Below, piece by piece: positions 1 through 64,000 of a stretch of 64,000 bases of DNA. The notes under the pieces were generated by a model. It had not been told where the DNA came from. It ran no database searches and saw nothing but the letters and a program-made list of their open reading frames with translations. The position numbers and the translations under genes are program-made. Numbering within the stretch: the stretch's first letter is position 1; each line of letters starts with the position of its first letter. The stretch comes from an uncultured Christensenellaceae bacterium (GTDB taxonomy: Bacteria; Bacillota; Clostridia; Christensenellales; UBA3700): assembly GCA_944380285.1 (NCBI GenBank), contig CALWGZ010000004.1:1-64000 (forward strand), written 5' to 3'.

Positions 1-8
1 GCACGGCG

Positions 9-424
9 GTGAAATGTCTGCGCTGTCGCGCAAACATGAAATACGGCGGTCGTTTGACCGCCGCGTGAAATGCTTGCGCATCGCGCAAGCGTGAAATGTT
101 GCCCTCGGCAACGTTACGGAAGCGCGCTGTCATTGCGCACTTATACTTGTTACGGCATAGAACCAAGCCCAAAAATAGACCGCGCAAGCAGGGTGAGGAC
201 AAGCCGGACACGCTGTGCCCCGCGGTGAAATGTCTGCGCTGTCGCGCAAACATGAAATACGGCGGTCGTTTGACCGCCGCGTGAAATGCTTGCCCATCGC
301 GCAAGCGTGAAATGTTGCCTTTGGAACGTTACGGAAGCGCGCTATTACAGCGCGTTTATACTTGTAACGACATAGAACCACGCCCAAAAAAAAGACCGCG
401 CAACGGGCAGGTGAGCAAGCCGAC
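9..424. repeat. Two tandem ~216-bp copies of a GTGAAAT-linked hairpin chain
   Basis: The block starting at 9 recurs at 225, offset 216, with few changes. Each copy is a string of short perfect or near-perfect palindromes joined by GTGAAAT or TGAAAT. In copy 1 these are a TGCGC/GCGCA stem (14-37), CGGCGGTC/GACCGCCG (44-63), GCTTGCG/CGCAAGC (72-90) and GTTGCC/GGCAAC (98-112). The second halves carry the GACCGCGCAAG motif that also bounds the element at 610. Short ORFs here are repeat artefacts. No gene is supported in 1-827. Confidence 0.75.
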
Positions 425-463
425 AAAAAACCGGCGGATGTTTTCCGTCGGTTTGTTTGTCGG
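420..463. repeat. Long hairpin, first copy of the GACCGCGCAAG element family
   Basis: CCGACAAA... pairs with ...TTTGTCGG in a stem of about 19 bp with one bulge and one mismatch. The flanks (391-600) are homologous to 610-829: both carry GACCGCGCA before the hairpin and a CAATACCC...TCTTAGCGAG block after it. Confidence 0.6.
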
Positions 464-609
464 TGCTCGCAGTTGAGGCGAGCGTATTTTGCGCAGGGGC
501 GAACCATCGACCGCGAAGGTCAATACCCTTGGGTCTTAGCGAGCGGCGGGGTGAAGCCCCTGCGTAAAAGCCGCCGCATATCATCGGCAACGAACCAAGT
601 GTCAAACTA

Positions 610-829
610 GACCGCGCAAGCGGGGTGAGGACAAGCCGACAAAAAAACGACAGCATTTTTTTGCTGTCGTTTGTTTGTCGGTGCGTAGCAGTTTTGAGCG
701 AGGAATTTTGCGCGCAGACGAGTCGCGTCCCCGAAGCTCAATACCCTCTGCGGTCTTAGCGAGGGGCAAGACGACGTATGCGCGCAAAAGGTCCGCTCAA
801 AACCTTGCCCTCACCCCGCTTGCGCGGTC
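610..829. mobile_element. MITE-like 220-bp element with 26-bp inverted ends
   Basis: Positions 610-635 and 804-829 are inverted repeats matching at 25 of 26 bases. Inside is a hairpin of about 20 bp (636-681) with a T-rich loop. There is no coding capacity. The right end abuts the stop codon of the glucosidase gene. Size and ends fit a non-autonomous mobile or palindromic intergenic element; no target-site duplication is evident, so mobility is inference. Confidence 0.45.
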
Positions 830-2555
830 AAAACTCATACACAGCGGCTTCGAATGGGCGCAGGGTGCGGCTTTCGAGCGGTCTCGCCTCGTCGTAGTTG
901 CAAAGTTTGCACACTGCCTGTTTGCCCTGCCACTCGCTCGGCAAGGTGAACGGCTGTTCCTTTTTGGTGAAGTTGCAGACGACGGCGACGGTGGTCTGCG
1001 GCGTCTTGCGCTCGTAGACATAGAGTTTGTTGCTGCGCGCGTAATACTCCTTGAAGTCGCCGTTCTTGATGCAGTCGCTGCCCTTGCGGTATTCGATCAA
1101 TTTGCGGTAGTAGTTGAGCAAGCTGTCGCCGTCATGCTCTTCGGCGGCGACGTTGACGGTTTTGCAGTCGGGGTTGACGATCATCCACGGCTCGACGTCG
1201 TCGGGACAGAAACCGGCGTTAGGCGCGTCGCTCCATTGCATCGGCGTGCGCGCGTTGTCGCGAGCGACCTTTTTGAGCACCTTTTTGACGACGGGCATCA
1301 GGAAAGGCGCGCGCTTTTTGAACATCTTCATCGCGTTGACGGACAGGATGTCCTTGTAGACCTCTTCGGCGGTGAGCGTCGCCTTGACGGGCTTGCCGTC
1401 GCGCCATACCGTACCCTCTTTGCCGATCGGGATATCGCTCATGCCGAGTTCCTGCCCCTGGAAGATGAAGGGCACGCCGCGTTGCATATACAGCGCGACG
1501 GGGAGCATCTTCGCCGCCTTGTCGCGGTGCTCGCCGACGTCGTAGCCGACAAAGCGCGGCACGCTGCGCGGCTGGTCGTGATTCTCGAAAAACAGCGTGG
1601 GCGCGCACGTCTTGGGCAGAGCCTGCCATCTGGCGAAGATGGATTTGAGCTTGCGCACGCTCAGCTTGTGCGGCAAGATCTGTGTGTAGCGGTCGCAATT
1701 GGTATGCTCGAACGAGAACACGCAATCCAGCTCGCCGACGCTCTCGTCGATGTAGCCGGCGGCGTTTTTCGAGGTGATGCCCATCGCCTCGCCGACGATC
1801 GTCGTGTCGTAGCGGTTCCAAGACTTGTCGGCGACCTCCTTGATGAATTTGTGGTAGTTCTCGGTCAGGCAATATTGCTCAAAGCCGATGAGCGGCAATT
1901 TGATCTTGCCGTTGGGCAGTCCGTCGTTTTTGGAGATGTAGGTGATCACGTCGCAGCGGAAGCCGTCAACGCCCTTTTCAAACCAAAAATTGCAGATGTC
2001 GGCGACCTCTTGGCGCACCTTGGGATTGTTCCAATTGAGGTCGGGCTGCTTGTACGAAAAGAGGTGCAGATACCACTCGTCGGTGTTCTCTTCATACTTC
2101 CACGCAGGGCCCAAAAAGTTGGACATCCAATTGTTGGGCGGACGCTTGCCGTCCTTGCCCCTGCCCTTTTTCCAATAGTAGTAGTCGCGGTAGGGATTAG
2201 CCTTGGACGAGCGGCTCTCCTTGAACCACCAATGCTCGTCCGACGTGTGATTGACGACGAGGTCCATGATGAGCCGTATGCCGCGCTCGTGGAGCCCTGC
2301 GATCAATTCGTCGAAGTCATCCATCGTGCCGAACTCGTCCATGATGTCGCGATAGTCGCTGATGTCATAGCCGTTGTCGTCGTTGGGCGACTTGTAGCAC
2401 GGCGACAGCCATACCGCGTTGACCCCGAGCGACTTGATGTAGTCGAGTTTGGAGATGATGCCGCGAAGATCGCCGATGCCGTCCCCGTTGCCGTCGCAGA
2501 AACTGCGCGGATAGATTTGATAAAAGAACGCGTCCTTATACCATCTCGTCTTCAT
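828..2555 (-). CDS. GH13 alpha-glucosidase / oligo-1,6-glucosidase
   Basis: 575-residue GH13 enzyme of the oligo-1,6-glucosidase type (subfamily 31-like), cytoplasmic because no signal peptide is present. It hydrolyses alpha-linked gluco-oligosaccharides from the non-reducing end. Visible motifs are DLVVNHTS, the nucleophile Asp202 in GFRCDV, the acid/base Glu256 in IVGEAMG and Asp327 in ENHDQPR. Val after the nucleophile is the residue associated with alpha-1,6 preference in this subfamily, so isomalto-oligosaccharides are the likely substrate. The ATG follows AGGAGG inside the 3' end of comF and the genes overlap by 20 bp, so translation is probably coupled. The stop codon touches the inverted repeat of the element at 610-829. 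Confidence 0.92.
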   Translation of the reverse strand: MKTRWYKDAFFYQIYPRSFCDGNGDGIGDLRGIISKLDYIKSLGVNAVWLSPCYKSPNDDNGYDISDYRDIMDEFGTMDDFDELIAGLHERGIRLIMDLVVNHTSDEHWWFKESRSSKANPYRDYYYWKKGRGKDGKRPPNNWMSNFLGPAWKYEENTDEWYLHLFSYKQPDLNWNNPKVRQEVADICNFWFEKGVDGFRCDVITYISKNDGLPNGKIKLPLIGFEQYCLTENYHKFIKEVADKSWNRYDTTIVGEAMGITSKNAAGYIDESVGELDCVFSFEHTNCDRYTQILPHKLSVRKLKSIFARWQALPKTCAPTLFFENHDQPRSVPRFVGYDVGEHRDKAAKMLPVALYMQRGVPFIFQGQELGMSDIPIGKEGTVWRDGKPVKATLTAEEVYKDILSVNAMKMFKKRAPFLMPVVKKVLKKVARDNARTPMQWSDAPNAGFCPDDVEPWMIVNPDCKTVNVAAEEHDGDSLLNYYRKLIEYRKGSDCIKNGDFKEYYARSNKLYVYERKTPQTTVAVVCNFTKKEQPFTLPSEWQGKQAVCKLCNYDEARPLESRTLRPFEAAVYEF

Positions 2556-3336
2556 AGAAGTCCTCCTCGTTGAGTATATTTTCGGACGGAGAGACGAACC
2601 GCGTCGAACAATAGGTCAACGCCTCCACACTCCGCGCCTTTGCCTTGTAAAGCACCCGCGACACCTCGCCCAGCGTCGCGCCGGTGGTCATCACGTCGTC
2701 GACGACGAGCACCCGCCTGCCCTTGAACGCCTCGGGCGAAGTGACCTCGTAGACGCCGCGCACGTTCTCTTCGCGCTCGCGCTTTGTCAATTTGGTCTGC
2801 GGCTTGTTCTCCTTCGTCTTGACCAGCGCGCCGTCGATCAGCGGAAGTTTGAGCCGACTCGACAGCTCCTCTGCGATGAGCTCGGATTGATTGTAGCCGC
2901 GCTTGCGTTTGCGCTTTGCCGACAGCGGCACCGCGACGACGCAGTCGCATTCGAAGTCGCAATCGAGATAGCGGTCGACCATCGCCTCGGCGATGAACGC
3001 AGCGAGATAGCGCCTGCCGCCGAATTTGAGCCTGTACACAAACTTCTTGGGCGCGCCCTCGTAGACGTAGCACGACCGCGCCCTGACGAACGCGCGCTCG
3101 TTGCGGATGCAGGTGTCGCAAAATTCCGCCTCGTTGGCGAGCACTCTGCCGCACTTGCCGCAGATGTCCGTACCCAATTTGACCGACGTCTTTTCGCACT
3201 CCGGGCACATGCCGCCGCGGATGTGCGAAAGAAGCTCTTTGCCGCACGCCGAACAGACGGGACCGTCCAAATACAATTTGCTGCGCCACTTGCGGAACAA
3301 AACTTTGAGCCTGTCCCCTTTGCGCGTGCCGAACAC
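2536..3336 (-). CDS. ComF family phosphoribosyltransferase-like protein
   Basis: Two N-terminal zinc-ribbon CxxC pairs (CSAC, CPEC, then CGKC, CDTC) are followed by a phosphoribosyltransferase domain whose PRPP loop reads VLVVDDVMTTGATL. This is the architecture of ComF, needed for DNA uptake in competent bacteria although its chemistry is unsettled. The open frame reaches 3375, but cysK ends at 3344, so a GTG at 3336 is chosen; a TTG a few codons later (before FRKWRSK) is also possible. It lies 7 nt after cysK and overlaps the glucosidase gene, so all three are probably co-transcribed. No other competence gene is in the window, so a role in transformation is unproven. Confidence 0.85.
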   Translation of the reverse strand: MFGTRKGDRLKVLFRKWRSKLYLDGPVCSACGKELLSHIRGGMCPECEKTSVKLGTDICGKCGRVLANEAEFCDTCIRNERAFVRARSCYVYEGAPKKFVYRLKFGGRRYLAAFIAEAMVDRYLDCDFECDCVVAVPLSAKRKRKRGYNQSELIAEELSSRLKLPLIDGALVKTKENKPQTKLTKREREENVRGVYEVTSPEAFKGRRVLVVDDVMTTGATLGEVSRVLYKAKARSVEALTYCSTRFVSPSENILNEEDFYEDEMV

Positions 3337-3343
3337 GCCTATC

Positions 3344-4270
3344 TCAATCGACGTCGAAGAGCGGCGTGGACACATATCTCTCCCCCGTATCGGGCAGCAC
3401 GACGACTATCTTTTTGCCCGCGTTTTCGTCCGACTTTGCCAGCGATATCGCCGCCGCGAGCGCCGCGCCCGATGAGATGCCGACCAGCACTCCTTCCGTG
3501 CGCGCAAGCAGACGCGACGTCGCGTACGCGTCCTCGTCCGCAATGTCGATCACCCCGTCGACTACGCTCATATCGAGCACATCGGGCACGAAGTTCGCGC
3601 CGATGCCCTGAATGTTGTGCGGTCCCGCGTGCCCCTTTGTCAAAAGAGGGGAAGCCGCCGGCTCCACTCCGTACGCTTTGAGCGTCGGGATCTTCGCTTT
3701 GAGAGCGCGCGCATTCCCGGTGAGAGTACCGCCGGTGCCGATCGTCGCGACAAAGATGTCGACTACGCCGCCGGTATCTTCCAATATCTCGCGCGCGGTG
3801 GTGTCCTCGTGCGCCTTTGCGTTGGACGGATTGGCGAATTGGTCGGCGATGAACGCGCCGCTCTCCTTTGCGATGCGCTCCGCCTCTTCGACCGCGCCCT
3901 TCATCCCGAGAGCCGCGTCCGTCAAAACTATCTTTGCGCCGAGCATCTTCAAGATCTTGCGCCTCTCTACGCTCATGCTCGACGGCATCACCAAAACGAC
4001 CTCATACCCCCTGACCGCGCCGACAAACGCCAGCCCTATGCCGGTGTTGCCCGACGTCGGCTCGACGATCGTGCCGCCCGGCTTGAGCGCGCCCGAAGCC
4101 TCGGCGTCGTCGATGATGCGCAGCGCCACTCTGTCCTTGACGCTGTAGGGATTGAAGCATTCCAATTTGGCGAAGATATCCGCCTTGAGCCCCAGCTTTT
4201 GTTTGAGCCTGTCCAATGCGAGCAGCGGCGTGCGTCCGACAAGCTGCGTCGCGTCATGAAAAATCGTCAT
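3344..4270 (-). CDS. cysK: Cysteine synthase A (O-acetylserine sulfhydrylase)
   Basis: PLP-dependent fold-type II enzyme of 308 residues making cysteine from O-acetylserine and sulfide. The PLP lysine is Lys45 in PYSVKDR, the substrate loop is PTSGNTGIGLA, and the phosphate-binding stretch GTGGT follows. An ATG at 4270 is preferred over the upstream in-frame start at 4291 because AGGAG lies 8 nt before it. It is the first gene of a cysK-comF-glucosidase unit with its own promoter. A cystathionine beta-synthase-like role is less likely because there is no C-terminal CBS domain. Confidence 0.93.
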   Translation of the reverse strand: MTIFHDATQLVGRTPLLALDRLKQKLGLKADIFAKLECFNPYSVKDRVALRIIDDAEASGALKPGGTIVEPTSGNTGIGLAFVGAVRGYEVVLVMPSSMSVERRKILKMLGAKIVLTDAALGMKGAVEEAERIAKESGAFIADQFANPSNAKAHEDTTAREILEDTGGVVDIFVATIGTGGTLTGNARALKAKIPTLKAYGVEPAASPLLTKGHAGPHNIQGIGANFVPDVLDMSVVDGVIDIADEDAYATSRLLARTEGVLVGISSGAALAAAISLAKSDENAGKKIVVVLPDTGERYVSTPLFDVD

Positions 4271-4290
4271 AATCTCGACTCCTTTCTTCA

Positions 4291-4319
4291 ATTATATAAC
4301 AAAGCGCGCGCGTTTGCAA
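4291..4319 (-). promoter_or_regulatory. Promoter of cysK
   Basis: On the minus strand TTGCAA, a 17-bp spacer, then TATAAT, about 20 nt before the start codon. It is divergent from the GH2 promoter at 4360. Confidence 0.75.
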
Positions 4320-4359
4320 TACGCTCGGCGCATTTCCGTCGCCGATTTTGTCAAAAAGG

Positions 4360-4388
4360 TTGAAACGCCGCCCGTTTTGCTTTATAAT
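4360..4388 (+). promoter_or_regulatory. Promoter of the GH2 gene
   Basis: TTGAAA, 17 bp, TATAAT; a GGAGG ribosome binding site follows before the ATG at 4406. Confidence 0.8.
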
Positions 4389-4405
4389 GAAAGCGGAGGA
4401 CAGTT

Positions 4406-6121
4406 ATGATCAAGACAATTTGGAGCGACAACGTCGACACCACCGCCTATCCCCGTCCGCAGATGGTCCGCGGAAGCTACGAGAACCTGGACGGCGAATG
4501 GGACTACAAGATCGTCGCCGGGGAGTATTCCCCCAAGGCGAACGACAGCTATGACGGCAAGATCCGCGTGCCGTTCGCACTCGAATCGCCGCTGTCGGGC
4601 GTAGGCAGACACCTGAAAGCGGACGAGACGCTGGTCATGCGCCGCACGTTCGCAGGGCGCGCCGAGGACAAATTCCTGCTGCACATAGGCGCGGCGGACT
4701 TCTTTTGTATCGTTTGGCTCAACGGCAAAGAGCTGACCCGTCACACGGGCGGCTATACCGCGTTTGAGGCGGAAGCCGTCGCCGAGGAACAAAACGAGCT
4801 CGTGCTCGTCGTCCGCGACCCGTCCGAACACGGAGTCGGCGCGCGCGGCAAACAGCGCGAACGGGGTGGCGGAATTTGGTACACTCCCCAATCGGGAGTG
4901 TGGCAGAGCGTGTGGCTCGAATATGTCCCCGACACCTATGTCACGCGCTTGAAGATCACCCCAAGCGTCAAAGACGACAGCGTCAACATCAAGGTGTTTA
5001 CCAACACGGGCACCAAAAATTTCATCTTTGTCGACGAGGACGGCAAGCCGTTCGACTGCACCGACGGCGAGATCACCTACAAGGTCGCGTCGCCCGTCTA
5101 TTGGACGCCCGAGACCCCCAAGCTCTACCACTTCGAGATCATAGTCGACGGCGACAAGGTCAAGTCGTATTTCGCCTTGCGCGAGTTCGCGATGGGCAAG
5201 CGCAAGGACGGCAAACCCTGCTTTTTGCTCAACGGCAAGCCCTACTTCATGACCGGACTTCTCGACCAAGGCTATTGGCCGGACGGCATCTACACTCCCC
5301 CCAACGACGAGGCGTACATCTATGACATCCGCCTTGCAAAGCGGATGGGCTTCAACACCTTGCGCAAACACATCAAGGTCGAGAGCATGCGCTTTTACTA
5401 CCACTGCGACCGCCTGGGGATGATCGTCTGGCAGGACATCGTCAACGGCGGAGGCAAGTACAAGAGCTTTTGGACGATGGTCGCGCCGACGATCAAGATC
5501 AACATAAAAGACGGCGAAGCCAACTACCGCCGCCTCGCGAGAGAGGACGAGACGGGGCGCAAGCTTTTCGAAAAGGAGATGGCAGAGACGGTCGAACAGC
5601 TCTACAACTGCCCGTGCATCGCGCTTTGGACGGTGTTCAACGAGGCATGGGGACAGTTCGACAGCCAAAAGATGACCCAAAAATTGCTCGAGCTCGACGA
5701 CACTCGTCTTGTCGACTCGACAAGCGGCTGGTACGACCAAGGCGCGCCCGTCCGCAGCATCCACCGCTACATCCTCCCCTTCCGCATGCCGAAACGCGAC
5801 AGCCGCCACGTCGTATTGAGCGAGTACGGCGGATACAGCATGAAGGTGCCGGGGCACGTTTTCAACGAAAAAAAGACGTTCGGCTATCTCGTCTATTCGA
5901 ACAAGGACAAGATGAACGCCGCGATCGAAAAGCTGCTTCGCAAACAGATCTTGCCGGCGGTCGAACAGGGACTTTGCGCGGCGATCTACACCCAGCTTTC
6001 GGACGTCGAAAACGAGCAAAACGGGCTGGTCACCTACGACCGCAAGGTCGTCAAGGCGGACGAAGAGGTGTTTGCGGTCGCCAACGCGCTGATGTGCTCT
6101 GCGGTCACGGACGAGGACTGA
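4406..6121 (+). CDS. Glycoside hydrolase family 2 protein
   Basis: 571-residue cytoplasmic GH2 enzyme. The N-terminal jelly-roll domain (about 1-180, with WLNGKEL and YTAFEAE) is followed by an Ig-like domain and a TIM barrel carrying the acid/base Glu413 in FNEAWG and the probable nucleophile Glu473 in LSEYGGY. It lacks the C-terminal domains of LacZ and is close to the length of beta-glucuronidase-like members, so it could be a beta-galactosidase, beta-mannosidase or beta-glucuronidase; substrate cannot be fixed from sequence. It is monocistronic, with its own promoter and a terminator at 6152. Confidence 0.88.
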   Translation: MIKTIWSDNVDTTAYPRPQMVRGSYENLDGEWDYKIVAGEYSPKANDSYDGKIRVPFALESPLSGVGRHLKADETLVMRRTFAGRAEDKFLLHIGAADFFCIVWLNGKELTRHTGGYTAFEAEAVAEEQNELVLVVRDPSEHGVGARGKQRERGGGIWYTPQSGVWQSVWLEYVPDTYVTRLKITPSVKDDSVNIKVFTNTGTKNFIFVDEDGKPFDCTDGEITYKVASPVYWTPETPKLYHFEIIVDGDKVKSYFALREFAMGKRKDGKPCFLLNGKPYFMTGLLDQGYWPDGIYTPPNDEAYIYDIRLAKRMGFNTLRKHIKVESMRFYYHCDRLGMIVWQDIVNGGGKYKSFWTMVAPTIKINIKDGEANYRRLAREDETGRKLFEKEMAETVEQLYNCPCIALWTVFNEAWGQFDSQKMTQKLLELDDTRLVDSTSGWYDQGAPVRSIHRYILPFRMPKRDSRHVVLSEYGGYSMKVPGHVFNEKKTFGYLVYSNKDKMNAAIEKLLRKQILPAVEQGLCAAIYTQLSDVENEQNGLVTYDRKVVKADEEVFAVANALMCSAVTDED

Positions 6122-6151
6122 GCCTTTCAATCGATATTGAGCATGACAAAA

Positions 6152-6173
6152 GACCGCCGCGTTTGCGACGGTC
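6152..6173. terminator. Bidirectional terminator between GH2 gene and small protein gene
   Basis: A 9-bp stem with one mismatch and a GTTT loop, with T-rich sequence on both strands, between convergent genes. Confidence 0.6.
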
Positions 6174-6197
6174 CTTTGCTTTGTCTGTCTGTTGCGA

Positions 6198-6413
6198 TCA
6201 CTTGCTCTTTTTGGTCGCCTTCTTTGCAGCCGGCTTCTTTGCGGGCTTTTTCGCAGCCTTTGCCGCCTTCTCTTCGGCGGTCGCGCAGGGGAACTCGACC
6301 GACTTGTCGCAAGCGGAGCAATATGCATAGCTGCCGCAAGTGTCGTATCCCTTCGCAGCGCTGTCGTCCCACTTCTCGACGTCGAGCTGTTGCTGTCTTT
6401 GTTGCTTATTCAT
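6198..6413 (-). CDS. Small Cys-rich protein with Lys/Ala-rich tail
   Basis: 71 residues. The N-terminal part has four cysteines (26, 32, 35, 43; C-x5-C-x2-C-x7-C), suitable for a small zinc site. The last 25 residues are almost only Ala, Lys and Pro (KKPAKKPAAKK type), resembling histone H1-like nucleic-acid-binding tails. The chosen ATG has GGAGG 8 nt upstream; an in-frame start 66 nt further up would lie inside the promoter. I do not recognise the family. A DNA- or RNA-binding role is inferred only from composition. Confidence 0.75.
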   Translation of the reverse strand: MNKQQRQQQLDVEKWDDSAAKGYDTCGSYAYCSACDKSVEFPCATAEEKAAKAAKKPAKKPAAKKATKKSK

Positions 6414-6450
6414 TGTTATAACCTCCGTGATAAATTTCTTTATCGACAAC

Positions 6451-6479
6451 GTTATAGCACCAAACACGCGATAAGTCAA
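6451..6479 (-). promoter_or_regulatory. Promoter of the small Cys/Lys-Ala-rich protein
   Basis: TTGACT, 17 bp, TATAAC on the minus strand, close to consensus; it also argues for the short reading of the gene. Confidence 0.75.
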
Positions 6480-6530
6480 ACGTTTTACGCTCCAAAATGA
6501 GATATTTTCAAAAATTTTGGTCTGCGCAAA

Positions 6531-7247
6531 TTATTTAGCGAGCTTTGTCCTTAGACGCGACAGCACGGCTTTCAGTCCGCCGTAATTCTTTACGGTGAAG
6601 TCGGGCTTGACTCCGCCTATCTTTTCGTTGCGCCGATTGAACCACACGCTCGTGATCCCGGCATTGTTCGCGCCGGCGATGTCCGAAGTCTGCGAATCGC
6701 CGATCAACACCGCGCGCGCGGCGTCCCAATCTTGGACGTGCGCGGCGACATAGTCGAAAAATTCGCGATACGGTTTTGAAAATCCGATGCTTTCGGAATA
6801 GAATATGTCCTCGAAAAAGCCGTCTATCCCCGCCTTTTTGAGCCGTTTGAGCTGTGTTGGCTCGGCGCCGTTGGTGACGATGAACAGCCTGTCCGTCCGC
6901 GACAGTTCGGCAAGCAGCGCGCGGCAGCCGCGTATCACATAGCTCGCCTCGGACAATTCCTTGCGATAGCACGCGCCCATCGCGACGCTGTCCTTCCCCT
7001 CGATCGCAAAGCGCTCGTTCAAGATGTCGAACCGCATGCGGTCGAGTTGTTTGCGCGTGATCTTGTTGTCCTCGATCAGCTTCCAGCAAGCAAGGTTGAT
7101 CTGAGAATAGGCGGAGATCAGCTCCTCTGTCGGCTCTATCCCGAACGTCTTCAAAGTGTGCGTGATCGCGCGCCGCTCCGACTTGGCGAAGTCGAGCAGC
7201 GTGTCGTCCACATCGAAAAGCAAGATCAATCCGTCACCCTTTGCCAT
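6531..7247 (-). CDS. HAD-family nucleotidase, YjjG-like
   Basis: 238-residue haloacid-dehalogenase phosphatase. Motif I FDVDDTLLDF, motif II VTNG and motif IV GDSQTSDI are intact, and the helical cap between motifs I and II fits the YjjG family, which removes phosphate from non-canonical pyrimidine nucleotides. The start overlaps the last 14 bp of the acetyltransferase gene upstream, so the two form a transcription unit. Other small phosphate monoesters are possible substrates. Confidence 0.88.
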   Translation of the reverse strand: MAKGDGLILLFDVDDTLLDFAKSERRAITHTLKTFGIEPTEELISAYSQINLACWKLIEDNKITRKQLDRMRFDILNERFAIEGKDSVAMGACYRKELSEASYVIRGCRALLAELSRTDRLFIVTNGAEPTQLKRLKKAGIDGFFEDIFYSESIGFSKPYREFFDYVAAHVQDWDAARAVLIGDSQTSDIAGANNAGITSVWFNRRNEKIGGVKPDFTVKNYGGLKAVLSRLRTKLAK

Positions 7248-7851
7248 AGCGATCGGGGTCGAACATGGGATAGCGGTCCCTGTCTTCTTCGGTGATGCGC
7301 CTCATCACGCGGCAGGGCACGCCCACCGCGACGACGCCGGACGGGATGTCCCCCGTCACGACGCTCCCTGCGCCGATGACGGTGTTGTCGCCGATCGTCA
7401 CGCCTGCGAGCACGGTGACGTTGCTGCCTATCCAGACGTTGCTGCCCACCTTTATCGGTTTGGCGATCTCGAGACCTTTTTTGCGCTGTTCGGGGTCGAG
7501 AGGATGCTCGGCGGTCGTAAACACGCAGCCGGGCGCGATGAACACGTTGTCACCGAAGGTTATCCCTCCGCCGTCCTGCATCACCGTGTTGTGATTGGCA
7601 TAAAAATTGTCGCCGACCTCGATGCGATAGCCGTAATCGCACCAAAACGGCGGCACGAACTCCGCGTCCTTGCCGAGCTTGCCGATGAGGCGCGTAAGGA
7701 TCGCGCCCCTGCCCTCGCGGTCGTTCGGGCTGAGCGCGTTGTATCGCCAGCACAAGTCCTTGCTCACCGCGATGTCCTTTTCGTACTCGGGGTTGTAGCA
7801 GCCTTGGAACAGGCAATATGTCGGGATGAGCGGTCTGTCTTTGGTGTCCAT
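7234..7851 (-). CDS. Sugar O-acetyltransferase (maltose/galactoside type)
   Basis: 205-residue left-handed beta-helix protein of the LacA/Maa family, which acetylates sugars with acetyl-CoA, usually as a trimer. Hexapeptide repeats run through the C-terminal half (IGSNVTVLAGVTIGDNTVIGAG) and the catalytic His sits in TAEHPLDPEQR. The N-terminal helical Mac segment has KDLCWRYNAL. It is the first gene of a two-gene unit with the HAD phosphatase. Acceptor sugar unknown. Confidence 0.9.
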   Translation of the reverse strand: MDTKDRPLIPTYCLFQGCYNPEYEKDIAVSKDLCWRYNALSPNDREGRGAILTRLIGKLGKDAEFVPPFWCDYGYRIEVGDNFYANHNTVMQDGGGITFGDNVFIAPGCVFTTAEHPLDPEQRKKGLEIAKPIKVGSNVWIGSNVTVLAGVTIGDNTVIGAGSVVTGDIPSGVVAVGVPCRVMRRITEEDRDRYPMFDPDRYGKG

Positions 7852-7869
7852 AAAACACCTCCCGACTAC

Positions 7870-7898
7870 ATTGTATCAGCAAAGAGCATACAAGTCAA
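7870..7898 (-). promoter_or_regulatory. Promoter of the acetyltransferase-HAD unit
   Basis: TTGACT, 17 bp, TACAAT on the minus strand, followed by GGGAGG before the ATG. Confidence 0.75.
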
Positions 7899-7916
7899 TA
7901 CTTTGCGGAAAACGCG

Positions 7917-8885
7917 TCAACTTCCGCGTTTCAACATATGTTTTGCGGTGAAATACGCTATCGCCGTCAACGGAAGCAGCGGCAAGAGCGCACAGCACAA
8001 CGCCGCGACCTCTCCGATCGGCTGCGGCAACAACGCCATGACCGCACCGAACACGAACGAATATGAACAGAAGTATGCCCCGGCGACCGAATTGTATACT
8101 CTCCACGACCTGTCAGACTGCATAGCCGCCGATGTTCTAAACCCAAAGATCGCATTGCGGTCTGCCGCAAACATCGCACAGCCTACCATCCACTCGATCA
8201 AAGCAAGCAAAGACGCGAAAACGCACGCGAACGGCTGCGCATCCGGCGCGGCGAGCCCCTGTTCCGCCGCAGCATTGTAAGACACGACGACAGACGACAC
8301 GGTCACCGCAAGCGAAATCGCGTCCACAAGCAACAATGTCAAGCCGAAAACCATAGGCGTGCGCCTGTCAAAAATGAGACGGTCGGCAAGGAATTTGCGA
8401 TTTACGACCTCGATACCTGCGATGAGTATAAGCGTAACGCCGAACATGACGAACGTCCCAATCGACAATTCTCCCACCCAACCTGAACGATCCGCATTCA
8501 GTTCGCCGTCAAAATGCACGGGAAGCTCGGTCGGAAGATATGCCCGAGCGGCGGCAAACACAAAGAGCGGCAATGTGGCGAACGCCAATGCCAAACTCAG
8601 CCATTTGCGCATGCTTGACTTGTATTTTGCGATTTTGCGCGCAGCGGAAATCTCGGCGCTTACGTCCTCATCTGCCGTAAAATAGGTTATATCCACCTCG
8701 AGCGCCGTGCAGATCGCAAGAAGATATTCGAGATCGGGCAACGCTTTGCCGGTCTCCCATTTGGAAAGATTTTTGTCGGAAGTGAAGATCTTGTCGGCAA
8801 GCATACGTTGAGTCAATCCTTTTCGCTTGCGCAGGTCGGCGATCTTCCTGCCCACCGCATATGACAGTTTTTCGTTTTCGCTCAT
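7917..8885 (-). CDS. XRE-family regulator fused to an integral membrane domain
   Basis: 322 residues. Residues 5-60 form an HTH_3 domain (LRKRKGLTQRMLADKIFTSD...LSKWETGKALPD). The rest has several hydrophobic segments, with LPTELPVHFDGELNADRSG resembling the DUF1648/SdpI-type motif. A membrane-tethered regulator or an immunity-type sensor is likely. The ATG with GGAGG 6 nt upstream is used; the frame continues upstream only through the promoter. What it regulates is not visible. Confidence 0.8.
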   Translation of the reverse strand: MSENEKLSYAVGRKIADLRKRKGLTQRMLADKIFTSDKNLSKWETGKALPDLEYLLAICTALEVDITYFTADEDVSAEISAARKIAKYKSSMRKWLSLALAFATLPLFVFAAARAYLPTELPVHFDGELNADRSGWVGELSIGTFVMFGVTLILIAGIEVVNRKFLADRLIFDRRTPMVFGLTLLLVDAISLAVTVSSVVVSYNAAAEQGLAAPDAQPFACVFASLLALIEWMVGCAMFAADRNAIFGFRTSAAMQSDRSWRVYNSVAGAYFCSYSFVFGAVMALLPQPIGEVAALCCALLPLLPLTAIAYFTAKHMLKRGS

Positions 8886-8924
8886 GTTGCACCTCCGTCG
8901 GGCTTGCACTCTTTGTTCGATACG

Positions 8925-8953
8925 AGTATACCACAACTTTGCCGATCGTGCAA
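8925..8953 (-). promoter_or_regulatory. Promoter of the HTH membrane regulator
   Basis: TTGCAC, 17 bp, TATACT on the minus strand. Confidence 0.7.
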
Positions 8954-9036
8954 TATGGCGCGGCTCTACTATCGGTAGAATGAGTGTTTCCACTTTACGT
9001 CGCGCCCTTATTTGATCGTTTTACAAACACGGGCAC

Positions 9037-9058
9037 GAAAAAACGCGCTAGAGCGCGT
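9037..9058 (-). terminator. Terminator of nrdD-nrdG
   Basis: ACGCGCTCTAGCGCGT self-complementary stem followed by a run of T on the minus strand, 24 nt after the nrdG stop codon. Confidence 0.7.
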
Positions 9059-9081
9059 CTTGATGTTTTTGAAGATGTCTT

Positions 9082-9597
9082 TCAATTCCAACGCTCGGAC
9101 TCGTCGAGCACGACCTTGCCCTCTTTGAGCGTGCGCTGCACGTCGATCACGCGCTGGTTGTCCGAGCCCATGAACTTGGCTTCCCATGTGCGGCGCGCCT
9201 GTATGAACGGACCGTCGACCAATGTGTCGAGCTGTTCGAGCAGCTCCTTTGCGCCGTCGACTTTGCCGGCGAGCAAGTCCTCGCACAGATAGCCGGTGTA
9301 GCAGGCGATGTCGTCCACTCCCCTCTCGCGGAACTTGCGCGCAAGCTCGGCGAGCGCCCTTGCCTGGCACATCGGCTCTCCGCCGCTGAACGTCACTCCG
9401 CAAAGCAGGGGGTTGCGCATCCCCTCTTCGAGCAGGACGTCGATGTCCACGTCCTTGCCGCCGCCGAAATCGTGCGTCTGCGGATTGTGACAGCCGGGGC
9501 AGTTGTGCGGACAGCCCTGCACGAATATCGTATATCTGATGCCCGGCCCGTCGGTGATCGAGTCGCCGACGGTCCCGGCAAGACGTATCTTTGTCAT
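9082..9597 (-). CDS. nrdG: Anaerobic ribonucleotide reductase activating protein
   Basis: 171-residue radical SAM enzyme. Cys29, Cys33 and Cys36 form the CxxxCxxC cluster site (CPHNCPGC), and FSGGEP is the SAM-binding motif. It generates the glycyl radical on NrdD with S-adenosylmethionine and a reduced 4Fe-4S cluster. The start codon overlaps the nrdD stop by one base, so the two are translationally coupled. Confidence 0.95.
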   Translation of the reverse strand: MTKIRLAGTVGDSITDGPGIRYTIFVQGCPHNCPGCHNPQTHDFGGGKDVDIDVLLEEGMRNPLLCGVTFSGGEPMCQARALAELARKFRERGVDDIACYTGYLCEDLLAGKVDGAKELLEQLDTLVDGPFIQARRTWEAKFMGSDNQRVIDVQRTLKEGKVVLDESERWN

Positions 9598-11930
9598 TAC
9601 TTGAGCCCGTCGAGACCGTGCTTGACGCGGTCTTTTTCTTCGGCGCGCTTTGCGTTGTTGAAGCGGTCGAGCGTACCGACGAGGTAGCCGGTGATGCGGC
9701 GGATGCGCTCAAAGCCGAACTCGCCGTCATGCTCTTTGCGGCCGCACTTGGGGCAAGTCTCGCCGATGATGCCGCTGTATCCGCAGACGGGGTCGCGGTC
9801 GACCGGGTGGTTGATGGAGCCGTAGCCGACGCCCGCCTCTTTCATGCATCTGACGATCTTCTCGAACGCCTCGAGGTTGTTGGCGGTGTCGCCGTCAAGC
9901 TCGACATAGCTGATGTGTCCGGCGTTGGTCAATGCGTGGAAGGGCGCCTCGATCCTGATCTTGTCGTACGCGCTGATGTTGTAGTAGACAGGCACATGGA
10001 AGGAGTTGGTGTAGTACTCTCTGTCGGTCACGCCGGGGATGATGCCGTACTTCTTCTTGTCGATGCGGACGAACCTGCCCGAAAGCCCCTCTGCCGGCGT
10101 CGCGATGAGACCGAAGTTGAGCCCCGTCTTTTGCGACATTCTGTCGAGGTACTCGCGCATGAATCTGACGATGTCCATGCCGAGGTTGAGCGACTCCTTG
10201 CTCTCGCCGTGGTGCTTGCCCGTCAACGCGACCAGCGTCTCAGCAAGACCGATGAAGCCGACGGACAGCGTGCCGTGCTTGAGCACTTCGCCGACCTCGT
10301 CGTTGGGTCCCAGCTTTTCGGAATCTATCCACACGCCCTGCCCCATAAGGAAGGGGAAGTTCTTGACGCGCTTTTTGCATTGGATCTTGAAGCGGTCGAG
10401 CAATTGACGGCAGACGAGGTCGAGCTTGCGCTCGAGGTCCTCGAAGAACCAATCGACATTGCCCTTGCTGTTGATCGCGATGCGCGGCAGGTTGATCGAG
10501 GTGAAGGACAGGTTGCCTCTGCCATAGGTGATCTCGCGCGACGGGTCGTAGACGTTGCCCATGACGCGGGTGCGGCAGCCCATGTACGCGATCTCGGTCT
10601 CGGGGCGACCGGGCTTGTAGTATTGCAGGTTGAACGGCGCGTCGATGAACGAGAAGTTGGGGAACAGCCTCTTCGCGCTGACCTTGCAAGCGAGCTTGAA
10701 CAAGTCGTAGTTGGGATCCTGCTTGTTGTAGTTGACGCCCTCTTTGACCTTGAAGATGTGGATGGGGAAGATGGGCGTTTCGCCGAAACCGAGCCCCGCC
10801 TCTTCGGCAAGCAAGATGTTCTTGATGACCATCCTGCCCTCGGGCGAAGTGTCGGTGCCGTAGTTGATCGAGCTGAACGGAGTCTGCGCGCCGGCACGGG
10901 AGTGCATCGTGTTGAGGTTGTGGATGAGCGCCTCCATCGCCTGGAAGGTCGCCCTGTCCGTCTCGCGGTCGGCGTTGTCTTTTGCAAACTTCTTCGCCTT
11001 GCGGAAGTCGTCGTCGGGGATGTCCTTGAACGCCTCGCGCTCCGCCTTGTCATATTCCTTGCTGCCCGCAAGGCAGGGATACACGCCCTTTTCGCGCTCG
11101 ATGTCCTTGACGATCTTCTTGACGTCGTCGACGGTGAGCGGACTGTTGTCGATCAGCTCCAAAGCCTTCGCAAGGTTGGACGCATACAGCTTTTTGTAAG
11201 TCTTGACGACGCCCGGAGCGAGACCGTAATCGAAGTTGGGGATGCTCTGCCCTCCGTGCTGGTCGTTTTGGTTGGACTGGATCGCGATGCACGCCAAAGC
11301 CGCATAGCTTTGGATGTCGTTGGGCTCGCGCAAGAAGCCGTGACCGGTCGAGAAGCCGCCCTTGAACAGCTTGAGCAGATCGATCTGGCAGCACGTCGTC
11401 GTCAACGTGTAGAAGTCGAAGTCGTGGATGTGGATGTCGCCCTCGCGGTGCGCCTTGCTCTGTTCGGGAGAGAGGATGTATTTGGAATAGTAGTCCTTCG
11501 CGCCCTCGCTGCCGTATTTGAGCATCGTGCCCATCGCGGTGTCGCCGTCGATGTTGGCGTTGTCGCGCTTCATGTCGCTGTCGCCGGCGTCGGTGAACGT
11601 CAGCTCGTTGTAGATGCGCATGAGCGCGGTGTTCATCTCGCGCGACTTGGTGCGCTCGGCACGGTAAAGTATGTACTTTTTGGCAATGTAGGCATAGCCG
11701 TTTTCCATCAAGACCTTTTCGACCATGTCTTGGATGTCTTCGATGGTCGGGCTGTTGCCGGTGCCCTCGAACTTGTCTTCGAGACGCTCTTCGACCAGGC
11801 GCGCGAGCCTTGCGCACTCCTGATCGTCCTTGCGTCCGGCGGACGCCATTGCCTTGCCGATAGCGGTCTGGATCTTGGTGATGTCGTACGGCACCCTTCT
11901 GCCGTCGCGCTTGATGATGGTATCGAACAT
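9597..11930 (-). CDS. nrdD: Anaerobic ribonucleoside-triphosphate reductase (class III)
   Basis: 777 residues. The N-terminal ATP-cone (IIKRDGRRVPYDITKIQTAI) senses nucleotide levels, and the central barrel performs reduction of NTPs to dNTPs with formate as usual reductant. Near the C-terminus are a CxxC pair (CPKC) preceded by another Cys (CGYSG) for zinc, and the glycyl-radical loop RRITGYLVG with the radical Gly at about 748. The enzyme is oxygen-sensitive, which points to anaerobic life. It is controlled by the promoter and NrdR-like boxes at 11954-12041. Confidence 0.96.
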   Translation of the reverse strand: MFDTIIKRDGRRVPYDITKIQTAIGKAMASAGRKDDQECARLARLVEERLEDKFEGTGNSPTIEDIQDMVEKVLMENGYAYIAKKYILYRAERTKSREMNTALMRIYNELTFTDAGDSDMKRDNANIDGDTAMGTMLKYGSEGAKDYYSKYILSPEQSKAHREGDIHIHDFDFYTLTTTCCQIDLLKLFKGGFSTGHGFLREPNDIQSYAALACIAIQSNQNDQHGGQSIPNFDYGLAPGVVKTYKKLYASNLAKALELIDNSPLTVDDVKKIVKDIEREKGVYPCLAGSKEYDKAEREAFKDIPDDDFRKAKKFAKDNADRETDRATFQAMEALIHNLNTMHSRAGAQTPFSSINYGTDTSPEGRMVIKNILLAEEAGLGFGETPIFPIHIFKVKEGVNYNKQDPNYDLFKLACKVSAKRLFPNFSFIDAPFNLQYYKPGRPETEIAYMGCRTRVMGNVYDPSREITYGRGNLSFTSINLPRIAINSKGNVDWFFEDLERKLDLVCRQLLDRFKIQCKKRVKNFPFLMGQGVWIDSEKLGPNDEVGEVLKHGTLSVGFIGLAETLVALTGKHHGESKESLNLGMDIVRFMREYLDRMSQKTGLNFGLIATPAEGLSGRFVRIDKKKYGIIPGVTDREYYTNSFHVPVYYNISAYDKIRIEAPFHALTNAGHISYVELDGDTANNLEAFEKIVRCMKEAGVGYGSINHPVDRDPVCGYSGIIGETCPKCGRKEHDGEFGFERIRRITGYLVGTLDRFNNAKRAEEKDRVKHGLDGLK

Positions 11931-11953
11931 ACTTTCCTCCTCGTCTCATCCCA

Positions 11954-11969
11954 CCACTATATATTGTGG
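11954..11969. promoter_or_regulatory. Probable NrdR box in the nrdD leader
   Basis: CCACTATATATTGTGG is a perfect-arm palindrome matching the NrdR pattern (ACAC-W-ATATAT-W-GTGT type). NrdR represses ribonucleotide reductase genes. It lies between the transcription start and the ribosome binding site. Confidence 0.6.
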
Positions 11970-12012
11970 TGAGGTCAAAAGAAACGTGCTGTATTTTGTT
12001 GTTGGCTTAATT

Positions 12013-12041
12013 ATGATAACACAGTATATGCACCCTGTCAA
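12013..12041 (-). promoter_or_regulatory. nrdD promoter with a possible second NrdR half-box in its spacer
   Basis: TTGACA, 17 bp, TATCAT on the minus strand. The spacer (12019-12034, ACACAGTATATGCACC) matches one arm of the NrdR box, 65 bp from the box at 11954, about six helical turns. Confidence 0.65.
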
Positions 12042-12147
12042 CGGGTATTCGGCAAATAATTTTTATTTTTTTGAGGCAAAAACACTTGACAAAACGACGG
12101 CGATATACAGTTCATAGACAGTACTGAAAAATACCTTTTCAGCGCAA

Positions 12148-12261
12148 ATAAAGCCGCGCCCCGAGGCATATGCCCCACTGCGCGGCGTAACGACAAAATA
12201 TAGCCTCGTCTCGGCTTGTTTTGCATGACTATCGCGTATTTTGAATGACTTGCGGCTTTAT
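12148..12261. other. Nested inverted repeats between nrdD promoter and phosphatase gene
   Basis: ATAAAGCCGC (12148-12157) is inverted at 12252-12261. Within it GCCGCGC pairs with GCGCGGC around a GGCATATGCC palindrome. No gene fits. It may be a terminator for the phosphatase gene at 12276 or a small structured RNA. Confidence 0.35.
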
Positions 12262-12275
12262 GTACAAAACGGCGC

Positions 12276-12758
12276 TCACTCTCCGTCCGCGGGGAGCGAC
12301 TTGATCTTGTCCGCGAACTTGACGAGTTTGGCTTTGAGAAAGTCCATCACCGCCAGATAGTCGTCGACCTCTTTCATCAAGAAGGGATCGGGTACCTTCT
12401 CATATGCGCCCTCGGCGTACTCGGAGATCGTGACGAATTTACGGTGATAGCGCAGCGGCAGCACCCACTTGTTCGCCCTCGACATCCCGACGATCAAGTC
12501 CGCTTCGTCAAAGAGATGGCGGTCGCCCCACTTGAACGACGGCTTGTGAGCGTCGATATATGCGCCGTCAAACCCCTCGCGAAGCAGCGCGATCCGCGCC
12601 TTGGGGTGTATCTTGTACATGCGGTTGAACACCGCCGCGGACGCGACTTTGCTCACGCGCTTTTGCAACTCGGGATCTTTGGCTACCATGTCGCGGAACA
12701 CATACTCGCAAAAGGGCGAGCGGCAGATGTTGGACGAACAGACGAACAATATATTCAT
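12276..12758 (-). CDS. Low-molecular-weight protein-tyrosine-phosphatase-like protein
   Basis: 160-residue LMW-PTP fold protein. The phosphate loop CSSNICRS (Cys7 to Arg13) opens the protein and the general acid is Asp124 in VPDPF. Such enzymes dephosphorylate tyrosine, sometimes arginine, on proteins. The ATG at 12758 is set by homology; longer frames upstream are shadows of the next gene. There is no Shine-Dalgarno, and the -10 box ends 6 nt before the ATG, so the mRNA is probably leaderless. A second paralogue lies at 21362. Confidence 0.87.
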   Translation of the reverse strand: MNILFVCSSNICRSPFCEYVFRDMVAKDPELQKRVSKVASAAVFNRMYKIHPKARIALLREGFDGAYIDAHKPSFKWGDRHLFDEADLIVGMSRANKWVLPLRYHRKFVTISEYAEGAYEKVPDPFLMKEVDDYLAVMDFLKAKLVKFADKIKSLPADGE

Positions 12759-12764
12759 ATATCG

Positions 12765-12793
12765 ATTATATATTATGCGCGCGCGTGAGGCAA
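12765..12793 (-). promoter_or_regulatory. Promoter giving a leaderless phosphatase mRNA
   Basis: TTGCCT, 17 bp, TATAAT on the minus strand, then exactly 6 nt before the ATG at 12758. Confidence 0.65.
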
Positions 12794-12871
12794 GCGTTTG
12801 ACGGCGGCGGAAAGATAAAAATTGCGGCGCCGTTTGTTCGGCGCCGCGCGGGTCCGGTATGTTTTGCCGGC

Positions 12872-14164
12872 TCAGATCTTGCCGTCGGCGTAATCGCCGA
12901 GCACGGCGACAAAGTGGTCGAGGAAGCCGCGCACAGCCTGCTTTTCTTCGAGCGTGCACTTTTCGCAGACGGTGAAGGTCGCCGCTCCGTCGAAAGTGGT
13001 CGCCGCGATCTGGATATACGGCTTGTACTTGATCGTGCCGGTAAAGAACGCGTCGAGCGACTTGTGCTCCGGCAGGTCGAAGTCCGCCGATCTGAGCACG
13101 CCCATGTTGCTCATCGTGAACAGCGGATTGCTGTACCCCAGCTTGACGAGCCGCGTCGCGATGAAGAACGGGAACGTGAGCCCGAATTTCATCAACGGCA
13201 GCCCCGCCATACCGAGCAGCGGGTTGGACTTGTGCGGCGCGAGCGCCTCGGCGACGTGTTCGAGCGTCTCCCTGAACGAATTGCCGACGCCGCCCGCCAG
13301 CTTGCACGGCATGTACGAGGTCAAATTCGTAAAGCCTTCGGTCTCGTGGTCGTTCAGATAGCGGCGCATGTCAAGCATAGAAGTGATCTCGCACGGAGTG
13401 TCGGGCTTGAAGCCGCATGCCTTTGCCGCCGCGGTGAAATAGGCGGCGAGATAGATGTCGTTGACGGTGTAGCCGTCCGCCTTGCCTCGCGCTTTGAGCG
13501 CGGACATCTTGTCGGCGGAAAGGGTCGCGCGAACGATGTGCGGCTTGTCGTCGTCGCACTGCTCGCCGAACGGGAACGCATTCTTGATGTTGGTGCGCGA
13601 GACGTTGCGATAGAGTATCCTCGCCTTTTTGCGCAACTCTTCGGGCAGGTCGCGGTAGATCTGCTTCGCGCTACGGCTGCCGCATTTGACGACGGGATCG
13701 AAGTCGGGATCGGCGCAAATGCCGCGATACGCCTCGACGATCGTCTTGACCAGCGCGATGAAGTCTCTGCCGTCGAGGCAGATGTGGTTGATGACGAGGC
13801 AAAGCACCGACCGCTGCCTCTCCTCATTGCGCAGCAGCGTCGCTTTGAATTGCAGCTTGCCGCGATAGTCGACGCGGTTGGTCAGGATGCGCTCCATCGC
13901 CTCGTGCGAGACCTCGCCGTCGTGAACATAGAGCATCTCTTCGTCGGTGTAATTGTCGTTGACGACCCAATAGGGCTTGATCGCGCCGGCGATGAACGAC
14001 GAGTGCAGCACGTCGATCTTGTCTACGACGCGCCTGATCGCCTTGCGCATGACCGCTTGATCGACGATACCTTCGTATACGACCGCGCAATGTATCATGC
14101 CGTCATAGTAGTTTCGGAAGATATATTGGACCTTGTCCCACATCTCCGCATTCAATTTTTTCAT
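12872..14164 (-). CDS. Condensation-domain-like acyltransferase
   Basis: 430 residues with the HxxxDG signature of the chloramphenicol-acetyltransferase/condensation superfamily (NHICLDGRDF) in the N-terminal half, and a second lobe with DMRRYL and FTMSNMG strands typical of PapA- and alcohol-acyltransferase-like members. No carrier protein or NRPS module is adjacent, so it probably esterifies a lipid, alcohol or cell-surface alcohol with an acyl-CoA rather than building a peptide. Monocistronic, with a long hairpin in its leader. Confidence 0.8.
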   Translation of the reverse strand: MKKLNAEMWDKVQYIFRNYYDGMIHCAVVYEGIVDQAVMRKAIRRVVDKIDVLHSSFIAGAIKPYWVVNDNYTDEEMLYVHDGEVSHEAMERILTNRVDYRGKLQFKATLLRNEERQRSVLCLVINHICLDGRDFIALVKTIVEAYRGICADPDFDPVVKCGSRSAKQIYRDLPEELRKKARILYRNVSRTNIKNAFPFGEQCDDDKPHIVRATLSADKMSALKARGKADGYTVNDIYLAAYFTAAAKACGFKPDTPCEITSMLDMRRYLNDHETEGFTNLTSYMPCKLAGGVGNSFRETLEHVAEALAPHKSNPLLGMAGLPLMKFGLTFPFFIATRLVKLGYSNPLFTMSNMGVLRSADFDLPEHKSLDAFFTGTIKYKPYIQIAATTFDGAATFTVCEKCTLEEKQAVRGFLDHFVAVLGDYADGKI

Positions 14165-14191
14165 AGATACCTCATACCTTATTTACGAATA

Positions 14192-14217
14192 AAGGCGCCG
14201 AGACACTTCGGCACCTT
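14192..14217 (-). other. Leader hairpin upstream of the acyltransferase gene
   Basis: 10-bp stem with one G-U pair and a 6-nt loop, followed by a short T-rich tract, lying between the -10 box and the start codon. It could attenuate transcription or stabilise the mRNA. Confidence 0.5.
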
Positions 14218-14227
14218 CGTTGTTTTG

Positions 14228-14257
14228 ATTATACTAAAATCGAATGTAAAAAATCAA
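14228..14257 (-). promoter_or_regulatory. Promoter of the acyltransferase gene
   Basis: TTGATT, 18 bp, TATAAT on the minus strand. Confidence 0.55.
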
Positions 14258-14446
14258 CCGATGTTTGTAAAGTTTTCGCAAAATTGACCGAAACTTGTCG
14301 CATTGTACGATAATGGACATTTGCGTATCATTAATGCGCCGATCTATCAATACAGGAATGACCTTGAAATACATTGAAAATAATTGTTAATAATTATTAC
14401 TATCTGATCGATGTCCGCAAAAACATGAGCCGTCAAAACGACTCGT

Positions 14447-14656
14447 TTAATAAGGTTTCCGCCCAACCAAATAGTCTATATCCACCTCGAAATAGTCGGC
14501 AAGACGCCACAAACTGCTGATATTTGGTTCCTTTTTCCCGAGCACCCACGAACTTACCGTGTTTTGCTTGACGCCTATTTTTGCAGCAAGTTGCACTTGA
14601 TTTATCCCCTCATCTCTCATCAATTCCGCTATCCTTTCCGCTACCTTTATATCCAT
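14447..14656 (-). CDS. Small XRE-family transcriptional regulator
   Basis: 69-residue protein that is nearly all helix-turn-helix (INQVQLAAKIGVKQNTVSSWVLGKKEPN). It is divergent from the lipoprotein gene at 14754; the shared 97-bp region holds two palindromes over the lipoprotein promoter, so it probably represses that gene and itself. Confidence 0.88.
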   Translation of the reverse strand: MDIKVAERIAELMRDEGINQVQLAAKIGVKQNTVSSWVLGKKEPNISSLWRLADYFEVDIDYLVGRKPY

Positions 14657-14683
14657 CCGTGTCCGTCTCCGATTGCAATAATC

Positions 14684-14712
14684 TTGACATATTAGCGCTA
14701 TGGTAGTATCAT
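14684..14712 (+). promoter_or_regulatory. Promoter of the lipoprotein gene at 14754
   Basis: TTGACA, 17 bp, TATCAT. The spacer contains the left operator arm. Confidence 0.75.
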
Positions 14713-14737
14713 TTAATTAAATAGCACCATAGTGCTA
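14693..14737. promoter_or_regulatory. Paired operator of the XRE/lipoprotein region
   Basis: TAGCGCTATGGT (14693-14704) is inverted at 14726-14737 with one mismatch. Each arm is itself palindromic: TAGCGCTA on the left and TAGCAC-CATA-GTGCTA (14722-14737) on the right. The arms flank the -10 box. Confidence 0.6.
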
Positions 14738-14753
14738 CATTAAGGAGGAAATC

Positions 14754-15824
14754 ATGAAAAAATCGATCTGCATTTTGACAAGCTTGGCTTTGATCGTTTG
14801 CGCTTTGTTCGCCGTTGTCGGATGCGGCGACAAAGAAGACACCCGAGCGTCAAGAGAGCTTGACACAAACATTTTGAATATTTGGCAAGACGCCTACGGC
14901 TCCGTGTGGGTGGAACTTGAAAACTACGAGCACGACGACTATCAATTCGTGAGCATCAGCAGTCAGAGCGCGACAAGCATCGACTTCTCGCTTGACGGCG
15001 GAAAGACCTGGCACCTGTGCGATGTCGCCGAGTCCCTTTTCCCCGAAAAAGATCGCGGGGTGTATCAGATCATATCTCCGGGCACAGACGGCACGTTTAC
15101 ATTCCAACTTACCGGGGCGGAAGACAATCAATTCCCCGATCCTTCGCCGATCTATAATGCCGGCGACGTCCTTTCGATCACTATCCGCGTCCCCGAATCG
15201 GACACCTACAAAGCGAGCGCGTGGTCAAAGGCAGCGACATATACCCTCAAAGCCCCTGCGCAAAGCACCACAGAGCTTTTTGCATACCACTACGGCGCCT
15301 TCTTGAACGACAAGAGCTCCTATGAAGGACTGAGCCCAAACGACTTCGAGAGCGACGGATTTGTCGCCTACAAAGACGCAAACCTGATCAAGATCGGCAA
15401 ACTCGCTTCCGCCGCCTCCGCGACCGAAAGCGGCATGTACGACTATACATTTACCCCGTTCGAGGAGTTGTCTCAATCGGACAAAGCGCAAGCGGCAAAG
15501 TTTGAATACAAGTTCGTGTCCAAGCAAGAATACACCCAAAACGAAGACGTCGCCGGCACATTTACGCCCGATGTCACGACCAACGAAGACAACTTCCTGA
15601 CGACCGGATGGATCGTCGGCTCAAACGGCATTGCGTTCGATGCCGATGACCCCGACTTGCTGTGGGCATACGACATAGAGATCCCCGACGCGACCACCGG
15701 AGAGACCGAGATCTACACTCAGACCTCTTTCGTCCTCTTGTTGCGACTGAAAGCGACGGATGACACGACACATTCGAGCGTGGCAATATTTGAATATCAA
15801 TTGTCATATGCGCCCAAGCAATAG
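14754..15824 (+). CDS. Putative lipoprotein of unknown function
   Basis: 356 residues. A signal peptide ends in the lipobox AVVGC (Cys24), so the protein should be lipid-anchored outside the membrane. The rest is acidic and beta-rich with no family I recognise. AAGGAGG lies before the ATG. Likely regulated by the divergent XRE protein through the operator over its promoter. Confidence 0.82.
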   Translation: MKKSICILTSLALIVCALFAVVGCGDKEDTRASRELDTNILNIWQDAYGSVWVELENYEHDDYQFVSISSQSATSIDFSLDGGKTWHLCDVAESLFPEKDRGVYQIISPGTDGTFTFQLTGAEDNQFPDPSPIYNAGDVLSITIRVPESDTYKASAWSKAATYTLKAPAQSTTELFAYHYGAFLNDKSSYEGLSPNDFESDGFVAYKDANLIKIGKLASAASATESGMYDYTFTPFEELSQSDKAQAAKFEYKFVSKQEYTQNEDVAGTFTPDVTTNEDNFLTTGWIVGSNGIAFDADDPDLLWAYDIEIPDATTGETEIYTQTSFVLLLRLKATDDTTHSSVAIFEYQLSYAPKQ

Positions 15825-15908
15825 CGGAACAGGTCTCGAAAATTCCGATCGCGGGAGCATGCTCTTTTGATCCGACCTCGATCGACCGCTTAGGCAAACA
15901 CAAAATCA

Positions 15909-15935
15909 CGCCGTCGGCGCAAAGCGTCGGCGGCG
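15909..15935. terminator. Hairpin between convergent genes
   Basis: 11-bp GC stem with two G-U pairs and a 5-nt loop between the lipoprotein gene and the phosphatase gene; tails are only moderately T-rich. Confidence 0.4.
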
Positions 15936-15963
15936 AAATTTCTGATCCGGGTCGCACAAAAAC

Positions 15964-16647
15964 CTATCTTTCTCTCACATAAAAAGTGCGGCAGTCCTCG
16001 ACCCGCAAACACCCCAAGATCCCGCTCAAAGCGACGCCCGTGTCCAAATGTATTTTGCAATAGTCGGCGATGTGCGCACCGCCGTGCGGCGTCTCTCTTC
16101 GCGGATAGAACAAGATCTCGTCCCTGTTTGTCAAATACCTGACCGGCGTATGCCCGTACAGCACGCACTTGCCCCCTTGAGGCAAGACGTCCGCATCCTT
16201 AAAGCGGCGATCGTAGACCAATTGCTCGCAAGTCGCCTGCGCGGCGGGCAAAGGCTTCCCGTCCTCGACCGGAACGCCGGCGTGCACGCCGACAAAGTCG
16301 TCCGTCTCGACAAAGAAAGGCAGCGACTCCATCGCGTCGATCGTTTCCCAATCGAGCAAGCCGCCGTCCTCGAAACAGCCGCGCAGCCGATCCATCACCG
16401 TTTCGGGATCTTCCGTGCGGCTCATCAATGCGCGATAGTACTTCAAAAAGTCGTACTCGTGATTGCCGGCGATGCAGACCGCATTCGGCATCGCAAACAA
16501 AAGTCGGGCAAGCCGAACGCTGTCCGCCCCCTTGTCGATGATGTCGCCGAGCACATACAACTTGTCCCCGCCGCAAAACTTGACCTTGTCAAGCAGGCGG
16601 CAGAACAGATCGTAATGCCCGTGGATGTCCGAAACGCAATAGTCCAT
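15964..16647 (-). CDS. PPP-family metallophosphatase
   Basis: 227 residues with the complete calcineurin-like metal-site series: DIHG, GDIIDKG, GNHE, GVHAG and YGHTP. This places it with bacterial PrpA/ApaH-like phosphoprotein or dinucleoside-tetraphosphate phosphatases; substrate unresolved. No Shine-Dalgarno is visible and the -10 box ends 6 nt before the ATG, indicating a leaderless mRNA. Confidence 0.9.
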   Translation of the reverse strand: MDYCVSDIHGHYDLFCRLLDKVKFCGGDKLYVLGDIIDKGADSVRLARLLFAMPNAVCIAGNHEYDFLKYYRALMSRTEDPETVMDRLRGCFEDGGLLDWETIDAMESLPFFVETDDFVGVHAGVPVEDGKPLPAAQATCEQLVYDRRFKDADVLPQGGKCVLYGHTPVRYLTNRDEILFYPRRETPHGGAHIADYCKIHLDTGVALSGILGCLRVEDCRTFYVRER

Positions 16648-16653
16648 ACCGTG

Positions 16654-16682
16654 ATTATATCACATCGCCGAGGCAAATTCAA
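16654..16682 (-). promoter_or_regulatory. Promoter giving a leaderless metallophosphatase mRNA
   Basis: TTGAAT, 17 bp, TATAAT on the minus strand, then 6 nt before the ATG at 16647. Confidence 0.65.
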
Positions 16683-16807
16683 CGAAACGCCCTGCGCGTC
16701 CGCCGTCTCACGGTCAAAGCGACGGCACGGACTTCGCAAGACGGCGCTTGCAAGCGTCACTCAAAAACATATTCTTTGCGCACATATTGAAAACTTGCCC
16801 AAAACGC

Positions 16808-16836
16808 TTGCCGTTTGGTCGAAAATATATTATACT
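16808..16836 (+). promoter_or_regulatory. Promoter of tRNA-Ser
   Basis: TTGCCG, 17 bp, TATACT, 15 nt before the tRNA. Confidence 0.7.
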
Positions 16837-16851
16837 ATTTGAGCAATAAAT

Positions 16852-16942
16852 GCAGAGTTGTCCGAGAGGTCGATGGTGCAGCACTCGAAATGCTGTGTTG
16901 CCTAATAGGTAACCCAGGGTTCGAATCCCTGACTCTGCGCCA
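16852..16942 (+). tRNA. tRNA-Ser(CGA)
   Basis: Class II cloverleaf: acceptor GCAGAGT/ACTCTGC, anticodon loop CTCGAAA (anticodon CGA, reading UCG), a long variable arm, T arm with GGTTCGAATCC, discriminator G and an encoded CCA. Confidence 0.95.
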
Positions 16943-16997
16943 AAAAGGGACCCGGTTGAAGCATTTCAACCGGGTCCCTTTTTGGCGCAAAGTCAGG
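16928..16997. repeat. 33-bp inverted repeat joining tRNA-Ser 3' end and its terminator
   Basis: Arms 16928-16960 and 16965-16997 match at 32 of 33 positions around a GCAT loop. The inner part with its T-run is a strong intrinsic terminator. The outer part of the right arm is an inverted copy of the tRNA 3' end, which a terminator does not need. Confidence 0.75.
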
Positions 16998-17074
16998 AGG
17001 AGCGAACACTACGCGATGCTTGTCATCGCGTGGGTTCGGCTGTCCGCCGCAGGCGCACCTCGATATATTATTGT

Positions 17075-17272
17075 CATCCGTATCGATCGTGTGGGCGTGG
17101 CTCAAATGAGCGTATCTATCGCGATATACGTCGTCTTATTCCAAAGGGTTCGGATATTGCAAAATATTCCGACGAAGATATTCGCTTTGTCGAAGATTGG
17201 GTCAATAGTTATCCTCGTGAGATCTTTGGCTTTGCAACTACTGCCGAATTGTTTGCTCAAAAACAGCTTTGA
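17075..17272 (+). pseudogene. Remnant of an IS30-family transposase (C-terminus)
   Basis: The frame ending at 17272 reads as the C-terminal tail of IS30 transposases: HPYRSCGRGSNE then IRRLIPKGSDI, DEDIRFVEDWVN, YPREIFGF and a final ELFA. The catalytic DDE part is absent and the upstream frame is unrelated sequence. It is a non-functional scar just after tRNA-Ser. Confidence 0.75.
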
Positions 17273-17354
17273 TTTAGCATATTTTCTTTGAGTGATGTAC
17301 AGACCGTTCATCGGTCGGCTTTTGCATATTCATTTTTATTTGTTTGACAGTTTG

Positions 17355-17386
17355 AGAACGGTATTCCGCGAGCGGAATACCGTTCT
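17355..17386. terminator. Strong palindrome downstream of the collagen-like gene
   Basis: Perfect 15-bp stem (AGAACGGTATTCCGC and its complement) with a 2-nt loop. No long T-run follows on either strand, so it may be an inverted-repeat scar rather than a terminator. Confidence 0.4.
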
Positions 17387-17488
17387 GTGTTGTAAATCGT
17401 TGCTTTTACATGCTTTCTGTATGTCTTGTAATACAGCTATCAGCTTCAAATTACTTGGCAATTCACTCAAAGATTGAAAGCCTGCATT

Positions 17489-18853
17489 TTACTCCCAAAT
17501 AACAGGGGTACAACCGTCAGGGGCATAATGCCAATAATTGCCTTTGGTTATCTCACTCTGTAATTGTTCTTCCGTTGGTTTTGTTTCAGAGTAATAATAC
17601 CAAGTAGGACCATATTGATCTGCCCACTCACTGTCAATGATATAGTTATTTGCCTCTACGGTAATATTATCTTTCCAGCTTGTTTCACCTGTACCTCCAT
17701 AATAAATGATTTCCAAATTACCTGTTGCATCAAAGTAATCTTGTCTTATTATTTCTATGGTGCTCGGTATCAGTATTGTTACAAGGTCTGTAAATCCCCA
17801 CTCAGTATGCATATTATACCTGTCTGCGGTTCCGCTAAGGTAAGCTGTTCCAAAGGCTTTATAACCCTCTGGCACATATAAGTTTTTTACCCCAAGCCAA
17901 GAGTACCCGGGTGAGCCATCCTGGGCATATTGAACTATATCTACTGTAAGATCTTTCCCCCCATTAGTGGTTCCTTCAAGTGGTAACCAGACAGTCTCTG
18001 CCCCGGTAGCTCTACCACCTCTGACTATATTTTCCCCATTCAAAGATTCAAATATCAATCCTTCAGTAACATACTTACCGGTAACAACAGTGTCTTTGGT
18101 TATTTTATTTAAGTTTATGTTTTCATCCCAAACCCATATATTTCCTGTTATTTCAGGTACTGTGGGGGGCTCAACAGGGTCTCCGTAATAAACTGTTTTA
18201 ACAACAGGCTCCGGGCTTACCATAAAGGTAACATCAAAGGAATATAAGGTACCGCCGTTATAAATATCCCAAATCCATTCTTCTTCGTTGCCGGGGTAAT
18301 CAGGGTTATACTGCATAAAGATTTCATAGGCTGATTTACCCGGCTCACCTTGCGGCCCTTGTTCTCCTTGCTCGCCTTTATCGCCCTGAGGGCCTTGTAT
18401 CCCTTGTTCTCCTTGTATTCCCTGTTCTCCCTGTGGTCCTTGCTCCCCCTGTTCTCCTTTTTCACCCTGCGGTCCTTGTTCTCCTTGCATGCCTTGTTCC
18501 CCTTGCGGGCCTTGTTGTCCGTCTGTCCCGGGGTCACCGTCAATACCGTCTTCACCGGCAGGACCTTGGGCTTTTATGCCCGAATCTTCTCCGTTAATAT
18601 ACCAATTTCCGTTACTTCCTATGGCAATTTCGGGGGTTATTCCGTCCTTGCCGTCTTCACCTTTCAGCCATTCCAAAAAATCGGCTTGGGTTCCCGTATG
18701 CCCGTTATCAAGCCAAATTTCATAAGCACTTTTGCCGTCCGCCCCATTCGTGCCGTTTTCTCCGTCCCGTCCATCATTTGCACAGGCGGCAAATGACAGG
18801 CAGAGAACAAAAGCTAAAACAACAGAGATTATAACTTTCATCGCCTTGTTCAT
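17489..18853 (-). CDS. Collagen-like repeat lipoprotein
   Basis: 454 residues. Signal peptide with lipobox SFAAC (Cys24). Residues 97-172 are an uninterrupted Gly-X-Y tract dominated by GEQ, GPQ and GIQ triplets, expected to form a collagen-like triple helix. A GKSAYEI motif flanks this tract on both sides (40 and 172), and the C-terminal third is a beta-rich region of unknown fold. Probably a trimeric surface stalk. Codon use is clearly more AT-rich than in neighbours, consistent with acquisition by transfer. Confidence 0.88.
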
Positions 18854-18874
18854 TTGTAAAACTCCTTTTTTTCA

Positions 18875-18903
18875 ATTATAAGAGATTTCAGGTACCAAGT
18901 TAA
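18875..18903 (-). promoter_or_regulatory. Promoter of the collagen-like gene
   Basis: TTAACT, 17 bp, TATAAT on the minus strand; AGGAG precedes the ATG. Confidence 0.65.
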
Positions 18904-18913
18904 GGACATAAGG

Positions 18914-19555
18914 TCAGTCATTCATAAATTTTATATAATCTTCGTCTACTTCATGCCAAAAAACAAGTCCGTCGCAAATCAGTTGGAAAAGCTCACTTGT
19001 TAAGGGTGTTTTGCTATTCAAATATTCCACATTCCATAACTTCCCATTGCGTATTTTTGGTGCGGCACAATACTTTCCGAGCCATTTGTCCGAGGCATTG
19101 CATTCGGGGCATTGCGCAACGGTGGTAATCAGTGCTTTTTCCAGTTCTTTCCGTTTCTCATAGGCGTTTACTTCTATTACAGCAAATGTAATATTTTTAC
19201 GAATATAATCGGAAATCTGTTGCATGGTTACTTTGTCAACTGCAATGCCGTCTCTTTCGGCAATGGCGGTACGGATGTGCTTTCTGAAAATACTTTTTCC
19301 GTTGTAGTGGGATTTCAAACGCCGTGGCAGTCTGTCCGGCTGCTCGCTTATCCCGATACGGACGATCCGTTCGTTTAAGTCGCAGGGGTGCGCCGTTTCG
19401 CCATTTTCAAACATTATATAAACGCCGTTCTTCGGTATCTTTGTAAAATCCGAACATATCTCTTTGCTGTTGGCAGGGGGTACTTGATAATCGGGGTGTG
19501 CAAATCGTACTGCACGCCTTACCCGGTCATGTAAGTCTTTACAGTTCACAATCAT
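18914..19555 (-). CDS. GIY-YIG-like protein
   Basis: 213 residues. The N-terminal half has NGVYIMF and RIVRIGIS spaced as the two strands of a GIY-YIG nuclease core, followed by RLKSHY and IFRKHI with conserved-looking basic residues and a downstream Glu (KELEKAL). A CPEC pair lies in the C-terminal half. It may be an active endonuclease or a catalytically altered relative. It is divergent from a small XRE regulator and its promoter is covered by that region's operators, like control genes of mobile elements. Confidence 0.65.
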   Translation of the reverse strand: MIVNCKDLHDRVRRAVRFAHPDYQVPPANSKEICSDFTKIPKNGVYIMFENGETAHPCDLNERIVRIGISEQPDRLPRRLKSHYNGKSIFRKHIRTAIAERDGIAVDKVTMQQISDYIRKNITFAVIEVNAYEKRKELEKALITTVAQCPECNASDKWLGKYCAAPKIRNGKLWNVEYLNSKTPLTSELFQLICDGLVFWHEVDEDYIKFMND

Positions 19556-19587
19556 TGGGTTTGTCTCCTTATCATTTTACTGTTGCC

Positions 19588-19616
19588 ATTATAACATACA
19601 ATGTGATTTAAGTCAA
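19588..19616 (-). promoter_or_regulatory. Promoter of the GIY-YIG-like gene
   Basis: TTGACT, 17 bp, TATAAT on the minus strand. The spacer is almost filled by an operator arm. Confidence 0.7.
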
Positions 19617-19672
19617 CGGTAATCACATTGTATGTATATAGTTGTATAAAATTATAAACATATAATGTGATT
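19594..19672. promoter_or_regulatory. Triple operator of the GIY-YIG/XRE region
   Basis: ACATACAATGTGATT (19594-19608) is perfectly inverted at 19621-19635 and nearly repeated directly at 19658-19672 (one change). This fits binding by the XRE protein encoded at 19751. Confidence 0.65.
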
Positions 19673-19750
19673 TTACTGCTTTCAACGTGTACCCGTCAAA
19701 CATCTATATATTTTATACTTTTGGTAAACGACAAGGCAGGTTTTAGGGTC

Positions 19751-20047
19751 ATGGACAAAAACGACATTATAGACAGGATCGGCTATTTCAGGTCTAAGGC
19801 AAAACTTTCCCAAAAGGCTCTTTCCATTGACATTGATATGAACATCGGGTACATTAACCGAATGGAGAGCAGGAGGGATTTTTTACCAAGTTTGGAAGTC
19901 CTCTTAAAAATCATACAGGCTTGCGGTATTACCGAAGAAGAGTTCTTTTACGGCGATTTGGAACATTACCGGTCAGACAAACAACTTTTGGAAAAGCTGA
20001 AAGGTCTTTCAAACGAAAAAAGGGAGGCACTGTTAAAGTTACTTTGA
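19751..20047 (+). CDS. XRE-family transcriptional regulator
   Basis: 98 residues. Helix-turn-helix in the N-terminal half (RSKAKLSQKALSIDIDMNIGYINRMES), then a short helical tail. The ATG at 19751 fits the domain; the frame extends 28 codons upstream into the promoter region, and the ribosome binding site is weak. Low GC like the rest of the 17-20 kb island. Likely autoregulates and controls the GIY-YIG-like gene. Confidence 0.85.
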   Translation: MDKNDIIDRIGYFRSKAKLSQKALSIDIDMNIGYINRMESRRDFLPSLEVLLKIIQACGITEEEFFYGDLEHYRSDKQLLEKLKGLSNEKREALLKLL

Positions 20048-20098
20048 CTTGCATTCGGTGTCCCTGTGTAAAAAGTGTATAAATGTGTAAACATGAAA

Positions 20099-20131
20099 AA
20101 GCCCTGTTTCCGAATGAAACAAGGCTTTTTT
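20099..20131 (+). terminator. Terminator after the XRE gene
   Basis: 12-bp stem with one mismatch, CGAAT loop, then a run of six T. Confidence 0.75.
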
Positions 20132-20160
20132 GGAGCTGCCTGCCGGACTTGAACCGGCGG
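20131..20160 (-). pseudogene. tRNA 3'-end fragment
   Basis: The minus strand reads as a T arm (GCCGG-TTCAAGT-CCGGC), acceptor 3' strand AGGCAGC, discriminator T and CCA. The matching 5' acceptor and the D and anticodon arms are missing. Such a stub is what integration of a mobile element into a tRNA gene leaves behind. The stub differs from the tRNA-Ser tail at 16852. Confidence 0.55.
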
Positions 20161-20290
20161 CGATCCGAATGTATACTTCCGTTTTTGCAAAAATCAATTT
20201 TCGTCCGCATCGAGACCTGCGGCGCTCCCCCGCGCTTCGGGACAATTCCGCCGAAGTTTTTATCCTTCGGTCTCTCCTCACTCCGTCCGC

Positions 20291-21229
20291 TCAGATCACG
20301 TTGCAAAGCATCATGAGCAGAGGTATCGATATCACGCAGAGCAGCGTGTTCATCAATGTGGCTGCCGCGGCGGTCTCGCAATCTCCGCCGTAAAGTTCGG
20401 CGAACGTCAGCGTGCTCGACGCGGACGGCATCGCGGCGATGATGAACAGCGCGATGATCACATATCTGTCGATGTCGACCGCAAGCGCGACGAGCATCAC
20501 TATCCCGAGCGACAGCAGCGGCGCGACCACCAATTTGACAAAAGCGACGAGATAGATCTTCGGGTCGACGAGTTTTTTTGGCGCCATGTCGGCAAGGCGG
20601 ATGCCGAGGATGATCATCGAAAGAGGCAGCGTCATGTCGCCGAGATAGCCGATCGGGGTCATGACCTGATCGGGAATGTCGACGTTGCAGAAAAAGAACG
20701 GCAGCGCGACGATCACCGCGATCGTGGGCGGATTGAGCAGGATCTTGATCGGACGCACGCTCTTGCGCTCACCCGTGATCGCGAACACGCCGAGCGTCCA
20801 GCACATCGCGTTGAATACGATGTTGTAGACGACGGTATAGAGCACGAGGTCGCCGTTGCCGGGAAAGAGCATCTCCATCACCGGGATACCCATAAAGCCG
20901 ACGTTGCCGAGATACGACGCGGCGACGCAGGCGCGCTTACTCGCCTCTTCCTTTGTCTTGCAGAAGATCAATTTGGCGGCAAAATAGACCGCGAGCTGCG
21001 TGACGATCGCGAACAGCGCGACCCAGCCGAAATCGGCGAGCATCTCTTTGCGGAACTCATTGCCGAGAATGGACGACATCATCAAGAACGGCTGCGCGAC
21101 ATAGAGCAACAGCGCGGCGAATATGCCGGCTGTGTTTTCGGGCAGCAGTTTGGTTTTGCGCAGCACGAATCCGGGCACGGCGAGCGCGACGACGATCAGC
21201 ACCTGTATGAACGTGGACAAAAAATTCAT
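20291..21229 (-). CDS. AEC family transporter (auxin efflux carrier fold)
   Basis: 312-residue integral membrane protein with about ten hydrophobic segments. The two repeated halves with broken-helix motifs (YLGNVGFMGIPV and MPSASSTLTFAELYGGD) are typical of bacterial AEC transporters, which export or exchange organic anions such as malate. Own promoter. Substrate cannot be inferred. Confidence 0.9.
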   Translation of the reverse strand: MNFLSTFIQVLIVVALAVPGFVLRKTKLLPENTAGIFAALLLYVAQPFLMMSSILGNEFRKEMLADFGWVALFAIVTQLAVYFAAKLIFCKTKEEASKRACVAASYLGNVGFMGIPVMEMLFPGNGDLVLYTVVYNIVFNAMCWTLGVFAITGERKSVRPIKILLNPPTIAVIVALPFFFCNVDIPDQVMTPIGYLGDMTLPLSMIILGIRLADMAPKKLVDPKIYLVAFVKLVVAPLLSLGIVMLVALAVDIDRYVIIALFIIAAMPSASSTLTFAELYGGDCETAAAATLMNTLLCVISIPLLMMLCNVI

Positions 21230-21260
21230 AGGACTTCCTTCTCAAACTTTCCCGCGCAAT

Positions 21261-21289
21261 ATTGTACTCCGGCGCGCGCCGGCTGTCAA
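21261..21289 (-). promoter_or_regulatory. Promoter of the AEC transporter gene
   Basis: TTGACA, 17 bp, TACAAT. The spacer holds the perfect palindrome CCGGCGCGCGCCGG, which may be an operator. Confidence 0.7.
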
Positions 21290-21290
21290 A

Positions 21291-21314
21291 CAAAAAACGC
21301 ACAAAATCGTGCGT
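21291..21314 (-). terminator. Terminator of the peptidase-phosphatase unit
   Basis: ACGCAC/GTGCGT stem followed by six T on the minus strand. Confidence 0.7.
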
Positions 21315-21361
21315 CTTTTGCATATTCTTTTGCGCGCGTCATAGCGCGGACTTTGCTCGCG

Positions 21362-21823
21362 TCATTTTGCGGTCAATTTGTCCAAAAGCGCGGTCACTCC
21401 CTCGAGGATGTCGTTGTACGCGGTCTTGAAATCGCCCGTCCACCATGGGTCGTCGATGTCGCGCGGCCGCGTGCAGAAATCGAGCAATCTGCATATCTTG
21501 CCGTCGGGGTCGCCGCCGAAAATGCGGCTTGCCGCGCGGCTGTTGCGCTCCTCGGCGGTGACGATGAGATCGAAGCGGCGATAGTCGTCTTCGGTCAATT
21601 TGCGCGCCCTCTTGTCGTCGCAGCAAATGCCGTGCGCGGCGAGCTCTCTCCTCGCGGGCGGATAGACGGGGTTGCCTGCCTCTTCGCCGCTCGTGCCGGC
21701 GGAAGCCGCCTCGAACATGTCGGCGACGCCTCTGCTTTCCGCCTCGGCGCGGAACACATACTCCATCATCGGCGAACGGCAGATGTTGCCGAGACACACG
21801 AACAAGATCTTTTTCTTTTGCAT
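21362..21823 (-). CDS. Low-molecular-weight protein-tyrosine phosphatase
   Basis: 153-residue LMW-PTP. P-loop CLGNICRS (Cys10 to Arg16) and the acid Asp in DDPWW near the C-terminus are intact. Its gene starts 12 nt after the M20 peptidase gene ends, so they share a transcript. A more canonical member than the paralogue at 12276. Confidence 0.93.
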   Translation of the reverse strand: MQKKKILFVCLGNICRSPMMEYVFRAEAESRGVADMFEAASAGTSGEEAGNPVYPPARRELAAHGICCDDKRARKLTEDDYRRFDLIVTAEERNSRAASRIFGGDPDGKICRLLDFCTRPRDIDDPWWTGDFKTAYNDILEGVTALLDKLTAK

Positions 21824-21835
21824 AGTATCTCCTTG

Positions 21836-23113
21836 TCACTCAAACAGCAGCCGCTCAAAGCTCGCGCAGTAGATGTCATAGATCTTTCTCAACTTTTCGA
21901 GGCTCTGCCTCTCGTCGGGCATATGGATCGTGCTCTTCTCTCCGGGGAAGACGGGTCCGAACGCGACCGCCTTGGGCAGCGCCCTCGCATAGGTCGCGCC
22001 GCCGATCGCGATCGGCTTTGCGCTCTCGCCTGTGCAGGCGTTGTACGCGTCCGAAAGCGCCCTGACAAGTTCGTCGTCCGGGGCGACATAGAGCGGCTCG
22101 TGGAATGCGGTCAACTCGACCGACTTGACGCCGTCAACCGCTTTAAGCCTTTTCAATATGTCCTCTCTCGGCACGTCGACGGGGTGTCTGATGTCGAGTT
22201 CAACAAAGATATTTTTGGTATCCGTGTCGATAATACCCATATTACAGGTCAGCGCTCCGCTCTTTTCGTCGCGGCATGCTATCCCGAGTCCCGAGCCGTC
22301 GTGGTCACACAAAAGCGCGGCGAGCCGTCCGCATTCGGGCGAAAACGAGGCGAGCGTTTTGAGCATCTTCCAGCCGGCGTTGACTCCCTCGGAGGGAGTT
22401 GAACCGTGAGCCGCTCTGCCTGCCGAAAAGAACGTCGTCAAGCCGCCCTCGACGCTCTCGGCAAGGTCGCACTCTATCTCTCCTCTCACATTTGCGCGGC
22501 ATTCGGGCATCACGACATTGACCCTCTCTCCGCCCCTTATCGAGACGACCTCTTTTGGCTTTGCGAACGTCAGGCGGACGTGAGCGACCCCCTTTTCGCA
22601 ATTGATGACGGGGAAGTCGGCGTCGGGCGAAATGCCCTCTTTGGGCAACTCCTCTCTTTGGAGATAGCGCTCTATACACTTCCAGCCCGACTCCTCGTTG
22701 CCGCCCCAGATGAAGCGGATGCGGCGTTTGGGCTTTTTGCCCTCTTTGAGCAGGGACAGCGCCGCATAGAACGCGAGCGTCATCGGTCCCTTGTCGTCGA
22801 GCACGCCTCTGCCGTAAAAGACGCCGTCCTTGATCTCGCCCAGCGGGTCGGCGTGCCAGCCGCCGCCGAGAGGGACGGTGTCGAGGTGACCGAGGACGCC
22901 GAACAGGTCGCCCTCGCCTGTCTCCGCCCAGACATAGTAGCCGTCGCCCAAACCGACTTTGAAGCCGCGGCTCTTTGCGTCGTCGGCGACGAATTGCAAG
23001 CACTTCGCGACGCCCTCGCCGAACGGGCTTGCGTTGCACGGCGCCGCCTGAACACTGTCGATCGCGACCAACTTTTTCAAAGCGCAGAGCGCCTCATCGA
23101 ACATATCGGACAT
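21836..23113 (-). CDS. M20 family metallopeptidase (PepV/Sapep-like dipeptidase)
   Basis: 425 residues. Zinc ligands are recognisable in GHLDTVP, GVLDDKGP, GGNEESGW, PDADFPV and STIHMPDER, spaced as in the dipeptidase branch (PepV, Sapep) with a lid domain between. It cleaves dipeptides in the cytoplasm to supply amino acids. GGGAGG precedes the ATG. A weak -35/-10 pair lies upstream, divergent from leuS. Confidence 0.92.
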   Translation of the reverse strand: MSDMFDEALCALKKLVAIDSVQAAPCNASPFGEGVAKCLQFVADDAKSRGFKVGLGDGYYVWAETGEGDLFGVLGHLDTVPLGGGWHADPLGEIKDGVFYGRGVLDDKGPMTLAFYAALSLLKEGKKPKRRIRFIWGGNEESGWKCIERYLQREELPKEGISPDADFPVINCEKGVAHVRLTFAKPKEVVSIRGGERVNVVMPECRANVRGEIECDLAESVEGGLTTFFSAGRAAHGSTPSEGVNAGWKMLKTLASFSPECGRLAALLCDHDGSGLGIACRDEKSGALTCNMGIIDTDTKNIFVELDIRHPVDVPREDILKRLKAVDGVKSVELTAFHEPLYVAPDDELVRALSDAYNACTGESAKPIAIGGATYARALPKAVAFGPVFPGEKSTIHMPDERQSLEKLRKIYDIYCASFERLLFE

Positions 23114-23259
23114 ATTGCCTCCCGAAATTCTTCATATATAATATACACCGTTTTGCGCAAAAAAGCTACTCAAACGGCGCGGCGGGCGAGTTTGGACGGC
23201 GCGCGAAGCAAAACTCTTCCCAAAAACCTCGCCGCGCGCGCTCAACCGCGCAAAATAAC

Positions 23260-23288
23260 TTTACAACCGCGGCGCGATAATATATAAT
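23260..23288 (+). promoter_or_regulatory. Promoter of leuS
   Basis: TTTACA, 17 bp, TATAAT; about 40 nt leader, too short for a T-box. Confidence 0.7.
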
Positions 23289-23331
23289 ATTGTCTTGAAT
23301 ATGCGCGCACACGCGTTCATACGGAGAGACT

Positions 23332-25758
23332 ATGGATCTTACTCAAATCGAAAAGAAATGGCAAAAGCGCTGGGAGGACGAAAAACTCTACTCGTTCGAC
23401 ACGACAAAGCGCGACAACAAGTACTACGTCCTCGAGATGTTCTCCTACCCTTCGGGCGCGAAATTGCACGTCGGGCATTGGTACAACTACGGACCGTCGG
23501 ACACGTTCGCGCGGTTCATGCGCATGAGCGGCAAAGAGGTGTTTCAGCCGATGGGCTTCGACGCGTTCGGTCTGCCGGCGGAGAACTATGCGATCAAGAC
23601 GGGCATCCACCCCAAGGACAGCACGCTCAAAAACATCGCGACGATGGAAAAACAGCTCAAGGCGATGGGCGCGTCCTTTGATTGGGACTATGAGATCAAG
23701 ACGTGCATGCCCGACTACTACAAGTGGACGCAATGGCTGTTCTTGCAATTTTACAAGCACGGGCTCGCCTACCGCAAAGAGGCGCCTGTCAATTGGTGCC
23801 CGTCGTGCAACACCGTGCTTGCCAACGAGCAGGTCGTCGACGGCTGCTGCGAGCGTTGCGGCACGACGGTCGTGCGCAAGAATTTGACTCAATGGTTTTT
23901 CAAGATCACCGCGTATGCCGAAGAGCTGCTCTCGGGGCTTGACAAAATCGATTGGCCCGAAAAGACAAAGGCGATGCAGCGCAATTGGATAGGCAAATCC
24001 ACCGGCGGCGAGATCGTCTTCACCTGCGAGAGCGGCGACAAGTTCAGCGTCTTTACGACGCGCGCGGACACGGTGTTCGGCGTGTCGTATGTGATACTTG
24101 CGCCCGAGCATCCGCTCGTCGACAAGCTGACCACCCCCGAGCACAGGGCGGAGATCGAGGCGTACAAGCTGGCTTGCTCCAAGGCGACCGAGATCGAGCG
24201 TCTCTCCACGTCTCGCGAAAAGACGGGCGCGTTCACCGGCGCGTATTGCATCAATCCCGTCAACGGCAAGCGCGTGCCCATTTGGATCGGCGACTATGTG
24301 CTCTACTCCTACGGCACGGGCGCGGTCATGGGCGTCGCGGCGCACGACGAGCGCGACTACGACTTCGCGAAGAAGTTCGGGCTGGACATCGTCCGCGTCA
24401 TCAAGAGCGCGGACGGCAGCGACGACTCCCTCCCCTATTGCGAACACGGCGTGCTGGTCAACAGCGGCAAGTACGACGGCATGACGACGGACGAGGCTAA
24501 GGTCGCGATCGTCAAAGATCTCGAAAAGGAAGGCAACGGCGCGCTCAAGACCAACTATCGTCTGCGCGATTGGCTGATCTCGCGTCAACGCTATTGGGGC
24601 TGCCCGATACCGATCATACATTGCCCGCATTGCGGCGAGGTGCCCGTCCCCGACGACCGGCTCCCCGTCGAACTGCCCTATGACGTCGACTTCACGCCGG
24701 ACGGCAAATCTCCGCTGCTCAAATGCGAGTCGTTCATGAACACGACCTGCCCCATCTGCGGCAAGCCGGCAAGGCGCGACCCGGACACTTTGGACACCTT
24801 CGTGTGCAGCAGCTGGTACTTCCTGCGCTATCCCGACGCGCACAACGACAAGCAGGCGTTCGACCCCGAGATCATCAACAAGATGCTCCCGGTCGACAAA
24901 TATATCGGCGGCGCCGAGCACGCGTGCATGCACTTGCTCTACGCGCGCTTCTTCACCAAGGCGCTGCGCGACATGGGCTATCTCAAATTCGACGAGCCGT
25001 TCTCCTCTCTCGTCCACCAGGGCGTGATTTTGGGACCGGACGGCAACCGCATGAGCAAGTCCAAGGGCAACGTCATCTCCCCCGACGAGTATGTCGGCAA
25101 ATACGGTTCGGACGCGTTCAGGCTGTATTTGATGTTCGGATTCTCCTATGTCGAGGGCGGTCCGTGGAATACCGCGGGGCTTGAATCCATCGTCCGCTTT
25201 ATGGAGCGCGTCGAGAGGCTCGTGGTCAAGAGCCTCGACCTAGGCGCGGCAAAGGGCGAATACGGCAGGGCGGAAAAGGATCTGGACTTCGTCCGCCACA
25301 GCACGATCAAGCGCGCGAGCGACGACCTCAAAGTCTTCTCGTTCAACACCGCGATCGCGAGGCTGATGGAGTTCGTCAACGCGATGTACAAGTATATGGA
25401 CGGCAAGGTCAACGCCGCCTTCCTGCGCGAGTGCGTCGAGGACTTCGTGCTGTTGATCGCGCCTTTTGCGCCCCACTTCGCGGAAGAGCTGCACGAGATG
25501 CTCGGTCACAAGGAGAGCGTGTTCAAATGCGCCTATCCGACCTGCGACGAAAAGGCGCTCGTGCGCGACGAGTACGAGATGGCGGTGCAGGTCAACAGCC
25601 GCGTCAAGGCAAAGATCGTCGTCCCCGCGGACGCCGACAACAAGGCGATCGAGGACATGGCGCTTCAAGACGGCAACGTCAAAGCCGCGCTGGGCGATCT
25701 CAAGCCCGTCAAGGTGATCGTCATCCCCAAGCGCATAGTCAACATCGTTGCAAAATAA
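23332..25758 (+). CDS. leuS: Leucyl-tRNA synthetase
   Basis: 808-residue class I synthetase. The HIGH motif is HVGH, the CP1 editing domain is present ([11 protein letters not shown] and [16 protein letters not shown]), two zinc-type CxxC pairs appear (CPSC, CERC and CPHC, CPIC), and the KMSKS motif is RMSKSKGN. Complete. serS follows after 27 nt, probably on the same transcript. Confidence 0.97.
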
Positions 25759-25785
25759 CGATAATCAACACAGGCAGGTGTTTTT

Positions 25786-27075
25786 ATGTTGGATATAAAA
25801 TTCGTCAGGAGCGATCCGGACGCGGTCAAAGAGAACATCAAGAAGAAGTTCCAAGACGAAAAACTCGTCCTTGTCGACGAGGTTATCGAGCTTGACAAAC
25901 AATTCCGCGACAGCAAAACTCGCGGCGACTATCTGCGCAATCAGCGCAACGTGATCAGCAAGCAGATCGGCGGCTTGCTCGCCAAGGGCGACAAGGCGGG
26001 CGCCGAAGAGGCTAAAAAGCAAGTCGCGTCCATGGCGAAAGAGCTCGCCGAGCTCGAAGTCAAAGAGGACGAGCTCTCCGCCGAGATCCGCAAGCGCATG
26101 CTGGTCATCCCTCAAATGATCGACCCGTCCGTGCCCATCGGCAAGGACGATTCGGAGAACGTCGAGGTCGAGAGGTTCGGCGAGCCGGCGGTCCCCGACT
26201 TTGAGGTCCCCTATCACATCGACATCATGGAGCGCCTCGAGGGCATCGACCTCGACAGCGCGCGCCGCACGAGCGGCAACGGCTTCTACTATCTTACCGG
26301 CGACATCGCGAGGCTGCACTCCGCGGTGCTGTCCTATGCGCGCGACTTCATGATCGACCGCGGCTTCACCTATGTCGTGCCGCCGTTCATGATCCACGGC
26401 AGTGTGGTCACCGGCGTGATGAGCTTTGCCGAGATGGAGAACATGATGTACAAGATCGAAGGCGAAGACCTCTATCTCATCGGCACATCCGAGCACTCCA
26501 TGATCGGCAGGTTCATGGACACCGTCACCCCCGAGAGCAAGCTGCCGCTCACATTGACCAGCTACTCTCCCTGCTTCCGCAAAGAGGTGGGCGCGCACGG
26601 CATCGAGGAGCGCGGCGTCTACCGCATACATCAATTCGAAAAGCAGGAGATGATCGTCATCTGCAAGCCCGAAGAGAGCGCCGATTGGTTCGTCAAACTC
26701 TACACCAACACCGTCGACTTCTTCCGCTCGCTGGACATCCCTGTCCGCACGCTCGAGTGCTGCTCGGGCGACCTTGCCGACCTCAAAGTCAAGTCGCTCG
26801 ACGTCGAGGCGTGGTCTCCGCGCCAAAAGAAGTACTTCGAGGTGGGCAGCTGCTCCAACCTCGGCGACGCGCAGGCGAGACGTCTCGGCATCCGCATCAA
26901 GGGCGAAGCGGGCAACTATCTCGCGCATACGCTCAACAACACCGTCGTCGCTCCGCCGCGCATGCTGATCGCCTTCCTCGAAAACAACCTCAACGCGGAC
27001 GGCTCCGTCAACATCCCCGAGCCTTTGAGGATGTATATGGGCGGCAAGTCCAAGATCGAAGTTCCCAAAAAGTGA
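25786..27075 (+). CDS. serS: Seryl-tRNA synthetase
   Basis: 429-residue class II synthetase. An N-terminal coiled-coil tRNA-binding arm (about 30-110) precedes a catalytic core with motif 2 FRKEVGAHGIEERGVYRIHQFEKQE. Motif 3 reads NNTVVAPPRMLIAFLEN instead of the common bacterial GSGLAVGRT-type sequence; in this and in motif 2 the protein looks closer to archaeal-type enzymes than to the E. coli type. It still keeps the Arg needed for ATP. Downstream are a terminator and the tmRNA. Confidence 0.94.
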   Translation: MLDIKFVRSDPDAVKENIKKKFQDEKLVLVDEVIELDKQFRDSKTRGDYLRNQRNVISKQIGGLLAKGDKAGAEEAKKQVASMAKELAELEVKEDELSAEIRKRMLVIPQMIDPSVPIGKDDSENVEVERFGEPAVPDFEVPYHIDIMERLEGIDLDSARRTSGNGFYYLTGDIARLHSAVLSYARDFMIDRGFTYVVPPFMIHGSVVTGVMSFAEMENMMYKIEGEDLYLIGTSEHSMIGRFMDTVTPESKLPLTLTSYSPCFRKEVGAHGIEERGVYRIHQFEKQEMIVICKPEESADWFVKLYTNTVDFFRSLDIPVRTLECCSGDLADLKVKSLDVEAWSPRQKKYFEVGSCSNLGDAQARRLGIRIKGEAGNYLAHTLNNTVVAPPRMLIAFLENNLNADGSVNIPEPLRMYMGGKSKIEVPKK

Positions 27076-27093
27076 CTTTGTCAACGCAAGACT

Positions 27094-27119
27094 GCGCTCC
27101 CCTCGAGGGAGCGCTTTTT
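27094..27119 (+). terminator. Terminator of leuS-serS
   Basis: Perfect 8-bp stem GCGCTCCC/GGGAGCGC, 5-nt loop, five T. Confidence 0.85.
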
Positions 27120-27137
27120 GCATATCCCTTCACACGT

Positions 27138-27166
27138 TTGACAAAACTCTTTTTTGATGATATCAT
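27138..27166 (+). promoter_or_regulatory. Promoter of ssrA
   Basis: TTGACA, 17 bp, TATCAT, 11 nt before the RNA. Confidence 0.75.
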
Positions 27167-27177
27167 AATATATCCAT

Positions 27178-27525
27178 GGGGCTGTCCCGGATTCGACAGG
27201 CATACGGACGGACTCGTAAGCATACCGAAGGCTCGGCTTCGTAAAAACGGAAACCTAAAATTAAACGCTAATCAAAATCAGCAAATCGCTTACGCTGCCT
27301 AATTGCAGCTGAGCCGTCCGCGGTGATCTCCACGCTCACCGACGGACGTCGGACAGTGGAACAGGGTCGCGGCAATGCGCCGCAGTTGACGCGACAAGAC
27401 TTTGCGGCTCGCCGAAACAAGCTTTGCGGACGTAGCTTGTCAGGGACTTCGAACATCCGATAAGTATGTAGAAAGCGGTCTGGAAAGATGTTTGGACAGG
27501 GGTTCGACTCCCCTCAGCTCCACCA
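27178..27525 (+). ncRNA. ssrA: Transfer-messenger RNA (tmRNA)
   Basis: The 5' end GGGGCTG pairs with CAGCTCC at the 3' end, followed by ACCA. The T arm (GGGGTTCGACTCCCC) and the 5' D-loop analogue GGATTCGACAGG are typical. The reading frame on the RNA encodes the tag ANQNQQIAYAA and stops with TAA near 27300. It rescues stalled ribosomes and tags unfinished proteins for proteolysis. Its last 19 bp recur at 27694. Confidence 0.95.
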
Positions 27526-27528
27526 CGC

Positions 27529-27567
27529 AACGGAAGTCGGTTCATCTGCCGGCTTCCGTTCTTTTTT
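27529..27567 (+). terminator. First terminator after tmRNA
   Basis: 12-bp stem AACGGAAG...CTTCCGTT with one G-U pair, then six T. Confidence 0.75.
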
Positions 27568-27693
27568 GCGTGGTGACGCTGTGGGGAGTGCACCCCTGTT
27601 GCTTGCCTTCGTCAAGCAGACAGGCTGCACGCTCGCGCGCCACGATACTCCCGTATCGTGGCGTCCCCCAACTTGGGCGCTCGCTGTAAGGCA

Positions 27694-27712
27694 ACTCCCC
27701 TCAGCTCCACCA
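27694..27712 (+). repeat. Direct repeat of the tmRNA 3' end (attachment-site scar)
   Basis: ACTCCCCTCAGCTCCACCA repeats the last 19 bases of ssrA (27507-27525) exactly and is followed by its own terminator. ssrA 3' ends are classic integrase attachment sites. Only 168 bp remain between the copies, so the element has been lost or decayed. Confidence 0.65.
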
Positions 27713-27755
27713 AAAGAAACCAAAATCGAATCTGTCGGTTTTGGTTTCTTTTTTT
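27713..27755 (+). terminator. Second terminator, after the duplicated tmRNA end
   Basis: 13-bp perfect stem AAAGAAACCAAAA with a 13-nt loop, then a T-run; probably the original ssrA terminator. Confidence 0.7.
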
Positions 27756-28256
27756 GTAGACCCGGAAGTTTAATCGCGCGCAAAAAGATGATCGCATTTC
27801 GAAAAAACTCAAATGCGCGCGGTTCAGAAAACGCAAGCAATAAGTCACGCCTTATGCTTCATTCCTCTTTGCGTTTTATTTTTGCGCAAGCAAAAGCCCC
27901 TGTTGTCTCCACCATTTCGCCCTGTCGCCTGTTCGACGGGGCGTTTTGCTTTTTTGCTATTTAATGCAAAATCACAACGTCCACGCTTTTGCGGCAATGG
28001 GCTCATAGCTCCGATATCGAAGCAACGAAATATGTCTGACCTCGTCAGGATTTCCGCTATGTTCAAGCACGAGCCTCGTTGAATGCAATAAAGAAGTATC
28101 CGACGTCAGGCGACGTCGGATACGGGGTTTGCTTTTTCAAAAGCAGACAATCTTAACGATAAGACTCAACCGCTTTGCCGTAGTCGACACGAACGCGCTG
28201 CCAGGAAAGCGGTCGTGTATGTTTACGCGCTTGCGGACTGCCGCTTCGAACGTAGA
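27756..28256. other. Intergenic region with two hairpins, no gene
   Basis: No supported gene. Two stems are visible: CGCCCTGTCG/CGACGGGGCG with T-run (27918-27956), and a perfect 12-bp stem GTATCCGACGTC with AGGC loop (28096-28123). The second could terminate the lipoprotein transcript coming from 28257 on the minus strand. Confidence 0.5.
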
Positions 28257-29918
28257 TCAGCGGTTTCCTTTGAACAAATACTTGTTGATGAAACCGTCAG
28301 TCGAAGAAGTCAGAGCGGTCGCATTGAGATAGTAGCTGTCGACGGCGGTTCCTTCGGTCGCGGATGCACTGTTTGCGTACCACCAGCCGTTTTTGTCGAG
28401 GAACGTCGCGTACGTCAGATCGGTACATCCGCCGAACGCAGACCTGCCTATCGCAACGACACCTCTGCCTATGACCACGCTCTCAAGCGAGTAACATGAA
28501 GAAAACGCATTTTCTCCGATATAAGTGACGTTGTCGGATATTTCGACGTCTGTTACGTCAGAAGCATAGAACGCACATCTATAGATGCCGTACTCGCCGT
28601 CGGTCGGCAGAATTATATCTGTTTCGCTGCCCGTGTAGCCCACGAGGGATTTGCTTGCGCCGTCGGTAAAGAACACGAAACCGTCCTCATCGGTAGAAAG
28701 CTTGCTTTGATCGCTTGCAGACTTGTAGACGTATTTGGCATACTGTGCGACACTACCGTTGCCGGTATCTCCCGCCGTAATGTTGCGGCTGCCGAGATCG
28801 TAGACTTCAAGCAGTTTTTCACATATGGCGAACGCTTCAGAACCTATACTCGTTACGGTTGCGGGTATGGTTATACTCAAAAGGTTCTTGCAATTCCAGA
28901 ATGCTTGAGCACCGATACTGACCACTCCCGAAGGCATATTGAACCAAGTGATATTCGTAGTGGAAAACGCCTCTTTTCCTATGGTCTCGAGCGCGCTGCC
29001 CTCTGCGATCTCTACGGTAGTAAGAGCGATGCATGTTCCGAACGCTTTATCGCCGATCTCTTTGACACCCTTGCCTATCTTGACATATTCGAGCTCGGAA
29101 TTGTTACTGAACGCCGACGAACCTATCCTGACGACGCTGTCGGGGATCACGACGCTCTTGAGACTGCTGCACCTGCTGAATGCGGCATATTCGATGAATT
29201 TAGTCGTCGACGGAAGGGTATATTCCGTAAAGGATGCAGACGACATTGTGACGAGAATAATATACGGATTGTCTTCGTTGCCGAGGTAACTGCCTATTCC
29301 GTCGGGATCGCTGTTATATTTGAGCTTGGTGCAACCGCTGAAAGCGTTCTCTCCTATTTTCTCGATGCTGTCGGGGATTTGTATGCTCTCCATGGCAGTC
29401 CATCTCTTGAAAGCGTTTGCGGCGATCTCCTTGACGGGAAGATCGTTATATACCGAAGGTATTACCACGTCTTTTTTGCTGTACGTTCCCTTTCCCACAA
29501 CGATATAATACGTCTGATCGGTCGAAAGTTTGTATTCGAGCTGATTGTCGGGGTCTTCAGCTCCGCACACGGCACAGATGCCGTTCATGAATATATGCTC
29601 GCCCAGAATGCCGTATTCGAAAGTCTCAGTGCCCTTTTCACCGCACTCGCACGAATAGTAATACAACGCTTTCTGGGTGCAGGTCGCCTCGCTTTTAAGA
29701 TATTTTTTCTCTGTAACCATACGGTCGAAAATATGAGCGTGGGTTCCGTCCTGCTCTCCTGCGGGACCGTCTGACACATTTCCGTCGCCTGTGGAATCGC
29801 CTTGCGTACCGCTATTGCCGAGCAGCCCGTCGCAACCCGTTGCGAACACCGCAAAAGTGACGACGATCACGACAAGAAGTGCCAAAAGGACAGTAAGCTT
29901 TTTTCTTGTTTGCAACAT
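28257..29918 (-). CDS. BspA-like leucine-rich-repeat surface lipoprotein
   Basis: 553 residues. Signal peptide with lipobox FATGC, a low-complexity Gly/Ser/Asp linker, then a region with CxxC pairs (CTQKALYYYSCEC, CAVCGAEDP), then about ten BspA-type leucine-rich repeats (AFSRCSSLKSVVIPDSVVRIG pattern). Such proteins act as adhesins or binding proteins in gut and oral bacteria. GGAGG precedes the ATG. It is divergent from a two-component system with regularly spaced repeats between them. Confidence 0.9.
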   Translation of the reverse strand: MLQTRKKLTVLLALLVVIVVTFAVFATGCDGLLGNSGTQGDSTGDGNVSDGPAGEQDGTHAHIFDRMVTEKKYLKSEATCTQKALYYYSCECGEKGTETFEYGILGEHIFMNGICAVCGAEDPDNQLEYKLSTDQTYYIVVGKGTYSKKDVVIPSVYNDLPVKEIAANAFKRWTAMESIQIPDSIEKIGENAFSGCTKLKYNSDPDGIGSYLGNEDNPYIILVTMSSASFTEYTLPSTTKFIEYAAFSRCSSLKSVVIPDSVVRIGSSAFSNNSELEYVKIGKGVKEIGDKAFGTCIALTTVEIAEGSALETIGKEAFSTTNITWFNMPSGVVSIGAQAFWNCKNLLSITIPATVTSIGSEAFAICEKLLEVYDLGSRNITAGDTGNGSVAQYAKYVYKSASDQSKLSTDEDGFVFFTDGASKSLVGYTGSETDIILPTDGEYGIYRCAFYASDVTDVEISDNVTYIGENAFSSCYSLESVVIGRGVVAIGRSAFGGCTDLTYATFLDKNGWWYANSASATEGTAVDSYYLNATALTSSTDGFINKYLFKGNR

Positions 29919-29963
29919 AAATCGTATCCTCCTTTCATGAGCCGTTTTTTATTGATAATTGGA

Positions 29964-29998
29964 TTTTAGCAAACCAAGTGCTAAAAAAGTGCTAAAAA
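29964..29998. promoter_or_regulatory. Regularly spaced TGCTAAAA sites between lipoprotein and kinase genes
   Basis: AGTGCTAAAAA occurs twice in perfect tandem (29977-29987, 29988-29998), an 11-bp step. An inverted copy TTTTAGCA lies at 29964-29971. SARP-type activators bind direct repeats at 11-bp spacing, and the adjacent regulator has that type of DNA-binding domain. Confidence 0.55.
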
Positions 29999-30052
29999 CC
30001 CGGTGTTCATCGAAGATTTTTTTATTTTTTTTGCAAATTGCGAACAAAAAAT

Positions 30053-30082
30053 TTGACGGAAGCCTCTGCACGAATGTAAAAT
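30053..30082 (+). promoter_or_regulatory. Promoter giving a leaderless kinase mRNA
   Basis: TTGACG, 18 bp, TAAAAT, then 6 nt before the ATG at 30089; no Shine-Dalgarno. Confidence 0.6.
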
Positions 30083-30088
30083 TTAGTT

Positions 30089-31495
30089 ATGCGGGTATCG
30101 AAACAATCAAAACAACGGTTAAAAACGATTGCAATATTTATTGCCGACCTTATGGCTCTTGTCGTAGGTGTGATCTCTGTCGCGATACTGTCTTCAACGA
30201 ACACTTCCTCGACAGTATATTTTTCGGGATTTCTGATCTATTTTTCTATTATCGCCCTATTCCTGTTCACGCTGATAATTATCGTGGACTGCTATGCGAT
30301 GTTTGCGATAAAGACGTCGACGTATCACTCTTTGCTGATGGCACTTTGCATAATGGTCTGCTGTTTACTGTCTGAAGACTATCTGTCGCTGTTAGATCTG
30401 TCCTCGGCGTACGGAACCGTCTCGAACATCGTCCAGTACGGAGTTTATACGTTATTCCTCGCGATAGTCGTCATTTTATTCGACTTCTCTTACAAACTCG
30501 GGATGTCAAAAAAGCGTAAGCTGAGCTATTTTGCCGTCTGTGTACTGTCTTTCGTGCTTTTTGCCGCTCTGTATCGGGTAAAACTGCATATCTTGGCGTA
30601 TTGCCTTGGTCTTGCGATGACAGTCGAACTGTCTTATTACACTTCTCACAACCCGAATGTGCACTGCTTCAATTCTCATTCTTTCCGCCCGACGCAGTTT
30701 ATCACGTTCGCTCTGAGCGGGCTCATCCTTACCAACACGATATATTCGTCGGGGTTTGTAGAGAACTACCCCTTCGGGACGACCTCTTTTTACTTGTTCA
30801 CGTCGACTCTTGTTTACGCTTTTATATATTTCAGTTTTATTCGCAAAACGACGAAAAGAGACCTCGCAAACGCGCAGTACAGAGCGAAGTACGAACAGGT
30901 AAAATCGGGTATGTTGCAAGCGCAGATAAAGCCGCATTTCGTGTTCAACGTGCTGTTATCGATAAAGAATCTCTACCACAGCGACACCGAACTGGGGGAC
31001 GAAGCAATAGATCTGTTTTCCAAACACCTGCGCGCGCAGGTAGAAGCCGCAGGTGCCGACATGGTGCCTTTTGAAAAAGAACTGGACACCATCCGCGTGT
31101 TTACCGATCTAGAAAACATACGTCAGGATAAAGAACTGAACCTGATATTCGATATAGAATATTCCGATTTTCAGATACCTGCCCTGTCGCTGCAGACTTT
31201 TATCGAAAATGCGATAAAATACAGCAGGATAAGCGAAAAAGAGGACGGATATATCCGCATATCCTCCCGATGCGAAAACGGAGAAATATTGCTCGAGATC
31301 TCGGATAACGGCGTGGGGTTCGACCCTTCGGAGATCAGGGACACGTCTTACGGGATACGCAATTCTGTCGAACGCTTCCGTCTTCTGACGGGCGTGACTC
31401 CCGAAATAATCAGCTCACCAGGAAACGGCACGTCGATAATGATACGTTTCAATAAATCCTCATCGGAGAAACACCATGAAAATAATAATAGTTGA
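30089..31495 (+). CDS. LytS/YesM-type sensor histidine kinase
   Basis: 468 residues. The N-terminal half holds several membrane segments (to about 250) with short loops, so sensing is probably within or near the membrane. The His_kinase domain has the phospho-acceptor His283 in AQIKPHFVFN, then FIENAIKYS and SDNGVGFD for ATP binding. It pairs with the regulator encoded next, whose start overlaps by 20 bp. Signal unknown; the divergent LRR lipoprotein may be a target or sensor partner. Confidence 0.9.
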   Translation: MRVSKQSKQRLKTIAIFIADLMALVVGVISVAILSSTNTSSTVYFSGFLIYFSIIALFLFTLIIIVDCYAMFAIKTSTYHSLLMALCIMVCCLLSEDYLSLLDLSSAYGTVSNIVQYGVYTLFLAIVVILFDFSYKLGMSKKRKLSYFAVCVLSFVLFAALYRVKLHILAYCLGLAMTVELSYYTSHNPNVHCFNSHSFRPTQFITFALSGLILTNTIYSSGFVENYPFGTTSFYLFTSTLVYAFIYFSFIRKTTKRDLANAQYRAKYEQVKSGMLQAQIKPHFVFNVLLSIKNLYHSDTELGDEAIDLFSKHLRAQVEAAGADMVPFEKELDTIRVFTDLENIRQDKELNLIFDIEYSDFQIPALSLQTFIENAIKYSRISEKEDGYIRISSRCENGEILLEISDNGVGFDPSEIRDTSYGIRNSVERFRLLTGVTPEIISSPGNGTSIMIRFNKSSSEKHHENNNS

Positions 31496-32264
31496 CGACG
31501 AATTGCACGCTTTGCAGCTCTTTCTATCAGATCTGATCGGGCTCGACATCGAGTACCGATTCTTCAAGGACGACAAAAACGCGATACTTAAATACGTCGT
31601 TTACGAAAACCCCGACGGAGTCTTTCTCGACGTGAATATGCCCGGGATCAACGGCATAGATCTGGCATCCGAACTCATCGCGATCAAGCCGTCGATAAAG
31701 ATTGTCTTCGCAACGGGTCTGAATATCTCGGAAAACGCGCTGCCGAACGACGTAGCCGCCAACACCGTCGGCTTTCTGTACAAACCCTATGACAAAGATA
31801 AGCTTTATTATTACCTGTCGGAGATAGCCAACAAGACTAGAAAAATGACGGTCAAGACATTCGGATCTTTCGATTGCTTCATCGACGACCGCATAGTCAG
31901 ATTCTCGTCAGCCAAATCCAAAGAACTGTTTGCGCTGCTTATCGCCTACAGCGGCAAAACTCTGACGATGAACGACGCAATATCCCAGATTTGGCCAGAT
32001 ACCGACGTGGATAAAAGCAAGATACTGTATCGCGACGCCGTATGGCGGCTCAGAAAAACGCTGAGCGAACTTCATTTCGATTGCGTCGACTTCAGACGGG
32101 CTTGCCTTGTGCTGAACAAATCCAACCTGATCTGCGACAGCTGGGATTACGCCGAAGGAAAAAACAAAAATTACAACGGCGAATTTATGAAAAATTACGA
32201 TTGGAGCATAGCTTATCTCCCCATTCTTGACAAGCTTAATTCAAACACGGACACAACGACCTGA
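31476..32264 (+). CDS. Response regulator with SARP-like DNA-binding domain
   Basis: 262 residues. Receiver domain 1-120 with VDDE at the start, phospho-acceptor Asp52 in FLDVNMPG and Lys in YKPYD. The C-terminal domain (TFGSFDCFIDDRIVRFSSAKSKELFALLIAYSG... IWPD) is the winged helix of the SARP/OmpR type seen in Clostridia, unusual for a LytS-type kinase partner, where LytTR or AraC domains are usual. GGAG lies inside the kinase gene before the ATG. Confidence 0.88.
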   Translation: MKIIIVDDELHALQLFLSDLIGLDIEYRFFKDDKNAILKYVVYENPDGVFLDVNMPGINGIDLASELIAIKPSIKIVFATGLNISENALPNDVAANTVGFLYKPYDKDKLYYYLSEIANKTRKMTVKTFGSFDCFIDDRIVRFSSAKSKELFALLIAYSGKTLTMNDAISQIWPDTDVDKSKILYRDAVWRLRKTLSELHFDCVDFRRACLVLNKSNLICDSWDYAEGKNKNYNGEFMKNYDWSIAYLPILDKLNSNTDTTT

Positions 32265-32414
32265 TCTCTTACTGAAGTTTCCTGCGCCGTTTTGTTACTG
32301 CGTGTACCCGCACGCGACGTAATGCGTAAAGTTTTTTTCGATCGTTTCGTCGTCTACACAGCTTGTCATAGACAAACACACGCACGGTGCCAAACGAAGT
32401 TTTACGGTGAATTG

Positions 32415-32639
32415 TCAAACCAAGTGCAACACTTTTTGCAATTCCTGTTCAAACAAATCTGCCGGTGCTTTGTAACCGAGTACTTTTTTAGGTCCGGCGT
32501 TAATCAACGCCAGATTCTTTTTCAGGGTTTTCTCTCCCACGTGGGAGAGATTGCGCCCTTTCGGATAAAACTCTCTCAGTAAGCCGTTGCTGTTTTCATT
32601 TGTTCCTTTTTGCCACGCACAATACGGATCTGGGTGCAA
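32415..32639 (-). pseudogene. Remnant of an IS30-family transposase (C-terminus)
   Basis: 74 residues matching the end of IS30 transposases: HPDPYCAWQKGTNENSNGLL, then REFYPKGRNL, and a tail with VLGYKAPADLFEQ. The catalytic part is missing; sequence breaks off at about 32639, directly against an unrelated fragment on the other strand. Distinct in sequence from the remnant at 17075. Confidence 0.85.
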
Positions 32640-32767
32640 TCATTGCAAAATATGACACTATTGCCGCTGCGAGCCAATCTGTTGGAGTAGATTCTAAATG
32701 CATCCGTGATATATTAAGCGGAAAGCAAAAACACGCCGGAGGCTATATTTGGAAAGTCAAAGAATAG
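32636..32767 (+). pseudogene. Fragment of an HNH/NUMOD-type homing endonuclease
   Basis: A 43-codon frame ending in TAG reads IIAKYDTIAAASQSVGVDS... ILSGKQK...GGYIWK, the NUMOD1-like DNA-binding tail of phage-type HNH endonucleases. There is no start or nuclease domain. It abuts the IS30 remnant, so one insertion truncated the other. Confidence 0.6.
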
Positions 32768-32990
32768 TTGCAGAGAAAATATTATAAATAAGGATATTTT
32801 TCATAAAATATTGTTTTGTTTGACAAACAGTTGTTGCAATCTGTTCGTTTTAGGTTATCACTTCTCCACCAGCGCTTCGAGCAGACGCTCGCGCGGCTCG
32901 ATACGAAAGCATCTCGCCGTACCCTATCGGCGCTCGCTATTCCGTCCTCGCTTCGCTCGTCCTTACGGCTCAAAAGGTTGTTGATTGCAT
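32768..32990. other. Intergenic stretch without a recognisable gene
   Basis: AT-rich at first, then GC-rich; nothing coding is supported. Together with the two transposon-type fragments it fills the gap from 32265 to the surface-protein gene. Confidence 0.5.
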
Positions 32991-33020
32991 AAAAAAGAAG
33001 CCGGTCAAAGCCGACTTCTT
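32991..33020 (-). terminator. Terminator of the surface-protein operon
   Basis: AAGAAGTCGG/CCGGCTTCTT stem (one G-U), then six T on the minus strand, 12 nt after the stop codon. Confidence 0.8.
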
Positions 33021-33031
33021 TTGTTTGTCTG

Positions 33032-36000
33032 TTATCGCCCGATGCCGTAGAGCGCGTCGTACTTGATGCCGTTTGCCGCGTCGGCGAGCTGTTTGTCGAA
33101 GTTGTTCGCGCTGTCTTTGGAGTACATGAAGAAGCGGAAGTCCTGCGAGCCGGCGGCGAGGGGCAAAAATCCGCCCTGGTCGATCATGACGTCGTCGTCC
33201 GACTCCGCCAAAATGGAGATGTTGACGCGGTATTGCTTGAAGTCGCAAAGACTCTCGTCGAGCCCGTCGGTGACGACTTGGGCGTAGTTTTTACCGCCGC
33301 CGTAGAGCGCGATCCCGCCGTGGACGAAGTCTCCGTCCGCGGTGTTTTGGATGATGTCGCCGTACTTGTCGGGCGCATATGCGGCGGCGAAGCGGAGCAT
33401 TCCGCCGAGGTCGAGGCTGAACCTGCCGTCCACGCCGTTGGAGTCGATCAACGTCGAGCTGTCGATGAGATCGAGCCCCTTCCAATCGTACATGCGCACG
33501 TCGCCCTCGAGGCGGAGCACGCTTGCGAACGAAGTGCCGCCCGTCCCGGGCCAGCCGTCAAACTCGATGCCGCTCTCGGCGGAATTGGCGGCGAGCACCG
33601 CTCCGGCGAAGTTGGACTCGACGCCGATCGAGAAGAGTCCGCTCGTCTCGAGCACGCTGTCGCGCAAAGTGAGGTCGCTCATCACATAGCGGTCATAGAA
33701 ATACTCATCTTGCCACAAGCTGTCGTTCATTTTCGGATAGGGCTTGCCGGCGGCGTCGACTAGGTCGGGCTCGACGGAGGAGCGCGTGTCGGAGGCGAGC
33801 GCACGGTTGACGCCCAGCTTGACGAGGAACTCTCTGCCCTGCGAGATCAGACATCTGTCGATGGTGACGATCGCCCTGTCCCTGTCCGCGATCGACGAGC
33901 CGTCGAGAGTGTCGCGCATATAGTCGTCGCCCGAGGTGTTGCCGCCGTAGACGCGCACGACGGTGCGCCCGTTGCGGACGCGGCAGCCGCTCAGCGCGCA
34001 GTCGGCGTTGATGTCGAGCACGGTGCCGACGTTGTTGAGTTTTTCGAGTTTGTATTGTCCGTCCTCTTCGAGCAAGTCGTCGCCGCAGCCGAGCAGCGTC
34101 GCGTTGGAGATCTCCACCCCGTCGGTGCGGACAAGGAAGGCGATGTTGTCCTGCCCCGCGACGGAAGCGATCTCGCCGAGACGGACGAAATAGAGCGGTC
34201 CCTTGAACAGCAGCGGCACTCCCGAGCCGTCCTTTGCAGTGGTGAAAGGCTGGGCGTTGAGGGTATGTCCGTTGCCGTAGAGGTCGTTTTTGAGCTCGAG
34301 CACAAAGGACACGTTCGCCGCGCTCTCGTTGCCGAGGTTGGAATAGAATTCTGTATTGTAAGTGGACTTTGTCGTGCCGAGGCGCGCGCGCATCGCTTCG
34401 ATGTTGCCGCCGTACTCTTCGCCCAGCATGATGTCGTCCTCGAGGACGATCGCAAGACCGGCGTCTGCTGCCTTGAACACCTCTTGAGAGGTCGAACAGC
34501 CGACCGCGTCCGCGGCGACGCGCACGGTCAAAGACGAGCGGACCTGCCTGCCGAACGCGCCGTTGCCCTTCCACTCGGCGGTGACGGTGACATAGCCGTT
34601 GCCGAGCGGCACAAGCGAGATGTTGTCGCCGTCTACGGTGAGGGACGCGAGCGCGGGGTCGGACAGGGTGAACTCCAACTCTCCCGCCGCTTCGATCGCG
34701 GTCGCGCCGAGGAAGGTGCGCACGTCGAGCGCGAGCGCGTTGGATACGAGTTTGCCGTCCGCGTATGCCTTGCCGGGCACCGCGAGTTCGCGCAAAAGCC
34801 CCAGATCTGTCTTATTGGCGATCTGCACCGAGGTGACCTCGTCGATCGCGGTGACGGCGATCTCGACCGGGAACACGTCCATCGGATAGCCGCCGCGCAT
34901 GGGCGTGACGACGAGTTTGAACGAAGCCGCGCCGCTTGCGCCGATCGTACAGCTGTCGCCGTGCTCGGTGACGGTGATGTCGTCCGACGTCGCGTCCTCG
35001 ACGCGCCACTCATATTCGACGCCGTCGGCGATGACGGACGGAACGGCAAAGAACGTGACTTCGCTGCCCGTCAAGATGACCGCGTCCGCGCCCTGCACGG
35101 GCAGAGTCGACGTGACCGAGAACGCGAACTCCGCGCTTGTGACCGACACATCGACGCTCTCGTCGCCGCCGGCGATCTCAATGTCGAATTCGTCGGGTCT
35201 GTCCTCGCTCAAAGTGAGGTCGACGCGGTAGCAATGCTCGCCCGCGCCTTGGACACGGGTGATGGTTTTTGACAATATGTATTGACTTTTGACCTCGATC
35301 TCGTCATTGGCGGCAACGAAGAAATAGGCTTTGTTGCCGCCCTTTTCGATCGCGAGAGCCGCCTCGGCGACGCCGTTGACGACGATGCCGGACACGGTTT
35401 CGGGCACGCTCGTCGCGACCTCGACGTCGCGGACGATGTCGCCGAACGCTCCGCCCTTGACGGTGAAGCGCAGCTTTGTCACCCCCTCGAAGGGGAACAG
35501 CGCGGTGTTTGCCTTCAATTCGGCAAAGCCCTCGACCACCTCGACCTGCGCCTCGGCAAAGCCTGCCGGAACGGTAGACGTGCGGTAGTTGTATCTGCCC
35601 GACTCCATCGAGGCGGACAAGACGCCGCCGCTCTCGACGAGCATATTGTTGCCGTCCGCGTCGGACAGTGTGATGTCAAAATCATACGGCTTGGACGACG
35701 AGACCGCGACGACGAAGCTGTCGGTATAGCCGCCGTCGTCGGTGATCGCGACGACTCGCGCGGAGCCTGCGGTATACGCCGCGACATTGCCCTCTTTGTC
35801 CACTCTGACGTCGGCGAGCTGTGCGCCCTCGACCTGTTCTACGCGATAGGTCACGCCCTTGTCGGTCGCGTTTTCGGGCGACACGCGCGCGTCGATCGCA
35901 AAGCCGTCAAAGTCGGCGATGTCGATCGCGAGCACTCCGCCTTCGGGCGCGTTGAGGATCTCTATCCCGTTAGCCGCGATGTCGACGCCGAGGCTCGCCG

Positions 36001-36076
36001 TTTGACCTGACGAGAACACCGCGAACACGAACAGCAGCGGCAGCACCAACATCAATATTACTACGGTCTTTCTCAC
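33032..36076 (-). CDS. Large secreted protein with Ig-like repeats
   Basis: 1014 residues with an N-terminal hydrophobic signal (VVILMLVLPLLFVFAVFSSG) and no lipobox, so it is exported and either released or signal-anchored. The first half looks like successive bacterial Ig-like (Big_2-type) domains (VTYRVEQVEG, GNVAAYTAGSARVVAITDDGGY). The second half is beta-rich and resembles right-handed beta-helix sequence (NATLLGCGDD, LSGCRVRNGRTVVRVYGG). No sortase motif is visible. Starts with GTG overlapping the permease stop by 4 bp; last gene of the operon from 42939. An ABC exporter beside it suggests joint function. Confidence 0.82.
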   Translation of the reverse strand: MRKTVVILMLVLPLLFVFAVFSSGQTASLGVDIAANGIEILNAPEGGVLAIDIADFDGFAIDARVSPENATDKGVTYRVEQVEGAQLADVRVDKEGNVAAYTAGSARVVAITDDGGYTDSFVVAVSSSKPYDFDITLSDADGNNMLVESGGVLSASMESGRYNYRTSTVPAGFAEAQVEVVEGFAELKANTALFPFEGVTKLRFTVKGGAFGDIVRDVEVATSVPETVSGIVVNGVAEAALAIEKGGNKAYFFVAANDEIEVKSQYILSKTITRVQGAGEHCYRVDLTLSEDRPDEFDIEIAGGDESVDVSVTSAEFAFSVTSTLPVQGADAVILTGSEVTFFAVPSVIADGVEYEWRVEDATSDDITVTEHGDSCTIGASGAASFKLVVTPMRGGYPMDVFPVEIAVTAIDEVTSVQIANKTDLGLLRELAVPGKAYADGKLVSNALALDVRTFLGATAIEAAGELEFTLSDPALASLTVDGDNISLVPLGNGYVTVTAEWKGNGAFGRQVRSSLTVRVAADAVGCSTSQEVFKAADAGLAIVLEDDIMLGEEYGGNIEAMRARLGTTKSTYNTEFYSNLGNESAANVSFVLELKNDLYGNGHTLNAQPFTTAKDGSGVPLLFKGPLYFVRLGEIASVAGQDNIAFLVRTDGVEISNATLLGCGDDLLEEDGQYKLEKLNNVGTVLDINADCALSGCRVRNGRTVVRVYGGNTSGDDYMRDTLDGSSIADRDRAIVTIDRCLISQGREFLVKLGVNRALASDTRSSVEPDLVDAAGKPYPKMNDSLWQDEYFYDRYVMSDLTLRDSVLETSGLFSIGVESNFAGAVLAANSAESGIEFDGWPGTGGTSFASVLRLEGDVRMYDWKGLDLIDSSTLIDSNGVDGRFSLDLGGMLRFAAAYAPDKYGDIIQNTADGDFVHGGIALYGGGKNYAQVVTDGLDESLCDFKQYRVNISILAESDDDVMIDQGGFLPLAAGSQDFRFFMYSKDSANNFDKQLADAANGIKYDALYGIGR

Positions 36077-37767
36077 AGCGCACCCCCTTCAAAGCGGTAG
36101 TACCGCTCTTTGAGCCTCAAGACGAGCACGAGCCAGCCGACGACGACTGCGACGACGGCGAGAAGACCGGTGATGAGATAGGTCAAAAAGCCCCAAGTGG
36201 CGGCAAACCCTCTCAGCGTCAGCACCATGCGGATAGCGACGACGGAGCCGCCGACCGCGAACGCGGTCAGCATACCTGCGACGACGACAAGCCCTGCGGT
36301 GTTGCTCTGCTCTTTGATCTCGCCGTCCGGCTCTTGCGAAAACTTGGCGTGGTCGAAGTCGACGCGCGTCGCGAAGCAAATTTGCGTCATCGCGAACATC
36401 GCCGCGACGAACAGCACGAACAGCGCATCGAGCACACCTATGCACCCCGTCGCGCACAGCAGGATCGCGGACATCAATTGGGACAGCGCGGCGACCAAAA
36501 GGCACAATATGACCTTTGAGAACACGACCGCGCGGAAGCCGACAGGCATCGCCTTGACCGAATAGAACATCATGCCGTCGCGGCTGATGTTGGTCGTACA
36601 AAAGACGTTTGCGAGCGAGCCGAACATCAACGACAAAAACAGCGCGAGTTCGACATTGCAAGACACGCCGATCAGCTTTGTGACCAAAGACGAGCCGATC
36701 GACATGCAAAAATAGACCAAGAGCGGGACGACCAGCGCGACAGAAAAGTAGGAAAACATATAGTCGGGCGTGCGGAAGATCATCACGAATTCCTTTTTGA
36801 TCAGCGCGGCGACGGGCGAATGCATGCGCTTTTGGGGACGCTTGGACAGACTGCGCGCCCTCCCCGACGAGATGCGGGCTTTGAGCGCGCGCGTCAGGAT
36901 GAAGCGTATGCAGACCAAGCAGACCGCGAGGCAGACGACGAGGATCGCGACGATGATCAGCGCCGAGGTCAGCGCTTCTCTGCCGACAAGCAAATTGGCA
37001 AGCAGGTTGGCAGGGTACAGCCACGCCGCGGCGGCGGCGATCGCGTTCATCACGCTCTCGTTGAAGAAGTAGCGCAATTCCTCGCCTAGCAGCATGCTCT
37101 CGACGAGTTTGAGCAAGTATGCATAGGCGGCGAGCACAGCCGCGGTGACGACGGTGATGACGACAAAGGTCAGCACGAATCTGTCCCTGAGCAGCGTCTT
37201 GACGCCGTGCAGCGGCAGCGCCAGCACAGACGCGATGCCGACCGAAAGCAGGGGCAAAAGCAGGCACGTCAGCACGGTGACGAGCCAAAACATTCCGCCG
37301 ACGTCGGCGTGCGCGGCGATCGTGCCGTTGACGGTCAGCACGCAGATCGTGCTGACGATCGTCTGATAGCCGAAAATGCCGATGAGTTTGGAGACATAGA
37401 CGGTGTTTGCGCCGACGGGCAGCGCGGAGATGACGCGCATGTCGTCCGACTCGAACAGCGCGCGGTTTATGCGCACGACCGCGCTGAGAACGGTGAGCAG
37501 CGCGACCGCCGAATAGACGATCGTCAACAACTCGAAAAGCCGCGAATCGGGGTCGGGCGCGCCGGCGGTCTCTACACCGAGATAGATCTCGACATAGTCG
37601 CCGAAAAAGACTATGAACACCGCGACCAGCGCGGCGGTGAGCAGTCCTCTGACCGCAAAGCCGACGACGTTGAAATTGCCCTTGGCAAAGGACGCGGAGC
37701 CTTCCTGCCGCTGTTTGCGCAACAGCGCGCCGAGCACCTTGGGATCGGGTCTGTCAGTCGCTTTCAT
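36073..37767 (-). CDS. ABC transporter permease (ABC-2-like)
   Basis: 564 residues with about twelve hydrophobic segments in two halves joined by a basic loop (SGRARSLSKRPQKRM), a full-size permease. No ATPase domain; partner is the ATPase encoded just upstream, overlapping by 14 bp. Substrate unknown. Position between two large exported proteins hints at a role in surface assembly or antimicrobial efflux. Confidence 0.88.
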   Translation of the reverse strand: MKATDRPDPKVLGALLRKQRQEGSASFAKGNFNVVGFAVRGLLTAALVAVFIVFFGDYVEIYLGVETAGAPDPDSRLFELLTIVYSAVALLTVLSAVVRINRALFESDDMRVISALPVGANTVYVSKLIGIFGYQTIVSTICVLTVNGTIAAHADVGGMFWLVTVLTCLLLPLLSVGIASVLALPLHGVKTLLRDRFVLTFVVITVVTAAVLAAYAYLLKLVESMLLGEELRYFFNESVMNAIAAAAAWLYPANLLANLLVGREALTSALIIVAILVVCLAVCLVCIRFILTRALKARISSGRARSLSKRPQKRMHSPVAALIKKEFVMIFRTPDYMFSYFSVALVVPLLVYFCMSIGSSLVTKLIGVSCNVELALFLSLMFGSLANVFCTTNISRDGMMFYSVKAMPVGFRAVVFSKVILCLLVAALSQLMSAILLCATGCIGVLDALFVLFVAAMFAMTQICFATRVDFDHAKFSQEPDGEIKEQSNTAGLVVVAGMLTAFAVGGSVVAIRMVLTLRGFAATWGFLTYLITGLLAVVAVVVGWLVLVLRLKERYYRFEGGAL

Positions 37768-38485
37768 GGCTCAGGAAATACTCCTCGAAGTCGAAATCGG
37801 GATTTTTTGCGGCGATCTCGCGCACGTTGAGCGAGGACACTTGTTTGCCCTTGCGTATCAGCACGACGCGGTCGCAAAGTTTGGCGACGGTGTCGAGCGC
37901 GTGGGACGAGAACAATATGCCGTTGCCCTCTTTTGCGTATTGCACCATAAAGTCCTTGACCGCCTTCATCGTGCGCGGATCGAGCCCGGTCATGGGCTCG
38001 TCGAGCACCCACAATTTGGGACGATGGATCAGCGAGCCCATCATGCAGATCTTTTGGCGCATGCCGTGCGAATAGGACGCGATGAGGTTTTGGACGCTGT
38101 CGCCCAGCGCGAACACCTCTTCGAGCTCTTTCATCCTGACCGCGCGCACGTCGACGGGTACCTTGTAGATGTCCGCCATAAAGTCGAGATATTGCACGCC
38201 TGTCATCTTGACAAAGACGGCGTGGTCGTCGGTGACGAAGCCCATATTCGCCTTTGCCTTGACGGGTTCGCGGACGATGTCGCGACCGCAAATGGACACG
38301 CTGCCCTTGTCGAACGGGATCATCCCCTCGAGGCATCGCAGCGTCGTGCTCTTGCCGGCGCCGTTGTGCCCGAGCAAGCCGACGATCTCCCCCTCTCCCA
38401 CCGAAAAGGACACGTCCTCGACCGCCCACGGGGCGTGCTTGCCGTATCGCTTGAACAGTCCCTCGACCTTTACGACCTCACTCAT
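37754..38485 (-). CDS. ABC transporter ATP-binding protein
   Basis: 243 residues. Walker A GHNGAGKST, signature SYSHGMRQK (variant of LSGGQ), Walker B LWVLDEP and the switch His in SSHALDT are all present. The ATG at 38485 is chosen because GGAGGAG lies 7 nt upstream, within the end of the preceding gene, and it overlaps that stop codon as ATGA. CcmA/NatA-like exporter subfamily. Confidence 0.95.
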   Translation of the reverse strand: MSEVVKVEGLFKRYGKHAPWAVEDVSFSVGEGEIVGLLGHNGAGKSTTLRCLEGMIPFDKGSVSICGRDIVREPVKAKANMGFVTDDHAVFVKMTGVQYLDFMADIYKVPVDVRAVRMKELEEVFALGDSVQNLIASYSHGMRQKICMMGSLIHRPKLWVLDEPMTGLDPRTMKAVKDFMVQYAKEGNGILFSSHALDTVAKLCDRVVLIRKGKQVSSLNVREIAAKNPDFDFEEYFLSHESD

Positions 38486-41400
38486 ACCCAAACTCCTCCG
38501 GTGCAGGTGTAGGTCTTGCCGGCGGCTATCTCGGTGCCGTCATTGAACTTGGCGGACAACGTCGCTTCAAAATATTTTGGACTGTCCAAAAGTCCGAGCG
38601 CAGGCGACAGATCTTCGGTAAAAGAACCTTGTATTTGAGCACCTGCGTCCATAACCAACGTCCCGCTTTCACCGCCTATCACAGCACCGAGCGTCGCGCC
38701 GGAAGCAACATTTATATTACCGTTGACTGTGATTTTTGCCGGGGTGTCCACGCTGTAATCGGGGGTCACGTCTTTGTCGATCGACGTACTTCTCATATGC
38801 GATGTCGACGGATATTGTTTGTTGTTGCCGCCGTCCTGCCATTTTGTCAAACCATTGTCATAAGCGTCGTTGATGTCGGCGTATGCATACAGTGCGCCGT
38901 TGACATTGAGCGTCGCGCCGCTGTTGATGTTCAATTCCGCTCCCGGCAGTAGCTTGATCTGCACATCGCTCGGGATAGTTGTAGTCCCGCTTGCCACCGT
39001 CAACTTGAAATGACCCGGGATGGGAACTTGCAGTTTTTTCGTGCTTGCCGAAGCGGCGCTGACCTTGACTTCCAAATTGTGGAACGTAGCATTGCCGTTC
39101 ATTGCAAATCGCACGTTTCCGTTTGTGTTGACATAGCTCTTCTTCAATGTACCCGATGACAATTCGATAAACGCGTCGCTTTCCGGAGAGACAAACGCCA
39201 CCTTCGTGTCGACCCTTCCTATAAGCGTAGCGGTGATCGTAGCCTTTGCATAATAATACGATCCGGCATTGAATGTCGTATTTATCTGCAGATTATTTAG
39301 CGTATATTGATTGATCGGGAAAACTTTGCCTTTGATCTTCGAGGATATACTTCCTCCCTTCCAACCATACAGGTTGAAGACCTCGTAAATCGACGAACCG
39401 CTTTCGGCGATCATCTCTCCGCTCCCGGTGATATATCCCATCGCGTCCGCCCACGAACCGCTTTCAAGCACGATCTTTGTGTCTTTTTCGGTCACGAGTT
39501 TGCCGTAATTTATGGCATGTGAAGATGCCGCGCCGTTGGAAGCGATGCTTGCGTTGACAAGCAGGCTGCCGCCGTCTTTGACCGTCAGAGTCGTCCCTTC
39601 CGTCATCGTCAAAGTCACATACGGCGTCGCGCTTGTTTCCGTGTTGTCGTCTTTAAGATAGTTGTCCGCGCTCGTCGAATAAGTTCCGTCATACGGCACA
39701 AGCAATTTCACGCCGCTCTTGACGGTGTAATATCCGTCGCCGTTGTACGCAAGCTCCTTGACGGAAGCGTCGGCAAAGGCGGTGTCGTACTTGACGATGA
39801 CCGTGCCGCTCGACGCGGTGTTGAGCGCGTCCTCGATCGTATAAAGCGTATTGCCTATGCCGACCGACTTGACTTTGAGATAGGCGGTGAAGGTCTCGGC
39901 TCCGCCCTCAAAGACGGGCTCGTAATACTCGAGCTTTTCCGCCTCGGCTTCGTCGATCTTGAAGTCCACCCGATAGGTGCCGCCCACCGTGTTGACATTT
40001 GCGCCTTCGGCGTCGTTCGCGTCGAGATAGTTGACCGCTTTGGCGGTGACCAAGCCGTCGGGGAGAGTCTGCGACTTGCCGCTCTCGTCTGTCACGGATA
40101 TGCCTTCCAAGAAGTCGGGCAAAGCGGCGTTGATGTCGATCTCAAAATCGTTTGCTGGCTTTATGGTCAGCCTCTCCTTGCGCGCGGTGAAGTCGATGGT
40201 GGTTTCATACTTGTTGTAATACCTCTCGTCCGGGCAATAGGTGATCTCCACGCCGGTGTTTTCGCCTAAGGAATAACCCCCGTCCGGGTGGACCCATGAA
40301 TAGCCGCTGTTCAACTTTATGTCGTCGAGCGTCTTGTTTGCGCCGACGATGATGTTTTCTCTGTCGACAATGGCGTCGTATTCCGGCAGATCGTCCTCTG
40401 TCAGCGTCGCCTTGATCGTGTCGACGGTGACGGTATATTCCGCGCCGAGCCAATTGTCGCCTTCGGGCACATACACGTCGAACGAGAATGTGCTGTCCGC
40501 GGTGTTGACCTTTGTCGACTGCCCTTCCTTGAGCGCGATCGTGCCGAACTTCGCGGTCAAATTGTTTGCCCAATCGACATCTTCGCCATAGGCGTAAGTG
40601 CGCCACTCGCCCTTTGCGGCGATCTCGTTTTGCGCCTTGGTGATGTCTGCGGTATAGCTGCCGCTGTAATCGCTGTGGTTTTTCGCCGAGATCTTGAAAT
40701 ACACCGTATACTCCCCGACATTCGTCGCGGTCGGGATGCTTTCGCTCATATCGTCCTCGGACAAGCCGTAGACGATTTTGAAGTCTTCGAGTTCTTCGGA
40801 GTTGGCGACCTTTATGCCCTTGCCGAGAGGCTGCGCCTCACCTGTGTACTCGGCAGAATAATCGTCGATCTGTCCGATCTCGAAATCGATCGCGATAACT
40901 TCGACCTCGACGACGGTCGCAAATTCAAAGTTTTCGGTCATATCGGCTTCGCCCTTGAACACGCGCGGAGCGACCGTCCAAGAGAATTTGCCGGCTTGTT
41001 CAACGTTGTCCGAGCGATAGGTGCCTACGTCGCTCGCCCCCATCGTCAATGTGCCCTCGAAGTTGTGTCCGTTCGGCAAAGTCGGCTTGAAATCGGACTT
41101 GCTCCATGCCGTGCCGGCCTTGACAGTGGCGGACGCCTCGATCTCGACCTTGTATGTTGTGACCTCGAAGCTGTCCTCTTCGTAGGTGATATCGTAATTT
41201 TGCGCGGAGTAGCCGCTCACACTCACGGTGTAGCTCCCGACGACGGGCATGGCTTCGTCGAACTCTTCGCCGTCTGCACGCGCTATCTTGAATTTCGCCG
41301 AGCCTTCGAGCACTTCTTGATCTTCGTCGAAAACAAAACCGGAATAGTTTGTCCCGAAAGACGGCTTTGTGCCGTAGGTATAGCTGTCTGCGGAACTGAC

Positions 41401-42939
41401 CGCCGCGATCGTCAACGGCGCCTTGACCACTTCAAAGCTCGTCGACGCGTCGGCGATCGAATAGTTTTTCGCAAAGTAGCCGCTCGCGGTGACCGTGTAC
41501 TCGCCCACTGCGAGCCTTTGCGCGGTATATTCGCCGTCCCCGTTCGAGTAGACAAACTCGCCCTTGGTGACGACATCTTTGCCGTCGCCTTCGACAAAGC
41601 CGTCGAACGCGACCTCGGCATCGGGCTCCTGCCCATAGACGACGCCTTCCTTGCCGTCAGTGACGGAGACGGTCATCGTCAACGCCTTTTGCTCGACCGT
41701 AAACTCCGCGCCCGTGACCTGCGCGTCATAGTTGTTCAAACCGCTCACATCGGCGGTATAAGTATATTCGCCGACTTCAAGCTTGTCTTGCGCTCCGTCG
41801 ACATACGCGGAGATGACGCGCTCGTCGTCGCCGACCCAGCCTGTCGCGGTGACAGTCGCGGTCGGCAGCGCTTCGCCGTAGACGACCTCGCTCTTGTCCA
41901 AGGTCACGACGACCTCGAGCGGCGCCTTGGCGACGTTAGCAGTCGCGGTCAACGTCTTTTCGCCCTCGATCGTGCCGCCTTCATATGCGTAGGTCGCGCT
42001 TACGACGACCTCCAGCGCGGTTTGACCTGCGCTGACGGGGACAAAGTCGACGTCCTCGGTGCCGTCCGCCCAAGCGTACGAGAAGGTCATCCCGTCGATC
42101 TCGGGCAGATCCATCGATATGCCGCCGCCGTAGACGACGCTTGCGACGTCCGTCTCGTCGATCGCGACACCCGTCCAATCGATCTCAAACTTTGCGACCG
42201 CGGTCACATCCTTTGCCGGCATCGTCGCGCCGTCTTGGAGCGGTTCGCCGTCGACAGTCCAGCAAACAAAGCTCAACCCTTTTGGCGCGGTCGGCGCGTC
42301 CAAGACGATCTCGTCGCCGTACTCGACCGACTGCTCGGCGCTGTCGCCAAGCACGCTCGCGGTCAATTTGTAAGAATTGACGGTATAGAGCGCGGTGATC
42401 TGCGTGCGCCCCTTGATCTCGTCAAAGTCGCCGTTCCAGCCGGCGAAGGTGTAGCCCTCGTGGACGGGAGCGGTCGGGGCGGTCGCCGCGCCGCCGTATT
42501 CAACGCTTACCTCGTCGATGGTCTCGCCCGTCAAGCCGTCCTTGAAAGTGACGGTATAGCCGGGCTTTTGGTCGTCGTCGGGAGTTTCCTCGCCGCCGGG
42601 CGTCTCCTCTCCGCCCGGGGTCTCGCCCGAGCCTTCGACTGCCTTGAACACGGCGTACAAAGTGACGTCGCCCGTGACCGTGACGGACGTCGGGTCGACG
42701 ACTTCGCCGCCGTCGGTCAAGCGCCAACCGACGAACTCAAATTGTTTTCCGTCTTGGGAAGTTTTGACGGGCGTCTCTTCAGGAGGCACGATCGCCGCGC
42801 CGAATTTGGCTTCCGTCTCAAAAAAAGTCTCGCCTTCGCTGACGAAGACCACGTCGTACGACCCTTCGGTCGTGATGCATCCTGCGAATATGCACGCTGT
42901 CAACGCGCACACGACAAGTGCGACAAAAAATTTTTTCAT
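38482..42939 (-). CDS. Giant MBG-domain surface lipoprotein
   Basis: 1485 residues. Signal peptide with lipobox IFAGC (Cys21). Then InlB/Listeria-Bacteroides repeats (FEFVGWRLTDGGE, YTFAGWNGDFDEI) separated by a GETPGGEETPGGEE linker, then several MBG domains (VVYGEALPTATVTATGW, VVYGQEPDAEVAFDGF, YTYGTKPSFGTNYSGF), and a long C-terminal beta-helix-like part. It should stand off the cell as an adhesin or binder. First gene of the operon; translation of the ABC ATPase is coupled to it. GGAGG precedes the ATG. Confidence 0.9.
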   Translation of the reverse strand: MKKFFVALVVCALTACIFAGCITTEGSYDVVFVSEGETFFETEAKFGAAIVPPEETPVKTSQDGKQFEFVGWRLTDGGEVVDPTSVTVTGDVTLYAVFKAVEGSGETPGGEETPGGEETPDDDQKPGYTVTFKDGLTGETIDEVSVEYGGAATAPTAPVHEGYTFAGWNGDFDEIKGRTQITALYTVNSYKLTASVLGDSAEQSVEYGDEIVLDAPTAPKGLSFVCWTVDGEPLQDGATMPAKDVTAVAKFEIDWTGVAIDETDVASVVYGGGISMDLPEIDGMTFSYAWADGTEDVDFVPVSAGQTALEVVVSATYAYEGGTIEGEKTLTATANVAKAPLEVVVTLDKSEVVYGEALPTATVTATGWVGDDERVISAYVDGAQDKLEVGEYTYTADVSGLNNYDAQVTGAEFTVEQKALTMTVSVTDGKEGVVYGQEPDAEVAFDGFVEGDGKDVVTKGEFVYSNGDGEYTAQRLAVGEYTVTASGYFAKNYSIADASTSFEVVKAPLTIAAVSSADSYTYGTKPSFGTNYSGFVFDEDQEVLEGSAKFKIARADGEEFDEAMPVVGSYTVSVSGYSAQNYDITYEEDSFEVTTYKVEIEASATVKAGTAWSKSDFKPTLPNGHNFEGTLTMGASDVGTYRSDNVEQAGKFSWTVAPRVFKGEADMTENFEFATVVEVEVIAIDFEIGQIDDYSAEYTGEAQPLGKGIKVANSEELEDFKIVYGLSEDDMSESIPTATNVGEYTVYFKISAKNHSDYSGSYTADITKAQNEIAAKGEWRTYAYGEDVDWANNLTAKFGTIALKEGQSTKVNTADSTFSFDVYVPEGDNWLGAEYTVTVDTIKATLTEDDLPEYDAIVDRENIIVGANKTLDDIKLNSGYSWVHPDGGYSLGENTGVEITYCPDERYYNKYETTIDFTARKERLTIKPANDFEIDINAALPDFLEGISVTDESGKSQTLPDGLVTAKAVNYLDANDAEGANVNTVGGTYRVDFKIDEAEAEKLEYYEPVFEGGAETFTAYLKVKSVGIGNTLYTIEDALNTASSGTVIVKYDTAFADASVKELAYNGDGYYTVKSGVKLLVPYDGTYSTSADNYLKDDNTETSATPYVTLTMTEGTTLTVKDGGSLLVNASIASNGAASSHAINYGKLVTEKDTKIVLESGSWADAMGYITGSGEMIAESGSSIYEVFNLYGWKGGSISSKIKGKVFPINQYTLNNLQINTTFNAGSYYYAKATITATLIGRVDTKVAFVSPESDAFIELSSGTLKKSYVNTNGNVRFAMNGNATFHNLEVKVSAASASTKKLQVPIPGHFKLTVASGTTTIPSDVQIKLLPGAELNINSGATLNVNGALYAYADINDAYDNGLTKWQDGGNNKQYPSTSHMRSTSIDKDVTPDYSVDTPAKITVNGNINVASGATLGAVIGGESGTLVMDAGAQIQGSFTEDLSPALGLLDSPKYFEATLSAKFNDGTEIAAGKTYTCTGGVWV

Positions 42940-42944
42940 TGATC

Positions 42945-43092
42945 AGATCCTCCTTCCGACAGCCGCTCGGCTTCCTCTCTTTCATACCCTTGCGCCGTCT
43001 GTAATTGGTACGATCCCGTACGCCCCCTTGCGGCACTTTCCATACATACGCTCCGCCCTCGCGGAGTTGAACCATAGGTTCTATTCTAATTA
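42945..43092 (-). other. Long structured leader of the MBG operon
   Basis: About 150 nt separate the -10 box from the ATG. The RNA contains CTCCGC/GCGGAG and GTACG/CGTAC stems and two related CGCAAGGG segments. I do not recognise a known riboswitch class. Confidence 0.4.
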
Positions 43093-43099
43093 CGCGTTT

Positions 43100-43128
43100 A
43101 CTATATCATCTCATCGGTTATATGTAAA
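43100..43128 (-). promoter_or_regulatory. Promoter of the MBG-ABC-Ig operon
   Basis: TTTACA, 17 bp, TATAGT on the minus strand. Confidence 0.65.
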
Positions 43129-43139
43129 GCGAAAAAAGG

Positions 43140-43235
43140 GACATTGTGACATTTTGTGAAATCTTTCACAATATTTTGCGGTTTTGCAGCACTTAACCGC
43201 AAAATTTACGATGATCCCTCGTAAATTTCACCGCC
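43140..43235 (-). repeat. Second GTGAAAT-type hairpin chain
   Basis: On the minus strand GGCGGTGAAAT is followed by three palindromes in a row: TTACGA/TCGTAA, ATTTTGCGGTT with its complement, and TTGTGAAA/TTTCACAA. Same layout as 9-424 with different stem sequences. Confidence 0.55.
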
Positions 43236-43262
43236 GTTTGCTCAAAATCTCACCAAAAAAAC

Positions 43263-43372
43263 CTGTCAAGCGTCGTGTGCAAAATTTTTTTAACAAAAAA
43301 ATTACTCTCACTCCCCCTCAAATTCTGTCAAGAGTTTGAGCACATATTTTTTGAACAAAAAAATATCTTGTC
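43263..43372. repeat. Paired ~62-bp repeat, locus 1
   Basis: CTGTCAAG starts at 43263 and 43325; each unit continues with a GCRCAAAATTTTT-like AT block and then CTCTCACTCCCCCTC. Related pairs are at 45280 and 48435. Confidence 0.6.
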
Positions 43373-43396
43373 CCCTTCCCTGCCAAAGGGACTGTC

Positions 43397-43425
43397 TTGA
43401 CCGCAGCGCACGCATATGGTATAAT
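43397..43425 (+). promoter_or_regulatory. Promoter of the GH39-like gene
   Basis: TTGACC, 17 bp, TATAAT; GAGGAG before the ATG. Confidence 0.8.
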
Positions 43426-43442
43426 TACAGAGAGGAGAAGCC

Positions 43443-45215
43443 ATGAACGACTCGGCAAAAAAGACAATAGCCGCATTGACTGCGGCAGTGATCGTTTTGA
43501 CAGTTCTGTTGGGCGGCGCGACAGCCGCTGCGGTGATCTTTGCCGTTCAGCGAAATGACGCTACGGCTTGGTTTTATGTCGACGGCGAGCTTTACCGCAC
43601 CGTGACCGCAAAGGACGGCAAGGTCGACTGTCCGGACGTACCCGCAGTCTCCGACACCGTCTTTGACGGTTGGTATGCAGATGCGGATCATTCGGGCAGC
43701 CGAGTCTCTTTTCCGGCAGATATCGACGGCGACACGGCGTTTTTCGCACGGCGCATTTCGGCTCCCGGTACGCATCCCGACTACTCCGCCGCGTCGCTCG
43801 CGATCGACGGCGGTACGGTCGTAAGCGACAGGATCAAACCTCTCCACGGCGTCAACAACGGTCCGGTAAGCGGCTTTGGCATCTTTGACGAGCCGTACGC
43901 GGACGCGTCCGACTATTTTGCGGAAATGGGGGTGCCTTTCGTCCGTCTGCACGACACGGAATTCCCGTTCGGCAGAGACGAATATGTAGACATACATTGC
44001 GTCTTTCCGCTCTTTTGCGCCGATGCCGCCGATGCGTCCAACTACGATTTTGCCGCGACCGACGAATATGTGCGCGCGATACAGTCTGCCGTTCCCGACG
44101 CCGAGATCATATATCGATTGGGCGAAAGCATCGACCACACCGGCGACGGAGGCCACGCCGTGATGCCCGACGACTTCGATCAATGGGCAAAAATCTGCGT
44201 TGAGGTCGTACGCCATTATCTGACTCAATTCGGTATACGCTATTACGAGATCTGGAACGAACCCGACCAGCCGTCGATGTGGGACGGGACGATCGAGCAG
44301 TATTACGAGCTTTACCGCGTCACTTCGCAGGCTCTGCGCGCCGAGTTCGGCGACGCGATAGAGATCGGCGGACCGGCGCTTGCAACAAGCACGGTCCAGA
44401 CGATCGAACGCTTTTTGGACGCGGTCGACGGCTGCCCTCTCGACTTTTTGTCGTTACACGCCTACCGCGGCGACCCGTCGCAGTTCGCTTCGGCGCAATA
44501 TGCCGAATTCAAAGATATGCTTTCCGCACACGGCTATGCCGACGCGATGCTGATCCTCGACGAGTGGAACTTCGTATCGGGTTGGGACGACGCGTCGTTG
44601 AGTGAAAGCTATGATCTGATCTGCTCGGACAAGTCGGGCGCGTTCATCGCCGCCTCTCTGATCGCGCTTCAAAATTCCGCAATCGACGCGGCTGCATATT
44701 ACGACGCGCAGATGACCGGTATGTGGTGCGGACTCTATTACAAACCCTATTTCGACATAGGCAACGAACGGCTCGCCGAACTGCTCGCGGCTTATGCCGA
44801 CGGCGGCGCGGACGCGCTCAACTCTTTGATGCGCGAATTGCTCGCGCCGTATGCGGACCTGCCTCTCGCCCCTCTGTCGGGAATGTATGCAATGAGCGCG
44901 TACGACAGGCTCTATTCGATGACATCGCCTATGCAGCTTGAGGTGACGACGTCAGGAAGCGGACTTTGGGCGCTCGCGGTCACCGATGTCGCCGACGGAA
45001 CGACCGGGCTTTTGGTGGCAAACTGTTCCGATGTCGGCAAAGCCGTCGTGACGCATATAAAAGGCGCCGACATTGACGACGGGACCGTCGTCGCCGGCAC
45101 GGTATGGGAGTGTTCCGCCGACGGCGCAACGATCGCGACGACCGTGACGGACGGCGCCGCCGTGTTCGACCTTGCGCCGTACTCCTTCGCATACTTCGAA
45201 GTCACGGGCGTTTGA
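43443..45215 (+). CDS. Membrane-anchored glycoside hydrolase, GH39-like
   Basis: 590 residues. One N-terminal membrane segment (about 8-35) anchors it outside the cell, followed by a single InlB-like repeat (AVSDTVFDGWYADADHSGS). The TIM barrel has the acid/base Glu273 in EIWNEPDQPSMW and likely nucleophile Glu374 in LILDEWNFVS, a layout seen in GH39 beta-xylosidases and iduronidases and related clan A enzymes. Acts on external glycans; exact family is uncertain. Flanked on both sides by the ~62-bp repeats. Confidence 0.8.
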   Translation: MNDSAKKTIAALTAAVIVLTVLLGGATAAAVIFAVQRNDATAWFYVDGELYRTVTAKDGKVDCPDVPAVSDTVFDGWYADADHSGSRVSFPADIDGDTAFFARRISAPGTHPDYSAASLAIDGGTVVSDRIKPLHGVNNGPVSGFGIFDEPYADASDYFAEMGVPFVRLHDTEFPFGRDEYVDIHCVFPLFCADAADASNYDFAATDEYVRAIQSAVPDAEIIYRLGESIDHTGDGGHAVMPDDFDQWAKICVEVVRHYLTQFGIRYYEIWNEPDQPSMWDGTIEQYYELYRVTSQALRAEFGDAIEIGGPALATSTVQTIERFLDAVDGCPLDFLSLHAYRGDPSQFASAQYAEFKDMLSAHGYADAMLILDEWNFVSGWDDASLSESYDLICSDKSGAFIAASLIALQNSAIDAAAYYDAQMTGMWCGLYYKPYFDIGNERLAELLAAYADGGADALNSLMRELLAPYADLPLAPLSGMYAMSAYDRLYSMTSPMQLEVTTSGSGLWALAVTDVADGTTGLLVANCSDVGKAVVTHIKGADIDDGTVVAGTVWECSADGATIATTVTDGAAVFDLAPYSFAYFEVTGV

Positions 45216-45279
45216 CCGTCTCCGCTCACGCAAAATTTTTTTGCATAATTTTCTTTGCGTTTGCTTTTTCTCTCAAAAG

Positions 45280-45380
45280 CCGTCAAGTGTGCGGATCCGA
45301 AAATTTTATCATCGAGATCGCTTTCTCTTTTCCCTCGAAACGCCGTCAAGAATCGGTGCGCAAAATTTTTGTATACAAAA
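45280..45380. repeat. Paired ~62-bp repeat, locus 2 (diverged)
   Basis: CCGTCAAG at 45280 and 45343, each followed by an AAAATTTT block. Same layout as loci 1 and 3 but lower identity. A tandem of ACATCGAATCCGCCG follows at about 45380 and 45418. No gene lies between 45216 and 45583. Confidence 0.5.
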
Positions 45381-45548
45381 CATCGAATCCGCCGCCGAAC
45401 CGTATGAAATAGAAAAACATCGAATCCGCCGAACCGTATGAACTCAAAAAGGAAAAGTAAAAACCGCGCTCCTTTTCTTAGGCGCTCGGTGAAGATGCGT
45501 CCGCGCGGCGGTTTGCGATCGGCGCCGCGCGGCGGTCGAAAGACGCTG

Positions 45549-45577
45549 AGGCTTCGGCGCGGATAGCGCCGAAGCCT
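45549..45577. terminator. Hairpin after the reductase gene
   Basis: Perfect 12-bp stem AGGCTTCGGCGC, GGATA loop. T-rich only on the plus strand, so termination of the minus-strand operon is uncertain. Confidence 0.4.
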
Positions 45578-45583
45578 ATTTTC

Positions 45584-46735
45584 TCAACCTCTCGGCACCT
45601 CGATCTCCATATCGGAATCGGGATAGGTGCAGCACGGATGGACAAAGCCGAACTTGACGTCGGCAAGACGGCGTTTGTCCGCGCCCGCGATCGAGTACTT
45701 TCCGTCGATCAGTCTGCTGTGGCAGAAGCCGCAGCCGCCTGCCCGGCACTTGGACGGAACTTTCAGCCCTGCCCTCTCCATCGCGGTCAGCAATGTCTCG
45801 CGCGCGTCCGCCTTGATGTCGAACGCTTCGTCGCGGATATGGACGCGAAGCTTGAACTCCTGCGGTTTGACGTCGCGCGTCGACACGCAATTCGCCTCTT
45901 TGCGCACGCGCCTTGCGCCGGTCACTCCTATCTTGGCAAGTTCCTTTTCGGCAAAGTCGTACATCACCTGCGGTCCGCACATCATCACCGTAAAATCTCC
46001 CTGCGCGAACTTTGAGATCAGCTCTGCGGTGATGAAGCCGTGTTCGAAGCCGTCTTTCTTCTCGTCGCTCAGCACATAGACGACCTTGAACTTGTCGCCG
46101 CAAAGGGCGTCCAGCCTGTCTTTGAAAGCGAGGTCTTTGACTGTCTTTGCACCGTAAAGCAGCGTCAGCTCGAAATCTTCGCTGCCCTCGGCGATCGCCT
46201 GAGCCATAGAGAAAAACGGGGTGATGCCGCTGCCTCCCGCAATGCCCAGAACGCGGCGGCTGTCGCGCACGCCGTCATGGAAAAAGTCTCCGGAAGGATC
46301 GCCCAATTCGAACTCGTCGCCCAAAGCGGCGTTGTCGCACATCCATTCGCTGAAAAATCCCGCCCTCTTGATCGTGACCGCGACCTTGTTGCCGCGCAAA
46401 GCGTCAAAAGGCGACGACGAGATCGCGTACGGTCTGCTGACAACGCTGCCCCCTATCCTCGCGCGCAACGACACATATTGCCCTGCGCGGAACATAGACG
46501 GCGCGAACGTCTCGAACACAAAGGTCTTGATGTCGTGCGTCTCGTCGCGGATCTCGGCGAGCTTGACCTTGCGCGTGCCGGGGTGCAGTATCTTTGCCGT
46601 CTCGTTGACACTGAACGTCTTGGGCAGCGGTTCGGCGGAGCCTTCGGCGAGCATCTTTTCGCGCGTCGGCACCATTTTCTTGAACCTGAGCAGGTCCATA
46701 AAACCGAAAATTTGTCTCTTGAACTTGTATGCCAT
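45584..46735 (-). CDS. FAD/NAD(P)H-dependent ferredoxin reductase with C-terminal 2Fe-2S domain
   Basis: 383 residues. The FAD-binding beta-barrel has SRPYAISSSP, the NAD(P) domain has GIAGGSGITPFFSM and MMCGPQVMY, and a plant-type ferredoxin domain ends the protein with cluster ligands Cys330, Cys335, Cys338 and Cys368 (CRAGGCGFC...HPCC). It passes electrons from NAD(P)H to a partner. It begins 3 nt after the FAD oxidoreductase gene, so that enzyme is the obvious partner. Confidence 0.9.
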   Translation of the reverse strand: MAYKFKRQIFGFMDLLRFKKMVPTREKMLAEGSAEPLPKTFSVNETAKILHPGTRKVKLAEIRDETHDIKTFVFETFAPSMFRAGQYVSLRARIGGSVVSRPYAISSSPFDALRGNKVAVTIKRAGFFSEWMCDNAALGDEFELGDPSGDFFHDGVRDSRRVLGIAGGSGITPFFSMAQAIAEGSEDFELTLLYGAKTVKDLAFKDRLDALCGDKFKVVYVLSDEKKDGFEHGFITAELISKFAQGDFTVMMCGPQVMYDFAEKELAKIGVTGARRVRKEANCVSTRDVKPQEFKLRVHIRDEAFDIKADARETLLTAMERAGLKVPSKCRAGGCGFCHSRLIDGKYSIAGADKRRLADVKFGFVHPCCTYPDSDMEIEVPRG

Positions 46736-46738
46736 CTC

Positions 46739-48262
46739 TCAGCCCTCCTTTTTGATGTCTCCGACAGTCTGTCTTCCGGAGATATCGCCCGAAAAATAGG
46801 CGCTGGAATAGCCCGAAAGCCTCATCGCAAAGCCGCCGGCAAACCTTAGACCGCGCGTCATATGATCGTGCGCCATCATCTGCAACCGCGGATTGAGCCC
46901 GTCCCAATATTGAGACTCGTATCCGTATATCCCGCCTTCGGGGTGGCCGCAGTACCTTGCATAGGTCATCGGAGTCGCGACGGAGATCTCCTCGATGCTG
47001 TCCCTGATCTTCGCGCCGGTGTCCCGCTCGAAGCGGTCGATCATCTTGTTTGCGACCTTTTCTTTGGTCTTTGCATAGTCTTCGGGCTTGACGTTGCCCC
47101 AGTCGTCGGACATATACAGCGTGGTGAAATACATCATCGATGTCCCCGGCGGCGAACATTCGGGATATGCCCTGTTGAGACACACCGTCGCCTGCACCTC
47201 GTTGGTATCGATCTTTTTCATTATCTCGTATTGCGCGGCGCTGTCCATCGTGTCATAGAGGAAGTAGTTGTGGTTCTCTATGCCGAGTTCGTCCGCGCTC
47301 TTGTTGAGTCCGAGGAACATCGTAAAGCCTCTGCCCGCGAGTTTGCGCGCGTTGGTCGCGCGAACTATCTTTTCGGGCACGCCGTCCATCATCCTGCCGT
47401 ATACGACCAGCGGCGAGCAATTGGCGACGACATGCCTCGTGACGATGCGCCTGCCGTCGTCGAGAATCACTCCTTCGACGCCGCCGTCCGCGCCCGTCTC
47501 TATCTTGACCGCCTCGGTGTTGAACCATATCTCGCCGCCCAATTCCCTGATCCTCTCGCAAAGCGCGAGCGAGATCTCGTGCGACCTCATCTTGGGCATC
47601 ATAGCGCCGCGCGAGATGTAGCGTATGACCATCGAGGCGTAGTGTGAAAAGCTGAGATCGTCGCAATGCGCGCCGAGATAGCACCAATATGCCCTGAGGA
47701 TGTCCTGCGCCTTTTTGGGCATGCGGATGGAATCGAGTACTTCGTTGACCGAATAGGAACCGGTGCGAACATAGTTGCCGTACTCCTTGACCATCACCGA
47801 AGACTCGACGACGCCGTTGCGTTCGTTGGTGTATTTCTGCGCCGCACGCGTATCGTCGGCAAGCTGAAAGAATCTTTCGGTCGAAAGCCTGCTTCCGGGA
47901 ACTTCCTTTTCCATTTTGTCGATGAACGCCTTGACTCCGAATGGCATCGTAACGTCCAGTTTCTCCTTGCGGGCGATCACGCGGTATGCCTCGGGGATGG
48001 GCGTCCACTCGATCTTGTCGGTCACGCCGAGCGAGTCGAAAAGCGCCCTCACGTCGCCGCCGTTGTCGGCGGGACCGAAGTCGTTGAGCTCGTGCAGCGA
48101 CGCCTCGAACTCAAAGCGGCCTCTGCGGAAGCTGGTCGCAAATCCGCCGGGCAGATTGTGCTTTTCGACCACAAGCACTTTCGCGCCGCCCTGAAGCAAC
48201 CTGATCGCCGCCACGAGACCGCCGTTGCCGGCGCCTATGACTACTGCATCATATTTGTCCAT
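46739..48262 (-). CDS. FAD-dependent oxidoreductase, phytoene-desaturase/retinol-saturase-like
   Basis: 507 residues. N-terminal Rossmann motif VIGAGNGGLVAAIRL, then VVEKHNLPGGFATSF, and a C-terminal FAD-closing region (GLRFAGGFAMRLSGYSSAYFSG). Members desaturate, saturate or isomerise hydrophobic polyene-like substrates. The ATG with GGAGG 5 nt upstream is used; the frame extends 40 codons more through the promoter. Paired with the 2Fe-2S reductase, it may act as a reductase. Substrate unknown. Confidence 0.88.
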   Translation of the reverse strand: MDKYDAVVIGAGNGGLVAAIRLLQGGAKVLVVEKHNLPGGFATSFRRGRFEFEASLHELNDFGPADNGGDVRALFDSLGVTDKIEWTPIPEAYRVIARKEKLDVTMPFGVKAFIDKMEKEVPGSRLSTERFFQLADDTRAAQKYTNERNGVVESSVMVKEYGNYVRTGSYSVNEVLDSIRMPKKAQDILRAYWCYLGAHCDDLSFSHYASMVIRYISRGAMMPKMRSHEISLALCERIRELGGEIWFNTEAVKIETGADGGVEGVILDDGRRIVTRHVVANCSPLVVYGRMMDGVPEKIVRATNARKLAGRGFTMFLGLNKSADELGIENHNYFLYDTMDSAAQYEIMKKIDTNEVQATVCLNRAYPECSPPGTSMMYFTTLYMSDDWGNVKPEDYAKTKEKVANKMIDRFERDTGAKIRDSIEEISVATPMTYARYCGHPEGGIYGYESQYWDGLNPRLQMMAHDHMTRGLRFAGGFAMRLSGYSSAYFSGDISGRQTVGDIKKEG

Positions 48263-48292
48263 ATGTTCCTCCTTATTATAGTTTGTACTTTT

Positions 48293-48321
48293 ATTATACT
48301 CCACGATCCGTTCGATGTCAA
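48293..48321 (-). promoter_or_regulatory. Promoter of the redox pair
   Basis: Consensus TTGACA, 17 bp, TATAAT on the minus strand. Confidence 0.85.
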
Positions 48322-48434
48322 TACCCGAATTTTTCACCGCTCCGCATATAACGACGTATATATATTTAACAAACACCGGCACGAAAATTCTCTCGTCGCT
48401 CCTCTGTCGCTTTTTCCGAGCCGTCCTTGCAAAT

Positions 48435-48535
48435 CTGTCAAGAGTTCGAGCGCAAAAATTTTCGAACGAAAAAATTCACTCTCCCTTCCCCCTCAAATTC
48501 TGTCAAGAGTTTGAGCGCATATATTTTTGAATTTT
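48435..48535. repeat. Paired ~62-bp repeat, locus 3
   Basis: CTGTCAAGAGTT at 48435 and 48500, the first followed by the AAAATTTTCGAACGAAAAAATT block and the pyrimidine-rich CTCTCCCTTCCCCCTC. Closely similar to 43263-43372. No gene lies between 48263 and 48594. Confidence 0.6.
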
Positions 48536-48594
48536 GCCGCGAATACAAAAACGGCGGCGATCTCAGTCGACCGCCGCCGCAATGATAGCTGCCG

Positions 48595-49554
48595 TTATTT
48601 CCCGATCGCTTCTTGATAGCTCAAAGCGACGCTTTTGCCCCACTTCTCCGGCTCTTCGAAGATGGGCGAGTGCGCGGACTCGCCGAACGCGATCCACTTC
48701 TTGAAGGGCGCGTCGAGCGCGTCGTACCACCTGCGCACGATCGCGGTCGGGGTGTTGTAGTCGTGTTCGCCCTGCGTGACGATGATCGGCACTTCAAGGC
48801 GCGTGACGTCCTTGTAGCTGACCGCGACGACATCGTCCCAGAGTGCCTTGGACAGATACAGTCCGCCCTTGGCGTATTTGGCGATGTCGGACAGCGAATA
48901 TTCCTTGGTCTTGAGCAGCGGCAGCAGCAGCGACTTGAACATGCCCTCGCGCTTTTTGTATGTGCCGCCGCCGAACTTGGACAGATAGTTGCGCTGGATC
49001 ATCATCGCCTTGTCGGACGGATATCTGCCGTCCACGGGCGCGATGCCGTCGAGTTTTTTCAACGCCGTTTTGTCGCCGAGCCGCTCCGCCTCGCGCACGC
49101 AGAAGTTGTATGATTCCGCCTCGTTTTCGGCGCCGTCGACGAACACGCCCTGCGCGACGTACGCGGCGATCTTTTGCGGACAGCGTACCGCGAGCGCGGT
49201 GCCGATCACCGTGCCCCAGCTGTGACCTGCAATGACGATCTTGTCTTGTCCGAACATTTCGCGCAAGATGTCGATCACCGCCTCGGCGTCGTCAACGTAG
49301 GTCTTGACGGACAGCTTCTGCTTTTGGATGTCCTTGCGGTAGCTCTTGCCCGAACCGCGCTGATCCCAGCACACCATTGTGAAGTCATGCGCGAGCGACG
49401 ATTGATTGTCCAGCACAAAGTGCCTGTCGCAGACCCCGGGGCCGCCGTGAATGAACAAGATCACCGGCAGTCCTTCCCTTCCCGCCCTGATGCGGATGTT
49501 TTGAGTGTCGCCGTTTACGACGACGTCCATGCTCTTGTCGATTGCATATTCCAT
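48595..49554 (-). CDS. Alpha/beta hydrolase, prolyl-iminopeptidase-like
   Basis: 319 residues. HGGPG oxyanion motif, nucleophile Ser in GHSWG, acid and His in the C-terminal part (GEHDYNTP, ESAHSP). HGGPG is typical of prolyl iminopeptidases (S33), which remove N-terminal proline. Its ATG lies within 2 nt of the amidohydrolase stop, so both act in one operon, plausibly in breakdown of proline-containing peptides. Confidence 0.85.
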   Translation of the reverse strand: MEYAIDKSMDVVVNGDTQNIRIRAGREGLPVILFIHGGPGVCDRHFVLDNQSSLAHDFTMVCWDQRGSGKSYRKDIQKQKLSVKTYVDDAEAVIDILREMFGQDKIVIAGHSWGTVIGTALAVRCPQKIAAYVAQGVFVDGAENEAESYNFCVREAERLGDKTALKKLDGIAPVDGRYPSDKAMMIQRNYLSKFGGGTYKKREGMFKSLLLPLLKTKEYSLSDIAKYAKGGLYLSKALWDDVVAVSYKDVTRLEVPIIVTQGEHDYNTPTAIVRRWYDALDAPFKKWIAFGESAHSPIFEEPEKWGKSVALSYQEAIGK

Positions 49555-49555
49555 A

Positions 49556-50860
49556 TCACAACTCCTCGGCGAGCTCGTCAAGCTGCGCCTCGATGTTCTT
49601 CATCTTGGACGGACGGGGACGCTTGATATATCTGCCCTGCGCCATCATTCCGTCGATGTCTCGGAGCGCGCGAAGGTCTTCGAGCGGATCGCCCTTCAAG
49701 ATGAGCAGATCCGCGCTCTTGCCCTCGGCGACCGAACCGGTCACGGCGTCTATGCCCAGCACGCGCGCGTTGCCTATCGTCGCGATCTCGAGCGCCTTCG
49801 CCGCGCCGACGCCGAGCATCTTATCGACATAGACCACCTCGCGCCAAGTGTTGTATTGAGTGCAAAATGGGCAGGACGCGTCCGTCCCGAGTCCGACGTC
49901 GATGCCTGCGACAAAAGCGGCTTTTGCGCCTGCGGACATCCCCTGCAGCACGATCTCGGAATTGAATTTGCACATCTCGTTCATCTTGGTCACGTCGGGC
50001 GACAGCCTCGCGAACGGCAGCGCCGGCGAATAGGTGACGACGAACGCGCCGCCCCTCTCTTTGATCGCCTTTACGCTCTCCTCGTCGGGAGCCGCGCCGT
50101 GCTCGATCGTGTCCACTCCGCCCAGCGCCGCAATGCGCACGCCCTCGGTGCTTTGGACGTGAGCGGCGACCTTTTTGCCCAACGCGTGCGCCCTGTCGCA
50201 GACCGCTTTGACCTGCTCGAACGTCATCTTGACCTCGCCCGGCTCGCCGCGCTTTTTGGCGTCCATAACGCCGCCCGTCACGCAGATCTTGACCAAGTCC
50301 GCGCCTTCTGCGACCGTTTCGTCCACCAGCGCGACAAGCCCGTCGACCGTGTCCGACGTGCGCGCAAACGTCCCTGCGCCGTGACCTCCGGGCACAGTGA
50401 TCGCCATGCCCGACACGAGCATTCTCAGCCCCTTTGCGCCGCCCTTGCCGGCGTCCGTCTTGCGCTTGAGCGCGATGTCCGAACCGTAAAAGTCGCCCAC
50501 CGTCCTGACAGTCGTCACGCCCGACAAAAGCTGCTTCTTCGCCGACGAAGCGACGAGCGCCGAAAGCACCTTGGCGCCGAGCTTTGTCTTGACGAACGCA
50601 AGCACCTTTTGCTGCGCCGATCCGCCGCCCAAAATCTTGCTCGGCATGCCTGTGCCGAACAGGTGAACATGCGCGTTGATCAACCCGGGCACGACAAATT
50701 TTCCGCTCGCGTCAATGACTTTGCAGCCGTCTTTGTCCGCCTCGCCGTGCGCGCATATCCTCACGATCTTGCCGCCGTCGACGACGATGTCGCGGTGCTT
50801 TTCGACCGCGCAGCCGCGCTCGACGTCGATCAAATTTGCGTCCGAAACAATGTACTTCAT
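49556..50860 (-). CDS. Metal-dependent amidohydrolase (Xaa-Pro dipeptidase/imidazolonepropionase-like)
   Basis: 434 residues. Metal ligands appear in NAHVHL, KICVTGGV (carbamylated Lys), AAHVQS, DTIEHG and GLGTDAS, the order of the prolidase-type amidohydrolase family. Cytoplasmic. It precedes the iminopeptidase-like gene. Substrate assignment rests on family resemblance and context. Confidence 0.87.
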   Translation of the reverse strand: MKYIVSDANLIDVERGCAVEKHRDIVVDGGKIVRICAHGEADKDGCKVIDASGKFVVPGLINAHVHLFGTGMPSKILGGGSAQQKVLAFVKTKLGAKVLSALVASSAKKQLLSGVTTVRTVGDFYGSDIALKRKTDAGKGGAKGLRMLVSGMAITVPGGHGAGTFARTSDTVDGLVALVDETVAEGADLVKICVTGGVMDAKKRGEPGEVKMTFEQVKAVCDRAHALGKKVAAHVQSTEGVRIAALGGVDTIEHGAAPDEESVKAIKERGGAFVVTYSPALPFARLSPDVTKMNEMCKFNSEIVLQGMSAGAKAAFVAGIDVGLGTDASCPFCTQYNTWREVVYVDKMLGVGAAKALEIATIGNARVLGIDAVTGSVAEGKSADLLILKGDPLEDLRALRDIDGMMAQGRYIKRPRPSKMKNIEAQLDELAEEL

Positions 50861-50895
50861 ACCATTCCTCTTTGCGGAAACATCCGCTTGACTAC

Positions 50896-50924
50896 ATTAT
50901 AGAACAACAGCGCAAAATCGTCAA
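50896..50924 (-). promoter_or_regulatory. Promoter of the amidohydrolase-hydrolase operon
   Basis: TTGACG, 17 bp, TATAAT on the minus strand. Confidence 0.8.
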
Positions 50925-51700
50925 TATTTTGCGCTGTCGCAGGTCGTATTTTGAGAAAATTTCCGACACCCTAGTGAGTCGTCACTTTTCTTTTTAATGC
51001 CATTTCGCGTCTTTATGCACCTAACTTTTGAAAGGGTGAACACTGCGCTCGGTTTGCTTGAACTTGATTTAAGATAAGCGTAATTTTTGTCAAGCCGATG
51101 TTCACGATATATTCGATTTTGCAATGCTCTTTTACTATGCACAAGTAAAAGAGCTTGGGATTCGTTTCTTTACTTCACGGGTTTTCCCTATTGTCGCTTA
51201 ATACAAAGCCAACTTTGCGCGCATAGCGCGCCGGGCTTTGGAAGGGGGTAAACGCAATGCTCGGTTCGCTTGAACATAATTTAAGATAAGCGTAATCTTT
51301 GTCAAGCTGCTACGCCATATTTTATATATTTGATCGGCAATGCATTCCATTTTATATTTTCGCTTAAAACACGTCAACGCTTCACGTTGCATCCTTATGT
51401 CTATTTTATCCCCTCGCGAGCAACGCGAGCATTTTCTGTTCCGCACCACCTTTGGGGTGCGGCTCAGGTCACCGCTTGGGTCGGATCTTTTACGGTCTTT
51501 TGCACCTCTCGGAACGCTCGCGTACCATTGAGGTACGCATCACAACCCTTTCGGCACAAAATACTCGTAAAATCTCTCGCCCGAAGCTCCTTGGTTCTGT
51601 TTATCTAATCGGTTCTTTTCAAACGTTTTAATCTTCGCGTTATGATTCATTTTGCGAGCAACGCGAGCAGTGACAGTGATGGGTAACGGGACTCCCCGTT
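50925..51700. other. Gene-free region with repeated promoter-like segments
   Basis: No gene is supported. A ~78-bp segment at 51027-51100 recurs at 51237-51312, both with TTTAAGATAAGCGTAAT and, on the minus strand, TTGACA followed at 16 bp by TAAAT(C/T). A CCGCACC/GGTGCGG hairpin lies near 51442. CGAGCAACGCGAGCA occurs at about 51417 and 51655. Confidence 0.5.
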
Positions 51701-51703
51701 TGA

Positions 51704-51877
51704 TGTCTGCCGAAGAAACGACAAGTTGCTCTTATCGGCGCAGAGGGAGTTTGATGCAATGCGCCTATGAACAAACAAGGTGCTTGCACTCGCAAGCACC
51801 TTGTGAAGTGAATCGAAGCTATGCAGCAAAGCTCCCTCGAAAGCCGTAAATGCAATCTCTTTAATCTTCGGCAGACA
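51704..51877. repeat. Concentric inverted repeat downstream of atpC
   Basis: TGTCTGCCGAAGA (51704-51716) is perfectly inverted at 51865-51877. A 13-bp perfect stem with ACTC loop (51775-51804) sits at almost the same centre, and GAGGGAG blocks pair in between. The central hairpin, followed by TTGTTTGTT on the minus strand, may terminate the atp operon. Confidence 0.55.
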
Positions 51878-51883
51878 GCATTC

Positions 51884-56309
<4,426 letters not shown>

Positions 56310-56323
<14 letters not shown>

Positions 56324-56804
56324 GCTTTTCACCCTCTTCGGCTGCCTTCAAAAAGCTCTCGTAAGCCTCGTCGACGCTCGACGACAGCGCGACTTTGCCC
56401 GCCATCTCGTCGACCATCTCGCGGATGTCGTCGCCGACGCCCTCGATGATCTTATCATGCTCGGACTTCGCCTTGGCACGCGCGTCGTCGACGATCTTTT
56501 TCGCCTCGCTCTCGGCGGCGCGCAGCTTTTCGGAACGCACCTCTTCCGACTCCTCGGCGGCGCGCTTTTTCATCTCTGCGATCTCCGCATCGGCGTCGCT
56601 CAGCTTTTGCTCATACTCTCTCTCTTTGTCCTTCGCGTCGTCGAGAGCCTTTTGCGTGCCCTCTTCGCGCGCGGCGTACTCGTCCTCGCGCTTTTTCATA
56701 AAGCGCTTGACCGGCTTGTACAGCAACAGCGTCAATCCGGTCGCAAGGATGAGAAAGTTGAGCAGGTGCAGCAAGATCTGCTGCCAGTCAATGTTCAAAG
56801 GCAT
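56310..56804 (-). CDS. atpF: ATP synthase b subunit
   Basis: 164 residues. One N-terminal membrane helix (ILLHLLNFLILATGLTLLLY), then a long charged coiled coil forming the peripheral stalk. Its C-terminus normally contacts delta; here the contact must be the delta-like domain fused to alpha. Confidence 0.95.
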
Positions 56805-56817
56805 CGAACGCGCCTCC

Positions 56818-57225
56818 TCACAGTACGAAAATCAACAATATCGCGACGATCAACGCGTATATGATCGCGGTCTCGATAAAGACGAGTCCCAGCATCATGC
56901 TCGAACGGATGTCCGCCTTCGCTTCGGGCTGACGCGCGATGCTCTCGTTCGTCTTTGCGACGGCGATGCCCATCGCTATCGCGCCCGCAGCCGCGGCGAC
57001 GCCCACCGCGATCGCGGCAGCCATTGCGATCATGCCCTTGTCGCCGTCCGCGTCATCGGCGGGAGCGGCGTCTTGGGCGTCGTCGACGACGGTCGTCCCC
57101 CCGTCCTCCGCGAGAACGGGCGAAGCGGGCGAGAACACCAACCCCAACGTCGTGCCGAGAGCGGCGAGAGCCACGACCATCAAAATGACCGCGACGGAGA
57201 TCTTGACTTTTACGCTTGTCTTCAT
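56818..57225 (-). CDS. atpE: ATP synthase c subunit with signal-like N-terminal extension
   Basis: 135 residues, against about 75-90 in most species. Residues 64-135 are the c hairpin: helix 1, loop ARQPEAKADI and helix 2 with the ion-binding Glu118 (FIETAIIY). Thr119 and Tyr123 match the helix-2 part of the sodium signature, but the helix-1 Gln position is Met85, so ion choice is open. Residues 1-39 form a hydrophobic stretch ending in SPVLA, like a cleavable signal, followed by an acidic linker (DDAQDAAPADDADGD). Overlaps atpB by 4 bp. Confidence 0.93.
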   Translation of the reverse strand: MKTSVKVKISVAVILMVVALAALGTTLGLVFSPASPVLAEDGGTTVVDDAQDAAPADDADGDKGMIAMAAAIAVGVAAAAGAIAMGIAVAKTNESIARQPEAKADIRSSMMLGLVFIETAIIYALIVAILLIFVL

Positions 57226-58109
57226 ATTTTTACCTCGTTGGCAAGAATTTCTTTATCTTTTTTTGCGGCTTTTTTGCCGACTTTTTGCTTTTTTTCATGC
57301 GGCTCGGACACCTCGCCGTAGAACATCGAGGTCAGCATCACGAGCACATATGTCTGAATGAGCGCGTGCATCAGCGTGAACAATATGCCGACGACGACCG
57401 GCAGCACAAAGCTGAGCGCAAGATAGTAGTAGACGAGTTCGGTGACCAAAAGCCCCGACAGCAGCGCGCCGAACAGACGGAAACTCATCGATATCGGCAG
57501 CGAGAAGTCCTTGAGCGTGCGCCCCACTCCGCGGAGCCCGTTGGAGACGACGCCGCCCGACAAAATGACGATGTAGGACAGACAGCCCAGCGAGATCGCG
57601 CCGTTGATGTCCGAAAGGGGCGCCGGCAACGAAAGCGACGCGCCGCTGAGCGCCATGATCGGGATGCCGATCAGCTCAAACAGCGTGCCGAAGAAAATAT
57701 AAGCCCCCGCGGCGAAGATGTACGCGCCGAGGAAGGAATTGCGGTGTGGGGAATTTGTCTTTGCGAGTTTGTCGAACCAGCCGACCGCCGTCTCGAGGAC
57801 GAGTTGGAACTTGCCGGGAACGCGCTTGAAACGCGGGATCGCGAAAATGCGGATCAGCGCCGCCGCGACCAGCAATATGCCCGTGACGACAAAGCCGGAA
57901 ATGACCGCCGGGTTGACCTGCATGCCGAACAGATCCGCCTTGTTGGACTCGTGCAGCACCGCGTCTTCCATCACTTCGGAGACGCTCTCCTCCTGCTCGT
58001 ACAGCGGATCGGTGAGCACGATGCCCACGATCAGCGCTGCGAACACGAGCAGCCACACGACGATCGCAACGATCTTTTTCTTGCTGAACTTCTTTTTGCT
58101 TTCGGTCAT
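57222..58109 (-). CDS. atpB: ATP synthase a subunit
   Basis: 295-residue membrane channel subunit. The essential Arg211 lies in SMSFRLFGALLSG. Additional conserved parts are GKFQLVLE and the final helix pair with HALIQTYVLVMLT. First gene of atpB-E-F-A-G-D-C. Lys-rich C-terminal tail is an oddity. Confidence 0.95.
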   Translation of the reverse strand: MTESKKKFSKKKIVAIVVWLLVFAALIVGIVLTDPLYEQEESVSEVMEDAVLHESNKADLFGMQVNPAVISGFVVTGILLVAAALIRIFAIPRFKRVPGKFQLVLETAVGWFDKLAKTNSPHRNSFLGAYIFAAGAYIFFGTLFELIGIPIMALSGASLSLPAPLSDINGAISLGCLSYIVILSGGVVSNGLRGVGRTLKDFSLPISMSFRLFGALLSGLLVTELVYYYLALSFVLPVVVGILFTLMHALIQTYVLVMLTSMFYGEVSEPHEKKQKVGKKAAKKDKEILANEVKI

Positions 58110-58130
58110 AGATGCCTCTGACTTGTTAAG

Positions 58131-58159
58131 ATTGTAACGCTATCCGCGCGACAATGCAA
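58131..58159 (-). promoter_or_regulatory. Promoter of the atp operon
   Basis: TTGCAT, 17 bp, TACAAT on the minus strand; GAGG before the atpB ATG. Confidence 0.7.
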
Positions 58160-58371
58160 GCGATTGACGCAAATAACCTCGCCTTTCCGCGCAAAATTTG
58201 CGCCGCATACGGGTAATTGTTCCCATATACAGCGCAAATGTGTATGATTTTTTTTATTCGCAGATTGTGATTAGGCGCTTATTAATATGATTCTATACGC
58301 GCGTTAAAAGCCGAATTTATCCCTATCCGGTATGCGCGAACTCGCCGAATGCCGCCGCGTCCCGCCGTCTT

Positions 58372-58782
58372 TCAGATTTCGGCGACTCCCCTTCCGAGCG
58401 CGGCGTCGAGTTTGGCGATCTCGCCCTCGACGAACGTCAGCCTCTCTTTGATCGCTTTGAGCCGCTTTGCGTTGCGGACGATGAACGGCACGAGGATCAG
58501 CGCGGCGATCAGAAATACGAGCATAGCCGCCCCCGCTTCGATGATCATCAACAGCGTAAACAGGACGACCAGCGCAATGATGACCGCCTCGAACACTATC
58601 CGACGAATTTTGGACTTGCGCTCGTCGATGAGCGCCGCCCTCTCGCGCTTGTAGTCGGCGTTTCTGCATTCGGGGCATTCGCCGGAGTGTCCGCTGTATG
58701 CGGAGCAATTTTCGCACATCGCCTTGCCGCACCTCTTACAGGTCGCGACCGCCGCCTTGTGGGGGTGGATAAAACAATTCAT
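58372..58782 (-). CDS. Zinc-finger (B-box-like) membrane protein
   Basis: 136 residues. The start carries CFIHP, CKRC, CENC and CPEC, a B-box-like zinc-binding pattern also found in rhomboid-associated and regulatory proteins. Two adjacent hydrophobic segments (about 63-103) follow, then a helical tail. Probably a membrane protein facing the cytoplasm. Divergent from an XRE gene whose operator covers its promoter. Function unknown. Confidence 0.78.
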   Translation of the reverse strand: MNCFIHPHKAAVATCKRCGKAMCENCSAYSGHSGECPECRNADYKRERAALIDERKSKIRRIVFEAVIIALVVLFTLLMIIEAGAAMLVFLIAALILVPFIVRNAKRLKAIKERLTFVEGEIAKLDAALGRGVAEI

Positions 58783-58832
58783 AAACTTTCCTCCTATGCC
58801 GAAAAACGATTGCGATCGTTCGGCATACTTTT

Positions 58833-58861
58833 ATTATAGTAACAATATTTGTTACTGTCAA
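58833..58861 (-). promoter_or_regulatory. Promoter of the zinc-finger membrane protein, with operator in the spacer
   Basis: TTGACA, 17 bp, TATAAT on the minus strand. The spacer is the 19-bp palindrome AGTAACAATATTTGTTACT (58838-58856), so binding there would block RNA polymerase. A half-site TTGTTAC recurs at 58879. Confidence 0.75.
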
Positions 58862-58882
58862 GCCGAACATAACACTTTTTGT

Positions 58883-58888
58883 TACAAT
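58883..58888 (+). promoter_or_regulatory. Extended -10 of a leaderless XRE gene
   Basis: TGTTACAAT (TGn-TACAAT) ends 6 nt before the ATG at 58895. No good -35 and no Shine-Dalgarno. Confidence 0.5.
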
Positions 58889-58894
58889 TATCTT

Positions 58895-59095
58895 ATGGAA
58901 TTTAAGGACAGACTCAAAGAATTACGCAAAGAAAACTACTTCTCGCAGACCGACATCGCGAAGAGGCTCTGTCTTTCCAAAATGGCGATCTCGCATTGGG
59001 AATGCGGCGACAGCGAGCCGAGCATCGCCCAGCTCAAAACCCTCGCCGCACTTTTCGACGTCAGCGTCGACTATTTGATCGGGTATATCGATTGA
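58895..59095 (+). CDS. Small XRE-family transcriptional regulator
   Basis: 66 residues, one helix-turn-helix (FSQTDIAKRLCLSKMAISHWECGDSEPS) plus a short tail (FDVSVDYLIGY). Likely binds the palindrome at 58838 and controls both itself and the zinc-finger membrane protein. The upstream extension of the frame is in the neighbour's leader and is not used. Confidence 0.88.
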   Translation: MEFKDRLKELRKENYFSQTDIAKRLCLSKMAISHWECGDSEPSIAQLKTLAALFDVSVDYLIGYID

Positions 59096-59133
59096 CGTTT
59101 CACTCTTTGTAATTGTGTGATATCTGCACCACA

Positions 59134-59260
59134 TGCACGAAAAGGCAACTTTTTTGACCCGAATTTTGCACGAAAAGGCAACTAACAAATGTCGATTTTT
59201 GCACGAAAAGGCAGGTAACGAATGTCGGATCTTGCACGAAAAGGCAGGTTTTTCAAGCCA
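59134..59260. repeat. Array of four 33-bp tandem repeats (array 1)
   Basis: Units start at 59134, 59167, 59200 and 59233, exactly 33 bp apart, each beginning with the invariant 14-bp core TGCACGAAAAGGCA. Linkers vary. Both strands are open in the repeat phase, giving an 11-residue peptide periodicity, but no start or ribosome site supports translation. Confidence 0.85.
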
Positions 59261-59327
59261 AACGAAAGCGCGAACATCGCTGTCCGCGCCTTCGTATCGG
59301 GGGTTATGACAAATTGAAAAAGTCTGT

Positions 59328-59537
59328 TTAATTGTTGTGTTTTCGGCTCTTTTTTTCGTGTTCCGCGCTGTCGCGATAGGGGCAGCCGCCGTACTTGCAG
59401 TCCGAGCACTTGCCTCCGCAGCAACTGTTCGACTTGCCCTTTTTGCGTCTGTAAGACCGCACGAACGGTGTTGCGAGCGCAAACGCGACGAGGGCAACGG
59501 CAACGATGATGACCACGACTTCGCGCCAATCCATCAC
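59328..59537 (-). CDS. FeoB-associated Cys-rich membrane protein
   Basis: 69 residues. One N-terminal membrane helix, then a basic Cys-rich tail (CCGGKCSDCKYGGCPY). Known small companion of FeoB in Firmicutes, comparable to FeoC in position. Overlaps the feoB stop by 4 bp. Confidence 0.88.
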   Translation of the reverse strand: MMDWREVVVIIVAVALVAFALATPFVRSYRRKKGKSNSCCGGKCSDCKYGGCPYRDSAEHEKKSRKHNN

Positions 59538-61750
59538 TTGCCTCTCTCACTGCCGCCTGCGAGGCGTTTTTGCTTTGTCTTGTCGACATAGATCTTGATG
59601 CCAATCGCCGCCGCGACTATCGCGACCAGAATGAGCGAGATCCACCAATATGTGCCGATCCAATAGACCAATGCCGACACGACGTATGCCACAAGCATCC
59701 AATAGCCGACGGCGCCCCATATGCGTTTGCCGCTGCGCAATTCGCCGTAAGCCGCGCCGACCGCCGCCATACACGGTACGCTGAGCAGGTTGAAAGCCAT
59801 GAACGCGAACGCCGCGGGCGCGCCTCCCGCCATGCCGCTGACCATAGCGCCGAGCGCGGTGGACAGCAATTGATCGGTGTCCACTTCGAGCGCGTCATCC
59901 TGCATACCGGCAAACGAGCCGAGCGTGGAGACGACCATTTCCTTTGCTATCAAGCCCGAGAACGCCGCGACGACATACTTCCAGCCGTCCTCGCCCATTC
60001 CGAATCCGAGCGGCACGAACAGCCACGAGAACACTTGCGCGATCTGTCCCAAAATGCTGTCGCCTTGGTCTTCGACGAACTTGAACGTGAAGCTGATGTT
60101 GGTCAAGAACCATATCACCACTGTCGCGCCGGCGATTATCGTCGCCGCACGGAAGAGGTAGTGTTTGAGTTTTTGCCACAAATGCACCATCGTGTTGCGG
60201 AACTGCGGTCTGTGGTATTCGGGCAGCTCCATTATGAACGGCGACGCCTCGCCCTTGAACACGAGCTTTTTGAGTATTATCGCGCTGACGATCGCGACAG
60301 CGATGCCGAGAATATACATGCTGTAGACAATGAGGTCGGAGTGCTCTCCCCTGAACAATATCGCGCCGAACGCCGCCCATATCGGCAGCTTTGCTCCGCA
60401 CGAGAAGAACGGGGCAAGCAGGATGGTCATGCGTCTCTCTTTGTCATCCTCGAGGGTCTTGGTCGCCATGATGCCGGGCACCGCACAGCCGAAGCACATC
60501 AAAAGCGGCAAAAACGACTTGCCCGACAGCCCGAACTTGCGGAACGCTCTGTCCATGATGAACGCCACACGCGCCATATACCCGCTGTCTTCCAATATCG
60601 AGAGAAAGAGGAACAGCACGAGTATCTGCGGTATGAACGAAAGCACCGAGAACACGCCGCCGACTATACCGTCGTTGACGAGCGACGAATACCACACCCC
60701 TTCGGGCATCGCGCCGGCGATCACTTCGCCGAGCTTGCTTGTCGCTATGTCCATCAGATTGAACAAGATCGTCCCCGGAGCGTTGATCGCACCGTTGCCG
60801 AAGATGTCGTTGACGAGCGTCGGTTCGGCGACTTCGGGGATCGCGCCCATCGCGCCCAAATACAGAAAGTCCTCGCTAAACGTCAAATGGAACACCGCGA
60901 ACATGATCAACAAGAACAGCGGTATGCCCCAAATGCGGTGAGTGAGCACCCTGTCTATCTTGTCCGATTTGGACAATTTGACGCCCTCTTTTTTACCGGA
61001 AACGACATCTTTGCATCTGTCCGCAATAAATTTGTATCGCGCGTCGGCGACGATCGCCTCATAGTCGACTTCGTCGTTGCATTCGCGCCTCACCGCCTCG
61101 ACGATGCGCGGATGCTTCGCCTTTTCGAGCGAGTCGTTTTCGATCGCCTTGACCGATCGGAACGCGATGTCCGAAATGCCTGCGCTTTGATACTTTTCCC
61201 GCGCACTTTCGCAGATCGCGGCGATCGCCGGCACCTTGTCGACGACGCTCGCGCCCTTGCGCGGACTGTCCGCCGCCTTTGCCGCCGCCCTCATCATCTC
61301 GTCCAAGCCCTTGCCTTGCAACGCGCTGATCTCAACGACCGGCACTCCGAACACCTCGGACAGCTTGCCCGCGTCCGCCTTTTGTCCCCTCTTTTGCAAG
61401 ACGTCCGTCATGTTGAGCGCGATCACCACGGGTCTGTCGAGTTCGAGTATCTGCGTGGTCAAATACAGATTGCGTTCGAGATTGGTCGAATCGACGACGT
61501 TGACGATGACGTCGGGTTTGTCGTCAATGATGAAGTTGCGCGACACCACCTCTTCGGGCGTGTACGGCGACAGCGAATATATTCCGGGCAGATCGACGAT
61601 GTCGATGCGCGCGCCCTTTTTGCGGTACTGCCCCTCACGCTTGTCGACGGTGACCCCCGGCCAATTGCCGACGTGAGCGGTACTGCCCGTCAGCGCATTG
61701 AACAGCGTGGTCTTGCCGCAATTGGGATTGCCTGCCAAAGCGACTTTCAT
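59534..61750 (-). CDS. feoB: Ferrous iron transport protein B
   Basis: 738 residues. N-terminal G domain (G1 GNPNCGKTT, G3 DLPG, G4 NMTD), a helical GDI-like region, then paired gate domains with conserved cysteines (MCFGCAVPG, FFSCGAKLP) and about ten membrane helices. Imports Fe(II) across the cytoplasmic membrane. Follows the second feoA by 1 nt. Confidence 0.97.
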   Translation of the reverse strand: MKVALAGNPNCGKTTLFNALTGSTAHVGNWPGVTVDKREGQYRKKGARIDIVDLPGIYSLSPYTPEEVVSRNFIIDDKPDVIVNVVDSTNLERNLYLTTQILELDRPVVIALNMTDVLQKRGQKADAGKLSEVFGVPVVEISALQGKGLDEMMRAAAKAADSPRKGASVVDKVPAIAAICESAREKYQSAGISDIAFRSVKAIENDSLEKAKHPRIVEAVRRECNDEVDYEAIVADARYKFIADRCKDVVSGKKEGVKLSKSDKIDRVLTHRIWGIPLFLLIMFAVFHLTFSEDFLYLGAMGAIPEVAEPTLVNDIFGNGAINAPGTILFNLMDIATSKLGEVIAGAMPEGVWYSSLVNDGIVGGVFSVLSFIPQILVLFLFLSILEDSGYMARVAFIMDRAFRKFGLSGKSFLPLLMCFGCAVPGIMATKTLEDDKERRMTILLAPFFSCGAKLPIWAAFGAILFRGEHSDLIVYSMYILGIAVAIVSAIILKKLVFKGEASPFIMELPEYHRPQFRNTMVHLWQKLKHYLFRAATIIAGATVVIWFLTNISFTFKFVEDQGDSILGQIAQVFSWLFVPLGFGMGEDGWKYVVAAFSGLIAKEMVVSTLGSFAGMQDDALEVDTDQLLSTALGAMVSGMAGGAPAAFAFMAFNLLSVPCMAAVGAAYGELRSGKRIWGAVGYWMLVAYVVSALVYWIGTYWWISLILVAIVAAAIGIKIYVDKTKQKRLAGGSERGK

Positions 61751-61751
61751 A

Positions 61752-61979
61752 TCACACCTCCGTCAACACCGCGTGCGCTTCCGCCTTGCGGAGCGACAGC
61801 TCATACCCTCTCAACGTCACCTCGACGGGATCGCCGAGAGGCGCGACCTTGCGCAAAACGACTTCCGCACCCGGGGTCAGCCCCATGTCGAAAAGCCTGC
61901 GCTTGATCTTGCAATCGCCGTCAATGCTCTTGACGACTCCCTTTTGACCGGGAGAAAACGAATCCAATCTTCTCTCCAT
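61752..61979 (-). CDS. feoA: FeoA domain protein (feoB-proximal)
   Basis: 75-residue SH3-like protein with the usual FeoA motifs (IKRRLFDMGLTPGAEVVLRK, VEVTLRGYELSLRKAEA). Supports FeoB activity in the cytoplasm. Directly upstream of feoB; the ATG has GAGAA-type ribosome site. Confidence 0.93.
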   Translation of the reverse strand: MERRLDSFSPGQKGVVKSIDGDCKIKRRLFDMGLTPGAEVVLRKVAPLGDPVEVTLRGYELSLRKAEAHAVLTEV

Positions 61980-61995
61980 ACCGATTCTCCTTTTT

Positions 61996-62223
61996 TTATT
62001 TGCCGCCTTGCGGCTCTACTTCCACTTTGAGCGCCACGCTCTTGCCCAGCGCGAGTTTGCCGTCGCCGATCTTGACGACCACATCTCCGCCGTTGTCGTA
62101 AAGCGAAGTCATCACGCAGCCGGGCAAAATGCCCAAACTCTCGAGATGCCGCTTGAGATTTCCGTCTGCCCTCACTCCTGTCACGACGAGACTTTCGCCA
62201 TATGGCGCAAATGCCAAATACAT
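61996..62223 (-). CDS. feoA: FeoA domain protein (distal copy)
   Basis: 75 residues, a second FeoA fold (LKRHLESLGILPGCVMTSLYDN, VVVKIGDGKLALGKSVAL), diverged from the proximal copy. Two separate FeoA proteins before FeoB is common in Clostridia. GGAGG precedes the ATG, just after a palindromic operator. Confidence 0.9.
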   Translation of the reverse strand: MYLAFAPYGESLVVTGVRADGNLKRHLESLGILPGCVMTSLYDNGGDVVVKIGDGKLALGKSVALKVEVEPQGGK

Positions 62224-62235
62224 AACTCCTCCTGT

Positions 62236-62255
62236 CGGTTAGCAGCTGTTAACCG
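62236..62255. promoter_or_regulatory. DtxR-type operator before feoA
   Basis: CGGTTAGCAGCTGTTAACCG, a 20-bp palindrome with one mismatch. The GGTTAGC arm is that of the site at 62645 and of DtxR/IdeR boxes. Confidence 0.6.
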
Positions 62256-62270
62256 CAAATCAAAAAAATA

Positions 62271-62636
62271 TCATTCTTCCCTTTTTGCCATCAACGCCGT
62301 CACACATCTGCGCGACAGCACGCCCGACACGGCGATCGCGTCGTATTTGAGAAGCGCTTCGCTCATGCCCGTCTTTTGGGCGAGCATTTCGGCGCAGACG
62401 TCGCAAAGGCGCGTCTGCTCGGCAAATTTCTTCTCGCCCTCGGCGGTCATCACGACCGACTTGTCGCCGCGCTTGACGATCAGCCCCTGCTGTTCGAGCA
62501 GGCAAAACTTTTTGTAGACGGACGCCCTCGCAAAGCCGAGTTCTGCCGCGACATCCGTCATCCTCGCCGCGCCGTCTCTTGCGGACAGCTTGGCGATCGT
62601 CGCCATATATCTGTATTCGGATGCGGTCATATCCAC
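62271..62636 (-). CDS. DtxR/MarR-like winged-helix regulator at the head of the feo operon
   Basis: 121 residues. Winged helix (DVAAELGFARASVYKKFCLLEQQGLIVKRGDKSVVMTAEGEKKF) followed by a helical segment with Cys pair (LCDVC) and a possible metal-binding Asp/Cys/His-poor dimer domain. It resembles DtxR-family repressors but with altered metal ligands. Its promoter is flanked by GGTTAGC sites, so autoregulation together with feo is likely. Confidence 0.8.
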   Translation of the reverse strand: MDMTASEYRYMATIAKLSARDGAARMTDVAAELGFARASVYKKFCLLEQQGLIVKRGDKSVVMTAEGEKKFAEQTRLCDVCAEMLAQKTGMSEALLKYDAIAVSGVLSRRCVTALMAKREE

Positions 62637-62644
62637 TCCTTTTG

Positions 62645-62660
62645 GTTAGCAATTGCTAAC
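62645..62660. promoter_or_regulatory. DtxR-type operator in the feo leader
   Basis: GTTAGCAATTGCTAAC, a perfect 16-bp palindrome just upstream of the ribosome binding site. A further GGTTAGC half-site (62734-62740) touches the -35 box. A terminator-like GCGC stem with T-run (62672-62695) lies between. Confidence 0.65.
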
Positions 62661-62703
62661 TCATACGCTTTCAAAAAGCGCTCTTCGCGCTCTTTTCGGC
62701 TAT

Positions 62704-62732
62704 ATTCTATGCTTTCGCCGGCGCATTGTCAA
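62704..62732 (-). promoter_or_regulatory. Promoter of the feo operon
   Basis: TTGACA, 17 bp, TAGAAT on the minus strand. Confidence 0.7.
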
Positions 62733-62759
62733 CGGTTAGCCCCGCGCAACGCGAAAAAT

Positions 62760-63119
62760 TCACTTGTCAAGGCTGTTTTTGATCGCGGCAAAGCTCTCGT
62801 CGCTGATGACGTGTTCTATGCGGCAGGCGTCCTGCTCCGCGACCTCTTCGGGCACGCCGAGCGAACACAAAAAGCGCGTCAGGATGCGGTGCTTTTCGTA
62901 CACCTCGTTTGCCCTCGCAAGTCCCTCGTCGGTGAACTCGAGGTGTCCTTCCGCGTCGACGGTGATGAAGCCGTTGCTTTTGAGCACGGAGACCGCGCGC
63001 GAAATGCTGGGCTTGGAATAGCCGAGCTCAGCGGCTAGGTCGATCGAGCGCACCGCGCCCATCTTCTGTTTGAGGCGCAGGAGCGTCTCCAAATAGTTTT
63101 CTCCCGATTCGTAGATCAT
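62760..63119 (-). CDS. DtxR/MntR-family metal-dependent repressor
   Basis: 119 residues. Winged helix (DLAAELGYSKPSISRAVSVLKSNGFITVD) and metal-binding dimer domain with YEKHRIL and CRIEHVISD, whose Glu-His pair fits MntR/IdeR ligands. Start at 63119 with AGGAG; the frame goes 20 codons further into the promoter. Probably the iron or manganese sensor that binds the GGTTAGC palindromes. Confidence 0.9.
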   Translation of the reverse strand: MIYESGENYLETLLRLKQKMGAVRSIDLAAELGYSKPSISRAVSVLKSNGFITVDAEGHLEFTDEGLARANEVYEKHRILTRFLCSLGVPEEVAEQDACRIEHVISDESFAAIKNSLDK

Positions 63120-63137
63120 GATGTTCTCCTTTGTCAA

Positions 63138-63166
63138 ATTATAACACATTGCCGCGCGCTTTGCAA
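63138..63166 (-). promoter_or_regulatory. Promoter of the DtxR-family gene
   Basis: TTGCAA, 17 bp, TATAAT on the minus strand. Confidence 0.75.
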
Positions 63167-63302
63167 CAGCAAGACGCATGACTTACGAGGACTGCGCTGC
63201 GCCGATCGCCTTCGCTCAAGATCGCATTTTGCCCTCAAAAAAGTTCAGCCCCGTTTTGAATGGCGAAAAAGCCAATGTTTTCGGGCACTGTCGGCAGTCG
63301 CA

Positions 63303-63434
63303 TGCAACTTTTCAACACCATCTTTGACCATAAATTGCAACTTTTCGACACTATGTTTGAGTATAACTTGCAACTTTTTAACACTATATTTGAATACAAA
63401 ATGCAACTTTTACGCACCATCTCCGACACTTGTG
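63303..63434. repeat. Array of four 33-bp tandem repeats (array 2)
   Basis: Units start at 63303, 63336, 63369 and 63402, exactly 33 bp apart, with invariant core TGCAACTTTT and similar ACACYAT...TTTGA continuation. Same period and copy number as array 1 but another sequence. Both strands are open in phase (11-residue periodicity) with no translation signals. Confidence 0.85.
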
Positions 63435-63473
63435 CGCAAAATTCACAGGCGCGCGCGTTTTACAAATTGAGTA

Positions 63474-63502
63474 TTGACACGGCGGCGCATTTGGGATATA
63501 AT
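63474..63502 (+). promoter_or_regulatory. Promoter of the rubrerythrin gene
   Basis: TTGACA, 17 bp, TATAAT, perfect consensus; GGAGG before the ATG. Confidence 0.85.
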
Positions 63503-63540
63503 GAAAATACGGCTGTTGCCGATATTACGGAGGACACATT

Positions 63541-64000
63541 ATGGACATCAAAGGCTCGAAAACCGAGAAAAATCTGATGACCGCCTTTGCCGGCGAGTCG
63601 CAGGCGCGCAACAAGTACACCTACTACGCTTCCAAGGCGAAAAAGGACGGCTACGTCCAGATCGCGAACATCTTCGAAGAGACCGCAAACAACGAGAAAG
63701 AACACGCAAAGATGTGGTTCAAGCTGCTCAACGGCGGCATCGGCGACACCAAGTCCAACCTGATCGACGCCGCAAAGGGCGAAAACTACGAGTGGACGGA
63801 CATGTACGCGACCTTCGCCAAAGAGGCGCGCGAAGAGGGCTTTGACGAGATCGCGGCGATGTTCGAAGGCGTTGCGGCGATCGAGAAAGAGCACGAAGAG
63901 AGATATCTCGCACTCGTCGCCAACATCGACAACGGCGTCGTCTTCAAGCGCGACAAGGTCGTCGTCTGGAAGTGCCTCAATTGCGGACACATCCACGTCG
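63541..64000 (+). CDS. Rubrerythrin (cut by the window end)
   Basis: At least 153 residues, continuing past the window. The diiron four-helix bundle shows the ligand motifs [20 protein letters not shown], and EKEHEERY, and the rubredoxin-like domain begins with [10 protein letters not shown]. Reduces hydrogen peroxide in anaerobes. Next to the iron-uptake operon and metal regulator, consistent with joint iron and oxidative-stress control. Confidence 0.95.

Follow-up and report, generated by a model that had tools for sequence, protein, structure and literature searches.

Genes of the locus

In the window, the whole 64-kb stretch of DNA that was analysed, a lipoprotein gene and a two-component operon are arranged divergently. 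The lipoprotein gene (28257..29918, reverse strand) encodes a BspA-type leucine-rich-repeat protein of 553 residues (LRR_5, 4.6e-62 in Pfam), having a signal peptide with a lipobox (...FATGC), and is the predicted target of the circuit described here; its Shine-Dalgarno sequence is AAAGGAGGA (29926..29935, reverse strand). Among a further 12 genomes of the genus no ortholog of this lipoprotein is found, the best match (39% identity) extending over the leucine-rich repeats only.

The forward strand encodes a membrane sensor kinase (30089..31495) and a response regulator (31476..32264), the two genes overlapping. In Pfam, the kinase has the LytS-family catalytic core (PF06580, His_kinase; 56.6 bits with a cut-off of 25.2, 3e-15) together with HATPase_c, and its sensor part matches no known family. 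The 5TM LytS sensor domain also finds no match in the kinase, and the label LytS-type, given in the initial annotation, is kept here for the catalytic core and not for the sensor part.

The kinase-regulator operon has its own sigma-A-type promoter, TTGACG-N18-TAAAAT (30053..30082, forward strand), with the same layout in the related loci L054, L055 and L093 and a similar one in L069. Its -10 element ends 6 nt before the ATG, or 6 to 7 nt when L054, L055 and L093 are included (30053-30091 in the window), and this spacing points to a probably leaderless transcript of an operon that would be basally expressed. The pattern TTGACN-N17/18-TANNNT is kept in the relatives, whereas the box promoter of the lipoprotein gene, described below, lacks a -35 element. 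When compared with distant relatives, the kinase is much less conserved (31-37% identity) than the regulator (56-59%), which suggests that different signals are fed into one output logic.

The response regulator is of the OmpR/PhoB type

The regulator consists of a receiver domain (Response_reg, 8e-14) and, as seen in its AlphaFold model, an OmpR/PhoB-like winged helix. The model has a mean pLDDT of 70 and the topology of a winged helix-turn-helix domain, followed by a short tail (221-262) of low confidence, and its top Foldseek matches are RpaA, KdpE, VanR and PhoP. The match of Trans_reg_C (PF00486) to the regulator is below the cut-off (16.1 bits, as compared with 26.2), and such weak matches are present in 24 of 26 family members. 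The recognition helix spans about residues 178-198 and contains the sequence YRDAVWRLRK (185-194). The conserved residues D7, D8, D52, T80 and K103 are consistent with phosphorylation of the regulator.

The regulator had been described as SARP-type, and this is not borne out, since none of the 26 family members matches BTAD (PF03704) at E<=1 and the model matches the OmpR/PhoB response regulators. SARP membership is rejected on the absence of BTAD, and the OmpR/PhoB fold without BTAD places the regulator in the OmpR/PhoB type. Repeats at an 11-bp step do not decide for SARP membership, being common also to PhoB-type sites. LytTR has no match in the regulator of the window and one weak match (E 0.048) among the 26 members.

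Tandem boxes and the promoter they form

The perfect tandem repeats at an 11-bp step that had been noticed between the lipoprotein and the two-component genes are confirmed: AAGTGCTAAAA occurs twice at 29976-29998, which can equivalently be described as two copies of AGTGCTAAAAA from position 29977. The window has no other perfect 11-mer tandem, and none is generated in 40 dinucleotide-preserving shuffles. In the host genome (1.85 Mb in 18 contigs) this remains the one site when up to two mismatches are allowed in the repeats, or up to three in the repeats and the -10 element.

When read on the lipoprotein strand, the element is TTTAGCAC-TTT-TTTAGCAC-TTGGTTTGC-TAAAAT, followed by the Shine-Dalgarno sequence and the start codon. 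The two predicted regulator boxes, the upstream one at 29989..29996 and the downstream one at 29978..29985 (both reverse strand), are exact repeats of each other and are conserved across families. The -10 hexamer TAAAAT (29963..29968, reverse strand) is assigned by alignment with TATAAT, TATCAT, TATGAT and TACAAT, which are found in the relatives at the same 9-bp spacing. A TTGACA-like -35 element is not present in the lipoprotein promoter, and the -35 region is taken up by both boxes. The geometry TTTAGCAC-N3-TTTAGCAC-N9-TANNAT is constant in nearly all confirmed copies, which come from several families.

An inverted half-site had also been proposed. The sequence TTTTAGCA does exist at 29966-29973, and on the lipoprotein strand it is TGCTAAAAT, coinciding with the -10 element. 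Since other species have TATAAT, TATCAT, TATGAT or TACAAT at this place, a third half-site is not conserved there, and the sequence is reinterpreted as being mostly the -10 element.

Co-occurrence of box and regulator

The 19-bp core of the element was searched, with at most one mismatch, in 396 genomes of the order, giving 18 sites in 13 genomes, as compared with 1 for the reversed control. Two of the matches, those of G279 and G306, are intragenic, lack a -10 element and are considered to be chance matches; these, and one site (in G209) whose -10 element is weak and located at 8 bp, were set aside before the spacing was counted. In the remaining boxes the distance is exactly 9 bp, followed by TANNAT (or TATAAC).

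A regulator profile, built from nine close regulators and searched in the same 396 genomes, gives a match above 420 bits in 12 genomes, of which 11 also have the box; the exception, in G010, is truncated, as the contig ends 28 bp from the regulator. None of the 384 other genomes has a box with a -10 element, the two coding chance matches being ignored. The co-occurrence has a Fisher p of 1.5e-20, a value that overstates independence because the regulator loci are phylogenetically related. The box is absent from two genomes with decayed copies: G006 (L037), having two regulator fragments beside an LRR gene, and G242 (L195), in which a deletion fuses the kinase to the DNA-binding domain of the regulator. 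One paralogue of the regulator, G274:C29, lacks its own box.

The divergent order of kinase and lipoprotein with the box between them is seen in G000, G009, G078, G175, L069 and L093. The absence of the repeats from relatives with this gene order would have spoken against the initial annotation; the opposite is found, the repeats being present in G009, G078, G175, L069, L093 and others.

Genes downstream of the box

The pattern TTTAGCACNNNTTTAGCACN9TANNNT was also scanned freely across 84,980 species genomes, and 39 stretches match. The 29 matches in uncultured Clostridia/Christensenellaceae all have TTT or TAT as the spacer, although the pattern left the spacer free. The other ten, from unrelated bacteria (Bacteroidota, Mycoplasma, Prochlorococcus and others), have neither spacer, and two of them adjoin hrcA; these ten are set aside as chance or hrcA-linked matches.

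Most of the matches in Clostridia precede lipoprotein genes, and about 19 of some 33 genes downstream of a box encode lipoprotein-type products. LRR_5 (BspA leucine-rich repeats) is present in several of these products, whereas GLUG or Listeria-Bacteroides repeats are present in others; a trypsin-like protease and an SPFH protein are among the few remaining kinds. Many boxes precede lipoproteins far from any kinase. At five loci (L068, L077, L080, L046 and L047) conserved boxes with a good -10 element are seen without an evident downstream gene; small RNAs or small proteins may be expressed from such boxes.

Covariation of half-site and recognition helix

Neighbouring regulator clades (195-370 bits) have the same promoter architecture with other half-sites. 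In the clade of the window, the helix YRDAVW goes together with the half-site TTTAGCAC. The half-site TTTAACGC is found with the helix YRNAVF in G385, G226 (twice) and G246, and imperfectly in G170, whereas TTTCACGC is found with the helix YRNAKC in G093. The half-site TTTGGCGC, or near variants of it, occurs in G152, G106, G036 and G044, where the helix is YRDAV followed by C, Y or S; in G036 and G044 this variant box faces the kinase itself. The strict architecture is present at 8 of the 14 sister-clade loci, as compared with 0 in 20 shuffles, and at the other six no strict box is found, with imperfect ones in G170 and G229. No such box is seen at 23 more distant regulator loci (100-150 bits).

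The comparison of helices and half-sites shows that position 5 of the box is G where residue 187 is Asp, and A where it is Asn. The two Asn187 groups stand apart in the regulator tree, suggesting two independent joint changes, so that Asp187 to Asn and G to A at position 5 apparently changed together twice. From this covariation we infer a direct contact between residue 187 and box base 5. With this natural series of half-sites and helix variants, the exchange of a single residue and a single base would directly test the DNA specificity of an OmpR-type regulator.

Transfer of the cassette

The block 29903..32428, comprising the first codons of the lipoprotein gene, the promoter, the kinase and the regulator, is 99.1% identical to its counterpart in G009, a different species, although the core genes leuS-serS of these genomes are only 78% identical. 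As judged from these identities, the promoter-kinase-regulator block is a recently transferred cassette. Beyond the block, the lipoproteins of the window and G009 differ (30% identity), and the regulator tree interleaves the families f1 and f24. The same cassette with a different lipoprotein indicates a route by which bacteria may swap surface proteins with control unchanged.

A 202-bp unit ending in the 3' end of tRNA-Val (27713..27914, forward strand) is 100% identical to a unit beside tRNA-Val in G009; in the window it follows the 3' end of tmRNA, and in G009 that of tRNA-Val. It is possible that this unit is the left edge of the transferred island, and an island moving between tRNA-like 3' ends is the simplest reading. 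This stays a suggestion, as neither an integrase nor a clear right end has been found; beside the cassette, both the window and G009 lack an integrase. The stretch where the identity to G009 stops (32429-32620) resembles, by eye, the terminal part of a gene for an IS30-type transposase, which obscures the right border of the cassette.

Proposed mechanism and alternatives

Control of the lipoprotein by the regulator through the boxes is strongly supported by the co-occurrence, the promoter geometry, the conserved arrangement and the covariation with the recognition helix. The box, its geometry and conservation, its co-occurrence and covariation with the regulator, and the recent transfer are read directly from the genome sequences. 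In the proposed mechanism, the kinase and the response regulator would act together as a two-component system, expressed from the sigma-A promoter of their operon. On a signal, the regulator would be phosphorylated, and two copies would bind head-to-tail, each with its winged helix on one of the TTTAGCAC boxes, which are spaced by one helical turn. As the boxes replace the -35 element, the regulator is predicted to recruit RNA polymerase, for which the promoter by itself offers a -10 element only, and the divergent gene of the BspA-like surface lipoprotein would thereby be switched on. Further genes, mostly for lipoproteins, may be activated through this box in related genomes, and the regulator-promoter cassette would move between species with the box being kept and the lipoprotein cargo replaced. 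We consider it very probable that this mechanism, with activation by the phosphorylated regulator and exchange of the cargo, is correct. The activation that had been proposed in the initial annotation is thus upheld as regards control, and that this control is positive is what we infer from the promoter.

The opposite effect, in which the bound regulator would keep the lipoprotein promoter repressed in the absence of a signal, is unlikely. The boxes do overlap the place where region 4 of sigma would sit, and a regulator bound there could block the polymerase. However, an intact -35 element to be blocked is absent in every copy, and a spacing to the -10 element that does not change between such distant relatives is the hallmark of activators in contact with the polymerase, such as AfsR, whose box overlaps the -35 element (PMC10936776). 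Slightly less probable still is that the element mainly autoregulates the kinase-regulator operon, its effect on the lipoprotein being secondary. The element lies between both genes, and the variant box of G036 and G044 agrees with such a role, but in the clade of the window the box and its -10 element are directed away from the kinase gene, for which there is a conserved sigma-A promoter of its own, and the boxes far from any kinase do not fit autoregulation either.

It is very hard to reconcile the data with the half-site being a piece of CIRCE, by which the heat-shock repressor HrcA would control the lipoprotein, and this origin is rejected. The CIRCE half-sites TTAGCACTC resemble TTTAGCACTT, and two of the unrelated pattern matches adjoin hrcA, but CIRCE is an inverted repeat, TTAGCACTC-N9-GAGTGCTAA, with a 9-bp gap, whereas the element of the window is a direct repeat, which co-occurs with a response regulator and covaries with its recognition helix. 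Relatives have normal CIRCE-like sites separately; in G000 no CIRCE is found at up to two mismatches. Equally remote is a functionless tandem arising by chance or slippage, as could be imagined for a short and A-rich repeat: the tandem is conserved in several families at a fixed distance from the -10 element, zero are expected, and none is seen in the shuffles, and it is rejected as a chance product.

A wider reading, combining the mobile cassette of kinase, regulator and promoter, which exchanges its lipoprotein cargo under retained control, with a recognition code that insulates paralogues, is put forward tentatively and may well not hold as a whole. In this code, Asp or Asn at helix residue 187 would go with G or A at box base 5, and residue 190 with base 4. 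The cassette would perhaps travel to tRNA and tmRNA 3' ends.

Comparison with known systems

The OmpR/PhoB response regulators (PhoB, M. tuberculosis PhoP, KdpE) share the receiver and the winged helix with the regulator of the window and are its best fold matches. Regulators of this type bind head-to-tail on direct repeats about one turn apart, with 7-bp motifs and a 4-bp spacer in the case of PhoP (PMC4832192), and the sites of PhoB (pho box) cover the -35 element (PMC3348028). In contrast to these systems, the DNA-binding domain of the window's regulator matches Trans_reg_C weakly, below the cut-off, its kinase is of the LytS/PF06580 type where the usual partner is of the HisKA type, and the box sequence and the recognition helix are distinct.

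The SARPs (AfsR, ActII-ORF4, DnrI) also have an OmpR-type DNA-binding fold. Their sites are direct repeats with an 11-bp step near the -10 element, replacing a poor -35 element, and the AfsR box has two 11-bp repeats with contacts on the first 8 bp (PMC10936776). The window has likewise direct repeats with an 11-bp step, and an 8-mer 9 bp from the -10 element (about 8 bp for SARPs). The regulator differs from SARPs in lacking BTAD and in having a receiver domain as well as a kinase as its partner, and the targets are surface lipoproteins instead of antibiotic clusters. With the LytS/LytR systems (PF06580 kinases) the catalytic core of the kinase and the operon order are shared, but the regulator has no LytTR and the kinase no detected LytS sensor (5TM) domain.

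No earlier description of this system is found in the open-access literature. New are the regulator family, the surface-lipoprotein regulon in uncultured Clostridia, the natural series of boxes and helices, and the exchange of cargo. For these little-studied gut-type bacteria, the regulator, its site, the promoter geometry and the targets of a regulon of surface lipoproteins are defined from sequence alone.

Units at tRNA and tmRNA 3' ends and neighbouring genes

Units similar to the 202-bp unit are seen in the window (27526-27712, in addition to 27713-27914), at L033:3014-3215 and at L109, L111-L114, L116 and L123. They are mostly about 185-210 bp long, sometimes in tandem, and are located directly 3' of tRNA and tmRNA genes, each having a terminator-like hairpin at the start and a 16-21 bp copy of the tRNA 3' end at its end. 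No match to these units is found in Rfam. One unit has an unusually strong fold (z -4.2) and relatives in 10 of 59 genomes. The units look like small tRNA-targeted insertion units. On the other side of the cassette, two very large proteins of 1014 and 1485 residues (33032-36076 and 38482-42939), predicted to be secreted or exposed at the surface, flank an ABC-type permease/ATPase pair.
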